Below are positions 1 through 64,000 of a stretch of DNA of 64,000 bases, piece by piece. A program made the position numbers and the translations under genes. The notes beneath the pieces are model-generated. The model worked only from the letters and a program-made list of their open reading frames with translations. It was not told the origin of the DNA and ran no database searches. Position 1 is the first letter of the stretch. Each line of letters starts with the position of its first letter. This DNA comes from Rhodobacter sp. SY28-1 (GTDB lineage Bacteria > Pseudomonadota > Alphaproteobacteria > Rhodobacterales > Rhodobacteraceae): positions 186,001-250,000 of the forward strand of contig NZ_STGH01000002.1 in assembly GCF_005222785.1 (NCBI RefSeq). Reading direction: 5' to 3'.

Positions 1-489
1 GGCGTCCATGTCTTCACCGCCAAGCTGACCGCCGAGGATCTGCAGCGCGACAAGGGCCGCCTTGCGACCGAACTGCTGGGCGACCCCGATCTCGACCCCG
101 CCTTCGTGGAGATATTCGATCTTGCCGACCTCGCCGACGTGGGTCTCTCCGGCTATCTGGTCGAGGGGCTGGGCGTCCCGTCCGCCGCGGTTCAAGACCC
201 TGCCCGGCTTGATGCCCTGCAGGGGCCGGTCCTTATCCTGCTGTCAAAGGCGCTGCACGGTCGCGCGGTCACCCTGACGCCCGATTCCCGGCTGACCCTG
301 GTGGGAACCTATGCCGAGGAACGCCCCCCGGTGCATTTCGAGCCCCTGCCCACCGTTACAGCCCAGGGTCATGTGACGCCTGATCTCCCCCCGGACCGGA
401 CACCGCAACGGCCCGCCTCGGCCTTCATCCTCCTCGGGCTTGCCCTGTTCCTTGTGGCGGGCGTTGCGCTGTGGCTCGCGCTGGGGTGA
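1..489 (+). CDS. C-terminal part of a membrane-anchored protein of unknown function (truncated by window edge)
   Basis: The reading frame is open from the first base, so the gene starts upstream of the window. The visible part is about 162 residues of mixed, mostly soluble sequence. It ends in a proline-rich linker and one hydrophobic segment of about 20 residues just before the stop, so it is probably a tail-anchored or C-terminally anchored inner-membrane protein. I recognise no catalytic motif. It lies 62 bp upstream of the dihydroorotase-like gene on the same strand. In related bacteria a small membrane protein often sits between pyrB and the pyrC-like gene, so membership of a pyrimidine-linked operon is likely but is inference. 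Confidence 0.6.
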   Translation, partial: GVHVFTAKLTAEDLQRDKGRLATELLGDPDLDPAFVEIFDLADLADVGLSGYLVEGLGVPSAAVQDPARLDALQGPVLILLSKALHGRAVTLTPDSRLTLVGTYAEERPPVHFEPLPTVTAQGHVTPDLPPDRTPQRPASAFILLGLALFLVAGVALWLALG

Positions 490-551
490 GTTCCAGTGGA
501 CAAGCCGCCCGCGCCGTCGCATACCCTGCCGGACCCTCGGACGGACCGGAC

Positions 552-1826
552 ATGACCACGCTGCACTTTTCGAACGCCCGCCTGATCGACCCCGAGGCGG
601 GGACGGATGCCCCGGGCAGTCTGACGGTGAGGGATGGGGTGGTCCTGGCCCGCGACGAGAAGGCCCCGAAAGGTGCCAAGGTGGTGGACTGCGGAGCCAG
701 GTGCCTGGCACCCGGGATCGTCGACCTGGGCGTCAAGATCGGCGAACCGGGTGAGAGGCACCGCGAAAGCTTCGGCTCGGCCGGGGCGGCTGCGGCCGCG
801 GGGGGCGTGACCACGATCATCGCCCGACCCGACACCCACCCCGCCATCGACACGCCGGAGGTGCTGGAGTTCGTGACCCGCCGCGCGTCCGAGGCCCCGG
901 TCCGCATCCGCCACATGGCCGCGCTGACCAAGGGCCGCGACGGGCGCGAGATGACCGAGATCGGCTTCCTGCGCGATGCCGGGGCGATTGCGTTCACCGA
1001 TGTCTTCAAGGTCTCGACCGAGGCGAAGGCTCTTACCCGGGCGATGACCTATGCCCGCTCGCTGGGGGCGCTGGTGGTGGGCCACCCTCAGGATCCAGGG
1101 CTGTCTGCAGGGGCTTCGGCGACCTCGGGCAAGTTCGCCTCGCTGCGCGGCATCCCGGCCGTCTCGCCCATGGCCGAACGGATGGGGCTGGAACGGGACC
1201 TTGCGCTGGTCGAGATGACGGGCGTGCGTTACCACGCCGACCAGATCACCACGGCGAAGTCCCTGCCCGCGCTGGCCCGCGCCAAGGCAGCGGGGCTGGA
1301 CGTGACGGCGGGGACCTCGATCCACCACCTGACGCTGAACGAATTCGACGTGGGCGATTACCGGACCTTCTTCAAGGTCACCCCGCCCTTGCGGTCGGAA
1401 CAGGACCGGCTGGCGATTGTCGCCGCCGTGGCGGACGGGACGATCGACGTGATCTCGTCCTTCCACACCCCGGCGGACGAGGAATCCAAGCGCCTTCCTT
1501 TCGAAGAGGCCGCCGCCGGGGCCGTCGCGCTGCAGACCTTCCTGCCCGCCGCGATGCGGCTGTACCATGCCGGGCACATCGACCTGCCCGCACTTTTCCG
1601 CGCGATGGCGCTGAACCCGGCCAACCGGCTGGGCCTGCCGCAGGGCCGCCTGACCCTTGGCGCGCCCGCCGATCTGATCCTGTTCGATCCCGACGCGCCC
1701 TTCCTGATGGACCGCTTCAAGCTGCTGTCCAAATCCAAGAACACCCCGTTTGACGGCGCGCGGATGGAAGGTAAGGTGCTGGCGACCTGGGTCGGCGGGA
1801 CGCAGGTCTTCGCGGCGGAAGAATGA
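552..1826 (+). CDS. pyrC: Dihydroorotase-like protein, probably non-catalytic (PyrC pseudoenzyme)
   Basis: This 424-residue protein has the amidohydrolase fold sequence of class I dihydroorotase along its full length. Active enzymes carry HxHxREPG near residue 60; here it reads DLGVKIGEPG (58-67), so both metal-binding histidines are replaced by Gly60 and Lys62. The ATDHAPH catalytic loop is ISSFHTPAD (301-309), with Phe304 in place of the catalytic Asp. The usual YHxxHxST is YHADQITT (227-234), losing another ligand. Asp150 and His178 remain at ligand-like positions. Pseudomonas has a comparable inactive PyrC' that supports aspartate carbamoyltransferase assembly, so a structural role with PyrB is the best guess. 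The ATG at 552 is chosen because homology starts there; the frame is open further upstream. plsY follows after 3 bp. Confidence 0.85.
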   Translation: MTTLHFSNARLIDPEAGTDAPGSLTVRDGVVLARDEKAPKGAKVVDCGARCLAPGIVDLGVKIGEPGERHRESFGSAGAAAAAGGVTTIIARPDTHPAIDTPEVLEFVTRRASEAPVRIRHMAALTKGRDGREMTEIGFLRDAGAIAFTDVFKVSTEAKALTRAMTYARSLGALVVGHPQDPGLSAGASATSGKFASLRGIPAVSPMAERMGLERDLALVEMTGVRYHADQITTAKSLPALARAKAAGLDVTAGTSIHHLTLNEFDVGDYRTFFKVTPPLRSEQDRLAIVAAVADGTIDVISSFHTPADEESKRLPFEEAAAGAVALQTFLPAAMRLYHAGHIDLPALFRAMALNPANRLGLPQGRLTLGAPADLILFDPDAPFLMDRFKLLSKSKNTPFDGARMEGKVLATWVGGTQVFAAEE

Positions 1827-1829
1827 GAG

Positions 1830-2441
1830 ATGCCTGAATTCGTGACCTCGCAGGGGATGCTCCTGCTGACCGCCGCCTTGGGCTACCTCTTGGGCTCGAT
1901 CCCGTTCGGGGTGCTGGTCACCCGGGCGATGGGTTTGGGCGACTTGCGGCAGATCGGGTCGGGGAACATCGGGGCGACCAATGTCCTGCGGACCGGGAAC
2001 AAGGGGGCGGCGCTGGCCACCCTCCTGCTCGACGGGGGCAAGGGGGCGGTCGCCGTCCTGCTGGCCCGCTGGCTGGTGGGTGAGGATGCGGCGCAGGTCG
2101 CCGGGCTGGCGGCGTTCCTGGGGCATCTTTTCCCGGTCTGGCTGCGCTTCAAGGGCGGCAAGGGGGTGGCGACCTTCATCGGCGTCCTGCTGGCGCTGAA
2201 CGGGCTGGTGGGGTTGGCGGTCTGCGTGACCTGGCTGTTGGGGGTGGTCGTGACCCGGACTTCATCCATCGCGGCGCTGGTTGCGGCGGCAGCCTCGGGG
2301 CTGTTCGTGCTGGCCCTGACGGACGGGAGCCTCCTCTTGCTGACCCTGATCCTGACCGTGTTGATCTATGTCCGCCACAGTGAGAACCTGAAACGGATCA
2401 AGGCCGGGACCGAGCCGAAGATCGGGGCGAAGAAGGCCTGA
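1830..2441 (+). CDS. plsY: Glycerol-3-phosphate acyltransferase PlsY
   Basis: PlsY transfers the acyl group from acyl-phosphate to glycerol-3-phosphate, the first step of phospholipid synthesis, in the inner membrane. The 203-residue protein is of usual length and strongly hydrophobic, with about five membrane segments. The three family motifs are visible: GSIPFG followed by GSGNIGATNVLR, DGGKGAV, and GHLFPVWLRFKGGKGVAT. The ATG is 3 bp after the upstream stop, so the gene is translationally linked to the dihydroorotase-like gene. This pairing is common in Rhodobacteraceae. Confidence 0.95.
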   Translation: MPEFVTSQGMLLLTAALGYLLGSIPFGVLVTRAMGLGDLRQIGSGNIGATNVLRTGNKGAALATLLLDGGKGAVAVLLARWLVGEDAAQVAGLAAFLGHLFPVWLRFKGGKGVATFIGVLLALNGLVGLAVCVTWLLGVVVTRTSSIAALVAAAASGLFVLALTDGSLLLLTLILTVLIYVRHSENLKRIKAGTEPKIGAKKA

Positions 2442-2460
2442 CTGTCCACGCAGGACAGTC
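2440..2460. terminator. Hairpin between convergent plsY and pepT
   Basis: An 8-bp perfect stem GACTGTCC/GGACAGTC with a 5-nt loop starts inside the plsY stop codon. There is no T-run, so it is a weak terminator candidate. The TGTCC/GGACA half-sites recall the palindromes at 5239, 53912, 54110 and 55237. Confidence 0.45.
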
Positions 2461-2525
2461 TGGCAGCCCAAATGAAATCAAATACTTGCGCGTGGACGTT
2501 TACCGCCCGGAAACCATGTCGGGCG

Positions 2526-3767
<1,242 letters not shown>

Positions 3768-3776
3768 GGTGGCTCC

Positions 3777-5123
3777 TTACAGGGAAGCGGCCTCGTAAAG
3801 CGGTGTGAGGTCGTGGCCCCAGGGTCCGTTGTAGAGGTCGAGCCACTTGTCCGCCTGCACCCGGCCCGTCTTCAGGCTTTCGACGAGGGGGAGAAGCTGG
3901 ACTTCTTCGCCATGGCCACGGGCCACAAGACCGGCATGGGACAGTCCCACCGCCGCGCGGGCGAGGTCGAGAAGCTTCACGCCCCCGGCTTCGCCCTGCA
4001 GGGCCGAAACGGACGCGGCAACGCGCAGGCCTTCGCGGGTTTCCGCATCGAGGCCCTTCACCAGGTCCCAGGCGGCATCGAGGGCGGTCTGGTCGTACAT
4101 CAGGCCTACCCAGAAGGCCGGAAGTGCTGCGATATGCGCCTGGTCGCCGCAATCGGCCCCGCGCATCTCGATGAACTTCTTCGCCCGCGCCTCGGGGAAG
4201 ACAGTGGTCATGTGGTCGGCCCAGTCCGACAGCGTCGGCTTCTCGCCGGGCAGCGCGGGAAGCTGGCCCTTCAGGAAATCGCGGAACGACTGGCCGAGCG
4301 CGTTGATGTATTTCCCGTCGCGGTAGACGAAGTACATCGGCACGTCGAGGACCCAATCGACATAGCGCTGGAAGCCCATCCCGTCCTCGAAAGCGAAGGG
4401 CAGCATGCCCGTCCGGCTGTCGTCAAGGCCGCGCCAGATGCGGCTGCGCCAGCTGCGGTGGTTGTTGGGCTTGCCCACGAAGAAGGGGGAGGAGGCGAAA
4501 AGGGCGGTGGCGACGGGCTGCAGGGCAAGGGCCACCCGCATCTTCTTCACGAAGTCGGCCTCGGAGGCGTAGTCGAGGTTCACCTGCACGGTGCAGGTCC
4601 GGTACATCATCTGCGTGCCGTGGGTGCCGACGCGACCCATGTAATCGGTCATCAGCCGGTAGCGGCCCTTGGGCATCACCGGCATCTGGTCATGCGTCCA
4701 TTCCGGAGCCGCCCCGATCCCCATGAAGCGGACGCCCATCGGGTCGGCAATGGAGCGGACCTCGTCCAGGTGGGTCTGCAGTTCCGCCCCGACCTCGACT
4801 GTCGAGATCAGCGGCGCGCCCGACAATTCGAACTGGCCGCCGGGTTCAAGGCTGATGTTGGCGCCGTTCCGGGTCAGGCCGATCACGTTCTCTCCCTCGC
4901 GGACCGGGGTCCAGCCGAAGCGGGACTCCAGCGCGGCGAAGATGGCAGAGATGGATCGGTCACCGGAATAGGGCAGCGGTTGCCGGGTGTCAGTGAGCCA
5001 GCCGAACTTCTCATGCTCGGCCCCGATGCGCCACTGGTCCTTCGGTTTGTTCCCGGCTTCCATGTAGGCGGCGAGCTGGTCGAAGCTTTCGATGAGGCCG
5101 CCGCCGGACTGAGGGATGGACAT
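3777..5123 (-). CDS. gshA: Glutamate-cysteine ligase (plant/alphaproteobacterial type)
   Basis: This is the first enzyme of glutathione synthesis, joining glutamate and cysteine with ATP. The 448-residue protein matches the GCS2 family of alphaproteobacteria and plants rather than E. coli GshA. Characteristic stretches include RIGAEHEKFGW near residue 32, SLEPGGQFELSG around 95, the MYRTCTVQVNLDY segment, and SSPFFVGKPN with RSRIWRGLD. The ATG at 5123 is followed by a short leader typical of the family. The 5' region holds a copy of the 15-bp palindrome TGTCCACGGTGGACA about 116 bp upstream, possibly relevant to regulation. pepT follows after 9 bp. Confidence 0.95.
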   Translation of the reverse strand: MSIPQSGGGLIESFDQLAAYMEAGNKPKDQWRIGAEHEKFGWLTDTRQPLPYSGDRSISAIFAALESRFGWTPVREGENVIGLTRNGANISLEPGGQFELSGAPLISTVEVGAELQTHLDEVRSIADPMGVRFMGIGAAPEWTHDQMPVMPKGRYRLMTDYMGRVGTHGTQMMYRTCTVQVNLDYASEADFVKKMRVALALQPVATALFASSPFFVGKPNNHRSWRSRIWRGLDDSRTGMLPFAFEDGMGFQRYVDWVLDVPMYFVYRDGKYINALGQSFRDFLKGQLPALPGEKPTLSDWADHMTTVFPEARAKKFIEMRGADCGDQAHIAALPAFWVGLMYDQTALDAAWDLVKGLDAETREGLRVAASVSALQGEAGGVKLLDLARAAVGLSHAGLVARGHGEEVQLLPLVESLKTGRVQADKWLDLYNGPWGHDLTPLYEAASL

Positions 5124-5238
5124 GGGTAGACGGACTCCGGGTCTTGGCTGCTTCGGCGATCCCGGCTGGGGTGCGGGGACGCCAAGAGGTGTCGCGCGGC
5201 ACGGGGCAAGTCAAGGGGGGTCGCGGGAGGCGGCGATC

Positions 5239-5311
5239 GTGTCCACGGTGGACAAATGCCGGGACCGCAATGAAAACAGTGGGTTGGTCGCGGACGTTAT
5301 AGATTTGTTAG
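5239..5311. repeat. Composite palindrome/CtrA-like element, copy A
   Basis: The 18-bp stretch GTGTCCACGGTGGACAAA (5239-5256) contains a perfect 15-bp palindrome. Forty bases later comes TTAT-N7-TTAG (5297-5311), close to the CtrA site TTAA-N7-TTAA. The same pair at nearly the same spacing recurs at 54055-54127 (reversed) and 55237-55308. It lies upstream of gshA. Function unknown. Confidence 0.6.
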
Positions 5312-5361
5312 CATTTGCACAGAGGAAATGTCCGGTCAGCGCAATGCCGGGCGGGTCCAAG

Positions 5362-5378
5362 AATTTTCGGCGAAAATT
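5362..5378. repeat. AT-rich palindrome at the 3' end of the 5380-5931 gene
   Basis: AATTTTCG and CGAAAATT flank one central G. It sits against the stop codon of the minus-strand gene and is followed in that direction by a T-rich stretch. It belongs to the family of TTCG/CGAA-cored palindromes found at seven other intergenic sites here, and is probably a terminator. Confidence 0.55.
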
Positions 5379-5379
5379 T

Positions 5380-5931
5380 TTACACGGCCACGATCCCTGC
5401 GCCTTTGCGAGTCCAGAGCAGGCGGTCGACCTCGTTCAGCGCGATGACGCGGCTGTCCGATGGCGGGGCATCGCTGCCAAGGGCGGCCACGACAGCGGCC
5501 ATGTCGATGCCGGGCAGCGTGGCAAAGGCGTCGAACAGCGTCTCGGCCCCATCGGATTCCACCGGGATGTGCAGAAGCTGGCCGTCGCCCTGTTTCAGCT
5601 TCCAGATGCGACGGCCGCGCAGCGTCAGAAGGCGGATTTCGGCAAGGTCGGGCAGGCCGACGAAGCCGCCCGTGCGGGGGCCGTAATAGGCGATCTGCGC
5701 TTCGGTCACGCGGACGATCCCCGGGGCCTCGCCCTCCTGCTGGAAGCGCAGGCGGCGGAAGGCGGTCAGCGCCCAGCCAAGCCCGAGGGCCAGGAGAGCA
5801 AGGCCGATTGGAGTGAGGAAATAGCCGCCGCGCGTAGCGGTCCAGAGGCCGAAGGTAGCGAGGATCGCGCCCAGGATAACCTCGTGCCAGCGGCGGGCGG
5901 ATGCGAGAAGTTCGGGGCGGATGAAGCTCAT
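5380..5931 (-). CDS. Conserved hypothetical protein with two membrane segments
   Basis: This 183-residue protein begins with about 18 polar residues, then two hydrophobic segments separated by a short loop (about residues 19-35 and 40-57). A cytoplasmic part with PH-like beta character follows (for example IAYYGPRTGGFVGLPDLAEIRL). No catalytic motif is recognised. The start at 5931 is chosen because its ATG overlaps the stop of the upstream acetyltransferase gene by 4 bp (ATGA). That coupling makes it the third gene of an rsmE-GNAT-membrane protein operon. The long open frame upstream is antisense noise of GC-rich DNA. Confidence 0.75.
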   Translation of the reverse strand: MSFIRPELLASARRWHEVILGAILATFGLWTATRGGYFLTPIGLALLALGLGWALTAFRRLRFQQEGEAPGIVRVTEAQIAYYGPRTGGFVGLPDLAEIRLLTLRGRRIWKLKQGDGQLLHIPVESDGAETLFDAFATLPGIDMAAVVAALGSDAPPSDSRVIALNEVDRLLWTRKGAGIVAV

Positions 5932-6779
5932 GCGGCGATCCGGGCGGGGGTGGCGAGAAGGAAGAGGGTGAAGGTTTCGGCAGGTTGGAAACCGATGGCA
6001 AGGTAGGCGCGGGCGGCGGCATCCGAGGCGGCGAAGAGGACGGCGCGTCGGATGCCCGTGGCGCGGGCTTCGGCAAGGTGCAGGGCGACGGCGCGGCGGG
6101 CGTATCCACGGCCGCGCAGGGCTGCGGGCGTGTAGACGCCCCCGACCTGCAAGATCTCGGGCAGGACGGCGTTGAAGCCGGTCAGGGCGACGGGCTGGTC
6201 GTCGTGGAGGAGGATGCGGTGGCTGTCGCGGGTGAGGTAGCTGTCGATGTCGGCTGCCGCCTTGGCGCGGGCCGGGGGCCCGGTCACGCCCATGACCTCG
6301 CCGATGTAGGTTTCGCGCCATGCAGTGACGCGGGACAGGTCGGACGATGTCAGCGGACGGAGGCTGGTGCCGGGCAGGTCGGGAAGGATCAGGGTATCGA
6401 GGTCCAGGGTGAAACCGGGCTCATCCCGGTCGGTCGTGGCGGGCAGCCGGGCGAGGCCGAGTGCCGCGAGGACGGGGCGGATCGAGACGGCGGGGCCGAC
6501 GGCCCCGCTGACGACGAGGCCCTGCAGCAAGGCGCGCAAGGGTGCGAGGTCGGGGGTGCCGTGAAGGAGGGCCATCAGCATCCCCTCTTGCGTCAGGGCA
6601 ACGAGGCCGTGGTCGGCAACGAGCCAGTAGCGCGTGGCATGCGGGTGGTCGGAGGCGAAGCCGCCCCTCCCCAGCCCATGCGCGCGGAGGTTCGTCAGCG
6701 GGAACATCGCGGCATCAATGCGGGTGGTCAGCAGCGCCTCGACGGCTGCGCGGTCATCCGGCCCGGCCTCGCGGATCAT
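5928..6779 (-). CDS. GNAT family N-acetyltransferase
   Basis: The 283-residue protein starts MIREAGPDDRAAVEALL, a typical GNAT opening. The acetyl-CoA loop motif is clear near residue 220: VGGVYTPAALRGRGYARRAVALHLAEA, cited here in parts as the R-G-R-G-Y-A pyrophosphate-binding core. The N-terminal half (about 1-130) is a degenerate GNAT-like extension, so this may be a tandem-GNAT protein. The acyl acceptor cannot be inferred. Start 6779 overlaps the rsmE stop by 4 bp, implying translational coupling; the downstream membrane protein also overlaps by 4 bp. Confidence 0.85.
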   Translation of the reverse strand: MIREAGPDDRAAVEALLTTRIDAAMFPLTNLRAHGLGRGGFASDHPHATRYWLVADHGLVALTQEGMLMALLHGTPDLAPLRALLQGLVVSGAVGPAVSIRPVLAALGLARLPATTDRDEPGFTLDLDTLILPDLPGTSLRPLTSSDLSRVTAWRETYIGEVMGVTGPPARAKAAADIDSYLTRDSHRILLHDDQPVALTGFNAVLPEILQVGGVYTPAALRGRGYARRAVALHLAEARATGIRRAVLFAASDAAARAYLAIGFQPAETFTLFLLATPARIAA

Positions 6780-7495
6780 TGCCAGTCCCCGCAGGCGGCT
6801 TGCCAGAGGGTCAGGGCGGCGACAGCGGCGGTGTCGGCGCGGAGGATGCGGGGGCCGAGGCTTAGGGGAGTAACGTTGGGGCGCGCGCGGAGTTTTGCGG
6901 CCTCGTCGGCAGAGAAGCCACCTTCGGGGCCGATCAGGATGGCGGCGGGGCCTTCCGCGGGCGAAAGGGTCGCGGGCTGGCCGATGGCGGTTTCGTCGCA
7001 CCAGTAGAGGCGGCGGTCCTCGGGCCATTTCGACAGGAGCTTGTCGAGGTGCTGGAGGTCCGTCACCTCGGGCACGAAGGTCGCGCCGCATTGTTCGGCG
7101 GCCTCAACGGCATGGGCCTGGAGGCGGTCTTGCCGGATACGCTCGGAATTGGTGTGCCGGGTCTGGACGGGCAGGATGCGGGACGCGCCGAGTTCGACGG
7201 CCTTTTCGACAATGAAGTCGGTGCGGGCCTTCTTGATCGGCGCGAAGAGAAGCCAGAGGTCGGGCGGCAGGTGCAGGGGTTTGGTTTGGGTTTCACAGAT
7301 GGCAATCGCCCCGCGCTTGCCGGCTTCGGCCAGTGTTGCGCGCCATTCCCCGTCGCGCCCGTTGAACAGAAGGACAGCGGCGCCTGCCGCCAGGCGCATC
7401 ACGCCAACGAGGTAATGCGCCTGATCCTGCGACAGCCGCACGGCTTGCCCCGGAGCAAGGGGCTGATCTACATAGAGCCTGATCTTCGCATCCAT
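6776..7495 (-). CDS. rsmE: 16S rRNA (uracil1498-N3)-methyltransferase RsmE
   Basis: RsmE methylates U1498 of 16S rRNA using S-adenosylmethionine. The 239-residue length is typical. It has an N-terminal PUA-like part (about 1-70, with HYLVGVMRL) and a C-terminal SPOUT domain with its knot motifs: IKKARTDFIVEKAVELG near 95, ILIGPEGGFSADE near 192, and SLGPRILRADTAAVAAL near the end. The start at 7495 gives MDAKIRLYV, the family's usual opening. It is divergent from ubiA, whose ATG lies only 12 bp away, so the two genes must have overlapping promoter regions. Confidence 0.95.
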   Translation of the reverse strand: MDAKIRLYVDQPLAPGQAVRLSQDQAHYLVGVMRLAAGAAVLLFNGRDGEWRATLAEAGKRGAIAICETQTKPLHLPPDLWLLFAPIKKARTDFIVEKAVELGASRILPVQTRHTNSERIRQDRLQAHAVEAAEQCGATFVPEVTDLQHLDKLLSKWPEDRRLYWCDETAIGQPATLSPAEGPAAILIGPEGGFSADEAAKLRARPNVTPLSLGPRILRADTAAVAALTLWQAACGDWQ

Positions 7496-7507
7496 GAGCG
7501 TGAACCT

Positions 7508-8509
7508 ATGTCCCAAGCGCCCGAATTGCCAGAGGCGGAGGCCGGTAGCGACCGCCTGGCCCAGGGTGTCGCCGGACAGGTGGCCGACGCGCCGAAGGCG
7601 AACTGGGTGGACATCTATGCCCCGGCGGCGGCGCGGCCCTATCTGCGGCTGTCGCGCGCGGACCGGCCGATCGGGACCTGGCTTTTGCTCGTGCCCTGCC
7701 TTTGGGCGCTGGCGCTGGCGGGGGGGGCCGGGGGGTTCCGGCCCTGGGATCTGTGGCTGGCGGTGTCCTGCGGCGTCGGCGCGTTCCTGATGCGGGGTGC
7801 GGGCTGCACCTGGAACGACATCACCGACCGGGACATTGATGCGCAGGTGGCGCGGACGCGGTCGCGGCCCTTGCCCAGTGGCCAGGTGACTTTGAAGGGC
7901 GCGTTGGTCTGGATGGTGGTGCAGGCGCTTTTGGCCGCCTGCATCCTGTTCACCTACAACTGGCTGGCCGTCGGGCTGGGGGTCGCAAGTCTTGCGCTGG
8001 TCGCGATCTACCCCTTTGCCAAGCGGTTCACCTGGTGGCCGCAGGTTTTCCTGGGCCTCGCGTTCAACTGGGGGGCGCTTCTGGCCTGGGCGGCGCATGC
8101 GGGCGAGGTCCCCCCGGCCTCCATCGCGCTTTACGCAGGCGGGATTGCCTGGACGCTGTACTACGACACGATCTATGCGCATCAGGACCGCGAGGACGAT
8201 GCGCTGATCGGCGTGAAATCCACGGCGCGGCTGTTCGGAGACAACAGCCGGACCTGGCTCTGGGGCTTCTTCGCGGCGACCCTGCTGCTGTTCGCGGCGG
8301 CGGTGGTTCTCGCCCATGCCGGACAGGGTCGCCCGCTGGGGTTTGTCGTGGCGCTGGCCGGGGTCTGGGCGATGGGGCTGCATCTTGGGTGGCAGATGCG
8401 GCAGCTGGACCTGGACGACCCGGCGTCCTGCCTGAAGATCTTTCGCGCCAACCGGGATGCGGGGTTGATCCCCTTGCCGTTTCTTGCCGCTGCCGCATGG
8501 CTTGGTTGA
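7508..8509 (+). CDS. ubiA: 4-hydroxybenzoate polyprenyltransferase UbiA
   Basis: UbiA attaches the polyprenyl chain to 4-hydroxybenzoate in ubiquinone synthesis, in the inner membrane. The 333-residue protein has about eight membrane segments after a roughly 35-residue polar N-terminus. The first Asp-rich motif is NDITDRDID and the second is YDTIYAHQDREDDALIGVKS; both chelate the Mg-diphosphate. The SRPLPSGQ segment after the first motif is also typical. ATG 7508 is the first in-frame start compatible with the divergent rsmE start. The N-terminal extension (about 30 residues longer than E. coli UbiA) is common in Rhodobacteraceae. Confidence 0.93.
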   Translation: MSQAPELPEAEAGSDRLAQGVAGQVADAPKANWVDIYAPAAARPYLRLSRADRPIGTWLLLVPCLWALALAGGAGGFRPWDLWLAVSCGVGAFLMRGAGCTWNDITDRDIDAQVARTRSRPLPSGQVTLKGALVWMVVQALLAACILFTYNWLAVGLGVASLALVAIYPFAKRFTWWPQVFLGLAFNWGALLAWAAHAGEVPPASIALYAGGIAWTLYYDTIYAHQDREDDALIGVKSTARLFGDNSRTWLWGFFAATLLLFAAAVVLAHAGQGRPLGFVVALAGVWAMGLHLGWQMRQLDLDDPASCLKIFRANRDAGLIPLPFLAAAAWLG

Positions 8510-8581
8510 ACCTTCAGCCCTGAACCCCTAGGAAGCAGGGGGCGCGCGCTGAGCGCCCTGAGTCTTCCGGAAGTCATCCAG

Positions 8582-10642
8582 TTGCTGCCCCGTATCGCCA
8601 AGCTGTCCTCGACCACCCTCGCGCTTCTTGCGTTCATCCTTGCGGCGGCACTGATGTTTTCGGTGGCCTTCGGGGCGGCGAAGGTCATCGAATCGCGGAC
8701 GCTGAAGGTGGTGACGTCCAAGCTGACCGAGGCGGGAATCGACTGGATCACCGTGACGACGGACGGGTTGCAAGTGCGCCTGACCGGGACCGCCCCGCGT
8801 GAGGACATGCGGTTCCGCGCGGTGAACATGGTGGGGTCGCTGATCGACGCGAGCCGCATCCGCGACGGGCTGGACGTGGCGCCGACGACGGCGATCGAGG
8901 CACCGAAATTCAGTGTGCAGATGCTGCGGACGGAAGACGGCATCCAGCTGATCGGTCTGATCCCGGAGGAACCGGGTGAAGGCGGGATGGGCGAGACGCA
9001 GCTGACCGAGGCCGCGGCGGCGCTGGCGCCTGGGACCGAACTGCCCGACATGCTGGAGACGGCGGGTTACCCCGCGACCGAGACCTGGAATGCGGCGCTG
9101 GCCTTCGGGCTGGAGGCGCTGCGCAAGCTGGAACGCTCGAAAATCTCGGTCGCGGCGGATGTGGTCGAGGTGACGGCGATTTCCGACAGCGAGGAGGAAA
9201 AGCGCGAGCTGGAGCGCGAGTTGCGGGCCGCCGCGCCTGAAGGGGTGCAGCTGGTGCTGGACATCTCGGCCCCGCGGCCGGTGATCACGCCCTTTACCCT
9301 GCGCTTTGTCGTCGATGCCGAGGGGCCGCGGTTCGACAGCTGCTCGGCCGACACGGAACGCGCGCGGACGCAGATCCTGCGGGCGGCGACGGCAGCGGGG
9401 GTGCAGGGCGCGCCGGTCTGCCAAGTGGGCCTGGGTACGCCGACACCCCGCTGGGCAGACGCGGTGAGCCTTGCGATGCGGGCGGTGACGGAACTGGGGG
9501 CGGCGTCGATCACCTTTTCGGATGCGGACGTGACGCTTCTGGCCAGCGCGGATGTGCCGCAGGCGACGTTCGACAAGGTGGTGGGCGAGCTGGAGACCGG
9601 GTTGCCGGATGTCTTCTCGCTGACCTCGACGCTGGAGAAGAAGGAAGCGGCGACCCAGGGGCCGGCGGAGTTCACCGCGGTTCTGGGCGAGAATGGCAAG
9701 GTCGAACTACGCGGCCGGGTCACTGACGAGATGCAGCGGCAGGCGGTCGACGCCTTCGCGAAGTCGGCCTTTGCCGGGGCCGATGTCTTGACCGCGACGC
9801 GGGTGGACGCGGGCCTGCCGGACGGCTGGGCGATCCGGGTGCTGGCCGGGCTGAAAGCTCTGGCCGAGGTGGACAATGGCAAGCTCCTCGTCCGGGCCGA
9901 TCTGGTCGAGGTGACCGGGGTCACGGGGTCCACGACGGCGCGGGGCCGGATCACGCAGATCCTGTCCGAGGAACTGGGCCAGGGCGAGACCTTTCGGGTG
10001 AATGTCCGCTATGACGAGGCGCTGGACCCGCTGGCGGCCTTGCCGACGCCCGAGGAATGTGTGGCCGATGTGAACGCGGTCATCGCGCGGACCAAGATCA
10101 CCTTCACCCCGGCCTCGGCCGAAATCGCGACGACAGCGCGGCCGGTGCTGGACGAGTTGGCGGGTATCCTGACCAACTGCCCGGCGATGCAGATGGAAAT
10201 CGGCGGACATACCGACAGCCAGGGCTCGGAAGGGGGCAACCTGTCCCTGAGCCAGGCGCGGGCCGAGGCGGTGCTGCTGGCGCTGCAGGGCCGGCGGGTC
10301 GATGTGTCGGGGATGACTGCGCTTGGCTATGGCGAAGCGCAGCCGATTGCCGACAACGGCAGCGAGGAAGGCCGCGAGGCGAACCGGCGGATCGAGTTCG
10401 TCCTGAAAGGCGCGCATGGGGCGGCGGCGGAAGGGGCTGGGGAGACCGATCCTGCAGCCGCACCGGAGGCAGCCCCCGGAGAGACTGCGACCGAGGCCCC
10501 GGCTGCCGAAGGCGGCGCAGCTGCGCCGACTGCACCGGGACCCGACTTTTCTTCGGACACCAGCCCCTCGGTCGCGCCGACCGAAAAGACCATTGCTCCG
10601 AAGCCCCGCCCCGAAGGCCTGACGGCCGAGGAAGATCAATGA
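8582..10642 (+). CDS. OmpA family envelope protein with BON-like repeats
   Basis: This is a 686-residue protein. A hydrophobic segment at about residues 10-32 serves as an anchor or uncleaved signal. A long periplasmic region contains repeated BON-like stretches (for example VEVTAISDSEEEKRELE and LVEVTGVTGSTTARGRI). An OmpA C-terminal peptidoglycan-binding domain occupies about residues 491-609, with EIGGHTDSQGSEGGN and NRRIEFVL. The tail (610-686) is Ala/Pro/Glu-rich. It probably links the inner membrane to peptidoglycan. The start is uncertain: TTG at 8582 is the first canonical codon, but an in-frame CTG at 8549 behind a purine-rich stretch would add 11 residues. The next gene overlaps by 4 bp. 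Confidence 0.85.
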   Translation: MLPRIAKLSSTTLALLAFILAAALMFSVAFGAAKVIESRTLKVVTSKLTEAGIDWITVTTDGLQVRLTGTAPREDMRFRAVNMVGSLIDASRIRDGLDVAPTTAIEAPKFSVQMLRTEDGIQLIGLIPEEPGEGGMGETQLTEAAAALAPGTELPDMLETAGYPATETWNAALAFGLEALRKLERSKISVAADVVEVTAISDSEEEKRELERELRAAAPEGVQLVLDISAPRPVITPFTLRFVVDAEGPRFDSCSADTERARTQILRAATAAGVQGAPVCQVGLGTPTPRWADAVSLAMRAVTELGAASITFSDADVTLLASADVPQATFDKVVGELETGLPDVFSLTSTLEKKEAATQGPAEFTAVLGENGKVELRGRVTDEMQRQAVDAFAKSAFAGADVLTATRVDAGLPDGWAIRVLAGLKALAEVDNGKLLVRADLVEVTGVTGSTTARGRITQILSEELGQGETFRVNVRYDEALDPLAALPTPEECVADVNAVIARTKITFTPASAEIATTARPVLDELAGILTNCPAMQMEIGGHTDSQGSEGGNLSLSQARAEAVLLALQGRRVDVSGMTALGYGEAQPIADNGSEEGREANRRIEFVLKGAHGAAAEGAGETDPAAAPEAAPGETATEAPAAEGGAAAPTAPGPDFSSDTSPSVAPTEKTIAPKPRPEGLTAEEDQ

Positions 10643-10968
10643 ACCGCACCGAATTCGTCATCGCCACTGCCATCATCCTTATGGTCGCCTTCGCGTTGGG
10701 GTGGTTCACGCATTGGCTTCTGCACCGCTTCACCCGCGTCAAGGGCGGCGACATGGCCGAGATGGACAAGCTGGCGCAATCGCTGCACGAGGCCGAGGAA
10801 CTGCGGGATCAGGCGCTGGCCTATCTGGAGCAGCGCGAGGCCGAGTTGATGAACCACATCAGCCAGACCGAGGCCGAGCTGAAGGCCGCGATGGAAGGCC
10901 TGCGCGACGCCCGGCACGAGGCCGAGGAGATGCGCAGCTACATCGAGCGGATGCACGCGAACGGGTGA
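10639..10968 (+). CDS. Small membrane protein with coiled coil, partner of the OmpA-family protein
   Basis: This 109-residue protein has one N-terminal membrane segment (about 5-27, ending WLLHRF). A charged heptad-rich helix follows for the rest of its length, with EAEELRDQALAYLEQREAE as a sample, predicting a cytoplasmic coiled coil. It is not assigned to a characterised family. The ATG overlaps the stop of the OmpA-family gene (ATGA), so the two are translationally coupled and probably act together at the envelope. A double AT-rich palindrome follows 7 bp after the stop. Confidence 0.8.
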   Translation: MNRTEFVIATAIILMVAFALGWFTHWLLHRFTRVKGGDMAEMDKLAQSLHEAEELRDQALAYLEQREAELMNHISQTEAELKAAMEGLRDARHEAEEMRSYIERMHANG

Positions 10969-10975
10969 TCGGGGA

Positions 10976-11019
10976 CAAATTCCTTCGAAGGAATTTGCAA
11001 ATCTTCTCGAAAAGATTTG
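10976..11019. repeat. Tandem pair of AT-rich palindromes after the OmpA operon
   Basis: The first unit (10976-10997) is a perfect 22-bp palindrome with arms CAAATTCCTTC/GAAGGAATTTG. The second (10998-11019) has arms CAAATCTT/AAGATTTG around TCGA. The units abut without spacer. The site is just downstream of the coupled OmpA-family pair, so termination or mRNA 3'-end protection is likely. Confidence 0.7.
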
Positions 11020-11146
11020 TGGCTCCCGGCGGAACAAGTCCAGCTTGCCGGGGATTTGATCAAACCATGGCCTGAACCCGGCCTTGCAACTGGACATGAG
11101 CCGCCCTGCGTGGCACCTGTCGGGAAAGCATAAGGAGGGCCCACCC

Positions 11147-12625
11147 ATGCTCGATTCCGTGACCGATCTTGCGTCGCTTCTGAAAGACCCCTCGCTTCTG
11201 GTGACCAAGTCCTACGTCGCCGGTGAGTGGATTGCGGCAGACGACGGTTCCACCTTTCCGGTGACGAACCCCGCCCGGGGCGATGTGATCTGCCATCTGC
11301 CGAACCTTGGCCGGGCCGAAGCCGCCCGCGCGATCAAGGCCGCCCATGCCGCGCACCGCGAATGGGCCAAGCGCACTGGGAAAGAGCGCGCCCAGGTCCT
11401 GCGCAAGTGGTTCGACCTGTGCATGGCGAACCAGGACGACCTGGCCACGATCCTGACCGCCGAGATGGGCAAGCCTCTGGCCGAGGCCAAGGGCGAAATC
11501 GCCTATGGCTCCAGCTACATCGAATTCTACGGGGAAGAAGCCAAGCGCACCTATGGCGACATCATCCCCGGGCATCAGCGCGACAAGCGCATCCATGTGC
11601 TGAAGCAGCCGATTGGCGTGGCCGCCTCGATCACGCCGTGGAACTTCCCCAACGCGATGATCGCGCGGAAGGTGGCCCCTGCTTTGGCGGCGGGCTGCGG
11701 CTTTGTGGCGCGCCCGGCGGCGGAAACGCCGCTGTCGGCGCTGGCGCTGGCTGTGCTGGCGGAACGCGCTGGCGTTCCGGCGGGGCTGTTTTCGGTCATC
11801 ACCTCGAAGCGGTCGTCGGACATCGGCAAGGAGTTCTGCGAGAACCCCTTGATCCGCAAGCTGACCTTCACCGGGTCCACGGAAGTGGGACGCATCCTGT
11901 TGAAACAGGCGGCGGACCAGATCCTGAAATGCTCGATGGAGCTGGGCGGCAACGCGCCCTTCATCGTCTTCGACGACGCCGATCTGGATGCGGCGGTGGA
12001 AGGCGCGATGATTTCCAAGTTCCGCAACAACGGCCAGACCTGCGTCTGCGCGAACCGGATCTATGTGCAGGCCGGGGTCTATGACGCCTTTGCCAAGAAG
12101 CTGGCAGTGGCGGTCGAGAAGCTGGCCATTGGCGACGGTCTGAAATCCGGGGTCACCACCGGCCCGCTGATCAACGCGGCGGCCGTGGACAAGGTCGAGG
12201 AGCATATCGCCGATGTGCTGGCGGGCGGCGGCAAGATCGTCACCGGCGGCAAGCGGCATGAGCTGGGCGGGACCTTCTTCCAGCCAACCGTGGTGACCGG
12301 GGTCAAGCCGGACATGAAGGTGGCACAGGAAGAGACGTTCGGGCCACTGGCGCCCTTGTTCAAGTTCGAGACCGAGGAAGAGGTGATCGAGCTGGCCAAC
12401 AACACGATCTTCGGCTTGGCCTCGTACTTTTACGCCCGCGACATCGGCCGGATCACCCGGGTCCAGGAAGCGCTGGAATACGGGATGGTGGGGGTGAACA
12501 CCGGCCTGATTTCCAACGAGATGGCACCCTTCGGTGGCGTGAAACAGTCGGGTCTGGGCCGCGAAGGCTCACGCCATGGCCTGGATGACTACATGGAACT
12601 GAAATACGTCTGCCTGTCGGTCTGA
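11147..12625 (+). CDS. gabD: NAD(P)-dependent succinate-semialdehyde dehydrogenase
   Basis: The enzyme oxidises succinate semialdehyde to succinate at the end of GABA and related degradation pathways. The 492-residue protein carries the aldehyde dehydrogenase signature: TPWNFPNAM with the cofactor-binding region, TFTGSTEVGR, the catalytic Glu in MELGGNAPFIVFDDAD, and the catalytic Cys in NNGQTCVCANRIYV. The CxC around the active-site Cys is typical of GabD. The ATG at 11147 has a strong aaggagg 9 bp upstream, which rejects the longer frame from 11084. A hairpin follows the stop. An unlinked APC-family permease (47574) would be a plausible GABA importer, but that link is inference. Confidence 0.92.
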   Translation: MLDSVTDLASLLKDPSLLVTKSYVAGEWIAADDGSTFPVTNPARGDVICHLPNLGRAEAARAIKAAHAAHREWAKRTGKERAQVLRKWFDLCMANQDDLATILTAEMGKPLAEAKGEIAYGSSYIEFYGEEAKRTYGDIIPGHQRDKRIHVLKQPIGVAASITPWNFPNAMIARKVAPALAAGCGFVARPAAETPLSALALAVLAERAGVPAGLFSVITSKRSSDIGKEFCENPLIRKLTFTGSTEVGRILLKQAADQILKCSMELGGNAPFIVFDDADLDAAVEGAMISKFRNNGQTCVCANRIYVQAGVYDAFAKKLAVAVEKLAIGDGLKSGVTTGPLINAAAVDKVEEHIADVLAGGGKIVTGGKRHELGGTFFQPTVVTGVKPDMKVAQEETFGPLAPLFKFETEEEVIELANNTIFGLASYFYARDIGRITRVQEALEYGMVGVNTGLISNEMAPFGGVKQSGLGREGSRHGLDDYMELKYVCLSV

Positions 12626-12648
12626 CGGGTACCGGGACGGCGGCAAAG

Positions 12649-12670
12649 GGGGCGGTCTTCGGGCCGCCCC
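12649..12670 (+). terminator. GC-rich hairpin terminator after gabD
   Basis: GGGGCGG and CCGCCCC arms enclose an 8-nt loop containing TTCG, 23 bp after the gabD stop, and are followed by a short AATCGTTT stretch. This is a plausible intrinsic terminator. Confidence 0.6.
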
Positions 12671-12782
12671 AATCGTTTCGGCTGTGCATTTGGGCAGGGT
12701 CCTCCCGCCGTTTTGGACCTCTGGCAGGTGCGGAGGCGATGCACTAGCTTTTCTGTTCGAGCAGCCATTCAAGGGTTTACCG

Positions 12783-13628
12783 ATGCCGAACGATTATACC
12801 CCGCCGAAGGTCTGGAAATGGGAGCAGCCCTCGGGCGGTACTTTCGCCAACATCAACCGCCCGGTTGCGGGCGCCACGCATGACAAGGAGTTGCCGGTCG
12901 GCAAGCACCCGCTGCAGCTCTATTCCCTGGCCACGCCGAACGGGATCAAGGTGACGATCCTGCTGGAAGAGCTTCTGGAAGCGGGCCATGACGCGGAATA
13001 CGACGCCTGGCTGATCGACATCGGCAAGGGCGACCAGTTCGGGTCGGGGTTTGTCGAGGTGAACCCGAACTCCAAGATCCCGGCGCTGATGGATCACGGC
13101 AACGGGCAGCGGGTGTTCGAGAGTGCCTCGATCATGCTGTATCTGGCGGAAAAGTTCGGCGGGGCGTTCATCCCGAAGGATGCGTCCAAGCGGACCGAGA
13201 TGTTCTCGTGGCTGTTCTGGCAGATGGGCAGCGCGCCCTTTGTCGGCGGCGGGTTCGGGCATTTCTACGCCTATGCGCCCGTGAAAATCGAATATGCGAT
13301 CAACCGCTACGCGATGGAAACGAAGCGGCAGTTGGACGTGTTGGACCAGCACTTGGCGACGAACGAGTGGATGGCGGGGGAATACTCGCTGGCCGACATG
13401 GCGATCTATGCCTGGTACGGCAATCTGGTGCTGGGCCGCGCTTACAATGCTGCCGAGTTCCTGGATGTGGAGAGCTACAAGAACGTCATGGCCTGGGCCA
13501 AGCGCATCGACGCGCGGCCGGGGGTGATCCGGGGGCGGAAGGTGAACCGGTCCTGGGGCGAGGATTGGGAGAAGCTGCCCGAGCGCCACTCGGCAGCTGA
13601 TTTCGACGCGCTGCCAAAAGCGCCCTGA
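12783..13628 (+). CDS. yghU: YghU-type glutathione S-transferase/disulfide-bond oxidoreductase
   Basis: The 281-residue protein matches the nu-class GST YghU/YfcG group, which uses two glutathiones for disulfide exchange. It has an N-terminal extension with WKWEQPSGG, then a thioredoxin-like domain starting PLQLYSLATPNGIKV, with NPNSKIPALMD and RVFESASIMLYLAEKF. The alpha-helical GST C-domain follows (for example EWMAGEYSLADMAIYAW). Residue order and length agree with YghU of E. coli. Start 12783 follows a weak ribosome site. It is probably a single-gene unit between the gabD hairpin and the SDR gene. Confidence 0.9.
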   Translation: MPNDYTPPKVWKWEQPSGGTFANINRPVAGATHDKELPVGKHPLQLYSLATPNGIKVTILLEELLEAGHDAEYDAWLIDIGKGDQFGSGFVEVNPNSKIPALMDHGNGQRVFESASIMLYLAEKFGGAFIPKDASKRTEMFSWLFWQMGSAPFVGGGFGHFYAYAPVKIEYAINRYAMETKRQLDVLDQHLATNEWMAGEYSLADMAIYAWYGNLVLGRAYNAAEFLDVESYKNVMAWAKRIDARPGVIRGRKVNRSWGEDWEKLPERHSAADFDALPKAP

Positions 13629-13700
13629 CTTCTCTACAGGACGGATTGAGCCAGCCCGGGCCTTGGCCTAGGCTGGCTTTTCCATGTCTGGGGGGGAGCC

Positions 13701-14432
13701 ATGACCAATCGCATCGCTGTCGTGACCGGAGCCGCCGGGGGGTTGGGGAGGGCCTTTGTCGACCGTTTGCTGGCCGATGGGCTGACCGTGGTAGGGGTAG
13801 ACATCGACGGCCCCGCGCTGCTGGCGATGGCGGCGGACCGGGAGGGGTTTGTGGCCGAAGCCGTCGACCTGACGGATGCGGAGGCGATTGCCGACCTGTT
13901 CGACCGGCTGACCGCGCGGTTCGGGGGAGTGGACGCGCTGGTGAACAACGCCGGGACCTGTTTCATGTCGGACTTCCCGGACATCCCGGCCAGCGAGTTG
14001 GATCGGCAGATGGCGATCAATTTCTCCTCGGCCTTCCATTGCTGCCAGGGGGCGGTGAAGGCGATGGCTGGGCGGCCGGGGGTGCGGAAGATCGTCAACA
14101 TCTCGTCCAATGGCGCCTACAACTTCGATGTCTTCGACCCGCCGCATTACCGGGCTTCGAAAGCGGCGATGGATACGCTGACAAAAGACCTGGCGCGGCG
14201 CTACGCGAAGGAGAAGATCGCGGTGAACTCGATAGCACCGGCGATGACCGAGACGCCCTTGTTCAACGTGCTGACCGAGGAGGTGCTGGCGAAAGCGATC
14301 AGCGCGATGCCGCATGGGCGGGCGATGCAGCCGGAGGAGATTGCCAACTGGGTGGGGTTCCTGATCTCGCCCGCCGGGGATGTGTCGTCGGGGAACGTGA
14401 TCGTCCTCAATCAGGGGCGCGACGTCAGGTGA
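13701..14432 (+). CDS. SDR family NAD(P)-dependent oxidoreductase
   Basis: This is a classical short-chain dehydrogenase of 243 residues. The cofactor motif TGAAGGLGRAF is at about 9-19, the acidic residue of DID at the end of beta-2 favours NAD over NADP, and NNAG is near residue 83. The catalytic Ser lies in NISSN and the Tyr/Lys in YRASK. The substrate cannot be deduced. It precedes an aminotransferase gene on the same strand, separated by a double palindrome, so co-transcription would have to read through that hairpin pair. Confidence 0.9.
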   Translation: MTNRIAVVTGAAGGLGRAFVDRLLADGLTVVGVDIDGPALLAMAADREGFVAEAVDLTDAEAIADLFDRLTARFGGVDALVNNAGTCFMSDFPDIPASELDRQMAINFSSAFHCCQGAVKAMAGRPGVRKIVNISSNGAYNFDVFDPPHYRASKAAMDTLTKDLARRYAKEKIAVNSIAPAMTETPLFNVLTEEVLAKAISAMPHGRAMQPEEIANWVGFLISPAGDVSSGNVIVLNQGRDVR

Positions 14433-14437
14433 GGGGC

Positions 14438-14481
14438 CAAAATCCTTCGAAGGATTTTGCAAAAGTCTTCGAAAACTTTTG
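14438..14481. repeat. Tandem pair of AT-rich palindromes between SDR and aminotransferase genes
   Basis: Unit one (14438-14459) is a perfect palindrome with arms CAAAATCCTTC/GAAGGATTTTG. Unit two (14460-14481) has arms CAAAAGTCTTC/GAAAACTTTTG with one mismatch. It starts 5 bp after the SDR stop and ends 15 bp before the aminotransferase ATG, so it separates the two genes. Unit one is identical to the second unit at 49226-49247. Confidence 0.7.
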
Positions 14482-14496
14482 CGCGCGAGGGGGCGG

Positions 14497-15615
14497 ATGA
14501 AGGTCACCATTCACAAGCTGTTCGATTACCTGCTGGAGACCACGTCCGCCGAGCCGCCGGAGTGCTTCATCGGGTTTTCGCTGGCCCGTTCGCCCCGGCT
14601 GAAGGATTTCCTGACCGACCTTGACCCCGAGCTGTCGTTGGACTGGAACGGGAAGAGCTTTCTGGGTCTGCCAGCCCTGCGGCAACGGGTGCTGGATCAG
14701 GCGGGGCTGGACCTGCCGCTGGACTCGGTCCTCATCACGGCAGGGGCGGCAGAGGCGAACTACCTTCTGTTCCGGCAGCTGGTGCAGGCCGGCGACGAGA
14801 TCATCACCGAATCCCCCGGCTGGCCGCAGGCGGGGGTGATGGCCAAGGCCATTGGCGCGAAGCTGGTAGAGGTGGCGCGGGATGAGGCGCGGGGCTGGGG
14901 ACTGGACCCCGAGGCGGTGGCGCGGGCGATCACGCCCCGGACGCGGATGATCTTCCTGACCAATCCGAACAACCCGACGGGGCGGTTGGTCCCGGAAGCC
15001 GATCTCCGCGCTCTGGCCGACTTGGCGGAACGGCACGGGATCTGGCTCGTGGTGGACGAGGTCTATGCGGGGCTGGAATGGGTGGGTGCCCGGTCGCCTT
15101 CCATCGCCGGAATGACGCGCTTTGGCATCACCACTGGGTCGGTGTCAAAGGCGCTGGGGCTGCAGGGGCTGCGGACCGGGTGGATGATCTGCCAGTCGCC
15201 GGACGTGATCCGCGATACGATGATCCTGCGCGAGAACGGGTCGGAGATCATGAATGTTCTGGGCGAGCACATCGCGGAGGTCGCCCTGCGGCCGGAGCGG
15301 CTGGCGGCGGCACTGGGGCGGGCGCGGGAGGACGGGCGCGCGACGCTGGACCTGCTGGACCGCTTCGTGTCCGATGAAGCCCGCCTGTCGTGGCACCGGC
15401 CCGAAGCGGGGCTGATCGGGTTGGCACGGGTCGAGGGCGTGGACGGAGAATCCCTGGCGCGGGCGCTCCTTAAGCCGCCCTATCGCACCTTCCTCTTGCC
15501 CGGATCGGCCTATGGCCTGCCGCATCACATCCGGATCGGGGCGGGGGGCGGGCCTGAAGCGCGGCTCAACGAAGGTTTAGAGCGGCTTTCGGCGGCGCTG
15601 CGCGACCTGGCCTGA
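14497..15615 (+). CDS. PLP-dependent aminotransferase, class I/II fold
   Basis: The 372-residue protein has fold-type I aminotransferase motifs: TAGAAEANYLL, FLTNPNNPTGRLV near residue 150, VVDEVYAGLEW with the pyridine-nitrogen Asp, and SVSKALGLQGLRTGW with the Lys that binds PLP. RIGAG near the end carries the substrate-carboxylate Arg region. It resembles the capreomycidine synthase/MalY-like subgroup, but the amino donor is unknown. The ATG at 14497 follows gagggggcgg, a good ribosome site, which rejects the 14479 start lying inside the palindrome. Confidence 0.88.
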   Translation: MKVTIHKLFDYLLETTSAEPPECFIGFSLARSPRLKDFLTDLDPELSLDWNGKSFLGLPALRQRVLDQAGLDLPLDSVLITAGAAEANYLLFRQLVQAGDEIITESPGWPQAGVMAKAIGAKLVEVARDEARGWGLDPEAVARAITPRTRMIFLTNPNNPTGRLVPEADLRALADLAERHGIWLVVDEVYAGLEWVGARSPSIAGMTRFGITTGSVSKALGLQGLRTGWMICQSPDVIRDTMILRENGSEIMNVLGEHIAEVALRPERLAAALGRAREDGRATLDLLDRFVSDEARLSWHRPEAGLIGLARVEGVDGESLARALLKPPYRTFLLPGSAYGLPHHIRIGAGGGPEARLNEGLERLSAALRDLA

Positions 15616-15669
15616 CTGCGCAAGTCACTGACATAAAAGGCGTTATCCGATAGCACGGGGGTGTTTTCC

Positions 15670-15701
15670 CCTAGCGTGGCACTGATTTTGCCTAGCGTGG
15701 C
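15670..15701 (+). promoter_or_regulatory. Two 11-bp direct repeats upstream of the peptidoglycan-binding protein gene
   Basis: CCTAGCGTGGC occurs at 15670-15680 and again at 15691-15701. The 21-bp period equals two DNA turns, as expected for a regulator binding two half-sites on one face. It lies about 65 bp upstream of the ATG at 15766. Identity of the binder is unknown. Confidence 0.45.
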
Positions 15702-15765
15702 CCCGATGCCCATAACCAGTGGCATCGAACCCCGGACTGCCCGGGACCACACGAAAGGACACGAC

Positions 15766-16248
15766 ATGCTGCTCTCTGTCATGAACGCCAAGACCACCCT
15801 GATCGCCGGTCTGACCGCACTTTCCATCGCCGCCGTGCCCGCCACCCCGGCGCTGGCCTGGGGCGAGAAGGAGCAAGGCTTTCTCGCCGGTGTCGCCACT
15901 GCGGTGATCGTCGACGAGCTGTTGAAGAACAACCGCAAGGCCCGGTTGTATGACCGCGGCTATACCGCTGGCCCGACCTACGTCGAGCCCCGCACGGTCT
16001 ATGTCGAGCCGCGCCACACCACCTCGATCTATTCGACCCCGGCGGCCCGCGCCTTCCAGAGCTATTCGCTGTCCGAACGCAAGGCGATCCAGCGCAACCT
16101 GCGCGCCTGGGGCTACTATCGCGGCGGGATCGACGGGTCCTTCGGCCCGGGCACCTACAACGCGATCACGGCCTATGCCCGTGACGAAGGCATCTCGCTG
16201 TCGACCACGGCCAAAGCCTATGGCGCCTATGACGGCATGATCTACTGA
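15766..16248 (+). CDS. Secreted peptidoglycan-binding-domain protein
   Basis: This 160-residue protein has a cleavable signal peptide (about residues 1-31, ending PATPALA). A short linker contains a repeated YVEPR motif. The C-terminal PG_binding_1-like domain has SYSLSERKAIQRNLRAWGYY and GGIDGSFGPGTYNAI, the pattern of short cell-wall binding repeats. It probably acts in the periplasm on peptidoglycan. Start 15766 is preferred because of gaaaggac upstream; an internal Met at 15781 also gives a good signal peptide. A strong terminator follows, so it is a single-gene unit. Direct repeats upstream suggest dedicated regulation. Confidence 0.8.
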   Translation: MLLSVMNAKTTLIAGLTALSIAAVPATPALAWGEKEQGFLAGVATAVIVDELLKNNRKARLYDRGYTAGPTYVEPRTVYVEPRHTTSIYSTPAARAFQSYSLSERKAIQRNLRAWGYYRGGIDGSFGPGTYNAITAYARDEGISLSTTAKAYGAYDGMIY

Positions 16249-16284
16249 TCTGGCAGTCGTGACCAAGGGTCCGGCCTCTGATCC

Positions 16285-16323
16285 GACCCCCGGCCTGGGC
16301 GACGCCCGGACCGGGGGTCTTTT
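16285..16323 (+). terminator. Intrinsic terminator after the peptidoglycan-binding protein gene
   Basis: GACCCCCGG (16285-16293) pairs with CCGGGGGTC (16311-16319) and is followed directly by TTTT. This strong rho-independent terminator lies 37 bp after the stop. It also shows that the sigma factor downstream needs its own promoter and cannot start upstream of it. Confidence 0.85.
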
Positions 16324-16405
16324 CGTTCGGGGTAAGGATTTCCGTGCCAGATTTCTTGCCGAGGGTTCCAAGGATTGCCCCTTGGGTCGCGTCACAGGTA
16401 ACGTG

Positions 16406-16948
16406 ATGCTGATGGATACGCCCGACGAGATGCTGGCTACTGCCGCGGTTGGAGGAGACCGCGCGGCCTTTGCCACGCTGGTCGGGCGGCACTATGACCG
16501 CATCCACGGGCTTGCCTGGCGGCTGACCGGGGCGAAGGATCAGGCCGAGGACCTGACGCAGGACATCTGCGCGGCGCTGCCTGCCAAGCTGCGGAACTGG
16601 CGGGGCGAGGCGAAGTTCACCACCTGGCTTTACCGCGTGGTAGTGAACGCCGCGCATGACCTGCGGCGGCGGCAGGCGACGCGCGCAAAGGCCGCGCAGG
16701 GCTGGGGCGACTGGGAGATCGCGCGGCAGGACGAGATCAGCGCCGAGGCCGAAGCCCGGGACTGGCTGGCGCAGTCGATGACCGAGCTTAGCCCGGAACT
16801 GCGCGATACGGTGGCGCTTGTTCTGGGCGAGGAGATGACCCAGGCCGAGGCGGGGGTTGTGCTGGGCGTCAGCGAGGGGACAATCGCCTGGCGGATGAGC
16901 GAAGTGAAGAAACGCCTGCGGGCCATGGCCAGGGAGGACGCGAAGTGA
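16406..16948 (+). CDS. ECF-type RNA polymerase sigma factor
   Basis: The 180-residue protein has region 2 (about 17-85, with HYDRIHGLAWRLTGAKDQAEDLTQD and the FTTWLYRVVVNAAHD segment). It also has region 4 (about 120-175, with GEEMTQAEAGVVLGVSEGTI as the helix-turn-helix). This is the domain set of ECF sigma factors. ATG 16406 is chosen because the upstream terminator occupies the start of the longer frame; a GTG at 16403 and ATG at 16412 are alternatives. The gene overlaps the GTG start of the membrane VWA protein by 4 bp, so the two are coupled. The coupled partner is a candidate regulator of sigma activity. Confidence 0.88.
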   Translation: MLMDTPDEMLATAAVGGDRAAFATLVGRHYDRIHGLAWRLTGAKDQAEDLTQDICAALPAKLRNWRGEAKFTTWLYRVVVNAAHDLRRRQATRAKAAQGWGDWEIARQDEISAEAEARDWLAQSMTELSPELRDTVALVLGEEMTQAEAGVVLGVSEGTIAWRMSEVKKRLRAMAREDAK

Positions 16949-19074
16949 GTGACGATCTCGACGACCTCCGGTCTGCGCTGAAGGCCGCGCCCGCCCCGGA
17001 TGGGGATGCGAAAGCGCGGGCGATGGCCCTGGCGATGGAAAATTTCGACCGGCTCCAAGGATCGACCGATCCCGTCCGTTCCAGTGAGGACCGCCAAGGA
17101 GCGGCCCACCTGAACGGAGTACGTCGCATGCTGAACTACCTGACCTCCCGTCCTGCCCTTGCCATGACCACCTCGGCGGCCGCCCTTCTGATCGGGGTCG
17201 CGGTGATCCTGCCGGTGGCCGACCTGCGGCTTGGCAAGCCGACGGTTGTCGTCGAGACGAAAGAGACCGCTCTGCCCAAGATGTCCGAGCCGGTTGCCGA
17301 TGCCGCGCCCGAGGCAGCCCCGACAGCGGACCTTGCCCCCGGTGGTGGCGAGGCCGTTGTGGTGACCGAAGCCGCCCCCACGGTGCCCGAGGCGGTTGCT
17401 GTGCCGAAGCCAGAGCCCGAGGTTGCGGCGGATGCGCTGGCCCGGACTGACGAAGGCATGGCGTCCTCTGCCGTGGAGGCCGAGCCTGCGTCCGAGCCGC
17501 TGGCCGCGTCCCCGATGACGATGGCGGAGGAGGCGGTACCGTCGGCGACTGAATCCAAGAAGATGTTCGACGATTCCGAAATGCGCCTGCGGGCCGAGGC
17601 TCCTGCAGAAGCGGATGGCTTGGTCGGCTACCTTGAGGCTCCGGCGGTGTCTGTATCGGACGCCCTGCCCGCCCCGGTCGAGAACACCGAGGCCTATTCG
17701 AACGAAGCTCCGCACCCGGTGAAGGTGACGGCGGAAGAGCCCGTCTCGACCTTCTCGATCGACGTGGATACCGCGTCCTATGCGGTGGTGCGGTCGTCGC
17801 TGACCGGGGGCTATCTGCCGACGCCCGACCAGGTGCGGATCGAGGAAATGGTGAACTATTTCCCCTATGCCTATGCGGCGCCCGAGGGGGATCAGGCCTT
17901 TGCCTCGACCATCTCTGTGATGCCGACGCCCTGGAACCCCGGCACGCGGCTGGTGACCATCGGCATCCAGGGGGCTTTGCCCGAAGTGGCTGCTCGCCCC
18001 CCCTTGAACCTGGTGTTCCTGATCGACACGTCCGGGTCGATGGAGGATGCGAACAAGCTGCCGCTGTTGAAGCAGTCCCTGTCCCTGATGCTGGCGGAGC
18101 TTCGGCCCGAGGATCAGGTGGCCATCGTCACCTATGCGGGTTCGGCAGGGCTGGTGCTGGAGCCTACGGCGGCGGGAGAGCGGGCGACGATCCTCGCCTC
18201 GCTGGACAATCTCGCGGCGGGCGGATCCACGGCGGGGGCCGAGGGGCTGGAACTGGCCTATCAGGTGGCCGAGGGGATGAAAGCGGAGGGAGAGGTCAGC
18301 CGCATCCTGCTTGCGACGGATGGGGACTTCAACGTGGGCGTCTCAGACCCCGAGGGTCTGGAGGCTTACGTCGCGAAGAAGCGCGAGACGGGGACGTACC
18401 TTTCGGTGCTGGGATTCGGTCGGGGGAACCTGGACGACGCGGTGATGCAGGCGCTGGCGCAGAACGGGAACGGGACAGCGGCCTATATCGACACCCTGTC
18501 CGAGGCGCGGAAGGTGCTGGTCGACCAGCTGACGGGGGCCCTGTTCCCTATCGCGGATGACGTGAAGATCCAGGTGGAATGGAACCCGGCCACGGTCGCG
18601 GAGTACCGGCTGATCGGCTACGAGACCCGCGCGCTGCGGCGTGAGGATTTCAACAACGACGCGGTAGATGCGGGCGAGATCGGGGCGGGTCGCCAGGTTA
18701 CGGCGATCTACGAGGTGACGGCTCCGGGGTCGGAGGCGTTGCTGAACGACCCGCTGCGCTATGGGACGGCGACGACCGGGGATGCGACCGGCGAGCTGGG
18801 CTTCCTGCGGCTGCGCTGGAAGGCGCCGGGAGAGGATCAGTCGACGCTGGTCGAGACGCCGATCACCGGGACGGAGGGCGCGAGCGACGAGACTCGGTTC
18901 GCCGCCGCCATTGCGGGGTTCGGCCAGCTGTTGCAGAGGTCGGTCTATCTGGGCGACTGGGGCTGGGATCAGGCCATCGAACTGGCCGTCGCGAACCGGG
19001 GCGAGGATGCCTTCGGCTACCGGATCGAGGCGGTGAACCTGATGCGGCTGGCCGAGAGCCTGTCGGCGAACTGA
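16945..19074 (+). CDS. Membrane-anchored VWA (YfbK-like) protein coupled to a sigma factor
   Basis: This 709-residue protein begins with about 65 cytoplasmic residues, followed by one membrane helix (about 72-92). A low-complexity Ala/Pro/Glu/Val linker runs to about 230. The region TFSIDVDTASYAVVRSSL starts a YfbK-type N-domain. A von Willebrand A domain with an intact MIDAS (DTSGSM from residue 361) follows, then a C-terminal domain like DUF3520. GTG start overlaps the sigma-factor stop. Because its cytoplasmic N-terminus is the only part facing the sigma factor, it may serve as an anti-sigma module, with the periplasmic VWA domain as sensor; this is inference. A bulged palindrome follows. 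Confidence 0.88.
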   Translation: MSDDLDDLRSALKAAPAPDGDAKARAMALAMENFDRLQGSTDPVRSSEDRQGAAHLNGVRRMLNYLTSRPALAMTTSAAALLIGVAVILPVADLRLGKPTVVVETKETALPKMSEPVADAAPEAAPTADLAPGGGEAVVVTEAAPTVPEAVAVPKPEPEVAADALARTDEGMASSAVEAEPASEPLAASPMTMAEEAVPSATESKKMFDDSEMRLRAEAPAEADGLVGYLEAPAVSVSDALPAPVENTEAYSNEAPHPVKVTAEEPVSTFSIDVDTASYAVVRSSLTGGYLPTPDQVRIEEMVNYFPYAYAAPEGDQAFASTISVMPTPWNPGTRLVTIGIQGALPEVAARPPLNLVFLIDTSGSMEDANKLPLLKQSLSLMLAELRPEDQVAIVTYAGSAGLVLEPTAAGERATILASLDNLAAGGSTAGAEGLELAYQVAEGMKAEGEVSRILLATDGDFNVGVSDPEGLEAYVAKKRETGTYLSVLGFGRGNLDDAVMQALAQNGNGTAAYIDTLSEARKVLVDQLTGALFPIADDVKIQVEWNPATVAEYRLIGYETRALRREDFNNDAVDAGEIGAGRQVTAIYEVTAPGSEALLNDPLRYGTATTGDATGELGFLRLRWKAPGEDQSTLVETPITGTEGASDETRFAAAIAGFGQLLQRSVYLGDWGWDQAIELAVANRGEDAFGYRIEAVNLMRLAESLSAN

Positions 19075-19103
19075 ACCACGCAGGGCCAACCGCTGTTCGG
19101 CGG

Positions 19104-19132
19104 GCCAAAATTTCTCGACGAAATATTTTGGC
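19104..19132. repeat. AT-rich palindrome between convergent VWA and Cys/Met enzyme genes
   Basis: GCCAAAATTTC and GAAATATTTTGGC pair with a short bulge around TCGAC. It sits between two convergent stop codons, consistent with a bidirectional terminator, and belongs to the same AT-rich palindrome family. Confidence 0.6.
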
Positions 19133-19151
19133 GCCCGGCCGGGGAGCGTGG

Positions 19152-20369
19152 TCACTCCAGCGCGCAGGAGAGGTCGGCGATCAGGTCGGCGGGGTCTTCA
19201 AGGCCGACGGACAGCCGGAAGACCCCCTCCCCCGCCCAATCCGTCCAACGTTGCAGCGCAGCGCCCTCCATCCGGAAGGTGCTGCGCTGGATTTCCTCGG
19301 TCCCGATATGGACGCAGATCGACCGCTGGTGGCCGAGCGAAAAGGCATAGTGGATCACCCGGAAGCGGGCGGCCATGCGGGCGGCGACCGTGGCGGGGGC
19401 TTCGCGGGTCTGGAAGGCGATCATCGCGCCGCCAAGCGCCATCTGGCGCTGCGCGAGGTCGCGTTGCGGGTGGTCCTCGGCCCCGGGCCAGGTGACGCGG
19501 GTCACGGCGGGGTGAGACTTCAGCCAGTTGGCCAACTGGCCCGCCGTGTCCGAGGCGGTGCGAAGGCGCGGAAACAGCGTGTCGAGGCCGCGGAGGATCA
19601 GCCAGGCGTTCTGGGCCGAGAGCGTCGCCCCCAGATAGACCCCTGCGCGGGAGCGGAGACGGGAGATGAGGTCCTTGCGGCCGATGACGGCCCCGCCCAG
19701 GGCATCGCCGTGGCCGTTCATGAACTTGGTCAGGGAATGGATCACGAGATCGACGCCATGGTCGAGCGGGCGCGTGATGACGGGGGTGGCAAGCGTGCTG
19801 TCCACCGACAAGAGCACTCCGGCCTCACGGGCGATGTGCGACAAGGCGGCGAGGTCGGTGAGGCGCAGGATCGGGTTGCAGGGCGTCTCGGCGTGGATCA
19901 GGCGGGTCGTGGGGCGCAGGGCGGCGCGGACGGCGGCCGGGTCGGTCAGGTCGCAGGGGGTGACCGCGATGCCGAGGTCGGGAAGGATGCGGGTGGCGAG
20001 TTCGTAGACGCCGGCGTAGCACACCTCTGACACGATCAGGTGGTCACCGGCCTTGAGGAGGGTCAGAAACACCGCAGCGGCAGCGGCGACGCCCGTTGCG
20101 GTCGCCAGCGCGTCTTCGGCGCCTTCCAGCCCGGCGAGACGTTCCTCCAGCGCGCGGACGGTGGGGTTGGTCCAGCGGGCATAGAGGAAGGGCTGTTCGG
20201 TCAGGTCCGCGCCCTCGGCCGAGAAGCCTGCGGAGCCGGGTGTGAAGGTGTTGTTCACCGAGGCGACGAGCGTCGGCGCGATGGCCCCGGTCACCGGGTC
20301 TGGGACAAGACCTGCATCGAGCGCCCGGGTGGCGGGGTGCATCTGGGCGGGGGGCAGCTTGGCAGACAT
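19152..20369 (-). CDS. Cys/Met metabolism PLP enzyme (cystathionine/methionine lyase-like)
   Basis: The 405-residue protein belongs to the trans-sulfuration family. Motifs: YARWTNPTVRALEERLAGLEG near the N-terminus, VYELATRILPDLGI, and the PLP lysine in HSLTKFMNGHGDALGG. The NGHGD after the Lys resembles the methionine gamma-lyase/cystathionine gamma-synthase subgroup. It could act as cystathionine beta- or gamma-lyase or a homologous synthase; the sequence does not settle which. The ATG at 20369 has aaagga upstream; longer starts lack a ribosome site. Confidence 0.85.
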   Translation of the reverse strand: MSAKLPPAQMHPATRALDAGLVPDPVTGAIAPTLVASVNNTFTPGSAGFSAEGADLTEQPFLYARWTNPTVRALEERLAGLEGAEDALATATGVAAAAAVFLTLLKAGDHLIVSEVCYAGVYELATRILPDLGIAVTPCDLTDPAAVRAALRPTTRLIHAETPCNPILRLTDLAALSHIAREAGVLLSVDSTLATPVITRPLDHGVDLVIHSLTKFMNGHGDALGGAVIGRKDLISRLRSRAGVYLGATLSAQNAWLILRGLDTLFPRLRTASDTAGQLANWLKSHPAVTRVTWPGAEDHPQRDLAQRQMALGGAMIAFQTREAPATVAARMAARFRVIHYAFSLGHQRSICVHIGTEEIQRSTFRMEGAALQRWTDWAGEGVFRLSVGLEDPADLIADLSCALE

Positions 20370-20427
20370 GGGCGGGCCTTTCCTTTGGCCCTTCATCCGC
20401 CGCCCGTGCTGGGGGTTCAAGATGCAA

Positions 20428-20453
20428 AGAGCCCGGGAATGAACCCGGGCTCT
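20428..20453 (-). terminator. Terminator-like hairpin after hsp20
   Basis: AGAGCCCGGG and CCCGGGCTCT form a perfect stem. On the minus strand it is followed by TTTGC, so it probably ends the hsp20 transcript about 60 bp after its stop. Confidence 0.6.
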
Positions 20454-20468
20454 GCAAGTGGACCTGCG

Positions 20469-20539
20469 GTTTCGGCCTTCGCTACGTCAGTTGACGGTTC
20501 CGGCCTTTGCCACGTCAGTTGACAGTTTCGGCCTTCGCC
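20469..20539. repeat. 28-bp tandem repeat spanning the hsp20 stop codon
   Basis: Two and a half copies of a 28-bp unit beginning GTTTCGGCCTTCGCTACGTC start at 20469, 20497 and 20525. The third, partial copy encodes the last residues of Hsp20 (AETVN) and the other two lie beyond the stop, so the 3' end of the gene has been duplicated in tandem. Confidence 0.7.
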
Positions 20540-20982
20540 TCAAGCACCGGGGTCGCGGCGCTGCGCGAGATCTCGATGCGGCGGGGCTTCATCGCCTCGG
20601 GCACTTCGCGGACGAGGTCGATGTGAAGCATCCCGTGTTCATGCACCGCGCCCGCGACACGGACATGGTCGGCAAGGGCGAAGCGGCGCTCGAACGCGCG
20701 GGTGGCGATGCCGCGGTGCAGGTAGGTGCGCTCGGTTTCCTCGGCGGCCTTGCGGGCGGTCACGAAGAGCGAGCCGTCCTTCACTTCGACCGACAGCTCA
20801 TCGGGAGTGAACCCGGCGACGGCGATCGAGATGCGGTAGGCATCCTCGGCGGTCTTTTCGATGTTGTAGGGCGGATAGGTCGGCTGGGCGACGTCGGTGG
20901 ACAGCACCCGGTCCATCAGGTCGGCGATCCGGTCGAAGCCGACGGTAGCACGGTACAGCGGTGCGAAATCGAGGTTACGCAT
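20515..20982 (-). CDS. Small heat-shock protein Hsp20 (IbpA-type)
   Basis: Hsp20 is an ATP-independent chaperone that holds unfolding proteins. The 155-residue protein has a short N-domain typical of IbpA (DFAPLYRATVGFDRIADLMD). The alpha-crystallin domain (about 40-130) has YRISIAVAGF, the dimerising and GIATRAFERRFALADHV segments, and a C-terminal tail with the I-x-I-like motif RRIEI. Two nearby ATGs exist: the first directly abuts aggagg, while the one at 20982 has a 6-nt spacing and is chosen. An RpoH-type promoter lies upstream. The 3' end is duplicated in tandem. Confidence 0.92.
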   Translation of the reverse strand: MRNLDFAPLYRATVGFDRIADLMDRVLSTDVAQPTYPPYNIEKTAEDAYRISIAVAGFTPDELSVEVKDGSLFVTARKAAEETERTYLHRGIATRAFERRFALADHVRVAGAVHEHGMLHIDLVREVPEAMKPRRIEISRSAATPVLEAKAETVN

Positions 20983-21072
20983 TGTCATCCTCCTGGAAGC
21001 GATGTCAGGGGCCCTCCCCTTCCGGGGCAAGGCGGGTAAACCCGGGCCCGTCATGGCACCCGGATGCCAGTG

Positions 21073-21101
21073 AAGTAGGAAACGGGAATTGGCCTTTCAA
21101 G
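21073..21101 (-). promoter_or_regulatory. RpoH (sigma-32)-type promoter of hsp20
   Basis: On the minus strand CTTG (21098-21101) is followed after 18 bp by CCTACTT (21073-21079). This fits the alphaproteobacterial RpoH consensus CTTG-N17/18-CYTATNT with one mismatch. It implies an untranslated leader of roughly 85 nt before the Hsp20 start. Confidence 0.7.
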
Positions 21102-21124
21102 AGGCCGGAAAGCAGCTGCGAAGA

Positions 21125-21988
21125 TCAGGGCGAGACGAAGCGTGCGCCGCCGTCCGATCCGTCTGTCGACCCTGCGCCGCCCTGCAGGATGATGCGTTTG
21201 CCGGGCTTTCCGGGCATTCCCGTGCCGGGGGTCCCGATGGTCGCGTCCTCTGGCAGGTCGGCCACGCTGGTCGCATCGCCACGCCGAAGCGCTGCCTTCA
21301 GTTCATCCACAAGCTTCGGCAGCTGCATCCCGACCGAGATCCACTTGCCGTCTTCCTCATACCCGCCAGAGATGAGCGACACGATCCTTGCGCGGTAGCC
21401 CGACCGGTCCAGGACCGGCGCGCCGGACGACCCGAAAGAGACATCGCAGTCGACGCCGATCAGCACGTCCTGCCGGGCGACGATCCCGCAGACCCGCTGC
21501 CAGGACAGCGCCTCCTCGCGTCCCTCGGCATAGGAGACGACGCTGACCTCGTCGCCCGTGCCCGGGATGCCGATGGCAAAGGGTGAGATCACCGCGCTTG
21601 GGATCGGGGTCGCCAGTTCCAGAAGCGCCACGTCGATCCGGACCATCTCATGCGGGGCGGGATCAAGGAAGCGATAGTCGGGATCGACCACGGTGCGCAG
21701 AACGTCGGATTCGGCGATGGACTGGCCGTAGGAAAACCCGGCCCGGAAGGTCAGGTCAGCCGCATCGACCGGCGTTCCGTCCCGGTTGATCACGCAATGC
21801 GCCGCCGTCAGCACCAGGTCCGTGGCGATCAGCGCGCCGGTACAAAACCCGCCATCCTTGAAGTCGACGCGCCCCACCGGTTCCCAGCCGCGCAGGTCCT
21901 CGCGCGTGGTGAGTTCGTCCAGGCCCGAGTTTTCCTGCGCCGAAGCCATCCCGGCGCAGAGCAGGAGGAGAGCGGACAGCGCCCTCAT
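21125..21988 (-). CDS. Secreted trypsin-fold serine protease, first of a tandem pair in map order
   Basis: The 287-residue protein has a signal peptide (about 1-18, ending GMASA). The S1 protease domain has FCTGALIATDLVLTAAHC (catalytic His), the Asp in VRIDVALLEL, and the catalytic Ser in VSFGSSGAPV. There is no IVGG-type activation site, so it resembles the V8/glutamyl-type secreted proteases rather than zymogens. The tail is Gly-rich and ends GGARFVSP. It starts 4 bp inside the stop of the related upstream protease; the two proteins are homologous through the domain, pointing to tandem duplication. Confidence 0.88.
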   Translation of the reverse strand: MRALSALLLLCAGMASAQENSGLDELTTREDLRGWEPVGRVDFKDGGFCTGALIATDLVLTAAHCVINRDGTPVDAADLTFRAGFSYGQSIAESDVLRTVVDPDYRFLDPAPHEMVRIDVALLELATPIPSAVISPFAIGIPGTGDEVSVVSYAEGREEALSWQRVCGIVARQDVLIGVDCDVSFGSSGAPVLDRSGYRARIVSLISGGYEEDGKWISVGMQLPKLVDELKAALRRGDATSVADLPEDATIGTPGTGMPGKPGKRIILQGGAGSTDGSDGGARFVSP

Positions 21989-22812
21989 GGCTTGACGAAT
22001 TTCGCGCCGTTGCCGTTGCCGCCGGACAGGACCCGCACCCCGCCGGACTTGACGCCCGAATCCGTCTTGCTGGTTTCAAGCGCCGCCATCAGGGCGGCAA
22101 GCGGTTCGGCCAGCGGTACGGCCAGCGCGACCTTCTGGCCGTCGATCTCGGCCTTGGCAGAGATGACCGAGACGACCTGGGCCACACCGTCGCGGATGGA
22201 AAACACCGGAGCGCCCGACGATCCGAAATCGACGCTGCAGGTCAGGATCAGCGTCTCGCGGCTGTCGGCCAGCACTTCGCAGGCTTCCTGAATCGAGGGG
22301 GCCTCCTCGCGGTATTGCGCGTAGGACACCACATCGACGGCATCGCCCTCGACCGGGGTGGTGCCGGTCTCGAACGGCAAGAGCGAGGGCAGCCGGATCG
22401 GCTGACTGAGTTCGAGAAGCGCCAGGTCGTCGGTGACGCGGTCCAGCTTGTCCACGGCCGCATAGCGGTAGTCGGGATGGGCCACGGCGCGGCTGACCCG
22501 GCGATAGGCCACCGCCCGGCCATTGCGGAAGCCTGCCATGAACTCGATCTCTTCGGGGTGGATCTGCACGCCGGTGGTCTTGTCATACAGGCAATGTGCC
22601 GCGGTCAGCACCAGTTGCGGGCCGATGAGCGCCCCGGTGCAGAACCCCTTCTTGCCGATGATGAGCTTGCCGACAGCATCCCAGCCACGCGAATCGTCGG
22701 CGGTCTGCAGCCGGACCATGCCGGCCTCCTGCGCCCGGGCCGGTGACGGCCCGAGAGACAGTCCCAGCAGGATCGCCCCCAGGGTCAGAAGACCGGGGAT
22801 CAGGTGACGCAT
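21985..22812 (-). CDS. Secreted trypsin-fold serine protease, second of a tandem pair in map order
   Basis: This 275-residue protein has a signal peptide (about 1-28, ending SPARA). The S1 triad is visible: LVLTAAHC, the Asp in DDLALLELS, and Ser in VDFGSSGAPV. As in its neighbour, there is no zymogen activation motif, and the Gly-rich tail ends GNGAKFVKP, close to the neighbour's GGARFVSP. Start 22812 has gagggg about 5 bp upstream; a longer start at 22827 is less likely. It is the promoter-proximal gene of the pair. Confidence 0.88.
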   Translation of the reverse strand: MRHLIPGLLTLGAILLGLSLGPSPARAQEAGMVRLQTADDSRGWDAVGKLIIGKKGFCTGALIGPQLVLTAAHCLYDKTTGVQIHPEEIEFMAGFRNGRAVAYRRVSRAVAHPDYRYAAVDKLDRVTDDLALLELSQPIRLPSLLPFETGTTPVEGDAVDVVSYAQYREEAPSIQEACEVLADSRETLILTCSVDFGSSGAPVFSIRDGVAQVVSVISAKAEIDGQKVALAVPLAEPLAALMAALETSKTDSGVKSGGVRVLSGGNGNGAKFVKP

Positions 22813-22898
22813 GGAACCCCTCCCCATCCGCGCGGCCTTCAGCCTATGGGGTGAGTTTGGCGGATTTGCGGCCCTTTGCGCAAGTGCGGCCGTCGCCC

Positions 22899-24188
22899 CT
22901 ACCCCTGAAGGCTGCGCGGCTGTGGCCCGCCGGTCGCCCAGTCCAGAAGCTCGACGGTATGGACCACCGGAATCGCGGTGCCCGAGCCGATCTGCATCAT
23001 GCAGCCGATGTTCCCGGCGGCGATGACCTGGGGGGATTTCTCTTCCAGCGTCGCGACCTTGCGGCGCTTGAGATCGGCGCTGATTTCCGGCTGCAGCAGG
23101 TTGTAGGTCCCCGCCGAGCCGCAGCACAGGTGGCTGTCGGCGGGTTCCACCACCTCGAACCCTGCGCGCTTCAGCAGGTCCTTCGGGGCGGACTTGATCT
23201 GCTGGCCGTGCTGCAGGCTGCAGGCGGCGTGATAGGCGACGCGAAGGCCCTTGGGCGCGCCTTCGGGCAGGCCGATCTTCGCAAGCAGTTCCGAGACGTC
23301 TTTCGCCAGCCCGGCAACCGTGGCCGCATCCTCGGCCAGGGCCGGATCGGTGCGGAACATGTGACCGTAGTCCTTGACCGTCGTGCCGCAGCCCGAGGTG
23401 TTGATGACGATGGCATCCAGCCCCCCGGCCCGCTGTTCCGCCATGAAGGCGCGGATCGTGGCGGCGGCGTGGGCATGGGAGAGGTCCTCCTTCCCCATGT
23501 GATGCGTCAGTGCCCCGCAGCAGCCCTGGCCCTTGGCGATAACGACCTCACAGCCCAGTCGACGCAAAAGTCGAATCGTCGCGTCGTTGATGTCGGTGTT
23601 CAGCGCCTTCTGCGCGCAGCCGGTCATCAGGGCGACGCGCAGCTTCCGCTCGCCTTGCGCGGGGAACACCTGCGGGTCGTCGTTGCGGCTGACCGGAGGG
23701 ATGGTCTTCGGTGCCATCGCAAGCATCGCCTTCAACCGGGCATCGGGGATCAGCCAGGCGAAGGGCCTGCCAAACTTCGCCGCCAGCAAGGCCAGCCGGA
23801 ACCGCCCCGGATAAGGGATCACGCGGGCCAGCACCGCCCGCAGCATCCGGTCCATGAAGGGCCGCCGGTAGGTCTTCTCGATATGCGCGCGGGCGTGGTC
23901 GACCAGATGCATGTAATGCACGCCCGAGGGGCAGGTCGTCATGCAGGCGAGGCAGGACAGGCAGCGGTCGATATGCTTGACGGTCTTCTCGTCCGCCGGG
24001 CGCCCCTGCTCCAGCATGTCCTTGATCAGGTAGATGCGGCCGCGGGGGCTGTCGAGTTCATCGCCCAGCACCTGATAGGTCGGGCAGGTCGCGGTGCAGA
24101 AGCCGCAATGCACGCAGGACCGAAGGATCTGGTTCGCCCGCGCGATGCCGGGATCCGTGAGCTGTTCGGGGGTAAAGGTCGTCTGCAT
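22899..24188 (-). CDS. glcF: Glycolate oxidase iron-sulfur subunit GlcF
   Basis: GlcF passes electrons from the GlcD/GlcE flavins to the membrane. The 429-residue protein carries two 4Fe-4S motifs: CVHCGFCTATCPTY near residue 25 and CLSCLACMTTCPSG near residue 75. Two CCG (cysteine-rich) domains follow, seen as GCCGALTHHMGK and LCCGSAGTYNL. Its start coincides with the final base of glcE's stop codon (glcE ends at 24188), so the genes are coupled in the order glcD-glcE-glcF. Confidence 0.95.
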   Translation of the reverse strand: MQTTFTPEQLTDPGIARANQILRSCVHCGFCTATCPTYQVLGDELDSPRGRIYLIKDMLEQGRPADEKTVKHIDRCLSCLACMTTCPSGVHYMHLVDHARAHIEKTYRRPFMDRMLRAVLARVIPYPGRFRLALLAAKFGRPFAWLIPDARLKAMLAMAPKTIPPVSRNDDPQVFPAQGERKLRVALMTGCAQKALNTDINDATIRLLRRLGCEVVIAKGQGCCGALTHHMGKEDLSHAHAAATIRAFMAEQRAGGLDAIVINTSGCGTTVKDYGHMFRTDPALAEDAATVAGLAKDVSELLAKIGLPEGAPKGLRVAYHAACSLQHGQQIKSAPKDLLKRAGFEVVEPADSHLCCGSAGTYNLLQPEISADLKRRKVATLEEKSPQVIAAGNIGCMMQIGSGTAIPVVHTVELLDWATGGPQPRSLQG

Positions 24189-25270
24189 CAGCCCATCATC
24201 CCGCGGTTGAGGATCCCCCGGGGATCGAACTTCGCCTTAACCCCGGCGACCAGTGCGGCCACCTCGGGCGCTTCGGGCGGGAAGACCGGCCCGCCCTCGC
24301 CCTTGACCAGCGTGGCATGGCCGCGGCCGGCGACCGCCGCCGCCACCTCGGCCCCGTGCCCGGGATCAAGCAGCGCCCAGATCAGACCACCGCCCCAGTC
24401 CCACAGGGCCTCTGCCTCCAGCTGCGCCACGATCCCCGCTGCCGCCGTCGGCAAGGTCGCGATGCGCCAGACCTCGCCCGGCTTGCCCATAAGCGGGACC
24501 ACGTCCCGCACCTCGCGCCAGAGGGCCGCCGAGGTTTCGGCTTCGACCACCGTCACCTCGCCCCCGACGCGGGCGCGCAATTGTCCGACGCGATAGGCCA
24601 CCGAACCCGCCATCCCCTCGACCCGGATCAGACTGCGCCCGGAATGGCGCGCGGCCCCCGAGACATCGAAGGGCGAGCCCAACGCCACCCGAAGCGCCGC
24701 AAGACCCGCCTCGTCCCCCAGACCTTCGACGACCAGCGTCGCTTCGGCCTCAGGCAGGGCCTGGACCTTGAAGCTGACCTCGCTCAACACACCCAGTGTG
24801 CCGCGGCTGCCTGCCATCAGCTTGACCAGATCATAGCCGGTCACGTTCTTCATCACCCGGCCGCCATTCTTGACCACCGTCCCTGTCCCATCCACGAAGC
24901 GCACGCCAAGGCAGGCATCGCGGCAGGCCCCCACCTGCACGCGGCGCGGACCCGAAGCATTGGTGGCCACGACGCCGCCGATGGTCGACACGCCCTCGCG
25001 CCCCAGAAGCCCGCGCAGGTCGGGCACCTCGAAGGCCAGCCGCTGGCGCTCGCATGCCAAAGCCCGGTCCACCTCGGCCACCGGCGTCCCCGCGCGCACG
25101 ACAAGGGTCAGCGCTCCGGGTTCGTACACCTCCACCCCCGACAGGCCGCCCGTCTCAAGCACCTCGCCCACGGCATGACCAAGGGTCCGCGTTCCGCCAC
25201 CGCGCACAAGAAGCGGTCCGGTGGCCCCGGCCACGGCTTCTGCCAGTTCCGCTTCAGTTGTCGGTCGCAT
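24188..25270 (-). CDS. glcE: Glycolate oxidase FAD-binding subunit GlcE
   Basis: GlcE is the second flavin subunit of glycolate oxidase, which converts glycolate to glyoxylate. The 360-residue protein has a PCMH-type FAD fold: LLVRGGGTRTLG near the N-terminus, STIGGVVATNASGPRRVQVGACRD, and KNVTGYDLVKLMAGSRGTLGVLSEV. Two adjacent ATGs are available; the second (25270) has better spacing to gggagg and is chosen, the first (25273) adds one Met. A perfect 31-bp palindrome lies between glcD and glcE. Confidence 0.93.
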   Translation of the reverse strand: MRPTTEAELAEAVAGATGPLLVRGGGTRTLGHAVGEVLETGGLSGVEVYEPGALTLVVRAGTPVAEVDRALACERQRLAFEVPDLRGLLGREGVSTIGGVVATNASGPRRVQVGACRDACLGVRFVDGTGTVVKNGGRVMKNVTGYDLVKLMAGSRGTLGVLSEVSFKVQALPEAEATLVVEGLGDEAGLAALRVALGSPFDVSGAARHSGRSLIRVEGMAGSVAYRVGQLRARVGGEVTVVEAETSAALWREVRDVVPLMGKPGEVWRIATLPTAAAGIVAQLEAEALWDWGGGLIWALLDPGHGAEVAAAVAGRGHATLVKGEGGPVFPPEAPEVAALVAGVKAKFDPRGILNRGMMG

Positions 25271-25284
25271 CATCTCCTCCCTCG

Positions 25285-25315
25285 GGCCAAAAATTTTCGC
25301 CGAAAATTTTTGGCC
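25285..25315. repeat. Perfect 31-bp palindrome between glcD and glcE
   Basis: Arms GGCCAAAAATTTTCG and CGAAAATTTTTGGCC flank one central C. The first base on the minus-strand path is 3 bp after the glcD stop and the last is 12-15 bp before glcE. It may cause partial termination or processing inside the operon. It is a single-unit member of the AT-rich palindrome family. Confidence 0.75.
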
Positions 25316-25318
25316 GCG

Positions 25319-26752
25319 TCATCCGGCGCGCCGGGTTGCTGTTGTGGCAAGGGGAAACACCTTGGCCGGGTTCAGCAGCCATTTCGGATCGAACACATCC
25401 TTGACCCGCATCTGCGCCTCCATGTCGGCAGGCGCAAACTGCACCGCCATCAGGTCGCGCTTCTCGATCCCCACCCCGTGTTCGCCAGTAAGGCAACCCC
25501 CAACCTCGACGCAGAGTTTCAGGATTTCCGCGCCGAAAGCCTCGCATTTCTCCAGATCGCCGGGTTTGTTGGCGTTGAACAGGATGAGGGGGTGCATGTT
25601 GCCGTCGCCCGCGTGGAAGACGTTGCCGACGTCAAGGCCGAAGTCGCGGCTCATTTCGCCGATCCGCTTCAGCACGAAGGGCAGCGACGACACCGGGATG
25701 GTCCCGTCCAGGCACATGTAATCGTTGATCTGGCCCATCGCCCCGAAGGCCGACTTGCGGCCCAGCCAGATGCGCTTGGCCTGATCCTCATCGGCAGCTT
25801 CGCGGAACTCGACCGGGTCATGCGCCCGGGCGATCTGCTTGATCCGGCCCAGCTGTTCGCTGATCTCCGCCTCCGACCCCTCGACCTCGATGATGAGGAG
25901 CGCCTCGCAATCCGGGTAGCCCGCCTTGGCGAAGGCTTCCGTGGCGCGGATGCAGGGGCGATCCATGAACTCGATGGCGACGGGCAGGATGCCCGCCTTG
26001 ATGATGTCGCTGACGCAAGCCCCCGCGACCTCGTTCGAGTTGAAGCCCACCAGCACCGGCCGCGCGCCTTCGGGCTTTGGCAGGATACGGAGCCAGGCCT
26101 CTGTCACCACGCCCAACTGTCCTTCCGACCCGCAGACGACGCCCAGAAGATCCAGCCCCGCAGGTTCCCCCCACGGCCCGCCCAGCGTCACCACCGTCCC
26201 GTCCATCTTGACCAGCGTCACGCCCAGAAGGTTGTTCGTCGTCACCCCATACTTCAGGCAATGCGCCCCACCCGAGTTCATCGCGATGTTCCCCGCGATG
26301 GCGCAGGCCAGCTGGCTGGAGGGGTCGGGGGCGTAGAAGAACCGCTCGGCCTCCACTGCGCCGCTGACGCTCAGGTTCGTCCGCCCCGACTGGACGCGGA
26401 TGAAGCGGTTCTCGTAATCCGTCTCCAGGACTGCGTTCATCCGCGCGACGCCCAGGATCACCGAATCCGCCGTCGGCATGGCACCCCCGGCAAGCGAGGT
26501 CCCCGACCCACGCGGTACAACGGGCACCCCCTCCTCCCAGCAGACCCGAAGGACGGCGCTGACCTCCTCGGTCGTCCGAGGCAGGACGGCGGCGAGGGGC
26601 GGGCAGCGGTAAGCGGTCAGGGCATCGCATTCGTAGGCGCGGAGTTCCTCGGGCGCGTCGATCACAGCGTCGGCGGGCAGGACGGCGCGCAGGCGCGAGA
26701 TGATCCGGGCCTTGCGGGCGATCACGCTTGGGTCGGGCGCTGGCATGTCCAT
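25319..26752 (-). CDS. glcD: Glycolate oxidase FAD-linked subunit GlcD
   Basis: GlcD is the catalytic flavin subunit of glycolate oxidase. The 477-residue protein has the FAD_binding_4 core VVPRGSGTSLAGGAMP near residue 75, GNIAMNSGGAHCLKYGVT, and VVCGSEGQLGVVTEAWLRI. The C-terminal cap domain includes NVFHAGDGNMHPL and LTGEHGVGIEKR. ATG 26752 has ggagga with 6-nt spacing, which rejects the longer frame to 26806. An inverted repeat TGGT/ACCA and a sigma-70-like promoter lie upstream, in the shared region with the divergent DUF599 gene. Confidence 0.95.
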   Translation of the reverse strand: MDMPAPDPSVIARKARIISRLRAVLPADAVIDAPEELRAYECDALTAYRCPPLAAVLPRTTEEVSAVLRVCWEEGVPVVPRGSGTSLAGGAMPTADSVILGVARMNAVLETDYENRFIRVQSGRTNLSVSGAVEAERFFYAPDPSSQLACAIAGNIAMNSGGAHCLKYGVTTNNLLGVTLVKMDGTVVTLGGPWGEPAGLDLLGVVCGSEGQLGVVTEAWLRILPKPEGARPVLVGFNSNEVAGACVSDIIKAGILPVAIEFMDRPCIRATEAFAKAGYPDCEALLIIEVEGSEAEISEQLGRIKQIARAHDPVEFREAADEDQAKRIWLGRKSAFGAMGQINDYMCLDGTIPVSSLPFVLKRIGEMSRDFGLDVGNVFHAGDGNMHPLILFNANKPGDLEKCEAFGAEILKLCVEVGGCLTGEHGVGIEKRDLMAVQFAPADMEAQMRVKDVFDPKWLLNPAKVFPLATTATRRAG

Positions 26753-26770
26753 GATCTGTCCTCCGCTGAC

Positions 26771-26806
26771 TGGTAAGAAAATATAACCAATTTCGCTGGC
26801 TGACAA
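26771..26806 (-). promoter_or_regulatory. Putative glcD promoter with overlapping inverted repeat
   Basis: On the minus strand TTGTCA (26801-26806) and TATTTT (26778-26783) are separated by 17 bp, a good sigma-70-type arrangement. TGGT (26771-26774) and ACCA (26786-26789) flank the -10, recalling the half-sites of GntR/FadR-family repressors such as GlcC. No regulator gene is adjacent. Confidence 0.4.
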
Positions 26807-26834
26807 GCGAAAACCCCAGACCTAGTGTTCACGC

Positions 26835-27521
26835 ATGACGATGGACCTTGGCAGCCTCCCCACACTCGACCTCGTTCTTCTGGCGGGGTTGATTCTTTGC
26901 TGGCTCGTCTCGGGCTGGCTCAGCGAGCATCCGCCGCAAAGCCTACCCTCGGTGTCGATCCTGATGGAGGACTACCGACGCGACTGGATGCGCACGTTTG
27001 TCACCCGCCAGCCAAGAATCTTTGACGCGACCCTGATCGACAGCTTGCGGCAAGGGACGGCCTTCTTCGCCTCGGCCTGCATGATCGCCATCGGGGGCGG
27101 CGTCGCGCTGATCGGCAATGCGGCTGCGGTCCAGCGGCTGACCGATGAGCTGCCCATCGGGTCAGGCCCGGACGTCGCCCTGAAGATGCTGCCGGTGATC
27201 GGCTTTCTGGCCAATGCGCTGTTGAAATTTGTCTGGGCGCATCGGCTTTTCGGTTACTGCTCGATCCTGATGGCCGCCGTCCCGAACGACCCACAGGACC
27301 CGATTGCCTTCCACCGCGCCGGCCAGGCGGCGGACATCAACATCACCGCAGCGCGCAGCTTCAACCGCGGTCTGAAGTCGATCTACTACGCGCTGGCAGC
27401 GCTTGGCTGGCTTCTGGGTCCCTGGGGGCTTCTGGCCGGGACGGTGTTGGCCACCGGCATCCTGCTGAGACGGGAATTCGCAAGCCATTCACGCAAGGTG
27501 ATCCTCGCCCGCGAGCCCTAG
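26835..27521 (+). CDS. DUF599 family membrane protein
   Basis: This 228-residue integral membrane protein has about four hydrophobic segments: near residues 10-28, 77-97, 118-140 and 186-210. Characteristic stretches are RRDWMRTFVTRQPRIFDATLI and SFNRGLKSIYYALAALGWLLGP, typical of DUF599. Function is not established for the family. It is divergent from glcD and shares its promoter region; there is no evidence of a functional link. The start at 26835 is preceded by a modest ribosome site. Confidence 0.82.
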   Translation: MTMDLGSLPTLDLVLLAGLILCWLVSGWLSEHPPQSLPSVSILMEDYRRDWMRTFVTRQPRIFDATLIDSLRQGTAFFASACMIAIGGGVALIGNAAAVQRLTDELPIGSGPDVALKMLPVIGFLANALLKFVWAHRLFGYCSILMAAVPNDPQDPIAFHRAGQAADINITAARSFNRGLKSIYYALAALGWLLGPWGLLAGTVLATGILLRREFASHSRKVILAREP

Positions 27522-27601
27522 AGCCTGTCCGACAGACGTGGCGTCCGGTTCGGTCGGAAGACAGGCGACCACAGCGAATCTGGCGCTGAACCGATGCTCT
27601 G

Positions 27602-28840
27602 TCAGGATCCGACAAGTTCCAGCGCCACCTGCCCCGCCGCCGCCTCGCCGGAGAGCCGCGCCCCGGCGGCGGTCTGTTTCAGGCCCCCGGCCAACGCCTC
27701 GCCTGCGAACCAGATGCGCTCGCCAACCGGGTCCTTCAGCACCTCGCGGGCATGGGCCTTGCCGGGTCGCGCGGCGGCGTAACCGCCCCGGACGTGGCGC
27801 TCGGCCGACCAGTTGGTCATGGTGCCATGGGTGATGGCCTTCCGGACGTCGGAGCCGAAGGTGTCCACCAGCCGGTCGGTCACGAAATCCACCGCCGCCG
27901 CGCGGCCCGCGGCTTCCATCTCCCACGCAAAATCGCCGCCGACGAAGCCGACCATCAGGTCCAGGTCGAAGGGGAAGGCGAGGAAATAGAGATCGTGCCG
28001 CGCGTGGCGTTCGATCAGGAGATCGTCGAAGGGCTTCAGGCCTAGCCGGGTGCCCTCGATGCGGACGGGTATCTTGGTCAGAAGCCCCATCGGCAGGTCG
28101 AAGATCGCTTCCTGATGGCTTTCCGGCAGGTCGGGGGTAAAGGCGATGTCTTCGAAGGCGAGGACGCCGGTGGACACGGTAACGATGACCGCCCGCGCCC
28201 GGATGGTGCCGCGGTCGGTCTCGACCTGGACCCCCGGCCCGTCCCAGCGGATGCGGCGGACCGGGGTGGACAGCGTCACCGGCACGTCGGCACCCCAGCG
28301 GTGGATCAGGGCGCCGAAGCCTTCCTTGGTGAAATAGTTCGGATCAAGGTCCGCCGCCGCGCGGTAGTCGGTCACGCTGATCTCGTCATCGTCGGCACCG
28401 AAATCCATCGGCCCTGCAAAGGTCGCGCTGACCCGCAGGCTGTGGCAGACCTCGACGAGGGTCGACAGGCGGTCGCTTTCACCCCGGTGGCGTTCGATGC
28501 AGGCGTGAAGTTCGGCCTCGGCGCGCCTCTCGGCTTCCATCTCGGCCTCGGTGGCCTTGCGGCGACCGAACCACAGATGGTCAAGTCCCATGTCGTGATG
28601 CTGCAGCGTCCAGCCCGCAGCCTGGGCCTCGCGGAAGAAGGGGTTGCGGTCGGCGGCATGCAGCCAGGCGCAGCCGATGTCGAAGGGGATGCCGAAGTCG
28701 GTCGTCGTGGTCCAGGCCCGCCCGCCGATCCTGTCCATCGCCTCGACCACGCGGAAGGTCAGCCCTGCCGCCCGCAACCGCTTGGCCGCCGCAAGGCCGG
28801 CGCAGCCTGCACCGACGACAACCACATCGACATCGGTCAT
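27602..28840 (-). CDS. FAD-dependent amine oxidase/monoamine oxidase-like flavoprotein
   Basis: The 412-residue protein starts MTDVDVVVVGAGCAGLAAAKRL, a Rossmann FAD-binding motif, then RIGGRAWTTTTDFG, the second FAD motif of amine oxidases. A C-terminal FAD motif RIWFAGEALAGG is present near residue 378. The substrate (amine, polyamine or other) is not deducible. The start at 28840 places the dinucleotide fold at the N-terminus as usual; the longer frame to 28990 is not supported. It is flanked by the DUF599 gene (convergent) and the BatA-type cluster on the same strand. Confidence 0.88.
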   Translation of the reverse strand: MTDVDVVVVGAGCAGLAAAKRLRAAGLTFRVVEAMDRIGGRAWTTTTDFGIPFDIGCAWLHAADRNPFFREAQAAGWTLQHHDMGLDHLWFGRRKATEAEMEAERRAEAELHACIERHRGESDRLSTLVEVCHSLRVSATFAGPMDFGADDDEISVTDYRAAADLDPNYFTKEGFGALIHRWGADVPVTLSTPVRRIRWDGPGVQVETDRGTIRARAVIVTVSTGVLAFEDIAFTPDLPESHQEAIFDLPMGLLTKIPVRIEGTRLGLKPFDDLLIERHARHDLYFLAFPFDLDLMVGFVGGDFAWEMEAAGRAAAVDFVTDRLVDTFGSDVRKAITHGTMTNWSAERHVRGGYAAARPGKAHAREVLKDPVGERIWFAGEALAGGLKQTAAGARLSGEAAAGQVALELVGS

Positions 28841-28992
28841 CCCGAGACCCTCCCACCTGACTTGCGGACAGGATGCAACTGCCAACCGATTCGCGCCAAG
28901 GGCCGGGTGGTTCCGGGACCGCTCATCGCTTCCTTCGGTCGCTCTTCGCTGGCGTCTGCGAGGAGCGACCGCAAGGGAGGGACGAGCCACCC

Positions 28993-31062
28993 TCAGGCCG
29001 CCTTGGCGCCCTTGCGGCCCTCGATCAGCCAGGCGACGACGGCAAGCCCCGCCGCGATCAGCAGCCAGGCCCAGGCGGGCAGGACGGGCACCACGTTGAC
29101 CTCGGTCGTCAGATAGGCCTCGCGCGGGGTGATCCCGATCCAGCCGCGCCCGACCGCGACGCGGCCCTCGGCGACTGTCCGGATGTCCGGATTGCCGGGT
29201 TCCAGCCGGGTTGCGCCACCGCGCGTTCCCTCGGCCAAGGGCTGCAGGTCTGCGCCCGAGGCGATGGTCTCGGTGAATTCGCGCGGAGTGGCGGGGCCGA
29301 CGGCGATCACCCGGGTCAGATCGCCCTGTTCCAGCCGGTAAAGCCCCAGCGCCGGGGCCTGCCAGGCGGTCTCGTACCGCCCCGGCGCAACCAGCGGCAT
29401 CGCCAGTTCCACCGTTGCGCCATCCGGCCCGGTGATGGTGACCGGCCCGGGTTCCTCTTCGGCAAGCGAGCGGCGGGTGATGGTCAGTGCTTCGCCCCGG
29501 ACCTCGGCGGTCAGGGTTTCCTCTTCCAGCTCGGGCTCTTTCAGCATCCAGTGCGCGAGGCGGCGCAGCAGTTCCAGTTGCGGCCCGCCGCCCTCATAGC
29601 CCCGGCCCCAGAGCCAGGCCTGATCCGAGGCCAGCACCGCGACCCGGCCCTGATCGACCCGGTTCAGGACCAGAAGCGGCAGGTCGCGGGGGCCGGACAT
29701 CAGCACCTGGCCTGCGGTCTGCTGCACCTCGATCAGCCGGAACCAGCGGCCCCAGCCACCTTCGGGCGCCTCGTCCTCCAGCCCCTCGGTCACCGGGTGA
29801 CGGCTGCCAAGCTCGGTGATCTTGGGGCGGAAACCTTCCTCGATCACCTGCGCCGTGGGCGCGACCGGCAGAATCTCGGCGAGGGGCGAACGGTAAAGGC
29901 TGTCGACCGCGCCGAATTCCGGTCCCGCCGCCACAAGGACGGTGCCGCCGTTACGAACATAGGTCACCATGTTCTCGATGTAGTCCATCGGCAGGATGCC
30001 CCGCATCCGGTAGCGGTCGAAGATGATGAGGTCGAATTCCTCGATCTTCTCGACGAACAGCTCGCGCGTGGGGAAGGCGATCAGCGAAAGTTCATCGACC
30101 GGCACCCCGTCCTGCTTTTCCGGCGGGCGCAGGATGGTGAAATGGACAAGATCCACCGCCGCGTCGGACTTGAGGAGGTTGCGCCAGACCCGTTCGCCCG
30201 CGTGCGGCTCACCGGAAATGAGCAACACCCGCAGCCGGTCGCGCACGCCGTTGATCTGCACGGCCGAGGCATTGTTGCGGTCGGTGATCTCGCCCTCGAC
30301 CGGGGCCACGCTGAACTGCAGCACGTTCGCGCCGCCGTGCGGCAGGGTGACCGGCAGTTCCAGGTCCTCGTTCAGGGGGACGGAGTAGGTGACCGGCTCC
30401 TCGGTATCGACCGCGATGGTCAGTTCGACCTCGGACCCAAGGTCGGGCGGGGCGCCGATATCCTCGACCCGCAGCTCCAGCTGGAACTCCTCGCCGATAA
30501 TGGCGAAGGCGGGGGCGTTCTTGACGACGATCCGGCGGTCCCAGTCGGCCTGTCGCCCGGTCAGAAGCACCTGCAGCGGCGCGGGCAGGTTCGGGACCAC
30601 GCCCGCGTCATGCACCCGACCGTCGGTGATCAGGATCGCCCCGGCCACCCGGGCGCGGGGTTCTTCGGCCAGGGCCTCGGACAAGGCGGTCATCACCAGA
30701 CTGCCGCTGTCCTCGGCCCCGTCGCCGACCCGGTGGATGCGCAGTTCGGTGTTGGGCATCGCTGCCACTTCGGCCTGAACCGAGGCGACGGCAGCCTCGG
30801 TCTGGGCGCGGCGGTCCGCGAGACCCTGGCTGGCGCTTTCGTCGACGACAAGGATGACGATGTCCGACAGGTTCTGGCGTTCTTCTTCCTGCAGGGCGGG
30901 GTTGGCCAGCGCCAGCACCAGCGCCCCAAGCGCGAGGCCGCGCAGCCACCAGCCCGACAGCCCGCGCCACAGCGCAAAGGCGACCATGGCGGCAGCAAGA
31001 CCGGCCAGGGCATAGATCAGGACCCAGGCCACCAGCGGCGCGAAGACGACGGTTGCGCTCAT
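28993..31062 (-). CDS. Large membrane protein with VWA-like/amidotransferase-like domains, last gene of the moxR cluster
   Basis: This 689-residue protein has two membrane segments near the N-terminus (about 9-28 and 38-54) and one near the C-terminus (about 663-681). The N-terminal periplasmic part resembles a VWA fold with DIVILVVDESASQ in place of the canonical DxSxS, so metal binding may be altered. A central class I glutamine-amidotransferase-like fold (LRVLLISGEPHAGER, EEFDLIIFDRY, TVLVAAGPEFG) is typical of the large proteins of these clusters. It overlaps the upstream DUF4159 gene by 4 bp. Role unknown; likely part of a MoxR-chaperoned membrane complex. Confidence 0.82.
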   Translation of the reverse strand: MSATVVFAPLVAWVLIYALAGLAAAMVAFALWRGLSGWWLRGLALGALVLALANPALQEEERQNLSDIVILVVDESASQGLADRRAQTEAAVASVQAEVAAMPNTELRIHRVGDGAEDSGSLVMTALSEALAEEPRARVAGAILITDGRVHDAGVVPNLPAPLQVLLTGRQADWDRRIVVKNAPAFAIIGEEFQLELRVEDIGAPPDLGSEVELTIAVDTEEPVTYSVPLNEDLELPVTLPHGGANVLQFSVAPVEGEITDRNNASAVQINGVRDRLRVLLISGEPHAGERVWRNLLKSDAAVDLVHFTILRPPEKQDGVPVDELSLIAFPTRELFVEKIEEFDLIIFDRYRMRGILPMDYIENMVTYVRNGGTVLVAAGPEFGAVDSLYRSPLAEILPVAPTAQVIEEGFRPKITELGSRHPVTEGLEDEAPEGGWGRWFRLIEVQQTAGQVLMSGPRDLPLLVLNRVDQGRVAVLASDQAWLWGRGYEGGGPQLELLRRLAHWMLKEPELEEETLTAEVRGEALTITRRSLAEEEPGPVTITGPDGATVELAMPLVAPGRYETAWQAPALGLYRLEQGDLTRVIAVGPATPREFTETIASGADLQPLAEGTRGGATRLEPGNPDIRTVAEGRVAVGRGWIGITPREAYLTTEVNVVPVLPAWAWLLIAAGLAVVAWLIEGRKGAKAA

Positions 31063-33842
31063 TGCCCAAGCCTTTCCAGAAGGGCCGGCACATGGACCTG
31101 GTCGGATTTGTAGTTGCCGGTCAGCACATGCATGATGAGGTTGATGCCGAACCGGTAGGAAATCTCGCGCTGCTGTTCGCCGGCATAGCCTCGACCGACC
31201 TGCACCAGCGGCACGCCGCTTTCATCCGTCGCCCAGGCCGAGGCCCAGTCGTTGCCACCGATCACCACCGGCGTCACCCCGTCGTTGAGGTTGCGGAACG
31301 GCATCCCCTCCGCCGCCTCGGCAGCCGCATCGGGTGAGGCTTCGACCCAGACCTGCCCCCCTTGGTGGCGGCCGGGGAAGTCCTGGAGAAGGTAGAAGGT
31401 CCGGGTCAGGACGTGGTCGCCCGGCATCGGCTCCAGCGGCGGTATGTCCAGCCCGCCGGCGATGACCTGCAGGGCCTGGCCTTCCGGTGTGGTCCCGCCG
31501 CCAAAGCCGGTCAAATCGGCGTCGCGGGTGTCGAACAGGATCATGCCCCCGGTGCGCAGATACTGGTTCAGCTTGGCATAGGCGGCGTCAGAGGGCTGCG
31601 CGGCCCCGGCCACCACGGGCCAGTAGAGGAAGGGGAAAAAGGCGAGTTCGTCCTTCTCGATATCGACGCCCATCGGCATCATCGGCTCGATCGAGGTGCG
31701 CTGCCACAGCTTGTCGGACAGGCCCAGAAGCCCGGCCCGCGCCATTTCGTCCACTTGGCGGTCGCCGGTCAGCACATAGGCCAGGACGACCGAGCTTGTT
31801 GCCTGCAACGCGAAATCGTCCGCGTTGGTCGCCTCCTGCGCCTGCGCGCCGCGCGGCACTGCCGCAACGGCCACCAGCAGGACCACTGCCGAGGCCCCCC
31901 GGACCAGCCCGCGCAGGCGTCCGGCCAGCCACAGCGCGGCGAGGACATCCAGCAGCAGAAGCCCTGTCGCCAGCGTCAGGAATTCGCCCTTCAAGGGACG
32001 CGCCGCGTTCGTCTCCAGCCGGTCGACCGGCACGCTTGCGGGCCAGACGGCGGGCTCCAGCACGGTCTCGGCCCCGATCACGTTCAGCGCGACACGACGC
32101 TCTGCCCCGGCGTAAAGCCCGGGCGGGGTCGCGGCGGTCGGACCTTCGGCGATGGTCTTGGCCAAGGCCTCGCCCTCGACCCCCGGCAGCTCGCCTGCGT
32201 CGGAGGTCTGGCCGTAGGCGTCCAGCACCACTTCCGGCACCCAGGTCTGGCCCGCAAGGTCCGTCGCCTCGGGCGTCGCCGGCTTGGTCGACACGGCAAG
32301 CCGTTCCAGCATCTGGACAAAAAGGCCGGACAGAGGCAGCGAGGACCATTCGGCGTTCGCCGTCACATGGACCAGCACCACCTGCCCCGCCCCCACCACC
32401 TTGCGGGTCATCAGGGGGGTGCCGTCATCCAGCGCGGCGATGGTGCGTTCGGCCAGATCGGGATCGGGCTGGGCCAGAACCTGCTCGCGCACCACCACGT
32501 CGGCGGGGGCGACAAGGCCGAAGAAGGGCGAGCCTTCGGGGAACGGTGCCAGGGCCTTCGGCTCCCCCCAGCTCATCGCGCCGCCCACGGTGCGTCCACC
32601 CTCGCGCAGGCGCACCGGCATCAGCGGGTCCTCGTCGACCCGGCTGATGTCGCTCGCCGCAAGCACCGGCCCGGCAAAGCGGAGGAGAAGCCCCCCCTTT
32701 TCCAGCCATTCCGTCAGCTCGGCGCGTTCCGAGGCAGAGACATCGGCCACATCCGCCAGGATCACCACGTCGGGATTGGCCAACAGTGAATCCGTCAGGT
32801 TGCCCTCGATGATGTCTGCCGTGGGGGCCAACGCCTGCCGCAGGTAGTGCAGCGGCGACAGAAGCTGCAGGGTTTCCTGATCGGCCCCCATGCGGATCAG
32901 CGCGATCTTTCGGCGTTTCAGGCTGTCGTCGGCCAGACTGACCGCCCCGGCCGTCCGCGCGCCTTCCAGCACGAAACGGGTGATCCGGTTGCGCAGCTCG
33001 GGGGGCAGGTCGATGGCCGCCTCGGCCCGGTCGGCACCCGCGTCAAAGGTCAGCGTCACCCGGCCGAGGTCGCGTTCCACCCCCGAAGGGTCCGGCCCCT
33101 GTGCGATCACGTCGACCGTAACCGCCGCACCAGCCGGAACGCGACTGGCCGCGACCGTGACCTGACCTTCGGCATAGCCCGCAGGATGCAGAGCCAGGAC
33201 CGGGCGGATATTTTCCACCACCCGCACGTCGCCCCGCGCCTGCAGGACGGACAGAAGCGCATCGCGCCCGGCATGGGCGAGGCCGTCCGACAGCCACACC
33301 GTCTCGAACTCACCATCCGGCAGGGCATCGGCCCAACCGGCAAATTCTCCGGGCGCCCAGGCCTGCGGTTGCAGACCGGCAGCGCGACCCGCCCAGGCCT
33401 CGGCCGTCTGGAACTCGACCCGGTCGGGCAGATCGCTGAGCCGGGCCAGCGCCACGGTGCGACCCATCGCTCCGGCCTCCTCGACCAGCGCCTCGATCTT
33501 CTGCTGCCGCTCTGGCCAGTCGCGCGCATCGGCCCAGCCACCATCCACGGCGATCAGCAACGGCCCGCTGCCCGCGATCCGATCTTGCGGGTTCAGAACC
33601 GGCCCGGCAAAACCAAGGATCAGCGCGCCGACCGCGATGGTGCGCAGCAGGAGCAGCCACCACGGCGTCTTGTCTGTTTCGGCTTCCTCATCCTTCAGGC
33701 CCAGAAGCAGCGCCACGCCGGGAAACCGCCGCCGGATCGGCGCGGGCGGCACGGCGCGGAGGAGGAGCCACAGGATCGGAAGTGCGACCAGCGCCACAAG
33801 CAGCCAGGGCGCGGCAAAGCCAAGGGGGCCGAGGGTGAACAT
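31059..33842 (-). CDS. BatA-like membrane protein with C-terminal DUF4159
   Basis: The 927-residue protein begins with the BatA N-terminal module: LGFAAPWLLVALVALPILWLLL, then PAPIRRRFPGVALL, then a second membrane helix (about 60-80). A VWA-like region without a clear MIDAS follows, then further membrane segments around residues 640-680. The C-terminal part (about 700-927, with DDFALQATSSVVLAYVLTGD and FDTRDADL) is DUF4159. It is preceded directly by the DUF58 gene (stop and start abut) and overlaps the next gene by 4 bp. Clusters of this type are annotated as aerotolerance-like, but their substrate is unknown. Confidence 0.87.
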   Translation of the reverse strand: MFTLGPLGFAAPWLLVALVALPILWLLLRAVPPAPIRRRFPGVALLLGLKDEEAETDKTPWWLLLLRTIAVGALILGFAGPVLNPQDRIAGSGPLLIAVDGGWADARDWPERQQKIEALVEEAGAMGRTVALARLSDLPDRVEFQTAEAWAGRAAGLQPQAWAPGEFAGWADALPDGEFETVWLSDGLAHAGRDALLSVLQARGDVRVVENIRPVLALHPAGYAEGQVTVAASRVPAGAAVTVDVIAQGPDPSGVERDLGRVTLTFDAGADRAEAAIDLPPELRNRITRFVLEGARTAGAVSLADDSLKRRKIALIRMGADQETLQLLSPLHYLRQALAPTADIIEGNLTDSLLANPDVVILADVADVSASERAELTEWLEKGGLLLRFAGPVLAASDISRVDEDPLMPVRLREGGRTVGGAMSWGEPKALAPFPEGSPFFGLVAPADVVVREQVLAQPDPDLAERTIAALDDGTPLMTRKVVGAGQVVLVHVTANAEWSSLPLSGLFVQMLERLAVSTKPATPEATDLAGQTWVPEVVLDAYGQTSDAGELPGVEGEALAKTIAEGPTAATPPGLYAGAERRVALNVIGAETVLEPAVWPASVPVDRLETNAARPLKGEFLTLATGLLLLDVLAALWLAGRLRGLVRGASAVVLLVAVAAVPRGAQAQEATNADDFALQATSSVVLAYVLTGDRQVDEMARAGLLGLSDKLWQRTSIEPMMPMGVDIEKDELAFFPFLYWPVVAGAAQPSDAAYAKLNQYLRTGGMILFDTRDADLTGFGGGTTPEGQALQVIAGGLDIPPLEPMPGDHVLTRTFYLLQDFPGRHQGGQVWVEASPDAAAEAAEGMPFRNLNDGVTPVVIGGNDWASAWATDESGVPLVQVGRGYAGEQQREISYRFGINLIMHVLTGNYKSDQVHVPALLERLGQ

Positions 33843-34715
33843 CTACCGCCCCCCCTGCAGCGCCAGGTAGGCCCAAAGGAGCGCCGACTGCGCAGGCGCA
33901 CCGGTGTGATGCGTGGTGAAATGCCAGCCCACGGCCCGGGCCAACTGTGCCAGCCGGTCCTTGCGCTCCGCCAGCCGCGCCAGATAGCGGGTGCGGAGTT
34001 CACCCGCCTGCTGGGTTTCATGCCGCATGGTGCCGCCCATCGATTCAAAGATCGTTCGGCCGTCGAAGGGAAACTCTTCCTCGGCCGGATCAAGGACCTG
34101 GATCAGCACGCCCTTCACCCCCCGGTCCGCCGCACGCGCCAACCCCGTTTCGATCCCGGACAGATCGCCCAGGAAATCCGACAAGAAGACGCCCCGGCCA
34201 TGGCTCACCATGCCTTCGGTTTCCGGGGCGCCGTAATCCTCGCCCGCTTCCTCACCCGACAGTCGCGCCGCAAGCCGAAGAAGCTGCGCCCGACCGGCAC
34301 GCGGCGAGGCAAGACCCGCCAACCCCACCCGTTCCCCGCCGCGCAACAGAAGGACCGCCAGCGCCAGGCCCAGAAGCTTGGCGCGATCGGCCTTGGGCGC
34401 GCGGGACTTGTCGCCGGTGAAGGTCATCGACTTCGCCGGATCGACCCAGATCGTCACCGACTGCGCCGCCTGCCATTCGCGTTCGCGCACGAAATGCGCA
34501 TCCGACCGAGCCGACCGCCGCCAGTCGATCACCCGCGCTGAATCCCCCTGATGCGCCGGGCGGTACTGCCAGAATTCATCCCCCAGCCCCGCCCTGCGAC
34601 GACCATGCTCGCCCATCATCACGGTCGAGGCCAGCATTTCGGCCTCGGCCAAGAGGGGCGGCAGGGTCTGCCCCAGCGCCTCGGCGCGGGACCGCAGATC
34701 GGGGCTTATGGTCAC
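33843..34715 (-). CDS. DUF58 family protein
   Basis: The 290-residue protein shows the DUF58 signature GDEFWQYRPAHQGDSARVIDWRRSARSD, with the YRPG-type turn altered to YRPA, near residues 46-72. A VWA-like C-domain has VTIWVDPAKSM in place of a full MIDAS. DUF58 proteins accompany MoxR AAA ATPases and are thought to act with them in assembling VWA proteins or metalloenzymes. It overlaps the moxR stop by 4 bp and abuts the BatA-like gene, so all four genes form one translationally linked operon. Confidence 0.9.
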   Translation of the reverse strand: MTISPDLRSRAEALGQTLPPLLAEAEMLASTVMMGEHGRRRAGLGDEFWQYRPAHQGDSARVIDWRRSARSDAHFVREREWQAAQSVTIWVDPAKSMTFTGDKSRAPKADRAKLLGLALAVLLLRGGERVGLAGLASPRAGRAQLLRLAARLSGEEAGEDYGAPETEGMVSHGRGVFLSDFLGDLSGIETGLARAADRGVKGVLIQVLDPAEEEFPFDGRTIFESMGGTMRHETQQAGELRTRYLARLAERKDRLAQLARAVGWHFTTHHTGAPAQSALLWAYLALQGGR

Positions 34716-35716
34716 GCCGCCGCCTCAAGCCGCAGGGTCTTGGCGGTGACGCGGGAAATGATCCCGGCCAGCGTCTCGCCCCTTGCACGGGCGGCGAAGG
34801 AAAGGGCCATCCGGTGGATCAGCACCGATTGCGCAAGATCGGCCACATCCGCGACCGACGGCGCAAGCCGGCCATCCAGCAGCGCCCGCGCCCGGACCAT
34901 CAGCATCAGCGCCTGCGCCGCGCGGGGGCCGGGACCCCAGCTGAGCGAATCCGCCAGATCGCGGCCCTCGGCCTCGCCCGGCCGACAGGCGCGGACGAGG
35001 TCCAGGATCGCCTCGACCACCTGATCGCCCACGGGCATCCGGCGGATCACGCCCTGTGCGTCGATCAGGCCTTGGGCGGTGAAGACCTGATGCGCCTCGG
35101 CCTCTTCGGCGCCGGTGGTGGCGATCAGGATGTCACGCTCGGTCTGGCGGGTGGGATACTCGACGTCGACCTGCACGAGGAAGCGGTCAAGCTGGGCTTC
35201 GGGCAGCGGATAGGTGCCTTCCTGCTCGATCGGGTTCTGGGTCGCAAGAACGTGGAAGGGCTTGCCCAAAGGCCGATGCTGGCCAGCGATGGTGACTTCC
35301 TTCTCCTGCATCGCCTGCAGAAGCGCGGACTGCGTCCGGGGCGAGGCGCGGTTGATCTCGTCCGCCATCAGCAGCTGGCAGAAGATCGGGCCTTCGACAA
35401 AACGGAAGGCCCGGTTGCCGTCAGTGCCGGTGTCCAGCACTTCGGAGCCAAGAATATCGGCGGGCATCAGGTCCGGCGTGAACTGGATGCGGTTAGCCTT
35501 CAGGCCCATCACCGTGCCCAGCGTATCGACCAGCCGGGTCTTGCCCAAGCCCGGCAGACCCACCAGCAGCGCGTGCCCGCCGCACAGCATGGAGGCCAGC
35601 ACCAGCTCTACCACCTTCTCCTGCCCGATGAAGCGGCGGTTGATCGAGGCCTTCGCCTGACCAAGCGTCGCGCCCAGTGCTTCGATTTCCGCGACCAGCG
35701 CCTTGGTGTCGGCCAT
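34712..35716 (-). CDS. MoxR-type AAA ATPase
   Basis: MoxR ATPases are chaperones that assemble or activate partner complexes. The 334-residue protein has Walker A GLPGLGKT (residues 53-60), Walker B MADEINRASPRTQSALLQAM with the Glu switch, sensor-type ATQNPIEQEGTYPLPEAQ, and the C-terminal AAA lid. It is the first gene of a four-gene operon with DUF58, BatA/DUF4159 and the large VWA/amidotransferase-like protein. The region upstream (35717-35896) is shared with the divergent HDAC-like gene. Confidence 0.94.
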   Translation of the reverse strand: MADTKALVAEIEALGATLGQAKASINRRFIGQEKVVELVLASMLCGGHALLVGLPGLGKTRLVDTLGTVMGLKANRIQFTPDLMPADILGSEVLDTGTDGNRAFRFVEGPIFCQLLMADEINRASPRTQSALLQAMQEKEVTIAGQHRPLGKPFHVLATQNPIEQEGTYPLPEAQLDRFLVQVDVEYPTRQTERDILIATTGAEEAEAHQVFTAQGLIDAQGVIRRMPVGDQVVEAILDLVRACRPGEAEGRDLADSLSWGPGPRAAQALMLMVRARALLDGRLAPSVADVADLAQSVLIHRMALSFAARARGETLAGIISRVTAKTLRLEAAA

Positions 35717-35896
35717 GCCTCATGCTCCCTTCAGGGTCCTGTCCCCGCCAGTAAAGCGAAGTATCCCGCCGGGCACAAATGGCAAAAGGCGACTTGACAC
35801 AAATGATCGTGAGAGGCCCGTGCGCCCCGGTATTGTCGCCCGCCGCTGGCCAATCGCGCGCCGTCTGATTAGGCTTCGTCGAAAGGGGACCGCGCC

Positions 35897-37000
35897 ATGA
35901 CCACTGCCTTCTATTCCGACGAACGCTGTTTCTGGCATGGCGGGGGCAACTACGCCTTCACCCTGCCAGTCGCGGGGCTGGTGCAGCCCACCCCTGGCGG
36001 ATTGCCCGAGAACCCTGAGACCAAGCGGCGGCTGAGAAACCTGATCGAGGTGACGGGCCTGACGCGCCACCTGTCGACGCGGGGGGCCGAACCTGCCAGC
36101 CGCGACGACCTGTTGCGCGTCCATCCGGACAGCTATCTGACGGCCTTCAAGGCCGCGTCCGACGCGGGCGGGGGCGAACTTGGCCTGCGCACCCCCTTCG
36201 GCGCGGGCGGGTTTGAGATCGCGGCGCTGTCGGCGGGCCTTGCGACAGCCGCCCTGCGCGCGGTGCTGACGGGCGAGGTGCGGAATGCCTATTCCCTGTC
36301 GCGCCCGCCGGGGCACCATTGCACCGCCGATTTCCCGAACGGCTTCTGTCTTCTGAACAACATCGCCGTGGCCATTCGGGCAGCGCAGGCCGATGGTCTG
36401 GTCCGGCGCGTGGCCGTTGTCGACTGGGACGTCCACCACGGCAACGGGACCGAGGCGATCTTCTGGGATGACCCCGATGTCCTGACGATCAGCCTGCATC
36501 AAGAGAGGAACTACCCGCTGGACACCGGCGATCTCGATGCGCGGGGCGGACCGGACGCGCCAGGGTCCAACCTGAACCTGCCCCTGCCCCCCGGCTGTGG
36601 CCACACGACCTATCTTCACGCGATGGAACGTGTCGTCCTGCCCGCCCTGACCCGCTTCAAGCCAGACGTCATCATCGTGGCCTGCGGCTTTGACGCCGCC
36701 GCCGTGGACCCGCTGGGCCGGATGCTCTGCACCGCCGAAACCTTCCGCGCTATGACCCGCCAGATGATGCAGGCCGCCGATAGCCTATGCGGCGGCAAGC
36801 TCTTGCTCGTCCACGAGGGCGGCTACTCCGAGGTCTACGTCCCCTTCTGCGGCCATGCGGTGCTGGAGGAACTCAGCGGCTCGGACATCAGCGCCCCCGA
36901 CCCCCTTGCCGCCACCTTGGCCAAACGCCAGCCCGATGCCCGTTTCGACGCCTTCGCCCGCGCCTGGATCGAGGAGGCGGCCCGAAGCCTAGGCCTGTAA
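35897..37000 (+). CDS. Class II histone deacetylase-like amidohydrolase (acetylpolyamine amidohydrolase family)
   Basis: This 367-residue zinc hydrolase removes acetyl groups, in bacteria probably from acetylated polyamines or other small molecules. Active-site motifs are intact: RPPGHHC near residue 138, WDVHHGNGTEAIFWDD with two zinc ligands, and VACGFDAAAVDPLG with the third Asp. The ATG at 35897 follows gaaagggg. It is divergent from moxR. A hairpin lies between it and the nitroreductase gene. Confidence 0.9.
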   Translation: MTTAFYSDERCFWHGGGNYAFTLPVAGLVQPTPGGLPENPETKRRLRNLIEVTGLTRHLSTRGAEPASRDDLLRVHPDSYLTAFKAASDAGGGELGLRTPFGAGGFEIAALSAGLATAALRAVLTGEVRNAYSLSRPPGHHCTADFPNGFCLLNNIAVAIRAAQADGLVRRVAVVDWDVHHGNGTEAIFWDDPDVLTISLHQERNYPLDTGDLDARGGPDAPGSNLNLPLPPGCGHTTYLHAMERVVLPALTRFKPDVIIVACGFDAAAVDPLGRMLCTAETFRAMTRQMMQAADSLCGGKLLLVHEGGYSEVYVPFCGHAVLEELSGSDISAPDPLAATLAKRQPDARFDAFARAWIEEAARSLGL

Positions 37001-37007
37001 CGCCCCG

Positions 37008-37044
37008 AGACCCGAGGAATTTTCGTCGAAAGTTCCTCGGGTCT
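37008..37044. terminator. Strong hairpin between the HDAC-like and nitroreductase genes
   Basis: AGACCCGAGGAA and TTCCTCGGGTCT form a 12-bp stem; the inner part ATTTTCG/CGAAAGT carries the same TTCG/CGAA core as the other palindromes. It starts 8 bp after the HDAC-like stop, consistent with a terminator. Confidence 0.7.
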
Positions 37045-37098
37045 GGATCGGTTCCCGGCTTTCCCTGCCAATCGTCTGCCCCTACCCGAAGGATTCCC

Positions 37099-37677
37099 AT
37101 GCCCGCTCGCAACGACGCTGCCCTCGCCTTCCTGAAAACCCGCCGCTCGCGCCAGGCGAAGCTGTTCACCTATCCCGTCCCGTCCCGCGACGAGCTGACC
37201 GAAATCCTGACCGCCGCGACCCGCGTGCCCGATCACGGCAAGCTCGAACCCTGGCGGCTTCAGGTCATCGAAGGCGCGGCCTTCGCGCGGCTCGCCGATC
37301 TGGCCGAAGCGCGGGCCTTGGAACTGGGCGGGGATGCCGAGATGGCCGCCAAGGGGCGCGGGCAATATGATCTGGGCAAGCTGGCCGTGGTGGTAATTTC
37401 CTCACCCAAATCCGCGCCGAAGATCCCGCTGGCCGAACAGGTGGCCTCGGCCGCCGCGCTCTGCTTCGGCATCGTCAACGCGGCCGAAGCGGCGGGTTGG
37501 GGCGCCTGCTGGCTGACCGGCTGGCCCGCGCACGACGCGACCTTCGCCGCCCGCGCCTTTGGCTGCATGGACGGCGAAACGGTTGCCGGCATCGTCCATA
37601 TCGCCACACCGCCCGCTGACGGCCCCGACCGGCCGCGCCCCGACCTGTCGCGGCTGGTGACCTGGGTCGACGCATGA
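37099..37677 (+). CDS. Nitroreductase family protein
   Basis: This 192-residue FMN-dependent oxidoreductase is of the compact YdjA-like type. The FMN-binding segment RRSRQAKLF is near residue 15, followed by RVPDHGKLEPWRLQVIEG and a C-terminal WGACWLTGWPAHD. Substrate unknown. The ATG at 37099 has gaaggatt upstream. The stop overlaps the start of the EI24-like gene by 4 bp, so the two genes are coupled. Confidence 0.88.
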   Translation: MPARNDAALAFLKTRRSRQAKLFTYPVPSRDELTEILTAATRVPDHGKLEPWRLQVIEGAAFARLADLAEARALELGGDAEMAAKGRGQYDLGKLAVVVISSPKSAPKIPLAEQVASAAALCFGIVNAAEAAGWGACWLTGWPAHDATFAARAFGCMDGETVAGIVHIATPPADGPDRPRPDLSRLVTWVDA

Positions 37678-38369
37678 TCTTCGCCGCCTTCTTCCAGGCG
37701 CTTGGCCAGCTGGGCGACCGCCGCTTTCGCCGCGTGGTGTTCCTGGGCGTCCTTCTGGCGCTCGCGCTCCTCTTTGCCGCCTACATCCTGTTCATCCAGC
37801 TGATCTGGTGGCTCTCGCCCGAGACAGTCGACCTGCCGGTGATCGGCCCGGTCTCGGGGATCGAGACCTTCCTCGGCTGGGCCTCGCTGTTCCTGATGAT
37901 CGGGTTGTCGGTCTTCCTGATGGTGCCCGTCGCCTCGGCCTTCACCGGGTTCTTCCTGGAGGACGTGGCCGACGCGGTCGAGGACCGGCACTACCCGGGC
38001 CTGCCCCCCGCGACGCCGCTGACGCTGGGCGAAAGCCTGCGCCAGTCGGTGAACTTCCTGGGCCTGGTGATCGCGGTGAACCTGGGCGCGCTGTTCCTTT
38101 ACCCCTTCGTCGGCCCCGGCATTCCGCTGGTCTTCTGGGCGATCAACGGGTTCCTCCTGGGCCGGGAATACTTCAGCCTCGTCGCGCTACGCCGCCTGCC
38201 TCCGGGCGAGGTCAAGGCCATGCGCCGCCGCAATCGCTGGACGCTCTGGGCGGCGGGCACGCTGATGGCCGCGCCCCTGTCGGTGCCATTGCTGAACCTG
38301 GTGGTGCCGACGCTGGGGGTGGCGACCTTCACCCATCTCTACCACCGACTGGCCAGCGCGGGGCGGTAG
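37674..38369 (+). CDS. EI24/CysZ-like membrane protein
   Basis: The 231-residue protein has four or five hydrophobic segments (about 22-48, 66-92, 128-150 and 190-215) and matches the EI24 domain family, which includes the sulfate transporter CysZ. Typical stretches are ASAFTGFFLEDVADAVEDRHYP and FWAINGFLLGREYF. The cargo cannot be inferred. Its ATG overlaps the nitroreductase stop. A double palindrome lies 10 bp after the stop, before the convergent DUF1467 gene. Confidence 0.82.
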   Translation: MIFAAFFQALGQLGDRRFRRVVFLGVLLALALLFAAYILFIQLIWWLSPETVDLPVIGPVSGIETFLGWASLFLMIGLSVFLMVPVASAFTGFFLEDVADAVEDRHYPGLPPATPLTLGESLRQSVNFLGLVIAVNLGALFLYPFVGPGIPLVFWAINGFLLGREYFSLVALRRLPPGEVKAMRRRNRWTLWAAGTLMAAPLSVPLLNLVVPTLGVATFTHLYHRLASAGR

Positions 38370-38379
38370 AGGCGGGGGC

Positions 38380-38428
38380 CAAATTTCTTAAGCAAGAAAT
38401 TTGTCAAAATCCTTACTCAAGGATTTTG
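38380..38428. repeat. Tandem pair of AT-rich palindromes between convergent genes
   Basis: Unit one (38380-38403) has arms CAAATTTCTT/AAGAAATTTG around AAGC. Unit two (38405-38428) has arms CAAAATCCTT/AAGGATTTTG around ACTC. The arms match those of other copies while the TCGA loop core is lost, so stem pairing is conserved without the central sequence. This favours an RNA hairpin role such as bidirectional termination. Confidence 0.72.
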
Positions 38429-38430
38429 GG

Positions 38431-38700
38431 TCAGTCCTTCAACCGGCCAAACCAGTCCAGGTCTTCCACGGTGATCCAGCCCGAAAGAATGATCGCCGCG
38501 ATCACCGCGAAGATCGGCGTCGCGATCAGCGTCGTGACCCAGGCCTTGCGTTTCATCACCTCGCCTGCAGGCGCGCCCGGGGGCGTGCCCGGTACGACGT
38601 GGTTGGCCTCATCCTGCGACTGCGTGCGATAGGGCAGCACGCAGAACAGGGTCATGAACCAGGTGATCGAGTACAGAACGATGGCGCCGGTGATGCTCAT
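38431..38700 (-). CDS. DUF1467 family small membrane protein
   Basis: This 89-residue protein has two membrane helices (about 3-22 and 53-74) separated by a polar loop containing QSQDEANHVVPGTPPGAP, the family hallmark. Function is unknown. It overlaps the methylmalonyl-CoA epimerase gene by 4 bp, an arrangement widespread in Rhodobacteraceae. Confidence 0.88.
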   Translation of the reverse strand: MSITGAIVLYSITWFMTLFCVLPYRTQSQDEANHVVPGTPPGAPAGEVMKRKAWVTTLIATPIFAVIAAIILSGWITVEDLDWFGRLKD

Positions 38701-39101
38701 GCCTGTTCAAGCTCCACCAGACAGCCGTTGAAGTCCTTCGGGTGCAGGAACAGCACCGGCTTGCCATGCGCGCCGATCTTCGGCTCCCCGTTCCCCAGCA
38801 CCCGCGCGCCCGACGCCTTCAGGTGGTCCCGCGCGGCGAGGATATCGTCGACCTCATAGCAGATATGGTGGATGCCGCCCGCGGGGTTCTTTTCCAGGAA
38901 CCCCAGGATGGGCGAGCCCTCGCCCAGCGGATGCAAGAGCTCGATCTTGGTGTTCGGCAGTTCGATGAAGACCACCGTCACCCCGTGGTCCGGCTCGGCC
39001 TGCGGGGCGCCCACCTTTGCGCCGAGGGTCTGGCGATATTGGTCCGCCGCCGCCTGCAGATCGGGGACGGCGATGGCGACATGGTTCAGGCGTCCGATCA
39101 T
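38697..39101 (-). CDS. mce: Methylmalonyl-CoA epimerase
   Basis: The enzyme interconverts the 2R and 2S forms of methylmalonyl-CoA in propionate metabolism and the ethylmalonyl-CoA pathway. The 134-residue glyoxalase-fold protein starts MIGRLNHVAIAVPDL and has metal ligands in the first His, IHHICYEVDD (His) and a C-terminal Glu in LVELEQA. Length and order match bacterial epimerases. It is the upstream gene of the pair with DUF1467. Confidence 0.94.
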   Translation of the reverse strand: MIGRLNHVAIAVPDLQAAADQYRQTLGAKVGAPQAEPDHGVTVVFIELPNTKIELLHPLGEGSPILGFLEKNPAGGIHHICYEVDDILAARDHLKASGARVLGNGEPKIGAHGKPVLFLHPKDFNGCLVELEQA

Positions 39102-39179
39102 GGGTACCTCGCAAGACTGTGCGACGGGTTATGCGTTCAGCGGCCGGGGCCTGCAAGCGGCGCGAAGGTCGCAGGCCCA

Positions 39180-39195
39180 TTAACCGCAGCTTAAC
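39180..39195 (+). promoter_or_regulatory. CtrA box upstream of a response-regulator gene
   Basis: TTAACCGCAGCTTAAC (39180-39195) is a perfect TTAA-N7-TTAA(C) CtrA site 43 bp upstream of the ATG at 39238. In alphaproteobacteria CtrA controls cell-cycle, motility and gene-transfer-agent genes. Confidence 0.65.
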
Positions 39196-39237
39196 GGACC
39201 GTGGCGACACTCGCACCCGTTCCGAACGAGGTCTGCC

Positions 39238-39915
39238 ATGCCGCATCGTCCCTATCCTGTCCTGCCAACCGTTCCACCGGGCGCCAGCGACCTGCCCTTG
39301 CAGGGGCAGACGCTGATGATCGTGGATGACAGCCGCTTTACTTGCGATGCGCTGCGGCTGATCCTTAGCCGCGCCGGGGCAAAGCTGCGGCGGGCGGAAA
39401 GTCTTGAAATCGCGCGACTTCACTTGAACTGCTACCGTCCCGACCTGGCCATCGTCGATCTTGGCCTGCCCGACGGAAGGGGGGAGGACCTGATTGCCGA
39501 ACTGTCGGCGCAGGGCTTTCCGGTGCTGGGCCTGTCGGGCGATCCGGACGGGCGCGACCTGGCGCTGGATGCCGGAGCGGCGGGATTCCTGGAAAAGCCG
39601 ATCGGGTCAGTCGCGGGTCTGGTGCGGCTGATTCGGCAGTTGACCACAGGCGTCGGCCCGATCGAGAAGGGCGAGGACATGCCCGCCCCATCCGGCGATC
39701 CGATGGCTTTGCGCGACGATCTGGCCCGCGCGGCCACGCTGATCACGGCCCCGGGCGATCCGACCTATGCGCGCGCCTTCCTGCAAAGCCTCGCCCGCGC
39801 CTCGGGCGATCTGGCGCTGGAACAGGCCGTGCGCCACAGCAGCACGCCCTTTGACCGCGCCAAACTGGTCCAGCTGATCGAGAACCGGCTGGCCGCGCTG
39901 CAGTCGCCTGCCTGA
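39238..39915 (+). CDS. Orphan response regulator with receiver domain and uncharacterised C-terminal part
   Basis: The 225-residue protein has a receiver domain at about residues 25-140: the acidic pair in LMIVDDSRF, the phosphoacceptor Asp in LAIVDLGLPDGRG, the Ser/Thr position in GLSGDPD, and the conserved Lys in FLEKPIGS. The C-terminal 75 residues are helical and do not show a recognisable DNA-binding or enzyme motif. No histidine kinase is adjacent. The perfect CtrA box upstream suggests that it belongs to the CtrA regulon. Partners are unknown. Confidence 0.85.
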   Translation: MPHRPYPVLPTVPPGASDLPLQGQTLMIVDDSRFTCDALRLILSRAGAKLRRAESLEIARLHLNCYRPDLAIVDLGLPDGRGEDLIAELSAQGFPVLGLSGDPDGRDLALDAGAAGFLEKPIGSVAGLVRLIRQLTTGVGPIEKGEDMPAPSGDPMALRDDLARAATLITAPGDPTYARAFLQSLARASGDLALEQAVRHSSTPFDRAKLVQLIENRLAALQSPA

Positions 39916-39930
39916 AATCTCCTGTCAGCC

Positions 39931-40641
39931 CTACAGCGCCGGGTCGCTGCCTGACCGGACCAGGCGGGTCAGGTCCGACAGTCGCTCGCGCTGGCGGCCC
40001 TTGGCGTCGAAATTCGACGGTGACAGCCACAGCGCAAAGGCCTCGGACAGCGCGGGCCATTCCTTGTCGATCACCGAAAACCAGGCCGTGTCCCGGTTTC
40101 GTCCCTTGACGATCAGGTGTTGCCGGAACACGCCTTCGAAGCTGAACCCCAGCCGCTGTGCCGCCCGGCGCGAAGCCAGGTTCAGCGCGTTGCACTTCCA
40201 TTCATAGCGCCGGTAGCCCGCGCGGAACGCCCAGTCCATCATCAAGAACATCGCCTCGGTCGCCGCCGCTCCCCGCTGCATCGAGGGCGAGATGCAGATG
40301 TGCCCGACCTCGATCGACCCGGCCTCGGGCGCGATCCGCAAGTAACTGGCGATCCCGCCGCATTTCCCGCTTCCCGCATCGCGCATCACGAAAAATCGCG
40401 GGTCCTCGCCCGCCTCACGCTCGCGCGCCCAGCGGTGATAGGCCGAACCCGAGGCGAAGGGGCCGTAAGGCATGTAGTCCCACAGGGCGTCGTGGCCCTG
40501 AAACGCCTCCTGCAGCTCGAAAGCGTGGCGGTCGGCGTCCAGGGGCTCGAGCCGGACGAACCGCCCGTCCATCGCGTCATGACCCGGTCGCGGCGGCGGC
40601 TGCCAGCCCGTCACTTCGCTGCCCAGCGCTTTCGAATCCAT
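39931..40641 (-). CDS. GNAT family N-acetyltransferase, RimJ/RimL-like
   Basis: The 236-residue protein matches the Acetyltransf_3 (RimJ/RimL-like) group. Motifs include GRFVRLEPLDADRHAFEL near the N-terminus, IEVGHICISPSMQRGAAATEA as the acetyl-CoA loop, and the YRRYEWKCNALNLASRRAAQRLGF segment cited in part. Its acceptor (a protein N-terminus or small amine) is unknown. The gene is convergent with the response regulator. A good ATG at 40641 gives the standard N-terminus. Confidence 0.88.
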   Translation of the reverse strand: MDSKALGSEVTGWQPPPRPGHDAMDGRFVRLEPLDADRHAFELQEAFQGHDALWDYMPYGPFASGSAYHRWAREREAGEDPRFFVMRDAGSGKCGGIASYLRIAPEAGSIEVGHICISPSMQRGAAATEAMFLMMDWAFRAGYRRYEWKCNALNLASRRAAQRLGFSFEGVFRQHLIVKGRNRDTAWFSVIDKEWPALSEAFALWLSPSNFDAKGRQRERLSDLTRLVRSGSDPAL

Positions 40642-40699
40642 CTCGCAACCTCCCCGTCCCTCCTGCGAAGGCTAGGCCGGGCGACGGATGGCCGCAACA

Positions 40700-41845
40700 T
40701 CACCGGATCAGCTTGTCGCTGGTCGTCATCGCAAGCTTCGGAAAGACCGTGCCTTCCAGCACCGAGCGGTCCAGCCCGAACAGCCCGGCCATTGCCTGCG
40801 CCGCCCAGTCGCGCACATCCGAGGTCGGCATCAGATCGCGGCGATCGTAAAGGTCAGCCTCGGCCAGACCCGGCCAGCGGCCTAGCACCTTCCCGCCCCG
40901 CACCGCACCTCCAGCCACCAGCATCGCGCCGCCCGTGCCGTGATCCGTCCCGCCCGAGCCGTTCTGCCGCACAGTCCGCCCAAACTCCGTCATCGCCAGC
41001 ACCACGGTCTTGCCCCAGACCTCTGGCCTCGCGCCATCCTTCAACCGCAGGACCGCGCGCTGCAGCCGGTCAAGCGGTTTCCGTATCGCCCGCTCCTGCC
41101 CCTTGTGCGTGTCCCAGCCCGTCAGCGAAAACGCCGCGATCCGGGCCGGGCCGCGCAGGCGTTCAGCGACGAAATCGACGATCATGTCGGTGTCCTGCCC
41201 CTCGCCCTCCTCCATCCCCGCCAGCCCGAACGCGGTGGCCGAGGCCTGATGGAACAGCGCGTCCTCGGCATAGACCTGTTCCAGCAGCGCCCGCGCCGGG
41301 GCGGAAACCGCAAGGTCCTGATCCGGCGCCCAGCTTTCTGCGGGGGCGGCACCCGTAAGGATCGGCATCGCCTCGCGTCCCACGGCCCAGGCGGTTTCCG
41401 AGGTCGCCCCCGGCAGGACGCCAAGAAGCCGGTTCAGCCAGCCATCCCGCTGCGCGGCGGGCGCAAGGTCGGTGCCCGTCCCGGCTTCCAACAGGTCCTG
41501 CCCGTCGAAATGGCTGCGCTTGTCGCGGTAGGGGGTCGAGGTCGCGTGGACAAAGGCCAGTTCCCCCGCCTGCCACAAGGGCATCAGACCCGACAGCCCC
41601 TCATGCAGGGCAAAGAACCCGTCCAGGTCCTGCGCCTTTGCCAGCACCCCCGGCCGCGCCGCCGCAAGGTCCCGGTCGCCCCGCGGCTGCACCACGTCCA
41701 GCCCGTCCATCGCCCCGCGCAGGATGATGACCGCCAGCCGGTTCTCGCCCGGCGCGGCCGCCAGCGTCAGTGTCGTCATCAGGGGATGCGCCGCCGCCGA
41801 GCAGCCCACGGCTCCCAGCCCCTTCAGGAAAATCCGCCGATCCAT
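40700..41845 (-). CDS. DUF1501 protein with Tat signal
   Basis: This 381-residue protein starts MDRRIFLKGLGAVG, a twin-arginine export signal (RRxFLK) followed by a hydrophobic stretch, so it is probably exported folded. The DUF1501 fold is seen in LAVIILRGAMDGLDVVQP, HATSTPYRDKRSHFDGQD, and VVLAMTEFGRTVRQNGSGGTDHGTGG near residue 300. The family resembles alkaline-phosphatase/sulfatase hydrolases but lacks an assigned reaction. ATG 41845 has acaggagg upstream. It follows the DUF1800 gene by 4 bp; the two are nearly always paired. Confidence 0.9.
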   Translation of the reverse strand: MDRRIFLKGLGAVGCSAAAHPLMTTLTLAAAPGENRLAVIILRGAMDGLDVVQPRGDRDLAAARPGVLAKAQDLDGFFALHEGLSGLMPLWQAGELAFVHATSTPYRDKRSHFDGQDLLEAGTGTDLAPAAQRDGWLNRLLGVLPGATSETAWAVGREAMPILTGAAPAESWAPDQDLAVSAPARALLEQVYAEDALFHQASATAFGLAGMEEGEGQDTDMIVDFVAERLRGPARIAAFSLTGWDTHKGQERAIRKPLDRLQRAVLRLKDGARPEVWGKTVVLAMTEFGRTVRQNGSGGTDHGTGGAMLVAGGAVRGGKVLGRWPGLAEADLYDRRDLMPTSDVRDWAAQAMAGLFGLDRSVLEGTVFPKLAMTTSDKLIR

Positions 41846-41849
41846 CGTG

Positions 41850-43148
41850 CTACCTCCTGTTGAATTCGGGCGAGGCGAGGACCAGCCCCACCCCGTCGCG
41901 CGCCGATTCCGCGGCCCCCACGGCCCATGCAAGCTTTTCGCCCGCCCTTGCGCCCAGCGCCGTGGACAGAAGGGCACGCGGGTCCGGAAGGGGCCGCACC
42001 AGCCGCTCGGGCGCCTGCATGGCCCAGTCGATCCGCGCGGCCAGACCCTGCGGGGTGATCCAGTCCGCCTCGCGTTCGGGCCAGCCGTCCGGGCCCGGCG
42101 CCTGCTGGAACGGCTGACCCATCGCCTCCAACGGGTCGAGGATGAGCCGTCGGAAGGGACGCGGCTCCAGCCCCAGGATGAACTCGGGCCCGACGCCCAG
42201 CGCGCGAAGGCTGGCCACCAGGAAATCCAAGGGTTGCCGTGCCTTGGTCCCGGTCCCGGCCAGCGGATGCGCGACGAGCGCCTGCGCGACCTCTGCCAGA
42301 TCGCCATCCGTGTCGCGGAACCGCGCGGCAAGGTCGGCCACCAGGCCTTCGTCCGGGTCATCGGCCACGAAATGCACCGCCAGCTTCTGCGCCAGATGCG
42401 CCGCCGTCTCGGGTCGGGCGGCAAGGTCGTCCAGCGCCTGCAGGATCGGTGCCGCGCCGTTGCCGGAATAGGTCACGCCCAGCACCATCTCGGCCCCCGG
42501 TTCGGCGCGATTCTTGTCAAAAACGAACCCTTCTTGCGGCGAAACCGTCAAACCCGTGAGCAATTCTGCCAGTTCTCGAACATCGGCTTGCGTATAACCC
42601 GCCCCCACGCCCAGGGTGTGCAGCTCGATCAACTCGCGCGCGAGGTTCTCGTTCAGACCTTTCTTCTGCCGCTTGCCCTTGGGCGAGGACGGGCCGAAGG
42701 ACGCCTCCTGGTTCAGGTAGATCAGCATCGCGGGGTGCGTCGTGACGGCCTTCAGCATGTCGGCGAAGCGCCCTGTGACATGCGGCCTTATCGCCTCGTC
42801 CACCAGGGCCCCTGGCAAGGCGCGTTCGGTCCGGTTACGCGGGGCCACGGTGAAATGGTCGGCCCAGAAAGCCACCAGACGCTCACGATACGGGTCGTCA
42901 GACCCCAGGGCGCGGGCAAAGATCGCCTTCGCCCCCCGCAGGGCCAGCGCATCGACCGCACGCTGAGCCTCTCTCACTGCCGCATCGTCCTCGGCCTTCT
43001 TCGCTGCCCGGTAGGCCAGGGCCACTGGGGCAAGTTCGGCCAGTCGCACCCCCGGCCAGGTCCGCGCCGCCAGATCATCCGCGCCAAGGCCCGACCCGCC
43101 TGCGGGCAGACCATAGCCGAAGCGGATCGCAAAGCTTTCGCCGTCCAT
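41850..43148 (-). CDS. DUF1800 protein
   Basis: The 432-residue protein is the usual partner of DUF1501. Hallmarks: RERLVAFWADHFTV near residue 90, AMLIYLNQEAS, LNENLARELIELHTLGVGAGYTQADV, and the C-terminal SPEFNRR. A predicted signal peptide is not obvious in the short N-terminus (MDGESFAIRFGYGLP), so export may depend on DUF1501 or may not occur. Start 43148 has gggagg upstream. Function of the pair is unknown. Confidence 0.9.
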   Translation of the reverse strand: MDGESFAIRFGYGLPAGGSGLGADDLAARTWPGVRLAELAPVALAYRAAKKAEDDAAVREAQRAVDALALRGAKAIFARALGSDDPYRERLVAFWADHFTVAPRNRTERALPGALVDEAIRPHVTGRFADMLKAVTTHPAMLIYLNQEASFGPSSPKGKRQKKGLNENLARELIELHTLGVGAGYTQADVRELAELLTGLTVSPQEGFVFDKNRAEPGAEMVLGVTYSGNGAAPILQALDDLAARPETAAHLAQKLAVHFVADDPDEGLVADLAARFRDTDGDLAEVAQALVAHPLAGTGTKARQPLDFLVASLRALGVGPEFILGLEPRPFRRLILDPLEAMGQPFQQAPGPDGWPEREADWITPQGLAARIDWAMQAPERLVRPLPDPRALLSTALGARAGEKLAWAVGAAESARDGVGLVLASPEFNRR

Positions 43149-43246
43149 ACGCGCCTCCCTGTTTGTGCAGGATCATACGCGCAACGCGCGACGCTCCGTC
43201 GCAGCCCGGCGATGAGCCAGCGAAGCGCCCGCGAAGAGCCGCCCGG

Positions 43247-43714
43247 TCAGAAGTGGAAATCCGCCGGATAGGCGTGGAACCCGTCGAAATCCGCCTTGCC
43301 CAAAGGCACTCCGGCAGCGCGCAGGGCGGCATAGCCCATGGTCAGATGAAAGAAGAAATTCGGCAGGCCATAGAGATAGAGGAAGTCGGCTCCGCTCTGC
43401 TCCAGATCGGCAAAGCCCGCGCGGTGGCGGATCACCCGCGTCTCGGCCCCCTCGAAATCAGCCGGGCTCATCGACCCCAAAAGCGCGCGCGCCACCGCGA
43501 GACGCGGCCCAAGGCCCTGCGGCAGGTCCGGCACCTCGCGGCCCGCCAGGGGGCAGGCGATCCGCAAGGCAAAGCCCGCCGCAGTGGCGAACTGCTGGCG
43601 GGCGGGAAAGCTGTCGGCAATACGGGCGTCCAGCGCATCCGGCCCCGCGACCGCCACGATGTCGCTGACGCGCGACAGGTAGTGGCGGAAGACGGGGACC
43701 GAGGCCTGGTACAT
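43247..43714 (-). CDS. DUF1993 family protein
   Basis: The 155-residue protein has the DUF1993 features: YQASVPVFRHYLSRVSDIV at the start, RIADSFPARQQFATAAGFALR, and LPNFFFHLTMGYAALRAAGVPLGKADF near the C-terminus. The family has a DinB-like four-helix fold; no enzyme activity is assigned. The ATG overlaps the aspS stop by one base (TGATG), so it is translationally coupled to aspartyl-tRNA synthetase. Confidence 0.88.
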   Translation of the reverse strand: MYQASVPVFRHYLSRVSDIVAVAGPDALDARIADSFPARQQFATAAGFALRIACPLAGREVPDLPQGLGPRLAVARALLGSMSPADFEGAETRVIRHRAGFADLEQSGADFLYLYGLPNFFFHLTMGYAALRAAGVPLGKADFDGFHAYPADFHF

Positions 43715-45510
43715 CAGCTGTCCTTCGGCACGACGCGGAGGTTCAACTCGCGCAGCTGCTGCAGGGTCGGCTCGCTGGGCGCGTTCATCAGCAGGTCCTC
43801 GGCCCGCTGGTTCATCGGGAACATGATGACTTCGCGGATGTTCTGGGTGTCGGCCAGAAGCATCACCAGCCGGTCGATTCCCGCCGCACAACCGCCGTGG
43901 GGCGGCGCGCCGTACTTGAACGCCTTGACCATGCCGCCGAAGCGCTTGTCGACTTCGGAGTTCGGATACCCGGCCAGTTCGAAGGCCTTGTACATGATCT
44001 CGGGTTTGTGGTTGCGGATGCCGCCCGAGATCACCTCATAGCCGTTGCAGGCGAGATCATACTGGTAGGCATAGACCTTCAGAGGGTCGCCGTTCAGCGC
44101 CTCAAGCCCGCCCTGCGGCATCGAGAACGGGTTGTGGGAGAAGTCGATCTTCCCCTCGTCGGTCTTCTCGTACATCGGGAAGTCGACGATCCAGGCAAAG
44201 CGGAAGCTGTCCTTGTCGGTCAGCCCCAGTTCCTCGCCAATCACGTTCCGCGCCTTGCCGGCGATGCCTTCGAAGGCCTCGGGCTTGCCGCCGAGGAAGA
44301 AGGCCGCATCGCCCTTCTCAAGACCAAGTTGTTGGCGGATCGCCTCGGTCCGCTCTGGCCCGATGTTCTTGGCCAGGGGCCCTGCGGCCTCCATCCCCGA
44401 CCCATCCTCGGCGTCGCGCCAGAAGATGTAGCCCATTCCCGGCAAACCCTGCTGTTGCGCAAAGGCATTCATCCGGTCGCAGAACTTGCGGCCAACGGGT
44501 TCGCCCGACGGGCCCTTGGGCGCGGGAATGGCGCGGACCTCGTTGCCCTCCTGCTCCAGAAGCTTGGCGAAGATCGCAAAGCCGGAACCCCGGAAGTGTT
44601 CGGATACATCCTGCATCCGGATCGGATTGCGCAGGTCCGGCTTGTCCGACCCGTACCACTTCAAAGAGTCCCGATAGGCGATGCGCGGCCAGTCGGAATA
44701 GACCTTCCGGCCTTTCCCGAACGCTTCGAACAGCCCCTGCAGCACCGGCTGGACGGCGGCAAAGACGTCGTCTTGCGTCACGAAGGACATCTCGATGTCC
44801 AGCTGGTAAAAGTCGGTCGGGCTGCGGTCCGCCCGAGGGTCTTCGTCGCGGAAGCAGGGGGCGATCTGGAAATAGCGGTCGAAACCCGCAACCTGGATCA
44901 GCTGCTTGAACTGCTGCGGGGCCTGCGGCAGGGCATAGAACTTGCCCGGATGCAGGCGCGAGGGCACGAGGAAGTCGCGCGCGCCCTCCGGCGAAGACGC
45001 CGTGATGATCGGCGTCTGGAATTCCGTGAAGCCCTGGTCCCACATGGCGTTCCGCAGCCAGCGGACGACGTTAGAGCGCAGCATCATGTTCTGGTGCATC
45101 GTGTCGCGACGCAGGTCGAGGAAGCGGTAGGTCAGCCGGGTTTCTTCAGGGTATTCGGTGTCGCCGAAGACCGGCAGCGGCAGTTCCTCGGAGGCGCCCA
45201 GGACTTCCAGGTCGGTCACATAGACCTCGATCTCGCCCGTCGGGATCTTGGCGTTGACCAGCGAGGCGTCGCGCGCCTTCACCCGGCCGTCCACCCGGAT
45301 CACCCATTCCGACCGCACCTGTTCCAGCGCCTTGAACGCGGCCGAGTCGCCGTCGCACAGCACCTGGGTGATCCCGTAGTGGTCGCGCAGGTCGATGAAG
45401 AGCACGCCGCCATGGTCGCGCACCCGGTGGACCCAGCCCGACAGCCGGACGGTTTCGCCCACATGGGACTTGTTCAGCGCGGCACAGGTATGGCTGCGAT
45501 AGGCGTGCAT
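43714..45510 (-). CDS. aspS: Aspartyl-tRNA synthetase
   Basis: AspRS charges tRNA with aspartate. The 598-residue protein has an N-terminal OB anticodon-binding domain (about 1-110, with [21 protein letters not shown]). The class II core includes [21 protein letters not shown] (motif 1 region), [20 protein letters not shown] (motif 2) and [11 protein letters not shown] (motif 3). The bacterial GAD insertion lies between. It may be non-discriminating (also charging tRNA-Asn) as in many alphaproteobacteria, but that is not visible here. Start 45510 gives the standard [10 protein letters not shown]; longer starts are unlikely. Confidence 0.95.
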
Positions 45511-45591
45511 CTGCGTTCCCCTTTCCAGGGCCTCAATTCCATCGCGCCGATACACCTTGCCCCCTGCCCGAAGTCAAGCCCGCTTGCCCCG

Positions 45592-45619
45592 GTAGGGTGG
45601 GCAATCCTGCCCACCTTAC
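45592..45619. repeat. Hairpin repeat at the pabC stop codon
   Basis: GTAGGGTGGGC and GCCCACCTTAC pair with one G-T wobble around a 6-nt loop. It overlaps the pabC stop and lies 80 bp upstream of aspS. It may terminate the pabBC transcript; there is no T-run. Similar GTGGGCAATCCTGCCCAC hairpins occur between genes in many proteobacteria. Confidence 0.5.
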
Positions 45620-46224
45620 GAACAGAATCGCGCCGGGATCAGCCCGCGCAGCGCATTCCCGACCCAGAGCCGGACCTTGGGCAGGTCCTCTGCACTCAAC
45701 ACGTCCTCGGCGTACCCCAGTTCCGTCCGCAGCACGCCCGGCAACAACCCGCAGGACAAAGGCGGCGTCCGCATCCCCTGCCCCCGGTCGAAGAAGACCG
45801 TGGTGATCGACCCGTCACAGACCTCGCCGCGTTCGTTCAGGAAGATCACCTCGTCCAAGCCTTCCGGCAGGGCGGCCCGCGCCTGGTCATAGGCCGCCCG
45901 TTTCGTCGACTTCACCCGCAGCCAGGGATCGTCCGACTGCAAGCGCGCCGCCGCCAGACCCACCCGCCACTCTGCCTTTGCCGGGGGCAGCGGGGCCACG
46001 GTCCACTCCACCCCGCCGTCCCGGTCCAGCGTCAGGCGCAGCCGCGCTGGGTGATCGGGACCAGACGGCGCGACCTCCGGACAGGACCAGCCGAGGAGAT
46101 CCGCCGACCGCCGGAGCCGCGCAAGATGCAACGGCCAACGCGGGGCCCCTGCCCCGTCCCACAGCAGCGTCTCGATCAGCCTCAGGCCCGGCTCACCGCC
46201 GCCTTCACGAAGCGCGCTTTCCAC
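45616..46224 (-). CDS. pabC: Aminotransferase class IV, aminodeoxychorismate lyase-like
   Basis: This 202-residue protein matches fold-type IV PLP enzymes of the PabC type, which release 4-aminobenzoate from aminodeoxychorismate for folate. Seen are RLIETLLWDG near the N-terminus, WLRVKSTKRAAYDQAR with the PLP Lys, and NERGEVCDGSITTVFF. It is shorter than E. coli PabC (about 270), as in related Rhodobacteraceae. The start is a GTG at 46224 behind a strong ggaggag, 43 bp inside the pabB coding sequence; this gives VESALREGG. No ATG is available in that position. Confidence 0.82.
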   Translation of the reverse strand: MESALREGGGEPGLRLIETLLWDGAGAPRWPLHLARLRRSADLLGWSCPEVAPSGPDHPARLRLTLDRDGGVEWTVAPLPPAKAEWRVGLAAARLQSDDPWLRVKSTKRAAYDQARAALPEGLDEVIFLNERGEVCDGSITTVFFDRGQGMRTPPLSCGLLPGVLRTELGYAEDVLSAEDLPKVRLWVGNALRGLIPARFCS

Positions 46225-47318
46225 AACGCCTCCTCCCATTCGCCGTACACGGTGGACCCATGCGTCAGCCCGCCGCCCACGTTCATAACGATCTGCTCGC
46301 CCGAAACCGACAGGGTCCGGATCGCCACGCTGAAATCCGCATCCCCCTCTGGCGACATCCAGCCCACCGCCCCGCAATAGACCCCGCGGGCAAAGGGCTC
46401 TACCTCGCGGATGATCTCCATCGCGCGGATCTTCGGCGCACCGGTTACGCTGCCACACGGGAACAGCGCCGCCATCAGACCGGGCAGGGTCGCAGCCCCC
46501 TCCAGCACACCTTCGACGGTCGAGGTCATCTGGTGCACCGTCGAGTAGCTTTCGATCGCGAACAGCGCCGGGACCTTCACCGTGCCCACCTTCGACAACC
46601 GGCTGATGTCGTTGCGCAAAAGGTCGACGATCATCAGGTTTTCGGCCCGGTCCTTCTCATCGGCCTTCAGGTCGGCGATGATCGCCGCATCCTCGGCCGC
46701 ATCCTTGCCCCTTGGCCGCGTCCCCTTCATCGGGCGGGTGACGATCCTCCCACCCTCCACCTTGAAGAACAGCTCGGGCGAGCGCGACACCACCACCGGC
46801 CCCACCCCCAGATCGACATAAGCGCCATGTCCCACCGCCCCCGTCCGCCGGAACGCGCCGTATAGGCCCAGCGCCGTGCCCGAGACCAGGGATGCGGCCA
46901 TCGGGAAGGTCAGGTTGACCTGATAGCAGTCCCCCGCAGCGATATAGTCGAACACCTTGCGCGCTGCAGTGCCATAGGCCCGCCGCCCGATCAGCGGCCT
47001 GGGTGCGGTCATCCGGGTCGACCGGCCCTCCTCGGCCGCCTGCTCCAGCGCCTGATCTGCCGGAAGCGGGGCCTCAAAGACCCCAAGCGCGACCAGCGGC
47101 CCGGGGCGCCTGCGCGGCATCAGGCGGGAAAGCTTCGGCTCCAGCGCATAGCCCGTCTCGTAGGCGACATAGCCCGCAAGCCAGCTGCCCTTTGCCCGCG
47201 CCGCCTCGGCCCGGTCAAGCGCCGCGCGCACTTCGCCCGGGCGCCAGGCCAGGATGATCTCGCGCGGCAGATCGAAGAGCGACGGCTCGCCCCTCGGTCC
47301 ATGTTCGATAAGGATCAC
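46182..47318 (-). CDS. pabB: Aminodeoxychorismate synthase component I
   Basis: PabB makes aminodeoxychorismate from chorismate with ammonia from a glutamine amidotransferase (PabA, not in the window). The 378-residue protein carries the chorismate-binding domain motifs IAGDCYQVNLTFP, RIVTRPMKGTRPRGKD, ENLMIVDLLRNDISR, and FPCGSVTGAPKIRAME; the MNVGGGLTHGS segment is at the C-terminus. A short N-domain is retained. The pabC ribosome site and start lie within its last 43 bp. Confidence 0.94.
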   Translation of the reverse strand: MILIEHGPRGEPSLFDLPREIILAWRPGEVRAALDRAEAARAKGSWLAGYVAYETGYALEPKLSRLMPRRRPGPLVALGVFEAPLPADQALEQAAEEGRSTRMTAPRPLIGRRAYGTAARKVFDYIAAGDCYQVNLTFPMAASLVSGTALGLYGAFRRTGAVGHGAYVDLGVGPVVVSRSPELFFKVEGGRIVTRPMKGTRPRGKDAAEDAAIIADLKADEKDRAENLMIVDLLRNDISRLSKVGTVKVPALFAIESYSTVHQMTSTVEGVLEGAATLPGLMAALFPCGSVTGAPKIRAMEIIREVEPFARGVYCGAVGWMSPEGDADFSVAIRTLSVSGEQIVMNVGGGLTHGSTVYGEWEEALWKARFVKAAVSRA

Positions 47319-47573
47319 CCGTCGGCCCCCGTTCCCTCGTCATCCCGAGATAGGCCCAAGCCGCGACTCTCGCCAGACCATTCCACGCCGCAGCTGCAGC
47401 CAAAACCGACGCTGCAGCGCGAAAAGCATGATCGCCCGACCAGCAGACTCATTCAAAGCTTGTCAGTTGATCAAATTAGGCGTTCCCTGCGCAGCACCAG
47501 ACCACCACATGATGTGGTCGGGTCAATACAAATAACAAGAATCGTCCAACTCCGGTACGAAGGGACACCGAAA

Positions 47574-49133
47574 ATGGCTTCCGACAACTACACGGACCAT
47601 GCCAAGCACGAGGACATGAAAGTCCTCCACGGCATGGGTTATGCGCAGGAACTCTCGCGCTCCATGTCGAAGTTCTCGAACTTCGCCATCTCCTTCTCGA
47701 TCATCTGCATCCTCTCCGGCGGCATCAACTCCTTCGCCCAGGCCATCTCCTCCGTGGGCGGCGCGGGCGCCGGCATCGGCTGGATCACCGGCTGCCTCAT
47801 TTCGGGCATGTTCGCGCTGTCCATGGCGCAGATCGCTTCGGCTTTCCCGACAGCGGGCGGGCTTTATCACTGGGCCTCGATTCTGGGCTCGCGCTTCTGG
47901 GGCTGGCTGACGGCCTGGCTGAACCTGCTGGGCCTGATCACTGTTCTGGGGGCCATCAACATCGGTACGGCCTACTTCTTTGCCGGGACCTTCGGGCCTT
48001 CGTTCGGCTTCACCGGCACGGACTGGCAGGTTGTCGGCTTCGTCGCGGTGATTACCATCATTCAGGCGATCTTCAACCACATCGGCATCAAGGCCACGAC
48101 CTTCCTGACCGATATCTCCGGCTACATCATCTTCGCAACGACTGCAGTCCTTGTGGTGTCATGCCTCTACTTCGCCCCCGCGATCGAAATCTCGCGGCTG
48201 TGGACCTTCAGCAACTACTCGGGCGAGGCCGGCGGCAACGTCTTCCCGCAATCCGACAACATGTTCTACCTGTTCCTCCTGTGCCTTCTGTTGCCGGTCT
48301 ACACGATCACCGGCTACGACGCGTCGGCCCATACTTCGGAAGAGACGAAGAACGCGGCGGTCTCGGTGCCCAAGGGGATCGTCTCGGCGGTGCTGTGGTC
48401 CTCGCTGGTCGGCTGGCTCATGCTGTGCGCGATCATGCTTGCGATCCCGGACATGAACGCGGCGGCGGCCCAGGGCTGGGGTGCCTTCTTCGGCACGATC
48501 AACGCGATCATGCCTGCGGGCCTGGCCACGGTTCTGTATCTTGGCATCTTCATCGCCCAGCTGCTGTGTGGCTTGGCGACCGTGACTTCGGCCAGCCGAA
48601 TGCTTTTCGCCTTCTCGCGCGATGACGGCGTTCCGGGCTTCTCCAAGGCGCTGGCGACCGTGTCGCCGAAGTACCGCACGCCGGTCAACGCGATCTGGAC
48701 GGCGACCGCGCTGTGCATCCTCTATGTGGTGCTGGCGCTGTCGATCAAGGTGGAAGGCACCTCGATCTACGTGATCGTGGTGAACTCGACGCTCGTCTTC
48801 CTGTTCCTGTCTTTCACCATCCCGCTGGTCGCGGCGATGCTGAACTTCGGCGGGCCGAAGTGGCCGAAGCCCGGCCCCTGGGCCATGTCGGCAGGCGTCT
48901 ACAAGCTGGTGACCGTGCTGTCGGTGGCAGGCATGGGGATCATCCTCTTCATCGCTGTCGCGCCGCCGAACGAGCGGGTGCTGTATGTCGTCGCGGGCTT
49001 CATCGCGATTGCGCTGGTGCTGTGGTTCGCCGTCGAGAACCGCCGCTTCGAAGGTCCGCCGACGGGCGAGCGCATCGCCCAGCGCCAGGCAGCCATAAAG
49101 GCCGCCGAGGCCGCAGTGGGCGAGACGGGCTGA
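47574..49133 (+). CDS. APC-superfamily amino acid/GABA permease
   Basis: This 519-residue integral membrane transporter has 12 or more hydrophobic segments. It resembles the yeast UGA4/BAT1-like and bacterial amino acid permease branch. The first helix bears SKFSNFAISFSIICILSGGI, with TGYDASAHTSEETKNAA as a family signature near residue 250. The substrate may be GABA or a related amino acid; the sequence alone does not fix this. Start 47574 follows gaagggac. The roughly 250-bp upstream region is AT-richer than its surroundings and may hold a regulated promoter. A strong terminator follows. Confidence 0.88.
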   Translation: MASDNYTDHAKHEDMKVLHGMGYAQELSRSMSKFSNFAISFSIICILSGGINSFAQAISSVGGAGAGIGWITGCLISGMFALSMAQIASAFPTAGGLYHWASILGSRFWGWLTAWLNLLGLITVLGAINIGTAYFFAGTFGPSFGFTGTDWQVVGFVAVITIIQAIFNHIGIKATTFLTDISGYIIFATTAVLVVSCLYFAPAIEISRLWTFSNYSGEAGGNVFPQSDNMFYLFLLCLLLPVYTITGYDASAHTSEETKNAAVSVPKGIVSAVLWSSLVGWLMLCAIMLAIPDMNAAAAQGWGAFFGTINAIMPAGLATVLYLGIFIAQLLCGLATVTSASRMLFAFSRDDGVPGFSKALATVSPKYRTPVNAIWTATALCILYVVLALSIKVEGTSIYVIVVNSTLVFLFLSFTIPLVAAMLNFGGPKWPKPGPWAMSAGVYKLVTVLSVAGMGIILFIAVAPPNERVLYVVAGFIAIALVLWFAVENRRFEGPPTGERIAQRQAAIKAAEAAVGETG

Positions 49134-49155
49134 ACGTCGGTCCATGCGACATCGG

Positions 49156-49182
49156 GGCCGGGGGTAAACCTCCGGCCCTTTT
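49156..49182 (+). terminator. Intrinsic terminator after the permease gene
   Basis: GGCCGGGGG (49156-49164) pairs with CCTCCGGCC (49169-49177) with one wobble, and is followed by CTTTTC. It lies 23 bp after the stop. Confidence 0.85.
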
Positions 49183-49203
49183 CGTTGCGGGCGGGGCCGG
49201 GAC

Positions 49204-49247
49204 CAAATTTCTTCGAAGAAATTTGCAAAATCCTTCGAAGGATTTTG
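49204..49247. repeat. Tandem pair of perfect 22-bp palindromes upstream of carB
   Basis: Unit one (49204-49225) has arms CAAATTTCTTC/GAAGAAATTTG. Unit two (49226-49247) has arms CAAAATCCTTC/GAAGGATTTTG. Both are perfect and adjacent. They follow the permease terminator and precede carB by about 87 bp. Confidence 0.72.
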
Positions 49248-49333
49248 GCCCTTCCCGGGCACCGTTTGCCCCTTGCGCCGGTCCGGCTTCTCTCTATAAC
49301 CCGCACAATTTTGCGCAATAGGTGGGGGCTCAG

Positions 49334-52660
<3,327 letters not shown>

Positions 52661-52673
52661 GGAGAAAGCCGAC

Positions 52674-53615
52674 TTAGGGTTTGCTAAGGTGGCCCAGAAT
52701 CCATTCCTTACTTTGGGCAAGGTTGGAGTAAACGCCATACTTCAACCTTTGAGCGCACCCTGCTCCCCAACTAACTACGCCGAAAAGCATTGGTTTTCCA
52801 TTCACGACTCCATAAATTGGTCCACCACTATCTCCCTGACAGGAGTCGACACCTCCGTCCCGAAGTCCTGCACAGAACATCGTTTGGTCGACGGCCCCAT
52901 TGTAAGATTCGGGCTTGTTACACTCTTCTAGGTTAACTGGTGGAACTGCAGCATGCATTAGAATATCCGACCCAATTCCGCCTTGCGACAGTGCGCCCCA
53001 TCCAGACACTATGAGCGTTTCGTTCGCAAACACTGCCGCAGGGTCATTTGCTGTCTCTATTGAGGCTCCCAAGGCACTTGATCTTTCAAGAACCAAGATC
53101 GCCAGATCATTGGATTGAGTTGCAGAGTTCCATTCCGGGTGTACAACTAATTGATTCACCTTGATCCGCTCGCCACCATGTCGATAGTAAGATGTTCCTG
53201 CAATTACCTCAACAGCGGCAGGACCAGTGATCCAGTCGACGCAGTGTGCTGCCGTCAATACGACGGACTGGGATATTAGTGAACCGCCGCAAAACTGCTG
53301 TCGGACAACATCTGGCGTACCTCCGTGGATCAATGCAACTTGCCACGGATTTTGCTCGATAGTTGTTGGTACACCGCCAACTATCCGAGGGTCAAGATGA
53401 ACACCGGCCTGCAAGGTTGAAATTGCCAGGGACGCGTCCGCATTTTCAATGTTTGCAATGATTGCTGTTGCCGCGTTCAACTCAATTTCGCCAATGTTTT
53501 GGACAATTGGTTGCGCTTCCTGTAGCTTTCGAATGATATCAATATCGAATAGATCTGCGTTTGCTGATGAGCAGAATAGTGACCCCAAGAGAATTAAACC
53601 AAAGTGATTAGTCAT
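52674..53615 (-). CDS. Secreted trypsin-like zymogen (S1A), likely horizontally acquired
   Basis: This 313-residue protein has a signal peptide (about 1-20, ending SANA) and a propeptide of about 55 residues. The activation site is DPRIVGGVPTTIEQNPWQVAL, cited as R|IVGG. The triad is seen in SVVLTAAHC, SNDLAILVLE and DSCQGDSGGPIYG. The Asp six residues before the catalytic Ser predicts trypsin-like cleavage after Arg/Lys. Cys pairs are conserved as in animal trypsins. Base composition is clearly AT-richer than its neighbours and codon use differs, which suggests transfer. Start 53615 has aaagga upstream. It converges with carB, 13 bp apart. Confidence 0.92.
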   Translation of the reverse strand: MTNHFGLILLGSLFCSSANADLFDIDIIRKLQEAQPIVQNIGEIELNAATAIIANIENADASLAISTLQAGVHLDPRIVGGVPTTIEQNPWQVALIHGGTPDVVRQQFCGGSLISQSVVLTAAHCVDWITGPAAVEVIAGTSYYRHGGERIKVNQLVVHPEWNSATQSNDLAILVLERSSALGASIETANDPAAVFANETLIVSGWGALSQGGIGSDILMHAAVPPVNLEECNKPESYNGAVDQTMFCAGLRDGGVDSCQGDSGGPIYGVVNGKPMLFGVVSWGAGCAQRLKYGVYSNLAQSKEWILGHLSKP

Positions 53616-53911
53616 TCTTGATCCTTTCTGTGCTAACGTTCCTTGCATTGATTCGCAAAAAATTATAGCATATTTTCCAATCGACTGTACAAATTACTCC
53701 TGCCGCCCCATTCTCCTCTCCATCCCACTCCCGCGTCTCCATCGGTCGCGCCAAAGTACAAATTTCTCCGCGTTCCAAGAAGCGCAAGGCCGTGGGTGCT
53801 GACCTGACGTAATCCTGCGCCCGCGCAGGCTGTCTCGCCCCTGCTTCCAATTTTCCTGTAATGCTGACATCGCCTCTCTTTCCGGCTCTCGCCTCCAGGC
53901 AATCGCGTCGA

Positions 53912-53934
53912 GTGACTGTCCACTGGACAGTCAC
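53912..53934. repeat. Perfect 23-bp palindrome
   Basis: Arms GTGACTGTCCA and TGGACAGTCAC flank one C. The TGTCCA/TGGACA half-sites match those of the composite elements but with different centre spacing. Confidence 0.6.
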
Positions 53935-53961
53935 TCTTCCGACCTTCTGACAAACGCCCAA

Positions 53962-54029
53962 CTGTCATTCCCGCGAAAGCGGAAGCCCACCTTGCGTCGA
54001 CTGGCTCCCCGCTTTCGCGGGGATGACAG
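53962..54029. repeat. MITE/REP-like inverted repeat
   Basis: Arms of 21 bp, CTGTCATTCCCGCGAAAGCG and its near-complement, differ at one position and enclose a 26-bp centre. The sequence GTCATTCCCGCGAAAGCGG resembles a widespread proteobacterial intergenic repeat (similar to neisserial dRS3 cores), so it is probably a mobile or REP-type element. Confidence 0.65.
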
Positions 54030-54054
54030 CAGGAAGGATGCCTTCATTCAAAAG

Positions 54055-54127
54055 TTAACACCACCCTAACGCAAAATCCCAACCCCCTGAAATTCCCACT
54101 AAACTCCGTTTTGTCCACCGTGGACAC
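54055..54127. repeat. Composite palindrome/CtrA-like element, copy B (reversed)
   Basis: Read on the minus strand, the palindrome (54110-54127) is followed after 40 bp by TTAG-N7-TTAA (54055-54069), the same order as copies A and C. It lies about 97 bp upstream of the NTF2-like gene and 430 bp upstream of the divergent trypsin gene. Confidence 0.65.
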
Positions 54128-54223
54128 ACCTCCCCCCAAGGTCGCTTTCCGCCCCCAACCCGTCCCCTCCGGCTTGGAAACCCTCCCCCGGCCCGCTACT
54201 CTCCGCCCCCAAAGGAGACCCCC

Positions 54224-54634
54224 ATGCCCTGCGAGACGACCCTCTCCCTGATCCGCCGCTACTACGACGCCTTTAATGCGGGCGACCCCGAGGGGATGCT
54301 CGCCTGCCTGACCGACGACGTCGAGCATCGGGTGAACGAGGGCGGGCACCGGATCGGCAAGGCGAAGTTCCGGGAGTTCTGCGGCCACATGGGGGTCAGC
54401 TACCGGGAGCAACTGCACGACCTCACCATCTTCGCGACCGACGATGGCTCCCGAGGCGCAGCCGAATTCATGGTCCACGGGGAGTATCTGAAGACCGACC
54501 CCGGACTGCCGGAGGCGAAGGGCCAGACCTACATCCTCCCCGCCGGGGGGTTCTTCGAGGTCCGCGACGGTCTCATCTCCCGCATCACCACCTTCTACAA
54601 CCTGAACGACTGGATCGCGCAGGTCAGCCGATGA
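54224..54634 (+). CDS. NTF2-like/SnoaL-type protein (ketosteroid isomerase-related)
   Basis: The 136-residue protein has the cone-like NTF2 fold features: LSLIRRYYDAFNAGDPEGM near the N-terminus, TDDVEHRVNEGGHRIGKAKFREF, and a C-terminal VRDGLISRITTFYNLNDWI. Members act as isomerases, hydrolases or binding proteins, so no reaction is assigned. ATG 54224 follows aaaggaga. Its stop overlaps the start of the following GNAT gene by 4 bp, so the two are coupled. Confidence 0.85.
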   Translation: MPCETTLSLIRRYYDAFNAGDPEGMLACLTDDVEHRVNEGGHRIGKAKFREFCGHMGVSYREQLHDLTIFATDDGSRGAAEFMVHGEYLKTDPGLPEAKGQTYILPAGGFFEVRDGLISRITTFYNLNDWIAQVSR

Positions 54635-55227
54635 ACATCGACGAGATCGACGTCCGGGTCCTGCGCGGCCCCGACCTGGAAGCCGCCCTCGATGGTGTCG
54701 CCCAACTGCGGATCACCGTGTTCCGGGAGTGGCCCTATCTTTATGACGGGTCGCTGGACTACGAACGCGAATACCTCTCCACCTACCGCGACAATCCGGG
54801 GGCGCTGCTGGTCGGGGCCTTCCATGACGGGCAGCTGATCGGCGCCTCGACCTCCACCCCGATGGAGGACCACGCGCCGGAGTTCTCGGCGCCGTTCCGT
54901 GACCTCGGGATCCCGCCGGAAAACATCCTCTACGGGGCGGAGTCGGTTCTGCTGCGGCCCTACCGGGGCATCGGACTGGGTCACCGTTTCATCGACCTGC
55001 GCGAGGACCACGCCCGCGCGCTGGGGCGGACCCATGTGGCCTTCTGCTCGGTCATCCGGCCCGACGATCACCCTGCCCGGCCAGCGATCTACCGGAAAAA
55101 CGACAGCTTCTGGATGGGCCGGGGCTATGATCCCCTGCCCGGCGTGGTCGCCCGGTTCAGCTGGAAGGATGTGGGCGACACCGGCGAGACCGAGAAACCG
55201 CTGCAGTTCTGGATGCGGGAGCTGTGA
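54631..55227 (+). CDS. GNAT family N-acetyltransferase
   Basis: The 198-residue protein begins NIDEIDVRVLRGPDL and has LLRPYRGIGLGHRFIDLREDHARALG as a modified acetyl-CoA loop (R/Q-x-x-G-x-G/A in the form YRGIGLG) near residue 112. Residues 25-45 (VFREWPYLYDGSLDYEREYL) resemble the family of NTF2-linked GNATs. Acceptor unknown. It is coupled to the NTF2-like gene. Composite element C starts 10 bp after its stop. Confidence 0.82.
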   Translation: MNIDEIDVRVLRGPDLEAALDGVAQLRITVFREWPYLYDGSLDYEREYLSTYRDNPGALLVGAFHDGQLIGASTSTPMEDHAPEFSAPFRDLGIPPENILYGAESVLLRPYRGIGLGHRFIDLREDHARALGRTHVAFCSVIRPDDHPARPAIYRKNDSFWMGRGYDPLPGVVARFSWKDVGDTGETEKPLQFWMREL

Positions 55228-55236
55228 TCCGAGGAC

Positions 55237-55308
55237 GTGTCCACGGTGGACAAATCCTGATCCACCCGTCTTTTCCGAGACTTGCTCGCGACGTTAGGGA
55301 TTTCTTAA
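55237..55308. repeat. Composite palindrome/CtrA-like element, copy C
   Basis: Palindrome GTGTCCACGGTGGACAAA (55237-55254) is followed after 39 bp by TTAG-N7-TTAA (55294-55308). It lies between two convergent genes, so it cannot be the promoter of either, which argues for a different role such as a small RNA or a mobile repeat. Confidence 0.65.
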
Positions 55309-55342
55309 CAGTGTCGCCCCGCCGGGTCCCGACCACGGCGGA

Positions 55343-55633
55343 TCAGGCCCGATGGCGCTGGAAGCCGGTCTGTTCCGCCCCTTCGATGACCGGACCGCCG
55401 CCCGGAATCTCCTTGGCGAAGAGGCTTTTCTTCGTGACCCGAAGCTGCAGCACCGGCCCATGTCCCGGTGACGGCACCGCATCGTCCACCACCTTGCAGA
55501 AGGTTCCGAACGGGGTCGTCTCGCACTCCATCACCTTGCCGTTCTTGACCACCCGCGTGATCTTGCGGCCTGCGCTCATTTCGACCACCACGTCGGCCAG
55601 ATCGCCGCGCAGCTTCACCTGTTTTCCGGCCAT
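55343..55633 (-). CDS. Small conserved hypothetical protein
   Basis: This 96-residue, basic protein has no signal peptide or membrane segment. Its start, MAGKQVKLRGDLADVVVEMS, is followed by a predicted beta-rich stretch with RKITRVVKNGKVMECETTPFGTF. It is not recognised. The ATG at 55633 has gaaagggg about 7 bp upstream. It lies 28 bp downstream of the lipoprotein start region in map terms: the lipoprotein gene upstream on the same strand ends at 55662, so the two may form one unit. Confidence 0.65.
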   Translation of the reverse strand: MAGKQVKLRGDLADVVVEMSAGRKITRVVKNGKVMECETTPFGTFCKVVDDAVPSPGHGPVLQLRVTKKSLFAKEIPGGGPVIEGAEQTGFQRHRA

Positions 55634-55661
55634 GCCGAACCCCTTTCCCGTTTCAGGACGA

Positions 55662-56675
55662 TCACTTCAACAATGACGAGCACAGCCGGGCCGCGTCGAG
55701 GATGGGCACGGTCACCGACTCGTAGGCGACGGCCAGCGGGTCCTTGAAGCTTTGGTCGAAGGCGAGCCCCTGACTGGTTTCCGACACCACGGCAGCGCCA
55801 ACGCTGCTGGTCGAGGTATTGGTCGGTGCCTTCAAAGCGTCGATCACCGCCGTCGCGGTGTTGGGCGGAGTGTTTGCATCGATGTTCACCGAGACCGACG
55901 GAACTGGTGCGACCGGCGCGGCGGCGGGCAAGGGCCTGGCGGCCGAGCCGCTGGCCCCCAGACGACGCTTCTGGTTGTAGGTGAACTGGATCTGCCGCGT
56001 CAGATAGGTGCGCGTCACGATATGCACGTCGCAGCGCTGGCCCTTGGCCATGGCATCGGTATCGGCACAGGGCGCCGTCATATCCTCGGGCACCTTGGTA
56101 TAGCCCAGCTGGCGATAAAGCTTGGACTTGCGGTCCAGCAGCACCGGACAGACCGTCTGATGGAAGTCGTGACTGTCGATCAGGGCCGACAGGAACGGCA
56201 CCCCGAAGGCGCGGACATCGACGAACTTCATGCTGACGGTGTCCAGCGAGCCGACCGAAAACACCCCGGAGAAGACCGGCGCGATGGCCCCGAGCGAGGC
56301 GGAAGAGGCGGCACTGCCGGTGATTGTCGGGAAGTTGACCGCAGGAAGCTCTTTCATGCCGGTCAGGTCGCCGGTCGAGGTTCCTGACGGCATCAGCGCG
56401 CCGATGTTGTCGCGGCTGGACAGGTAAGCAAGCGCCTGCTGCCGCATGCTGCCCATCCGCCCCATGTACAGCGATGTTGCCTCGTCCACCCCTCCTGAGG
56501 CAGGGGTGTAGATCAGATAGACATCGCCAACCTGCACCTCGCCACGCGGCGGATAGACCGGTGTCATGCCGATGGCCCGGGTCTGCGCGAAATACTCCAG
56601 ACGAAGGTCACGCTGCACCAAAGGGGCGCAGCCCAGCAAAACCAGAAGAAATGCGACGGCAATGCGCAGTGGCAT
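55662..56675 (-). CDS. Predicted lipoprotein of unknown function
   Basis: The 337-residue protein has a lipoprotein signal with lipobox LLGC (Cys at about 16), so it is probably attached to a membrane facing the periplasm. The mature part contains YPPRGEVQVGDVYLIYTP and a long Ala/Ser/Thr-rich stretch. A basic patch TRQIQFTYNQKRR precedes a Pro/Ala linker at about 245-270. I recognise no family. ATG 56675 has acggagc upstream. A transcript would continue into the small downstream gene. Confidence 0.72.
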   Translation of the reverse strand: MPLRIAVAFLLVLLGCAPLVQRDLRLEYFAQTRAIGMTPVYPPRGEVQVGDVYLIYTPASGGVDEATSLYMGRMGSMRQQALAYLSSRDNIGALMPSGTSTGDLTGMKELPAVNFPTITGSAASSASLGAIAPVFSGVFSVGSLDTVSMKFVDVRAFGVPFLSALIDSHDFHQTVCPVLLDRKSKLYRQLGYTKVPEDMTAPCADTDAMAKGQRCDVHIVTRTYLTRQIQFTYNQKRRLGASGSAARPLPAAAPVAPVPSVSVNIDANTPPNTATAVIDALKAPTNTSTSSVGAAVVSETSQGLAFDQSFKDPLAVAYESVTVPILDAARLCSSLLK

Positions 56676-56956
56676 GGTGAATGCTCCGTAAAAATTCCGT
56701 AATCAATATGCTTTTACACTGCGCCTTTTTCCCCGTTTTTGCAACGATTCCGCTCTCAGCCCCTCCTCCGGCAGCCTGCAAGCGTACCAGAACGCCTGCG
56801 CCCTGACGCGGATGCCTTGCGGCCATCGCACCGCGCGCGCCTCTGCCCGCGCTCCCTCCCACACGAATTCGCTTGAAAACCGGGCCTTTCGGGGGCATAC
56901 GGCGGCCCGGGCGCCTGCGGGAAACACCTCGCGGGCCCATCTGCAATGGAGAGACC

Positions 56957-57175
56957 ATGGCCAAGGAAGACATTCTCGAATTCCCCGGTGTCGTGAAGGA
57001 ACTCCTGCCGAACGCGACATTCAGGGTCGAACTCGAGAACGGCCATGAACTTATCGCGACGATGGCAGGCAAGATGCGCAAGAACCGCATCCGGGTTCTG
57101 GCCGGCGACAAGGTGCAGGTCGAGATGACCCCCTACGACCTGTCGAAGGGTCGCATCAACTATCGCTTCAAGTAA
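56957..57175 (+). CDS. infA: Translation initiation factor IF-1
   Basis: IF-1 binds the ribosomal A site during initiation. The 72-residue protein is a single S1/OB domain. [20 protein letters not shown] begins it, and [28 protein letters not shown] and [16 protein letters not shown] follow, shown here in parts. The ATG at 56957 is preceded by aatggaga. Length and sequence match alphaproteobacterial IF-1. maf follows only 6 bp after the stop. Confidence 0.97.
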
Positions 57176-57181
57176 CTGATC

Positions 57182-57757
57182 TTGCGGCTTATCCTGGGAT
57201 CCGGCAGCCCGCGTCGCAAGGAATTGCTGGCGGGGCTTGGCATCATGCCCGACCTGATCCTGCCCCCCGACATCGATGAGACCCCGCAGAAGGGCGAATT
57301 GCCGCGCCCCTATGCGCTGCGGCTGGCGCGGGAGAAGGCGCTGGCGGTGCCAGCAGGCCCCGAGGACGTCGTGCTGTGTGCCGATACCACCGTTGCCCTG
57401 GGGCGGCGCATCCTGGGCAAGCCCGAGGACGCGGGAGAGGCTGCAGCCTTCCTGACAGCCCTCGCCGGGCGGCGGCACCAGGTGATCACCGGGATCGCGG
57501 TGCGCCGGGGCGACCGGATGCTGTCGCGTGACAGTGTCAGCGTGGTGCGGATGAAGCGGCTTTCGGATGACGAGTTGAACGCCTATCTCGCCAGCGGCGA
57601 ATGGCAGGGCAAGGCCGGGGGCTATGGCATCCAGGGATTGGCGGGGGCGTTGATCCCGTGGATTTCCGGGTCCTTCACCGGCATCATGGGCTTGCCGGTG
57701 GCCGAGACGGCGGCGCTGTTGACCTCCATCGGCTATCCGGTCTGGAGGCAGGCATGA
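57182..57757 (+). CDS. maf: Maf-like nucleoside triphosphate pyrophosphatase
   Basis: Maf proteins hydrolyse non-canonical or canonical nucleoside triphosphates to monophosphates. The 191-residue protein shows [14 protein letters not shown] at the start, [15 protein letters not shown] with the catalytic Asp, and [14 protein letters not shown], matching the family. The start is a TTG at 57182 in the same frame as infA, directly after the infA stop and an ATC codon. The stop overlaps the next ATG (ATGA). Confidence 0.92.
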
Positions 57758-58803
57758 AGGGACGGCTTCTGGTTCTGGACGAGATCGACGGGCGGCAGGC
57801 TGCCGCGCTGATGGTCGACGGGCGGCTGGAGGAACTGGCCATCGACCCGGCCGATGATATGGCGATCCCCGGCGCGATCTACCGGGCCGTGGCGGACCGG
57901 CCGGTGAAGGGCCAGGGCGGAATCTTCGTCAAGCTTCCGGGTGGCTCGGGCTTCCTGCGGCAGATTTCCGGGGTGGCGCCCGGTCAGCGGCTGCTGGTGC
58001 AGGTTACCGGCCCGGCCGAGCCCGGCAAGGCGCTGCCGGTGACGACACGGCTGCTGTTCAAGTCGCGCTTTGCGATCGTGACCCCGGATGCGCCGGGCCT
58101 GAACATCAGCCGCCGGATCAAGGACGAGGAGCGGCGAGCCGAGCTGTCGGCCATGGCCGAGGCCGGAATGGCCGGCGCGGACGGGCGGCTTGGGCTGATC
58201 CTGCGGTCGGGTTGCATGGAGGCCGAGGATCAAGCCGTGGCCGAGGACATCGCCGCGATGCGGGGCCTTGCCGAGGCGGTGCTGGCCGATCTGTCGGGCG
58301 GGCCGGAGCTTCTGGTCGATGGCCCTTCGGCGCATGACCTGGCGTTCCGCGACTGGCTGGACCCGGCGGTGGACGATGCGGATACCGAGCCGGAGAGCTT
58401 TGAACGCCACGGGGTGCATGAGGCGGTGGAAGCGCTGCTTGCCGCCCGCGTCGATCTGGAGGCCGGGGCAAGCATGGTGATCGAGCCGACCCGGGCGCTG
58501 GTGGCAGTGGATGTGAACACCGGGCCGGATACGTCGCCTGCGGCGGCGCTGAAGGCGAATGTCGCGGCGGCGCGCGACCTGCCGCGGCAGCTCCGGCTGC
58601 GCGGGCTTGGCGGGCAGGTGGTGGTGGACTTCGCGCCGATGCCCAAGCGCGAGCGGCATATCCTGGATCAGGTGCTGAAGGCCGCGTTCAAGTCCGACGG
58701 CGAGGCGAACCTGGCAGGCTGGACCACGCTGGGCCTTTACGAGCTGACCCGGAAACGCGACCGGCTGCCGCTGGGCCAGCTGGTGCCCCGGGGGCAGGCA
58801 TGA
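57754..58803 (+). CDS. Ribonuclease E/G family protein, short form
   Basis: The 349-residue protein matches the RNase E/G catalytic core, with an S1-like N-domain ([12 protein letters not shown] near 50) and the DNase-I-like fold. Catalytic Asp253 is in VAVDVNTG and Asp292 in [13 protein letters not shown]. It ends at [15 protein letters not shown], just before where the CPxCxG zinc-link of RNase E would lie, so that motif is absent. It is much shorter than RNase E (over 900) or RNase G (about 490). It is coupled to maf (ATGA) and its stop overlaps the yacG start. Confidence 0.88.
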
Positions 58804-58976
58804 GCTGCCCGATCTGCGGCAAACCCGTGGTGGTTGCCTACCACCCCTTCTGCTCACGCCGCTGCGCCGATGTGGACCTGGGCCGCTGGCTGAACGAGAG
58901 CTACCGCATCCCGGCCGAGAGCGAGGACGAAGCCGAGGATGGGCCCGCCGACGAGACCCCGCCAAAGGCGCATTGA
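58800..58976 (+). CDS. yacG: Zinc-binding DNA gyrase inhibitor YacG
   Basis: YacG binds zinc and inhibits DNA gyrase. The 58-residue protein has Cys ligands at 3, 6, 18 and 22 (SCPICGKP and FCSRRC), then DLGRWLNESYRIP, the family signature. The acidic tail is typical. The ATG at 58800 overlaps the RNase stop (ATGA), making this the last gene of infA-maf-rng-like-yacG. It was too short for a standard ORF cutoff but is clear. Confidence 0.93.
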   Translation: MSCPICGKPVVVAYHPFCSRRCADVDLGRWLNESYRIPAESEDEAEDGPADETPPKAH

Positions 58977-59056
58977 GGGTCGTTTTCCCTCTGGACAGCC
59001 CCCCGCCCCTTGAGTATCACCCGCCCACCAAAGGGGCAGCGCCCCATGGCCTCGGT

Positions 59057-59132
59057 GCCCAGATAGCTCAGTTGGTAGAGCAGCGGATTGAAAATCCGCG
59101 TGTCGCTGGTTCGATTCCGGCTCTGGGCACCA
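59057..59132 (+). tRNA. tRNA-Phe (GAA)
   Basis: A full cloverleaf folds: acceptor GCCCAGA/TCTGGGC, D-arm GCTC/GAGC, anticodon stem GCGGA/TCCGC with loop TTGAAAA (anticodon GAA), T-arm GCTGG/CCGGC with TTCGATT, and an encoded CCA end. The 76-nt length is normal. It follows yacG by 80 bp and borders a decayed region. Confidence 0.97.
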
Positions 59133-59879
59133 TAAATCTTCTTGTAACTATTTAAAATCAACAGCATAGACTATCATTTGTGTTTTTGATCCCCCTTGGC
59201 ATCCACCTTTCGTGGCGCACTGCGATCTTCTCTTGGGCACAGTGAATGCTGCGTCTCGGAGATGTTTCGACGGAGGGACATCGGGCAGACAGCTTAGGCA
59301 TACACTTCGTCTGGCACGAGAGTGACCCGATAGCCACTTCCTGAAATGAGGTTTCCGCCAATGTTTGGAATTGGGCCGCGCGTCCCACCCATCGGCGAGG
59401 CGGCGACAACCCTGGCAGTGCTCGCTCCCAGGAAGACATCACGTCAAATTGCAGCCACCTGATCTTCGCAGCCTTCATGCTGATAGGATCTACGGCGCGT
59501 ATCACGGCAATCTGACAGGTTGCAATTTGACGGGTTGCAGCTTGACGGCATGTTGCATTTCCATTTCGAACGGCAGGCACCACTCTCACCAGGTACCTAG
59601 CGGGTCTATGCACCCGGACGCAGAAACGTCGTTTCAGTCAGGAGAGGCGCCGGCAGAGTATTCTCGCTCTGCGCACTCGGCGCTCTCTGTCGGGTCGTCA
59701 GCACCCACCGAAATAGTCCCTAAGGTAATCGCCGTTTGCAATCACATCGAACGAGGCTGAAATGTGCTCGCCGCAAGCTTGCCACTATGTGGATTTTGGT
59801 CTGCGTCTCGGCTAACCTCCGGCGACCGAACTTCAAGGATCTTCTCAAGTACGGCATCGATCGACAACGGCTCCGACCT
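59133..59879. other. Gene-poor degraded region after tRNA-Phe
   Basis: No intact gene is recognised. The sequence is less GC-rich than the neighbouring core genes. Short frames on both strands lack homologous motifs and ribosome sites. A 15-bp tandem repeat sits at 59509. It leads into the collapsed restriction-modification locus and probably is the remains of an island inserted at the tRNA gene. Confidence 0.55.
59509..59553 (+). repeat. Three imperfect 15-bp tandem repeats
   Basis: AATCTGACAGGTTGC (59509-59523), AATTTGACGGGTTGC (59524-59538) and AGCTTGACGGCATGT (59539-59553) abut. In one frame they read as NLTGC-type pentads, faintly like pentapeptide repeats, but no gene supports that. 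Confidence 0.5.
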
Positions 59880-59970
59880 TGGCATTGAGGCCAGCCTCTT
59901 CAAGACCGCCGACAAGCTTCGCGGCAACATGGAGCCTTCGGACTACAAGCACGTCGGGAAACCGGACTAA
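59880..59970 (+). pseudogene. hsdM: hsdM remnant: N-terminus of type I DNA methyltransferase
   Basis: In the frame ending at the TAA at 59968-59970, about 25 residues read GIEASLFKTADKLRGNMEPSDYKHV. This is the N-terminus of HsdM, where functional proteins continue VLGLIFLKYISDAF. Here the sequence breaks after YKHV into GKPD and stops. All of the methyltransferase body, including the SAM and NPPF motifs, is missing. It is joined within a few bases to an hsdR fragment. Confidence 0.78.
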
Positions 59971-60212
59971 CGTCGGAGGAAATCGCTTTCTATGACGCGC
60001 TGGCGGATAGCCAGAGCGCCGTCGACACGCTGGGCAATGACCAGTTGAAGATTATCGCACATGCATTGCTCAAGGGACTTAAAGCGAATTTCAGCATTGA
60101 TTGGGCGCATCGAGACAGCGCGAGGGCTCGGCTGCGCGTGCTGGTCAAGCGGATTCTCCGGAAGTATGGCTATCCACCTGATCTGGAGGACGCTGCGGTG
60201 CGCGGGGTGTAG
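59964..60212 (+). pseudogene. hsdR: hsdR remnant: C-terminus of type I restriction endonuclease
   Basis: In the frame of 59964, about 82 residues match the HsdR C-terminal domain (DUF3387). Stretches include LTSEEIAFYDALAD, DQLKIIAHALLKGLKANFSI, and RVLVKRILRKYGYPPDLEDA. The frame ends at TAG (60210). There is no start codon, ribosome site, nuclease or helicase part. The fragment is in a different frame from the hsdM piece just upstream, so a deletion took out most of hsdM, hsdS and hsdR. Confidence 0.82.
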
Positions 60213-60582
60213 CTCTAAGCTGAGGCGCTGCTAGCGACCATGCAGACTTGACGACGTTCCAGCCAGCGCAATCCCAAGGGCCGCAGTGGCCCCAAGGGAT
60301 GGGTTTCGATACCCAAGCGATGGCAAACCCAATTGAAAGGAACTGCACACCGCATTGGAAGCACGAAATTGGCGCCTCCCGCCACGGCGTCTGTGAGGTC
60401 GCACTCGGCCCTTAGCCGCCGTTCGACCTCGCCCCAGGCTGTCTGGCCCCATCGCTCTTGTGCAGGCGATGCCCGCCTGGGAAAGCGATGCTGTTGAAAG
60501 TCAGGCCGCCCTCACACGTCGCTAGTCCTGCCGTTCCCTTGTGCTCACTTGCGTCCGGCGCGTTAGCTGCAGGCACCGCTTA
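60213..60582. other. Intergenic stretch without recognisable features
   Basis: No gene or repeat was recognised between the hsdR remnant and the DUF2478 gene. Short frames on both strands lack supporting motifs. It is likely residual island DNA. Confidence 0.5.
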
Positions 60583-61107
60583 TCACGCAGCTTCGATCGC
60601 AGGCGCGATTGCCCGGGAAGCCCAAGCTGCCAGCGCTTCGCAGTCTGGTGGCAGACGGCTGGCCAGTCCTCCGGCAAATTCCTCAAAGCCAGCCAGGTTC
60701 AAGCCATTCACTCCGACGATCACAGGTATCCCCAACGCCAGTGCCTCGGCGATCACCCCGCGAAAGCCGCGGCCTTCGGCTTCATGTTTGCCGAATTTGT
60801 TGACTATCAGAACATCTGCGCCACCCGCGAGGCTGGCTGCAACCAACCCGACAGCTGTTTCCAATGCGGCGGGGTCAAGCCTGCAACCGCGTGCAGACGG
60901 GCCGAGGTCCTGACTGATACGCAGGACCGGGCCATCTGGCAGAACCTGCACATCCATGTCGCAGGGGCCGGAGTCTGCTCGCTCGGAATTAATCTGTACG
61001 GTGCCGCAACATCTGAGACCACACGCGCCAAGATCGGCGGCGAGTTTGTGGAGAATGAGGTCGGTATCACCCCGACCGGGCGCCATCGTGTAGGCAAGGT
61101 TCATCTT
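60583..61107 (-). CDS. DUF2478 domain protein (molybdenum/nitrate locus-associated)
   Basis: This 174-residue protein matches DUF2478, which is often next to molybdenum cofactor or nitrate reductase genes. Stretches include NLAYTMAPGRGDTDLIL, the NTPase-like ADVLIVNKFGKHEAEGRG, and PVIVGVNGLNLAGFEEFAGG. The fold resembles P-loop-like MobB partners, but no classical Walker A is seen. The ATG at 61107 is preferred over 61128, which would lie inside moeA. It is the last gene of the minus-strand cluster. Confidence 0.82.
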   Translation of the reverse strand, partial: KMNLAYTMAPGRGDTDLILHKLAADLGACGLRCCGTVQINSERADSGPCDMDVQVLPDGPVLRISQDLGPSARGCRLDPAALETAVGLVAASLAGGADVLIVNKFGKHEAEGRGFRGVIAEALALGIPVIVGVNGLNLAGFEEFAGGLASRLPPDCEALAAWASRAIAPAIEAA

Positions 61108-61115
61108 GGTAGTCC

Positions 61116-62393
61116 TCAGTTTGGGCAAAAGGGCTGGAATTCAACCAATGCCCCAGCGGGAAGAATGTCAGCATCGGCGGGTAGGTAGATCAGGCCAGAC
61201 GCCATGGAGAGGCCCGCCACCCGAGAGGAATGCGTCTCGGGCTCAAAGCTTACGACTTCCCGTCCGTGCGGATCAAAACCGGTGCAATACGCGGGGCGAA
61301 CCTCGCAACGCCCTGGATTGCGGGTGATGTCCTGTGAGATGACGACATGCCTGCGTGCGACGCCGTGGCCAATTTCGCCTGTCAGGCGCTTGACCAGCGC
61401 CTCGCCGAACAGATGCCAGGTGATGAAGGCAGACAGCGGGTTGCCGGGAAGGCCAAGCCACAGGGCCCCCCGGACCTGCCCGAACGATATCGGCTTGCCC
61501 GGTTTGATTGCGACGCCGCTGAAGATGATATCGGCCCCCTTGGCGGTGAGGGCAGGCTTCACATGATCCTCTTCGCCAACTGAAATCCCGCCCGTGGTGA
61601 TCAACAGGTCAGCGATTTCCGCCAGTTCGGCGATCTGCAGGAACAACCCATCCCGGCTGTCGAGACCCGTTTCAATGGCGACCAGATCGATGTTCGGTCG
61701 CATCAAGGCCGCGCGCAGCATTGGCGTGTTCACGTCCCAGATCTGCGCCGCTGACCGGTCTGCGCCCGCCTGCCGGATTTCATCGCCGGTCACCAGAAGC
61801 GCCACGCGCAGGGGTCTGCGGACGCGCACCTGTGCCGCCCCGGCTGCGGCGCAGACCGCGATTTCGCGGGTGCCGAGGCGTCTCCCCTTTTGCAGGACGA
61901 GTGCGCCCGCAGCCATCTCGCTGCCTGCGCGGCGGATGTTCAGGCCGGGATTCGGGCGGTGGTCGATGCGGATGGTGCAGCCGGTCCGCTGGACGTCTTC
62001 CTGCATCACGACGGCATCCGCGCCGACCGGGATCGGGGCGCCGGTGAAGATGCGGCTGGCTTGCAGACCTGACAGCGGCGCGGCTGTCTGCCCGGCGGGA
62101 ATACGCGCGGCGACGGGCACGTCCCACGGACCCTGACCGGTCAAGGCAGACGTTGCGACTGCATAACCATCCATCGCGGAATTGTCGAAAGGCGGTGTGG
62201 GTAGAAGCGCTGTGACCGGGTCGGCAAGGATGCGGCCAAGGGCGTTATCGGTCGCAAGAAGCTCGGTTCCCGTGACCGCAGTCGTCCGGTCGCGGATCAG
62301 TGCCAGGGCGTCATCGACGCTGAGGAGGGCTTTGGCCGTGTCGCGCCGGTCGCAGCCACAGCCTGACGTGCCGATGGGGTGCAGGATCGTCAT
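61116..62393 (-). CDS. moeA: Molybdopterin molybdenumtransferase MoeA
   Basis: MoeA inserts molybdate into adenylylated molybdopterin to form the cofactor. The 425-residue protein shows TPPFDNSAMDGYAV, RIFTGAPIPVGADAVVMQED, LLITTGGISVGEEDHVKP and LPGNPLSAFITWHLF, all hallmarks. The N-terminus carries an extra short Cys-rich stretch (GTSGCGCDRRD) not usual for MoeA. Start 62393 overlaps the carbonic anhydrase stop by 4 bp. Context suggests dedication to a nitrate reductase, though that enzyme lies outside the window. Confidence 0.94.
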   Translation of the reverse strand: MTILHPIGTSGCGCDRRDTAKALLSVDDALALIRDRTTAVTGTELLATDNALGRILADPVTALLPTPPFDNSAMDGYAVATSALTGQGPWDVPVAARIPAGQTAAPLSGLQASRIFTGAPIPVGADAVVMQEDVQRTGCTIRIDHRPNPGLNIRRAGSEMAAGALVLQKGRRLGTREIAVCAAAGAAQVRVRRPLRVALLVTGDEIRQAGADRSAAQIWDVNTPMLRAALMRPNIDLVAIETGLDSRDGLFLQIAELAEIADLLITTGGISVGEEDHVKPALTAKGADIIFSGVAIKPGKPISFGQVRGALWLGLPGNPLSAFITWHLFGEALVKRLTGEIGHGVARRHVVISQDITRNPGRCEVRPAYCTGFDPHGREVVSFEPETHSSRVAGLSMASGLIYLPADADILPAGALVEFQPFCPN

Positions 62394-63007
62394 TCCGCTG
62401 CCTCCTCTTTGAAATGGCCCGGCCCGATGGTGCAGTCCAGATCGCGCAGGCGGCCATCTTTCAGGCCGTAGATCAGACCGTGGACGCGAACATTCGCGCC
62501 GCGCCGCCACGCCCGCTGCAGGATCGGCGTCTCGCAGACGCGGCGCACACCTTCGACCACGTTGAATTCGGCCAGACGGTCGCGCCGGCCTTCCATGTCC
62601 GGTTCGCGACCCAGATCAACGGCATAGGCCCGCGCCAGACGTCGGATCGGTTCAAGCCAGTGGTCCACCAGACCATGCGGCAGGTCCTCGGTCGCGGCCT
62701 TGATCCCGCCGCAGCCGTAATGGCCGCAGACGATGATTTCCCGCACCTTCAGCGCCTCGACCGCGAATTCCAGCGACGAAAGCAGGTTCATGTCGGACGA
62801 GTGGATGATGTTTGCGACGTTGCGGTGGACGAAGACCTCGCCCGGATCCAGACCCGCGACCACGTTGGCGGGCACCCGGCTGTCGGAACAGCCGATCCAG
62901 AAATATTCAGGCGCCTGCAGGGCGGCAAGCCGGGTGAAGTAGTCGGGCTCCTGGGCCTGCCGGTTTGCCGACCAGATTCGGTTGCGTGCCATCAGGTCAT
63001 TCAGCAT
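62390..63007 (-). CDS. can: Beta-carbonic anhydrase
   Basis: The enzyme interconverts CO2 and bicarbonate. The 205-residue protein has the beta-class zinc ligands: CSDSRVPAN (Cys and Asp/Arg dyad) and HYGCGGIKAA (His and Cys). The start at 63007 gives MLNDLMARNRIW with a GGAG 7-8 bp upstream; 63022 is an alternative without a ribosome site. It overlaps both moeA and the hemerythrin gene, so it is embedded in an accessory operon, an uncommon place for this enzyme. Confidence 0.93.
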   Translation of the reverse strand: MLNDLMARNRIWSANRQAQEPDYFTRLAALQAPEYFWIGCSDSRVPANVVAGLDPGEVFVHRNVANIIHSSDMNLLSSLEFAVEALKVREIIVCGHYGCGGIKAATEDLPHGLVDHWLEPIRRLARAYAVDLGREPDMEGRRDRLAEFNVVEGVRRVCETPILQRAWRRGANVRVHGLIYGLKDGRLRDLDCTIGPGHFKEEAAE

Positions 63008-63581
63008 CAGGTGTCTCCGCATAGGGGGACAGGCCCCGGCGCGCCCGCATCTGGCGGGACAGTTTTTGCAGATCGCGTCGCGTCAGCCGGGCGCGGGCGA
63101 TGGGCAGCAGGATGGCGTTTTCGGCGGCAAGGTGACGGCGCACATGACCCGCAAACCGTGTCAGCAACTGGCGATCTTCGGGAGTCAGCCCGGACCCGGT
63201 ATCCAGGCAGCGGGCAAGGGCCGACCGAAGTCCGGGCAAGAGGCCTGTTGCTTCGTCCAGATCAGTGCGGATCCGGGAGATCGCGCGGGCGATGCCGTCT
63301 TCTGCGGGGCAGCGGCGGGCAAGCAGAGGAAAAAGGTCCTCGGCCTCATCCCGCATGTGGATGTTCAGCTCTTCGTTCACAAAGCGCAGGACGGTTCGCG
63401 CGGCAGAGGGATCAAAGGACGCGGACAGGGCCAGCCAGTCGATCACGGAACACACCTGACGCTCGCGCAGATGATCAGCGCAGAGAAAGTCCAAAGGGGT
63501 CGCAAGCAGCGAGAGGTCGGTCGGCGACAGTCCGTCGCCGCGCCGTGCGATCTGCGTCTGCGAGGAATTCTGGCCCTTCAT
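62997..63581 (-). CDS. Hemerythrin-domain protein
   Basis: The 194-residue protein has a HHE-type four-helix fold: ADHLRERQVCSVIDWL, NIHMRDEAEDLFPLLARR and GHVRRHLAAENAILLPIARA supply the His/Glu ligands of a di-iron centre. Such proteins bind O2 or sense NO. It lies between a PPIase and carbonic anhydrase gene on the minus strand and overlaps the latter by 11 bp. Context suggests a role in nitrate or nitric-oxide metabolism. Confidence 0.88.
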   Translation of the reverse strand: MKGQNSSQTQIARRGDGLSPTDLSLLATPLDFLCADHLRERQVCSVIDWLALSASFDPSAARTVLRFVNEELNIHMRDEAEDLFPLLARRCPAEDGIARAISRIRTDLDEATGLLPGLRSALARCLDTGSGLTPEDRQLLTRFAGHVRRHLAAENAILLPIARARLTRRDLQKLSRQMRARRGLSPYAETPDAE

Positions 63582-63599
63582 GCCTACCCCTCGTGCTTT

Positions 63600-64000
63600 T
63601 CAGATCGGTTCCAGGCTTGCGCCGGTGATCTGCGCGCCTTTGGCCAAACCTGCGATGTAGTCCCGCGACGCACGCGCCCAGGCCGCCTTTTCCAGCGCCT
63701 GAGCAATCTTCGGGCGCACCGTGTCAAAGGGCAGCACCTGACCCGGCGCAATCGCGTTCAGACGGATGATGTGCCAACCATGGCGCGACAGAACCGGCGC
63801 GGGCGTCATGGTGCCCTCGGCCAGGTTGCGCAGGGCGGCCTCGAACTCGGGCACGGTGTCGCCGGGGCCAAGCTGGCCCAGATGGCCGCCTTGCGCCTTT
63901 GACCCGCAATCGCTTTCGCGGGCGGCATTGGCAAAGCCTTTGGCATCGCCGTCCAGCCGGACCAGCACGGCCTTGGCGCGGGTCTCGGCCACGGCGGTTT
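63600..64000 (-). CDS. PpiC-type peptidylprolyl isomerase, C-terminal part (truncated by window edge)
   Basis: The frame stays open to the window end, so the N-terminus lies outside. The visible part (about 133 residues) includes the parvulin domain: ESDCGSKAQGGHLGQLGPGD, VPEFEAALRNL, and VLSRHGWHIIRLNAI. NifM/PpiC-like proteins of this type sit beside narGHJI in many denitrifiers and probably aid assembly of the enzyme. The GTG at 63992 is most likely internal. The hemerythrin gene starts 18 bp downstream. Confidence 0.85.
   Translation of the reverse strand, partial: TAVAETRAKAVLVRLDGDAKGFANAARESDCGSKAQGGHLGQLGPGDTVPEFEAALRNLAEGTMTPAPVLSRHGWHIIRLNAIAPGQVLPFDTVRPKIAQALEKAAWARASRDYIAGLAKGAQITGASLEPI

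Follow-up and report, generated by a model that had tools for sequence, protein, structure and literature searches.

The locus and its product

The window analysed here is a stretch of 64,000 nucleotides. Near its start it carries an open reading frame for a 424-amino-acid homologue of class I dihydroorotase (DHO), which we call pyrC' (pyrX). The frame is full-length. It runs from an ATG at 552 to a stop codon at 1824-1826, and plsY begins with its own ATG at 1830 (Table 1). The first-pass annotation had given this frame, its coordinates, the DHO fold and the coupling to plsY correctly.

The product matched 39 NCBIfam models at E 0.01. The best of them is PRK09059 (NF006558), a dihydroorotase equivalog, at 504.4 bits, which lies below its curated cut-off of 645 bits. 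On the other hand, the TIGR00857 "dihydroorotase" cut-off of 279.05 is exceeded (294.2 bits). An automatic annotation would therefore mislead, and the earlier expectation that it would name an active PyrC is borne out.

The nearest solved sequence is PyrC of Aquifex (E 1e-70). An AlphaFold2 model, built with 66 aligned sequences, has a mean pLDDT of 96.0. The modelled fold is the same as that of Aquifex aeolicus DHO in the class A1 DHO-ATCase dodecamer (PDB 3d6n, 4bjh), and it superimposes on 3d6n with a Z of 59.5 and an rmsd of 1.5 over 420 residues. The product is a full-length class I DHO homologue with the predicted fold of the family.

Table 1. Features of the pyrC' locus. Positions are those of the window unless locus L003 is named.
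Feature	Position	Strand	Remarks
pyrB	L003 3390-4352, outside window	same as pyrC'	OTCace_N 9.7e-42
Four small ORFs, pyrB-pyrC' interval	L003 4349-6489 (up to window 489)	–	partly membrane-like
Last of the four small ORFs, 3' part	1..489	+	between pyrB and pyrC'
pyrC' (pyrX)	552..1826	+	class I DHO homologue, 424 aa, putatively non-catalytic
Gly60, Val61, Lys62 codons	729..737	+	replace HxH motif (Aquifex H61, H63)
Gly64	741..743	+	replaces Aquifex R65
Asp94	831..833	+	replaces Aquifex N95
Asp150, Val151	999..1004	+	Asp150 = Aquifex D152, non-ligand; Val151 = zinc ligand D153
His178	1083..1085	+	= Aquifex H180; sole survivor of six ligand positions
Gln231	1242..1244	+	replaces Aquifex H232
Phe304	1461..1463	+	replaces Aquifex D305
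Ala308	1473..1475	+	replaces Aquifex H309
Segment ESKRLPF, residues 311-317	1482..1502	+	family majority sequence here; unlike Aquifex
plsY, glycerol-3-phosphate acyltransferase	1830..2441	+	PF02660 3.3e-52; 3 bp past pyrC'

Active-site substitutions

In Aquifex DHO, the alpha-zinc ligands are described as His61, His63 and Asp153, with Asp305 the next closest residue, and His180 and His232 belong to the beta site (PMC3880350). Gly154 comes right after the ligand Asp153 (PMC3880350). Aquifex PyrC has all six of these residues and is active in its complex, whereas the pyrC' product has one of six. The zinc-site residues of an active class I DHO (HxH, Asp153 and Asp305) are absent, with G60, K62, V151 and F304 instead. 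Three more pocket residues are changed: R65 to G64, N95 to D94 and H309 to A308. In E. coli DHO, these are substrate-binding positions.

The alignment confirms what had been reported for Gly60, Lys62, Gln231 and Phe304, and likewise the persistence of His178. Conversely, Asp150 had been taken as a kept ligand, and this was wrong. The ungapped alignment pairs Asp150 with D152 and Val151 with D153, so the site is more degraded than the earlier reading held. The substitutions are not a sequencing slip, because neither HxH nor D153 is kept in any of 80 named relatives (the best 80 of 591) or in any of 71 family rows with data.

Genomic context

The pyrB gene lies upstream on the same strand, with a gap of 2.2 kb to the start of pyrC'. 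The two are encoded together, although four small ORFs separate them. None of the four has a Pfam match above the cut-off. The spacing between pyrB and pyrC' ranges from near 0 to more than 3 kb in Rhodobacterales, whereas it is about 50 bp in the other genomes of the class sample. It follows that an old pair of pyrB and pyrC' was split by inserted genes.

A class II PyrC of 346 residues is encoded separately in the same genome, at 430.4 bits for TIGR00856 (cut-off 292.95). Its motifs DDWHLHLRDG, AVKLYP, CTHGEV, MEHITT and GTDSAPH are legible and correspond to the active-site motifs of this class. Judged by these features, this protein is predicted to be the separate, competent dihydroorotase of the genome. 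The first-pass annotation had held that its reading would fail if the genome had no other pyrC and the strain grew without pyrimidines. A second pyrC with readable motifs is present, so this objection falls away.

We also searched for the regulatory chain PyrI. This genome has no TIGR00240 match at E 0.001, and the same search detects PyrI of E. coli. A class B ATCase (PyrB with PyrI) was not found in this genome.

Conservation and selection in the family

Of 110 family genomes, 108 carry pyrC', and one gene among the matches listed has an internal stop (G241). A class II PyrC match is present in 103 of the same 110 genomes, and both genes occur in 102 (lists compared by eye). The seven genomes without a class II match are G247, G256, G260, G272, G280, G293 and G306. 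With a completeness of at least 97%, G256, G280 and G293 are either exceptions or users of another DHO.

Compared with 11 close relatives, pyrC' has dN of 0.13-0.17 and dS of 0.65-1.02, a dN/dS of about 0.16-0.22. It means that the gene is under purifying selection. In the same comparison, dN is lower for PyrB (0.06-0.09) and higher for PlsY (0.23-0.34).

The active-site substitutions are widely shared. We inspected 71 of the 108 family matches plus G022, 72 rows in all, one of them partial. Gly is found at position 61 (Aquifex numbers) in 67 of the 71 rows with data. The named relatives, being the best 80 of 591, are biased to close kin. In this set Gly61, Asp95, Asp152, His180 and His306 are present in 80 of 80, Lys63 in 72 and Gln232 in 75. 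Position 153 is variable (C, G, V or A). Most former metal and substrate positions of the named set have thus settled on one new residue instead of drifting, with D153 excepted. The neighbours are also kept: of the 80 named loci, 77 have plsY downstream and 75 have a same-strand pyrB upstream, with at least 1.2 kb of upstream sequence contained in 78.

In the segment ESKRLPF, all of 66 sequences have K313, and at least 90% have each of R314, P316 and F317. Because KRLPF was one of the features by which the named set was chosen, the conservation of the segment in that set is circular. The segment could possibly be a contact with PyrB.

Ligand loss across the class

A match at 1e-40 was obtained in 156 of 240 class genomes. 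We inspected 130 of the 156; the other 26 include most of the lowest-scoring ones. HxH is lost in 125 of the 130 genes and the Asp ligand, counted on the Aquifex D153 column, in 124. Intact HxH is seen in five, D153 in six and all six ligands in five. Of the 130, 116 keep His180, 84 keep D305 and 71 keep His232; Arg occupies position 61 in 102. From these counts, ligand loss is general in the class for this gene family. With one of six ligands left, the lineage of the window is further along in this loss than most. We considered a salt bridge between Arg61 and Asp153 and dropped it, D153 being missing in 124 of 130.

The prevailing gene order in the class is pyrB-pyrC'-plsY. Of 100 class loci (L051-L150), 98 have pyrB upstream in the same orientation and 89 have plsY downstream.

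Other dihydroorotases were also counted. Class II DHO matches at 1e-40 are present in 52 of 240 class genomes (47 above the cut-off), and a PRK09060-type DHO above its cut-off in 115 of 240. Counting either of these (class II at E 1e-40, PRK09060-type over the cut-off) as another recognised DHO, the full set of six ligands is present, among the 130 inspected genomes, in 4 of 9 without one versus 1 of 121 with one (Fisher p 5e-5). Two of the nine are incomplete (G011, 77%; G023, 71%) and may merely miss the sequence. This association is not independent evidence, because the intact state needs only two changes on the tree. Nor did the independent-pairs test, which yielded a single pair, give any support.

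Some individual genomes deserve mention. G033 (L147) is the only inspected genome that combines a PRK09060-type DHO with a pyrB-linked gene retaining the six ligands. G131 (L125) and G233 (L130) are 99-100% complete and have a degenerate PyrC', and neither a class II nor a PRK09060-type DHO was found in them; their remaining TIGR00857 matches look hydantoinase-like by eye. G110 (L144) is a 1.9 Mb genome, 100% complete. Its lone TIGR00857 match has Gln at H61, with the five remaining ligands in place, and searches for a class II or PRK09060-type DHO gave none. The G110 gene may encode a functional DHO in which one ligand is atypical.

Outside the alphaproteobacteria, in a 200-genome sample of the phylum, 15 of 15 sequences above the NCBIfam PRK07627 "dihydroorotase" cut-off (L358-L372) are without HxH and Asp153. 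The name therefore looks wrong for them.

Origin of the loss

In an Aquifex-rooted tree of 136 rows (quick search), the 129 rows without D153 (124 from the class and 5 from the family) form one starred clade. Outside it are the five intact genes and that of G110. In a second tree, with 39 alphaproteobacterial and 30 other rows (the best 30 of 163 matches, not a fair sample), the intact alphaproteobacterial genes are nested among degenerate ones. A tree with all degenerate genes together was not rejected (p-AU 0.549), the score being 4.45 log units better. The two trees disagree on the placement of the intact alphaproteobacterial genes, and we claim no number of losses.

Discussion

A probable non-catalytic partner of PyrB

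By analogy with known systems, PyrC' is very probably the non-catalytic subunit (PyrX, pseudo-DHO) of a class A2 aspartate transcarbamoylase. In Pseudomonas aeruginosa, this ATCase is described as a dodecamer in which six catalytic chains are combined with six inactive pDHO chains. The catalytic unit is monomeric and forms the active trimer only with pDHO, and PyrC' is required there for ATCase activity (PMC7053772). Like the putatively inactive product here, the Pseudomonas PyrC'/PyrX is an inactive class I DHO homologue of the 45 kDa class, encoded with pyrB and apart from the active PyrC (PMC7053772). Unlike in Pseudomonas, four ORFs part pyrB from pyrC' in the window's genome, and plsY follows. 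The residues at the six ligand positions also differ: GKVHQF in the window versus SAGTQH, ARARRD and the like in degenerate sequences from outside the alphaproteobacteria.

The second precedent is smc01361 of Sinorhizobium meliloti. Its disruption causes pyrimidine auxotrophy, and it has been proposed as PyrX (PMC5929573). Like pyrC', it is alphaproteobacterial, annotated as dihydroorotase and beside pyrB, with the essential PyrC elsewhere (PMC5929573). The correspondence rests on class and neighbourhood, and the auxotrophy is known for the S. meliloti gene. Finally, fungal Ura2/CAD-like proteins have an inactive pseudo-DHO domain that retains the fold and accompanies ATCase (PMC7053772). It is part of one long polypeptide, whereas pyrC' is a separate gene.

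According to this model, the DHO fold would be retained so that PyrC' dimers join PyrB trimers into a PyrB6-PyrC'6 dodecamer. PyrC' would make PyrB active or stable, and the dihydroorotase step would be carried out by the separate class II PyrC. We infer such a complex, its 6:6 stoichiometry and the need of PyrB for PyrC' from the systems of Pseudomonas, Aquifex and S. meliloti. The first-pass annotation had suggested a pseudoenzyme and structural partner of PyrB. The second PyrC, pyrB upstream, purifying selection and the S. meliloti precedent lend support, by analogy, to that reading. By its anatomy, PyrC' is a Rhodobacterales counterpart of these proteins and adds a member to a kind that is established in Pseudomonas and has been suggested for Sinorhizobium. 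In the open-licence PMC literature we found nothing on pyrC' in Rhodobacterales, and the available text of an essentiality study of R. sphaeroides names no result for it (PMC5513736).

Several observations count against the partner reading. The four small ORFs make pyrB and pyrC' non-adjacent here. G131 and G233 have a degenerate PyrC' but neither of the DHO types searched for. Likewise, G256, G280 and G293 are without a class II match, and G033 has six ligands despite its PRK09060-type DHO. Moreover, the pocket is not freely drifting, which a pure scaffold would not require.

A possibly rebuilt pocket

The conserved pocket might suggest, though only tentatively, that the emptied zinc site was rebuilt and not relaxed. 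A fixed cation would then perhaps replace the metal ligands: Arg61 in most alphaproteobacteria inspected, and Lys63 with Gly61 in Rhodobacterales. The putative pocket would consist of this cation with Asp95, His180 and His306. It could prop the PyrB-binding loops in a metal-free way, or bind an effector.

A related explanation, rather unlikely in our estimation, is that PyrC' is a PyrB partner with a regulatory function like that of PyrI, its remodelled pocket binding a small ligand. This would be a nucleotide, an aspartate-like molecule or a phosphate, held, with similarly modest probability, by Lys62, Asp94, His178 and His305. Such a role refines the partner reading, and the two are compatible. 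The five positions fixed in the named set, with Lys63 and Gln232 nearly so, are in its favor. So are the 108 of the 124 class sequences without D153 that have Arg or Lys at one of the positions 61 and 63, and the lack of a PyrI match in the genome. Nevertheless, the named set is close kin, and many other columns are equally conserved (median column entropy 0.42 bits), and packing could suffice. Positions 153, 65 and 309 are variable. Arg or Lys makes up about 10% per column, which gives about 20% expected at either of two, and the sequences are related. In addition, nucleotide allostery is doubted for P. aeruginosa (PMC7053772).

Unlikely alternatives: residual catalysis or decay

That PyrC' has remained a dihydroorotase, or acts as some other hydrolase that dispenses with the usual metal site, is highly improbable. 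The TIGR00857 score and the intact fold agree with such an activity, and His180 and His232 are described as individually dispensable in Aquifex DHO (PMC3880350). However, the residues that serve the zinc site, on which the Aquifex enzyme depends, have all changed (HxH, D153 and D305). The substrate residues are replaced as well, and the genome has its second PyrC.

Most catalytic residues are gone, but a decaying pseudogene retained through its position before plsY is hardly credible, being already contradicted by the low dN/dS, the full-length frame, the presence in nearly all family genomes with a single internal stop among the matches listed, and the nearly invariant segments.

Implications

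For a non-catalytic PyrB partner, a dihydroorotase label on pyrC' would lead metabolic models and essentiality calls astray. Since 125 of 130 inspected class genes are without HxH, this mislabelling is likely widespread. The genes range from those with six ligand positions kept to those with none, a natural series in which to ask how an enzyme turns into a scaffold. If the rebuilt site is real, it would make PyrC' a PyrI-like regulatory subunit that evolved from an enzyme.
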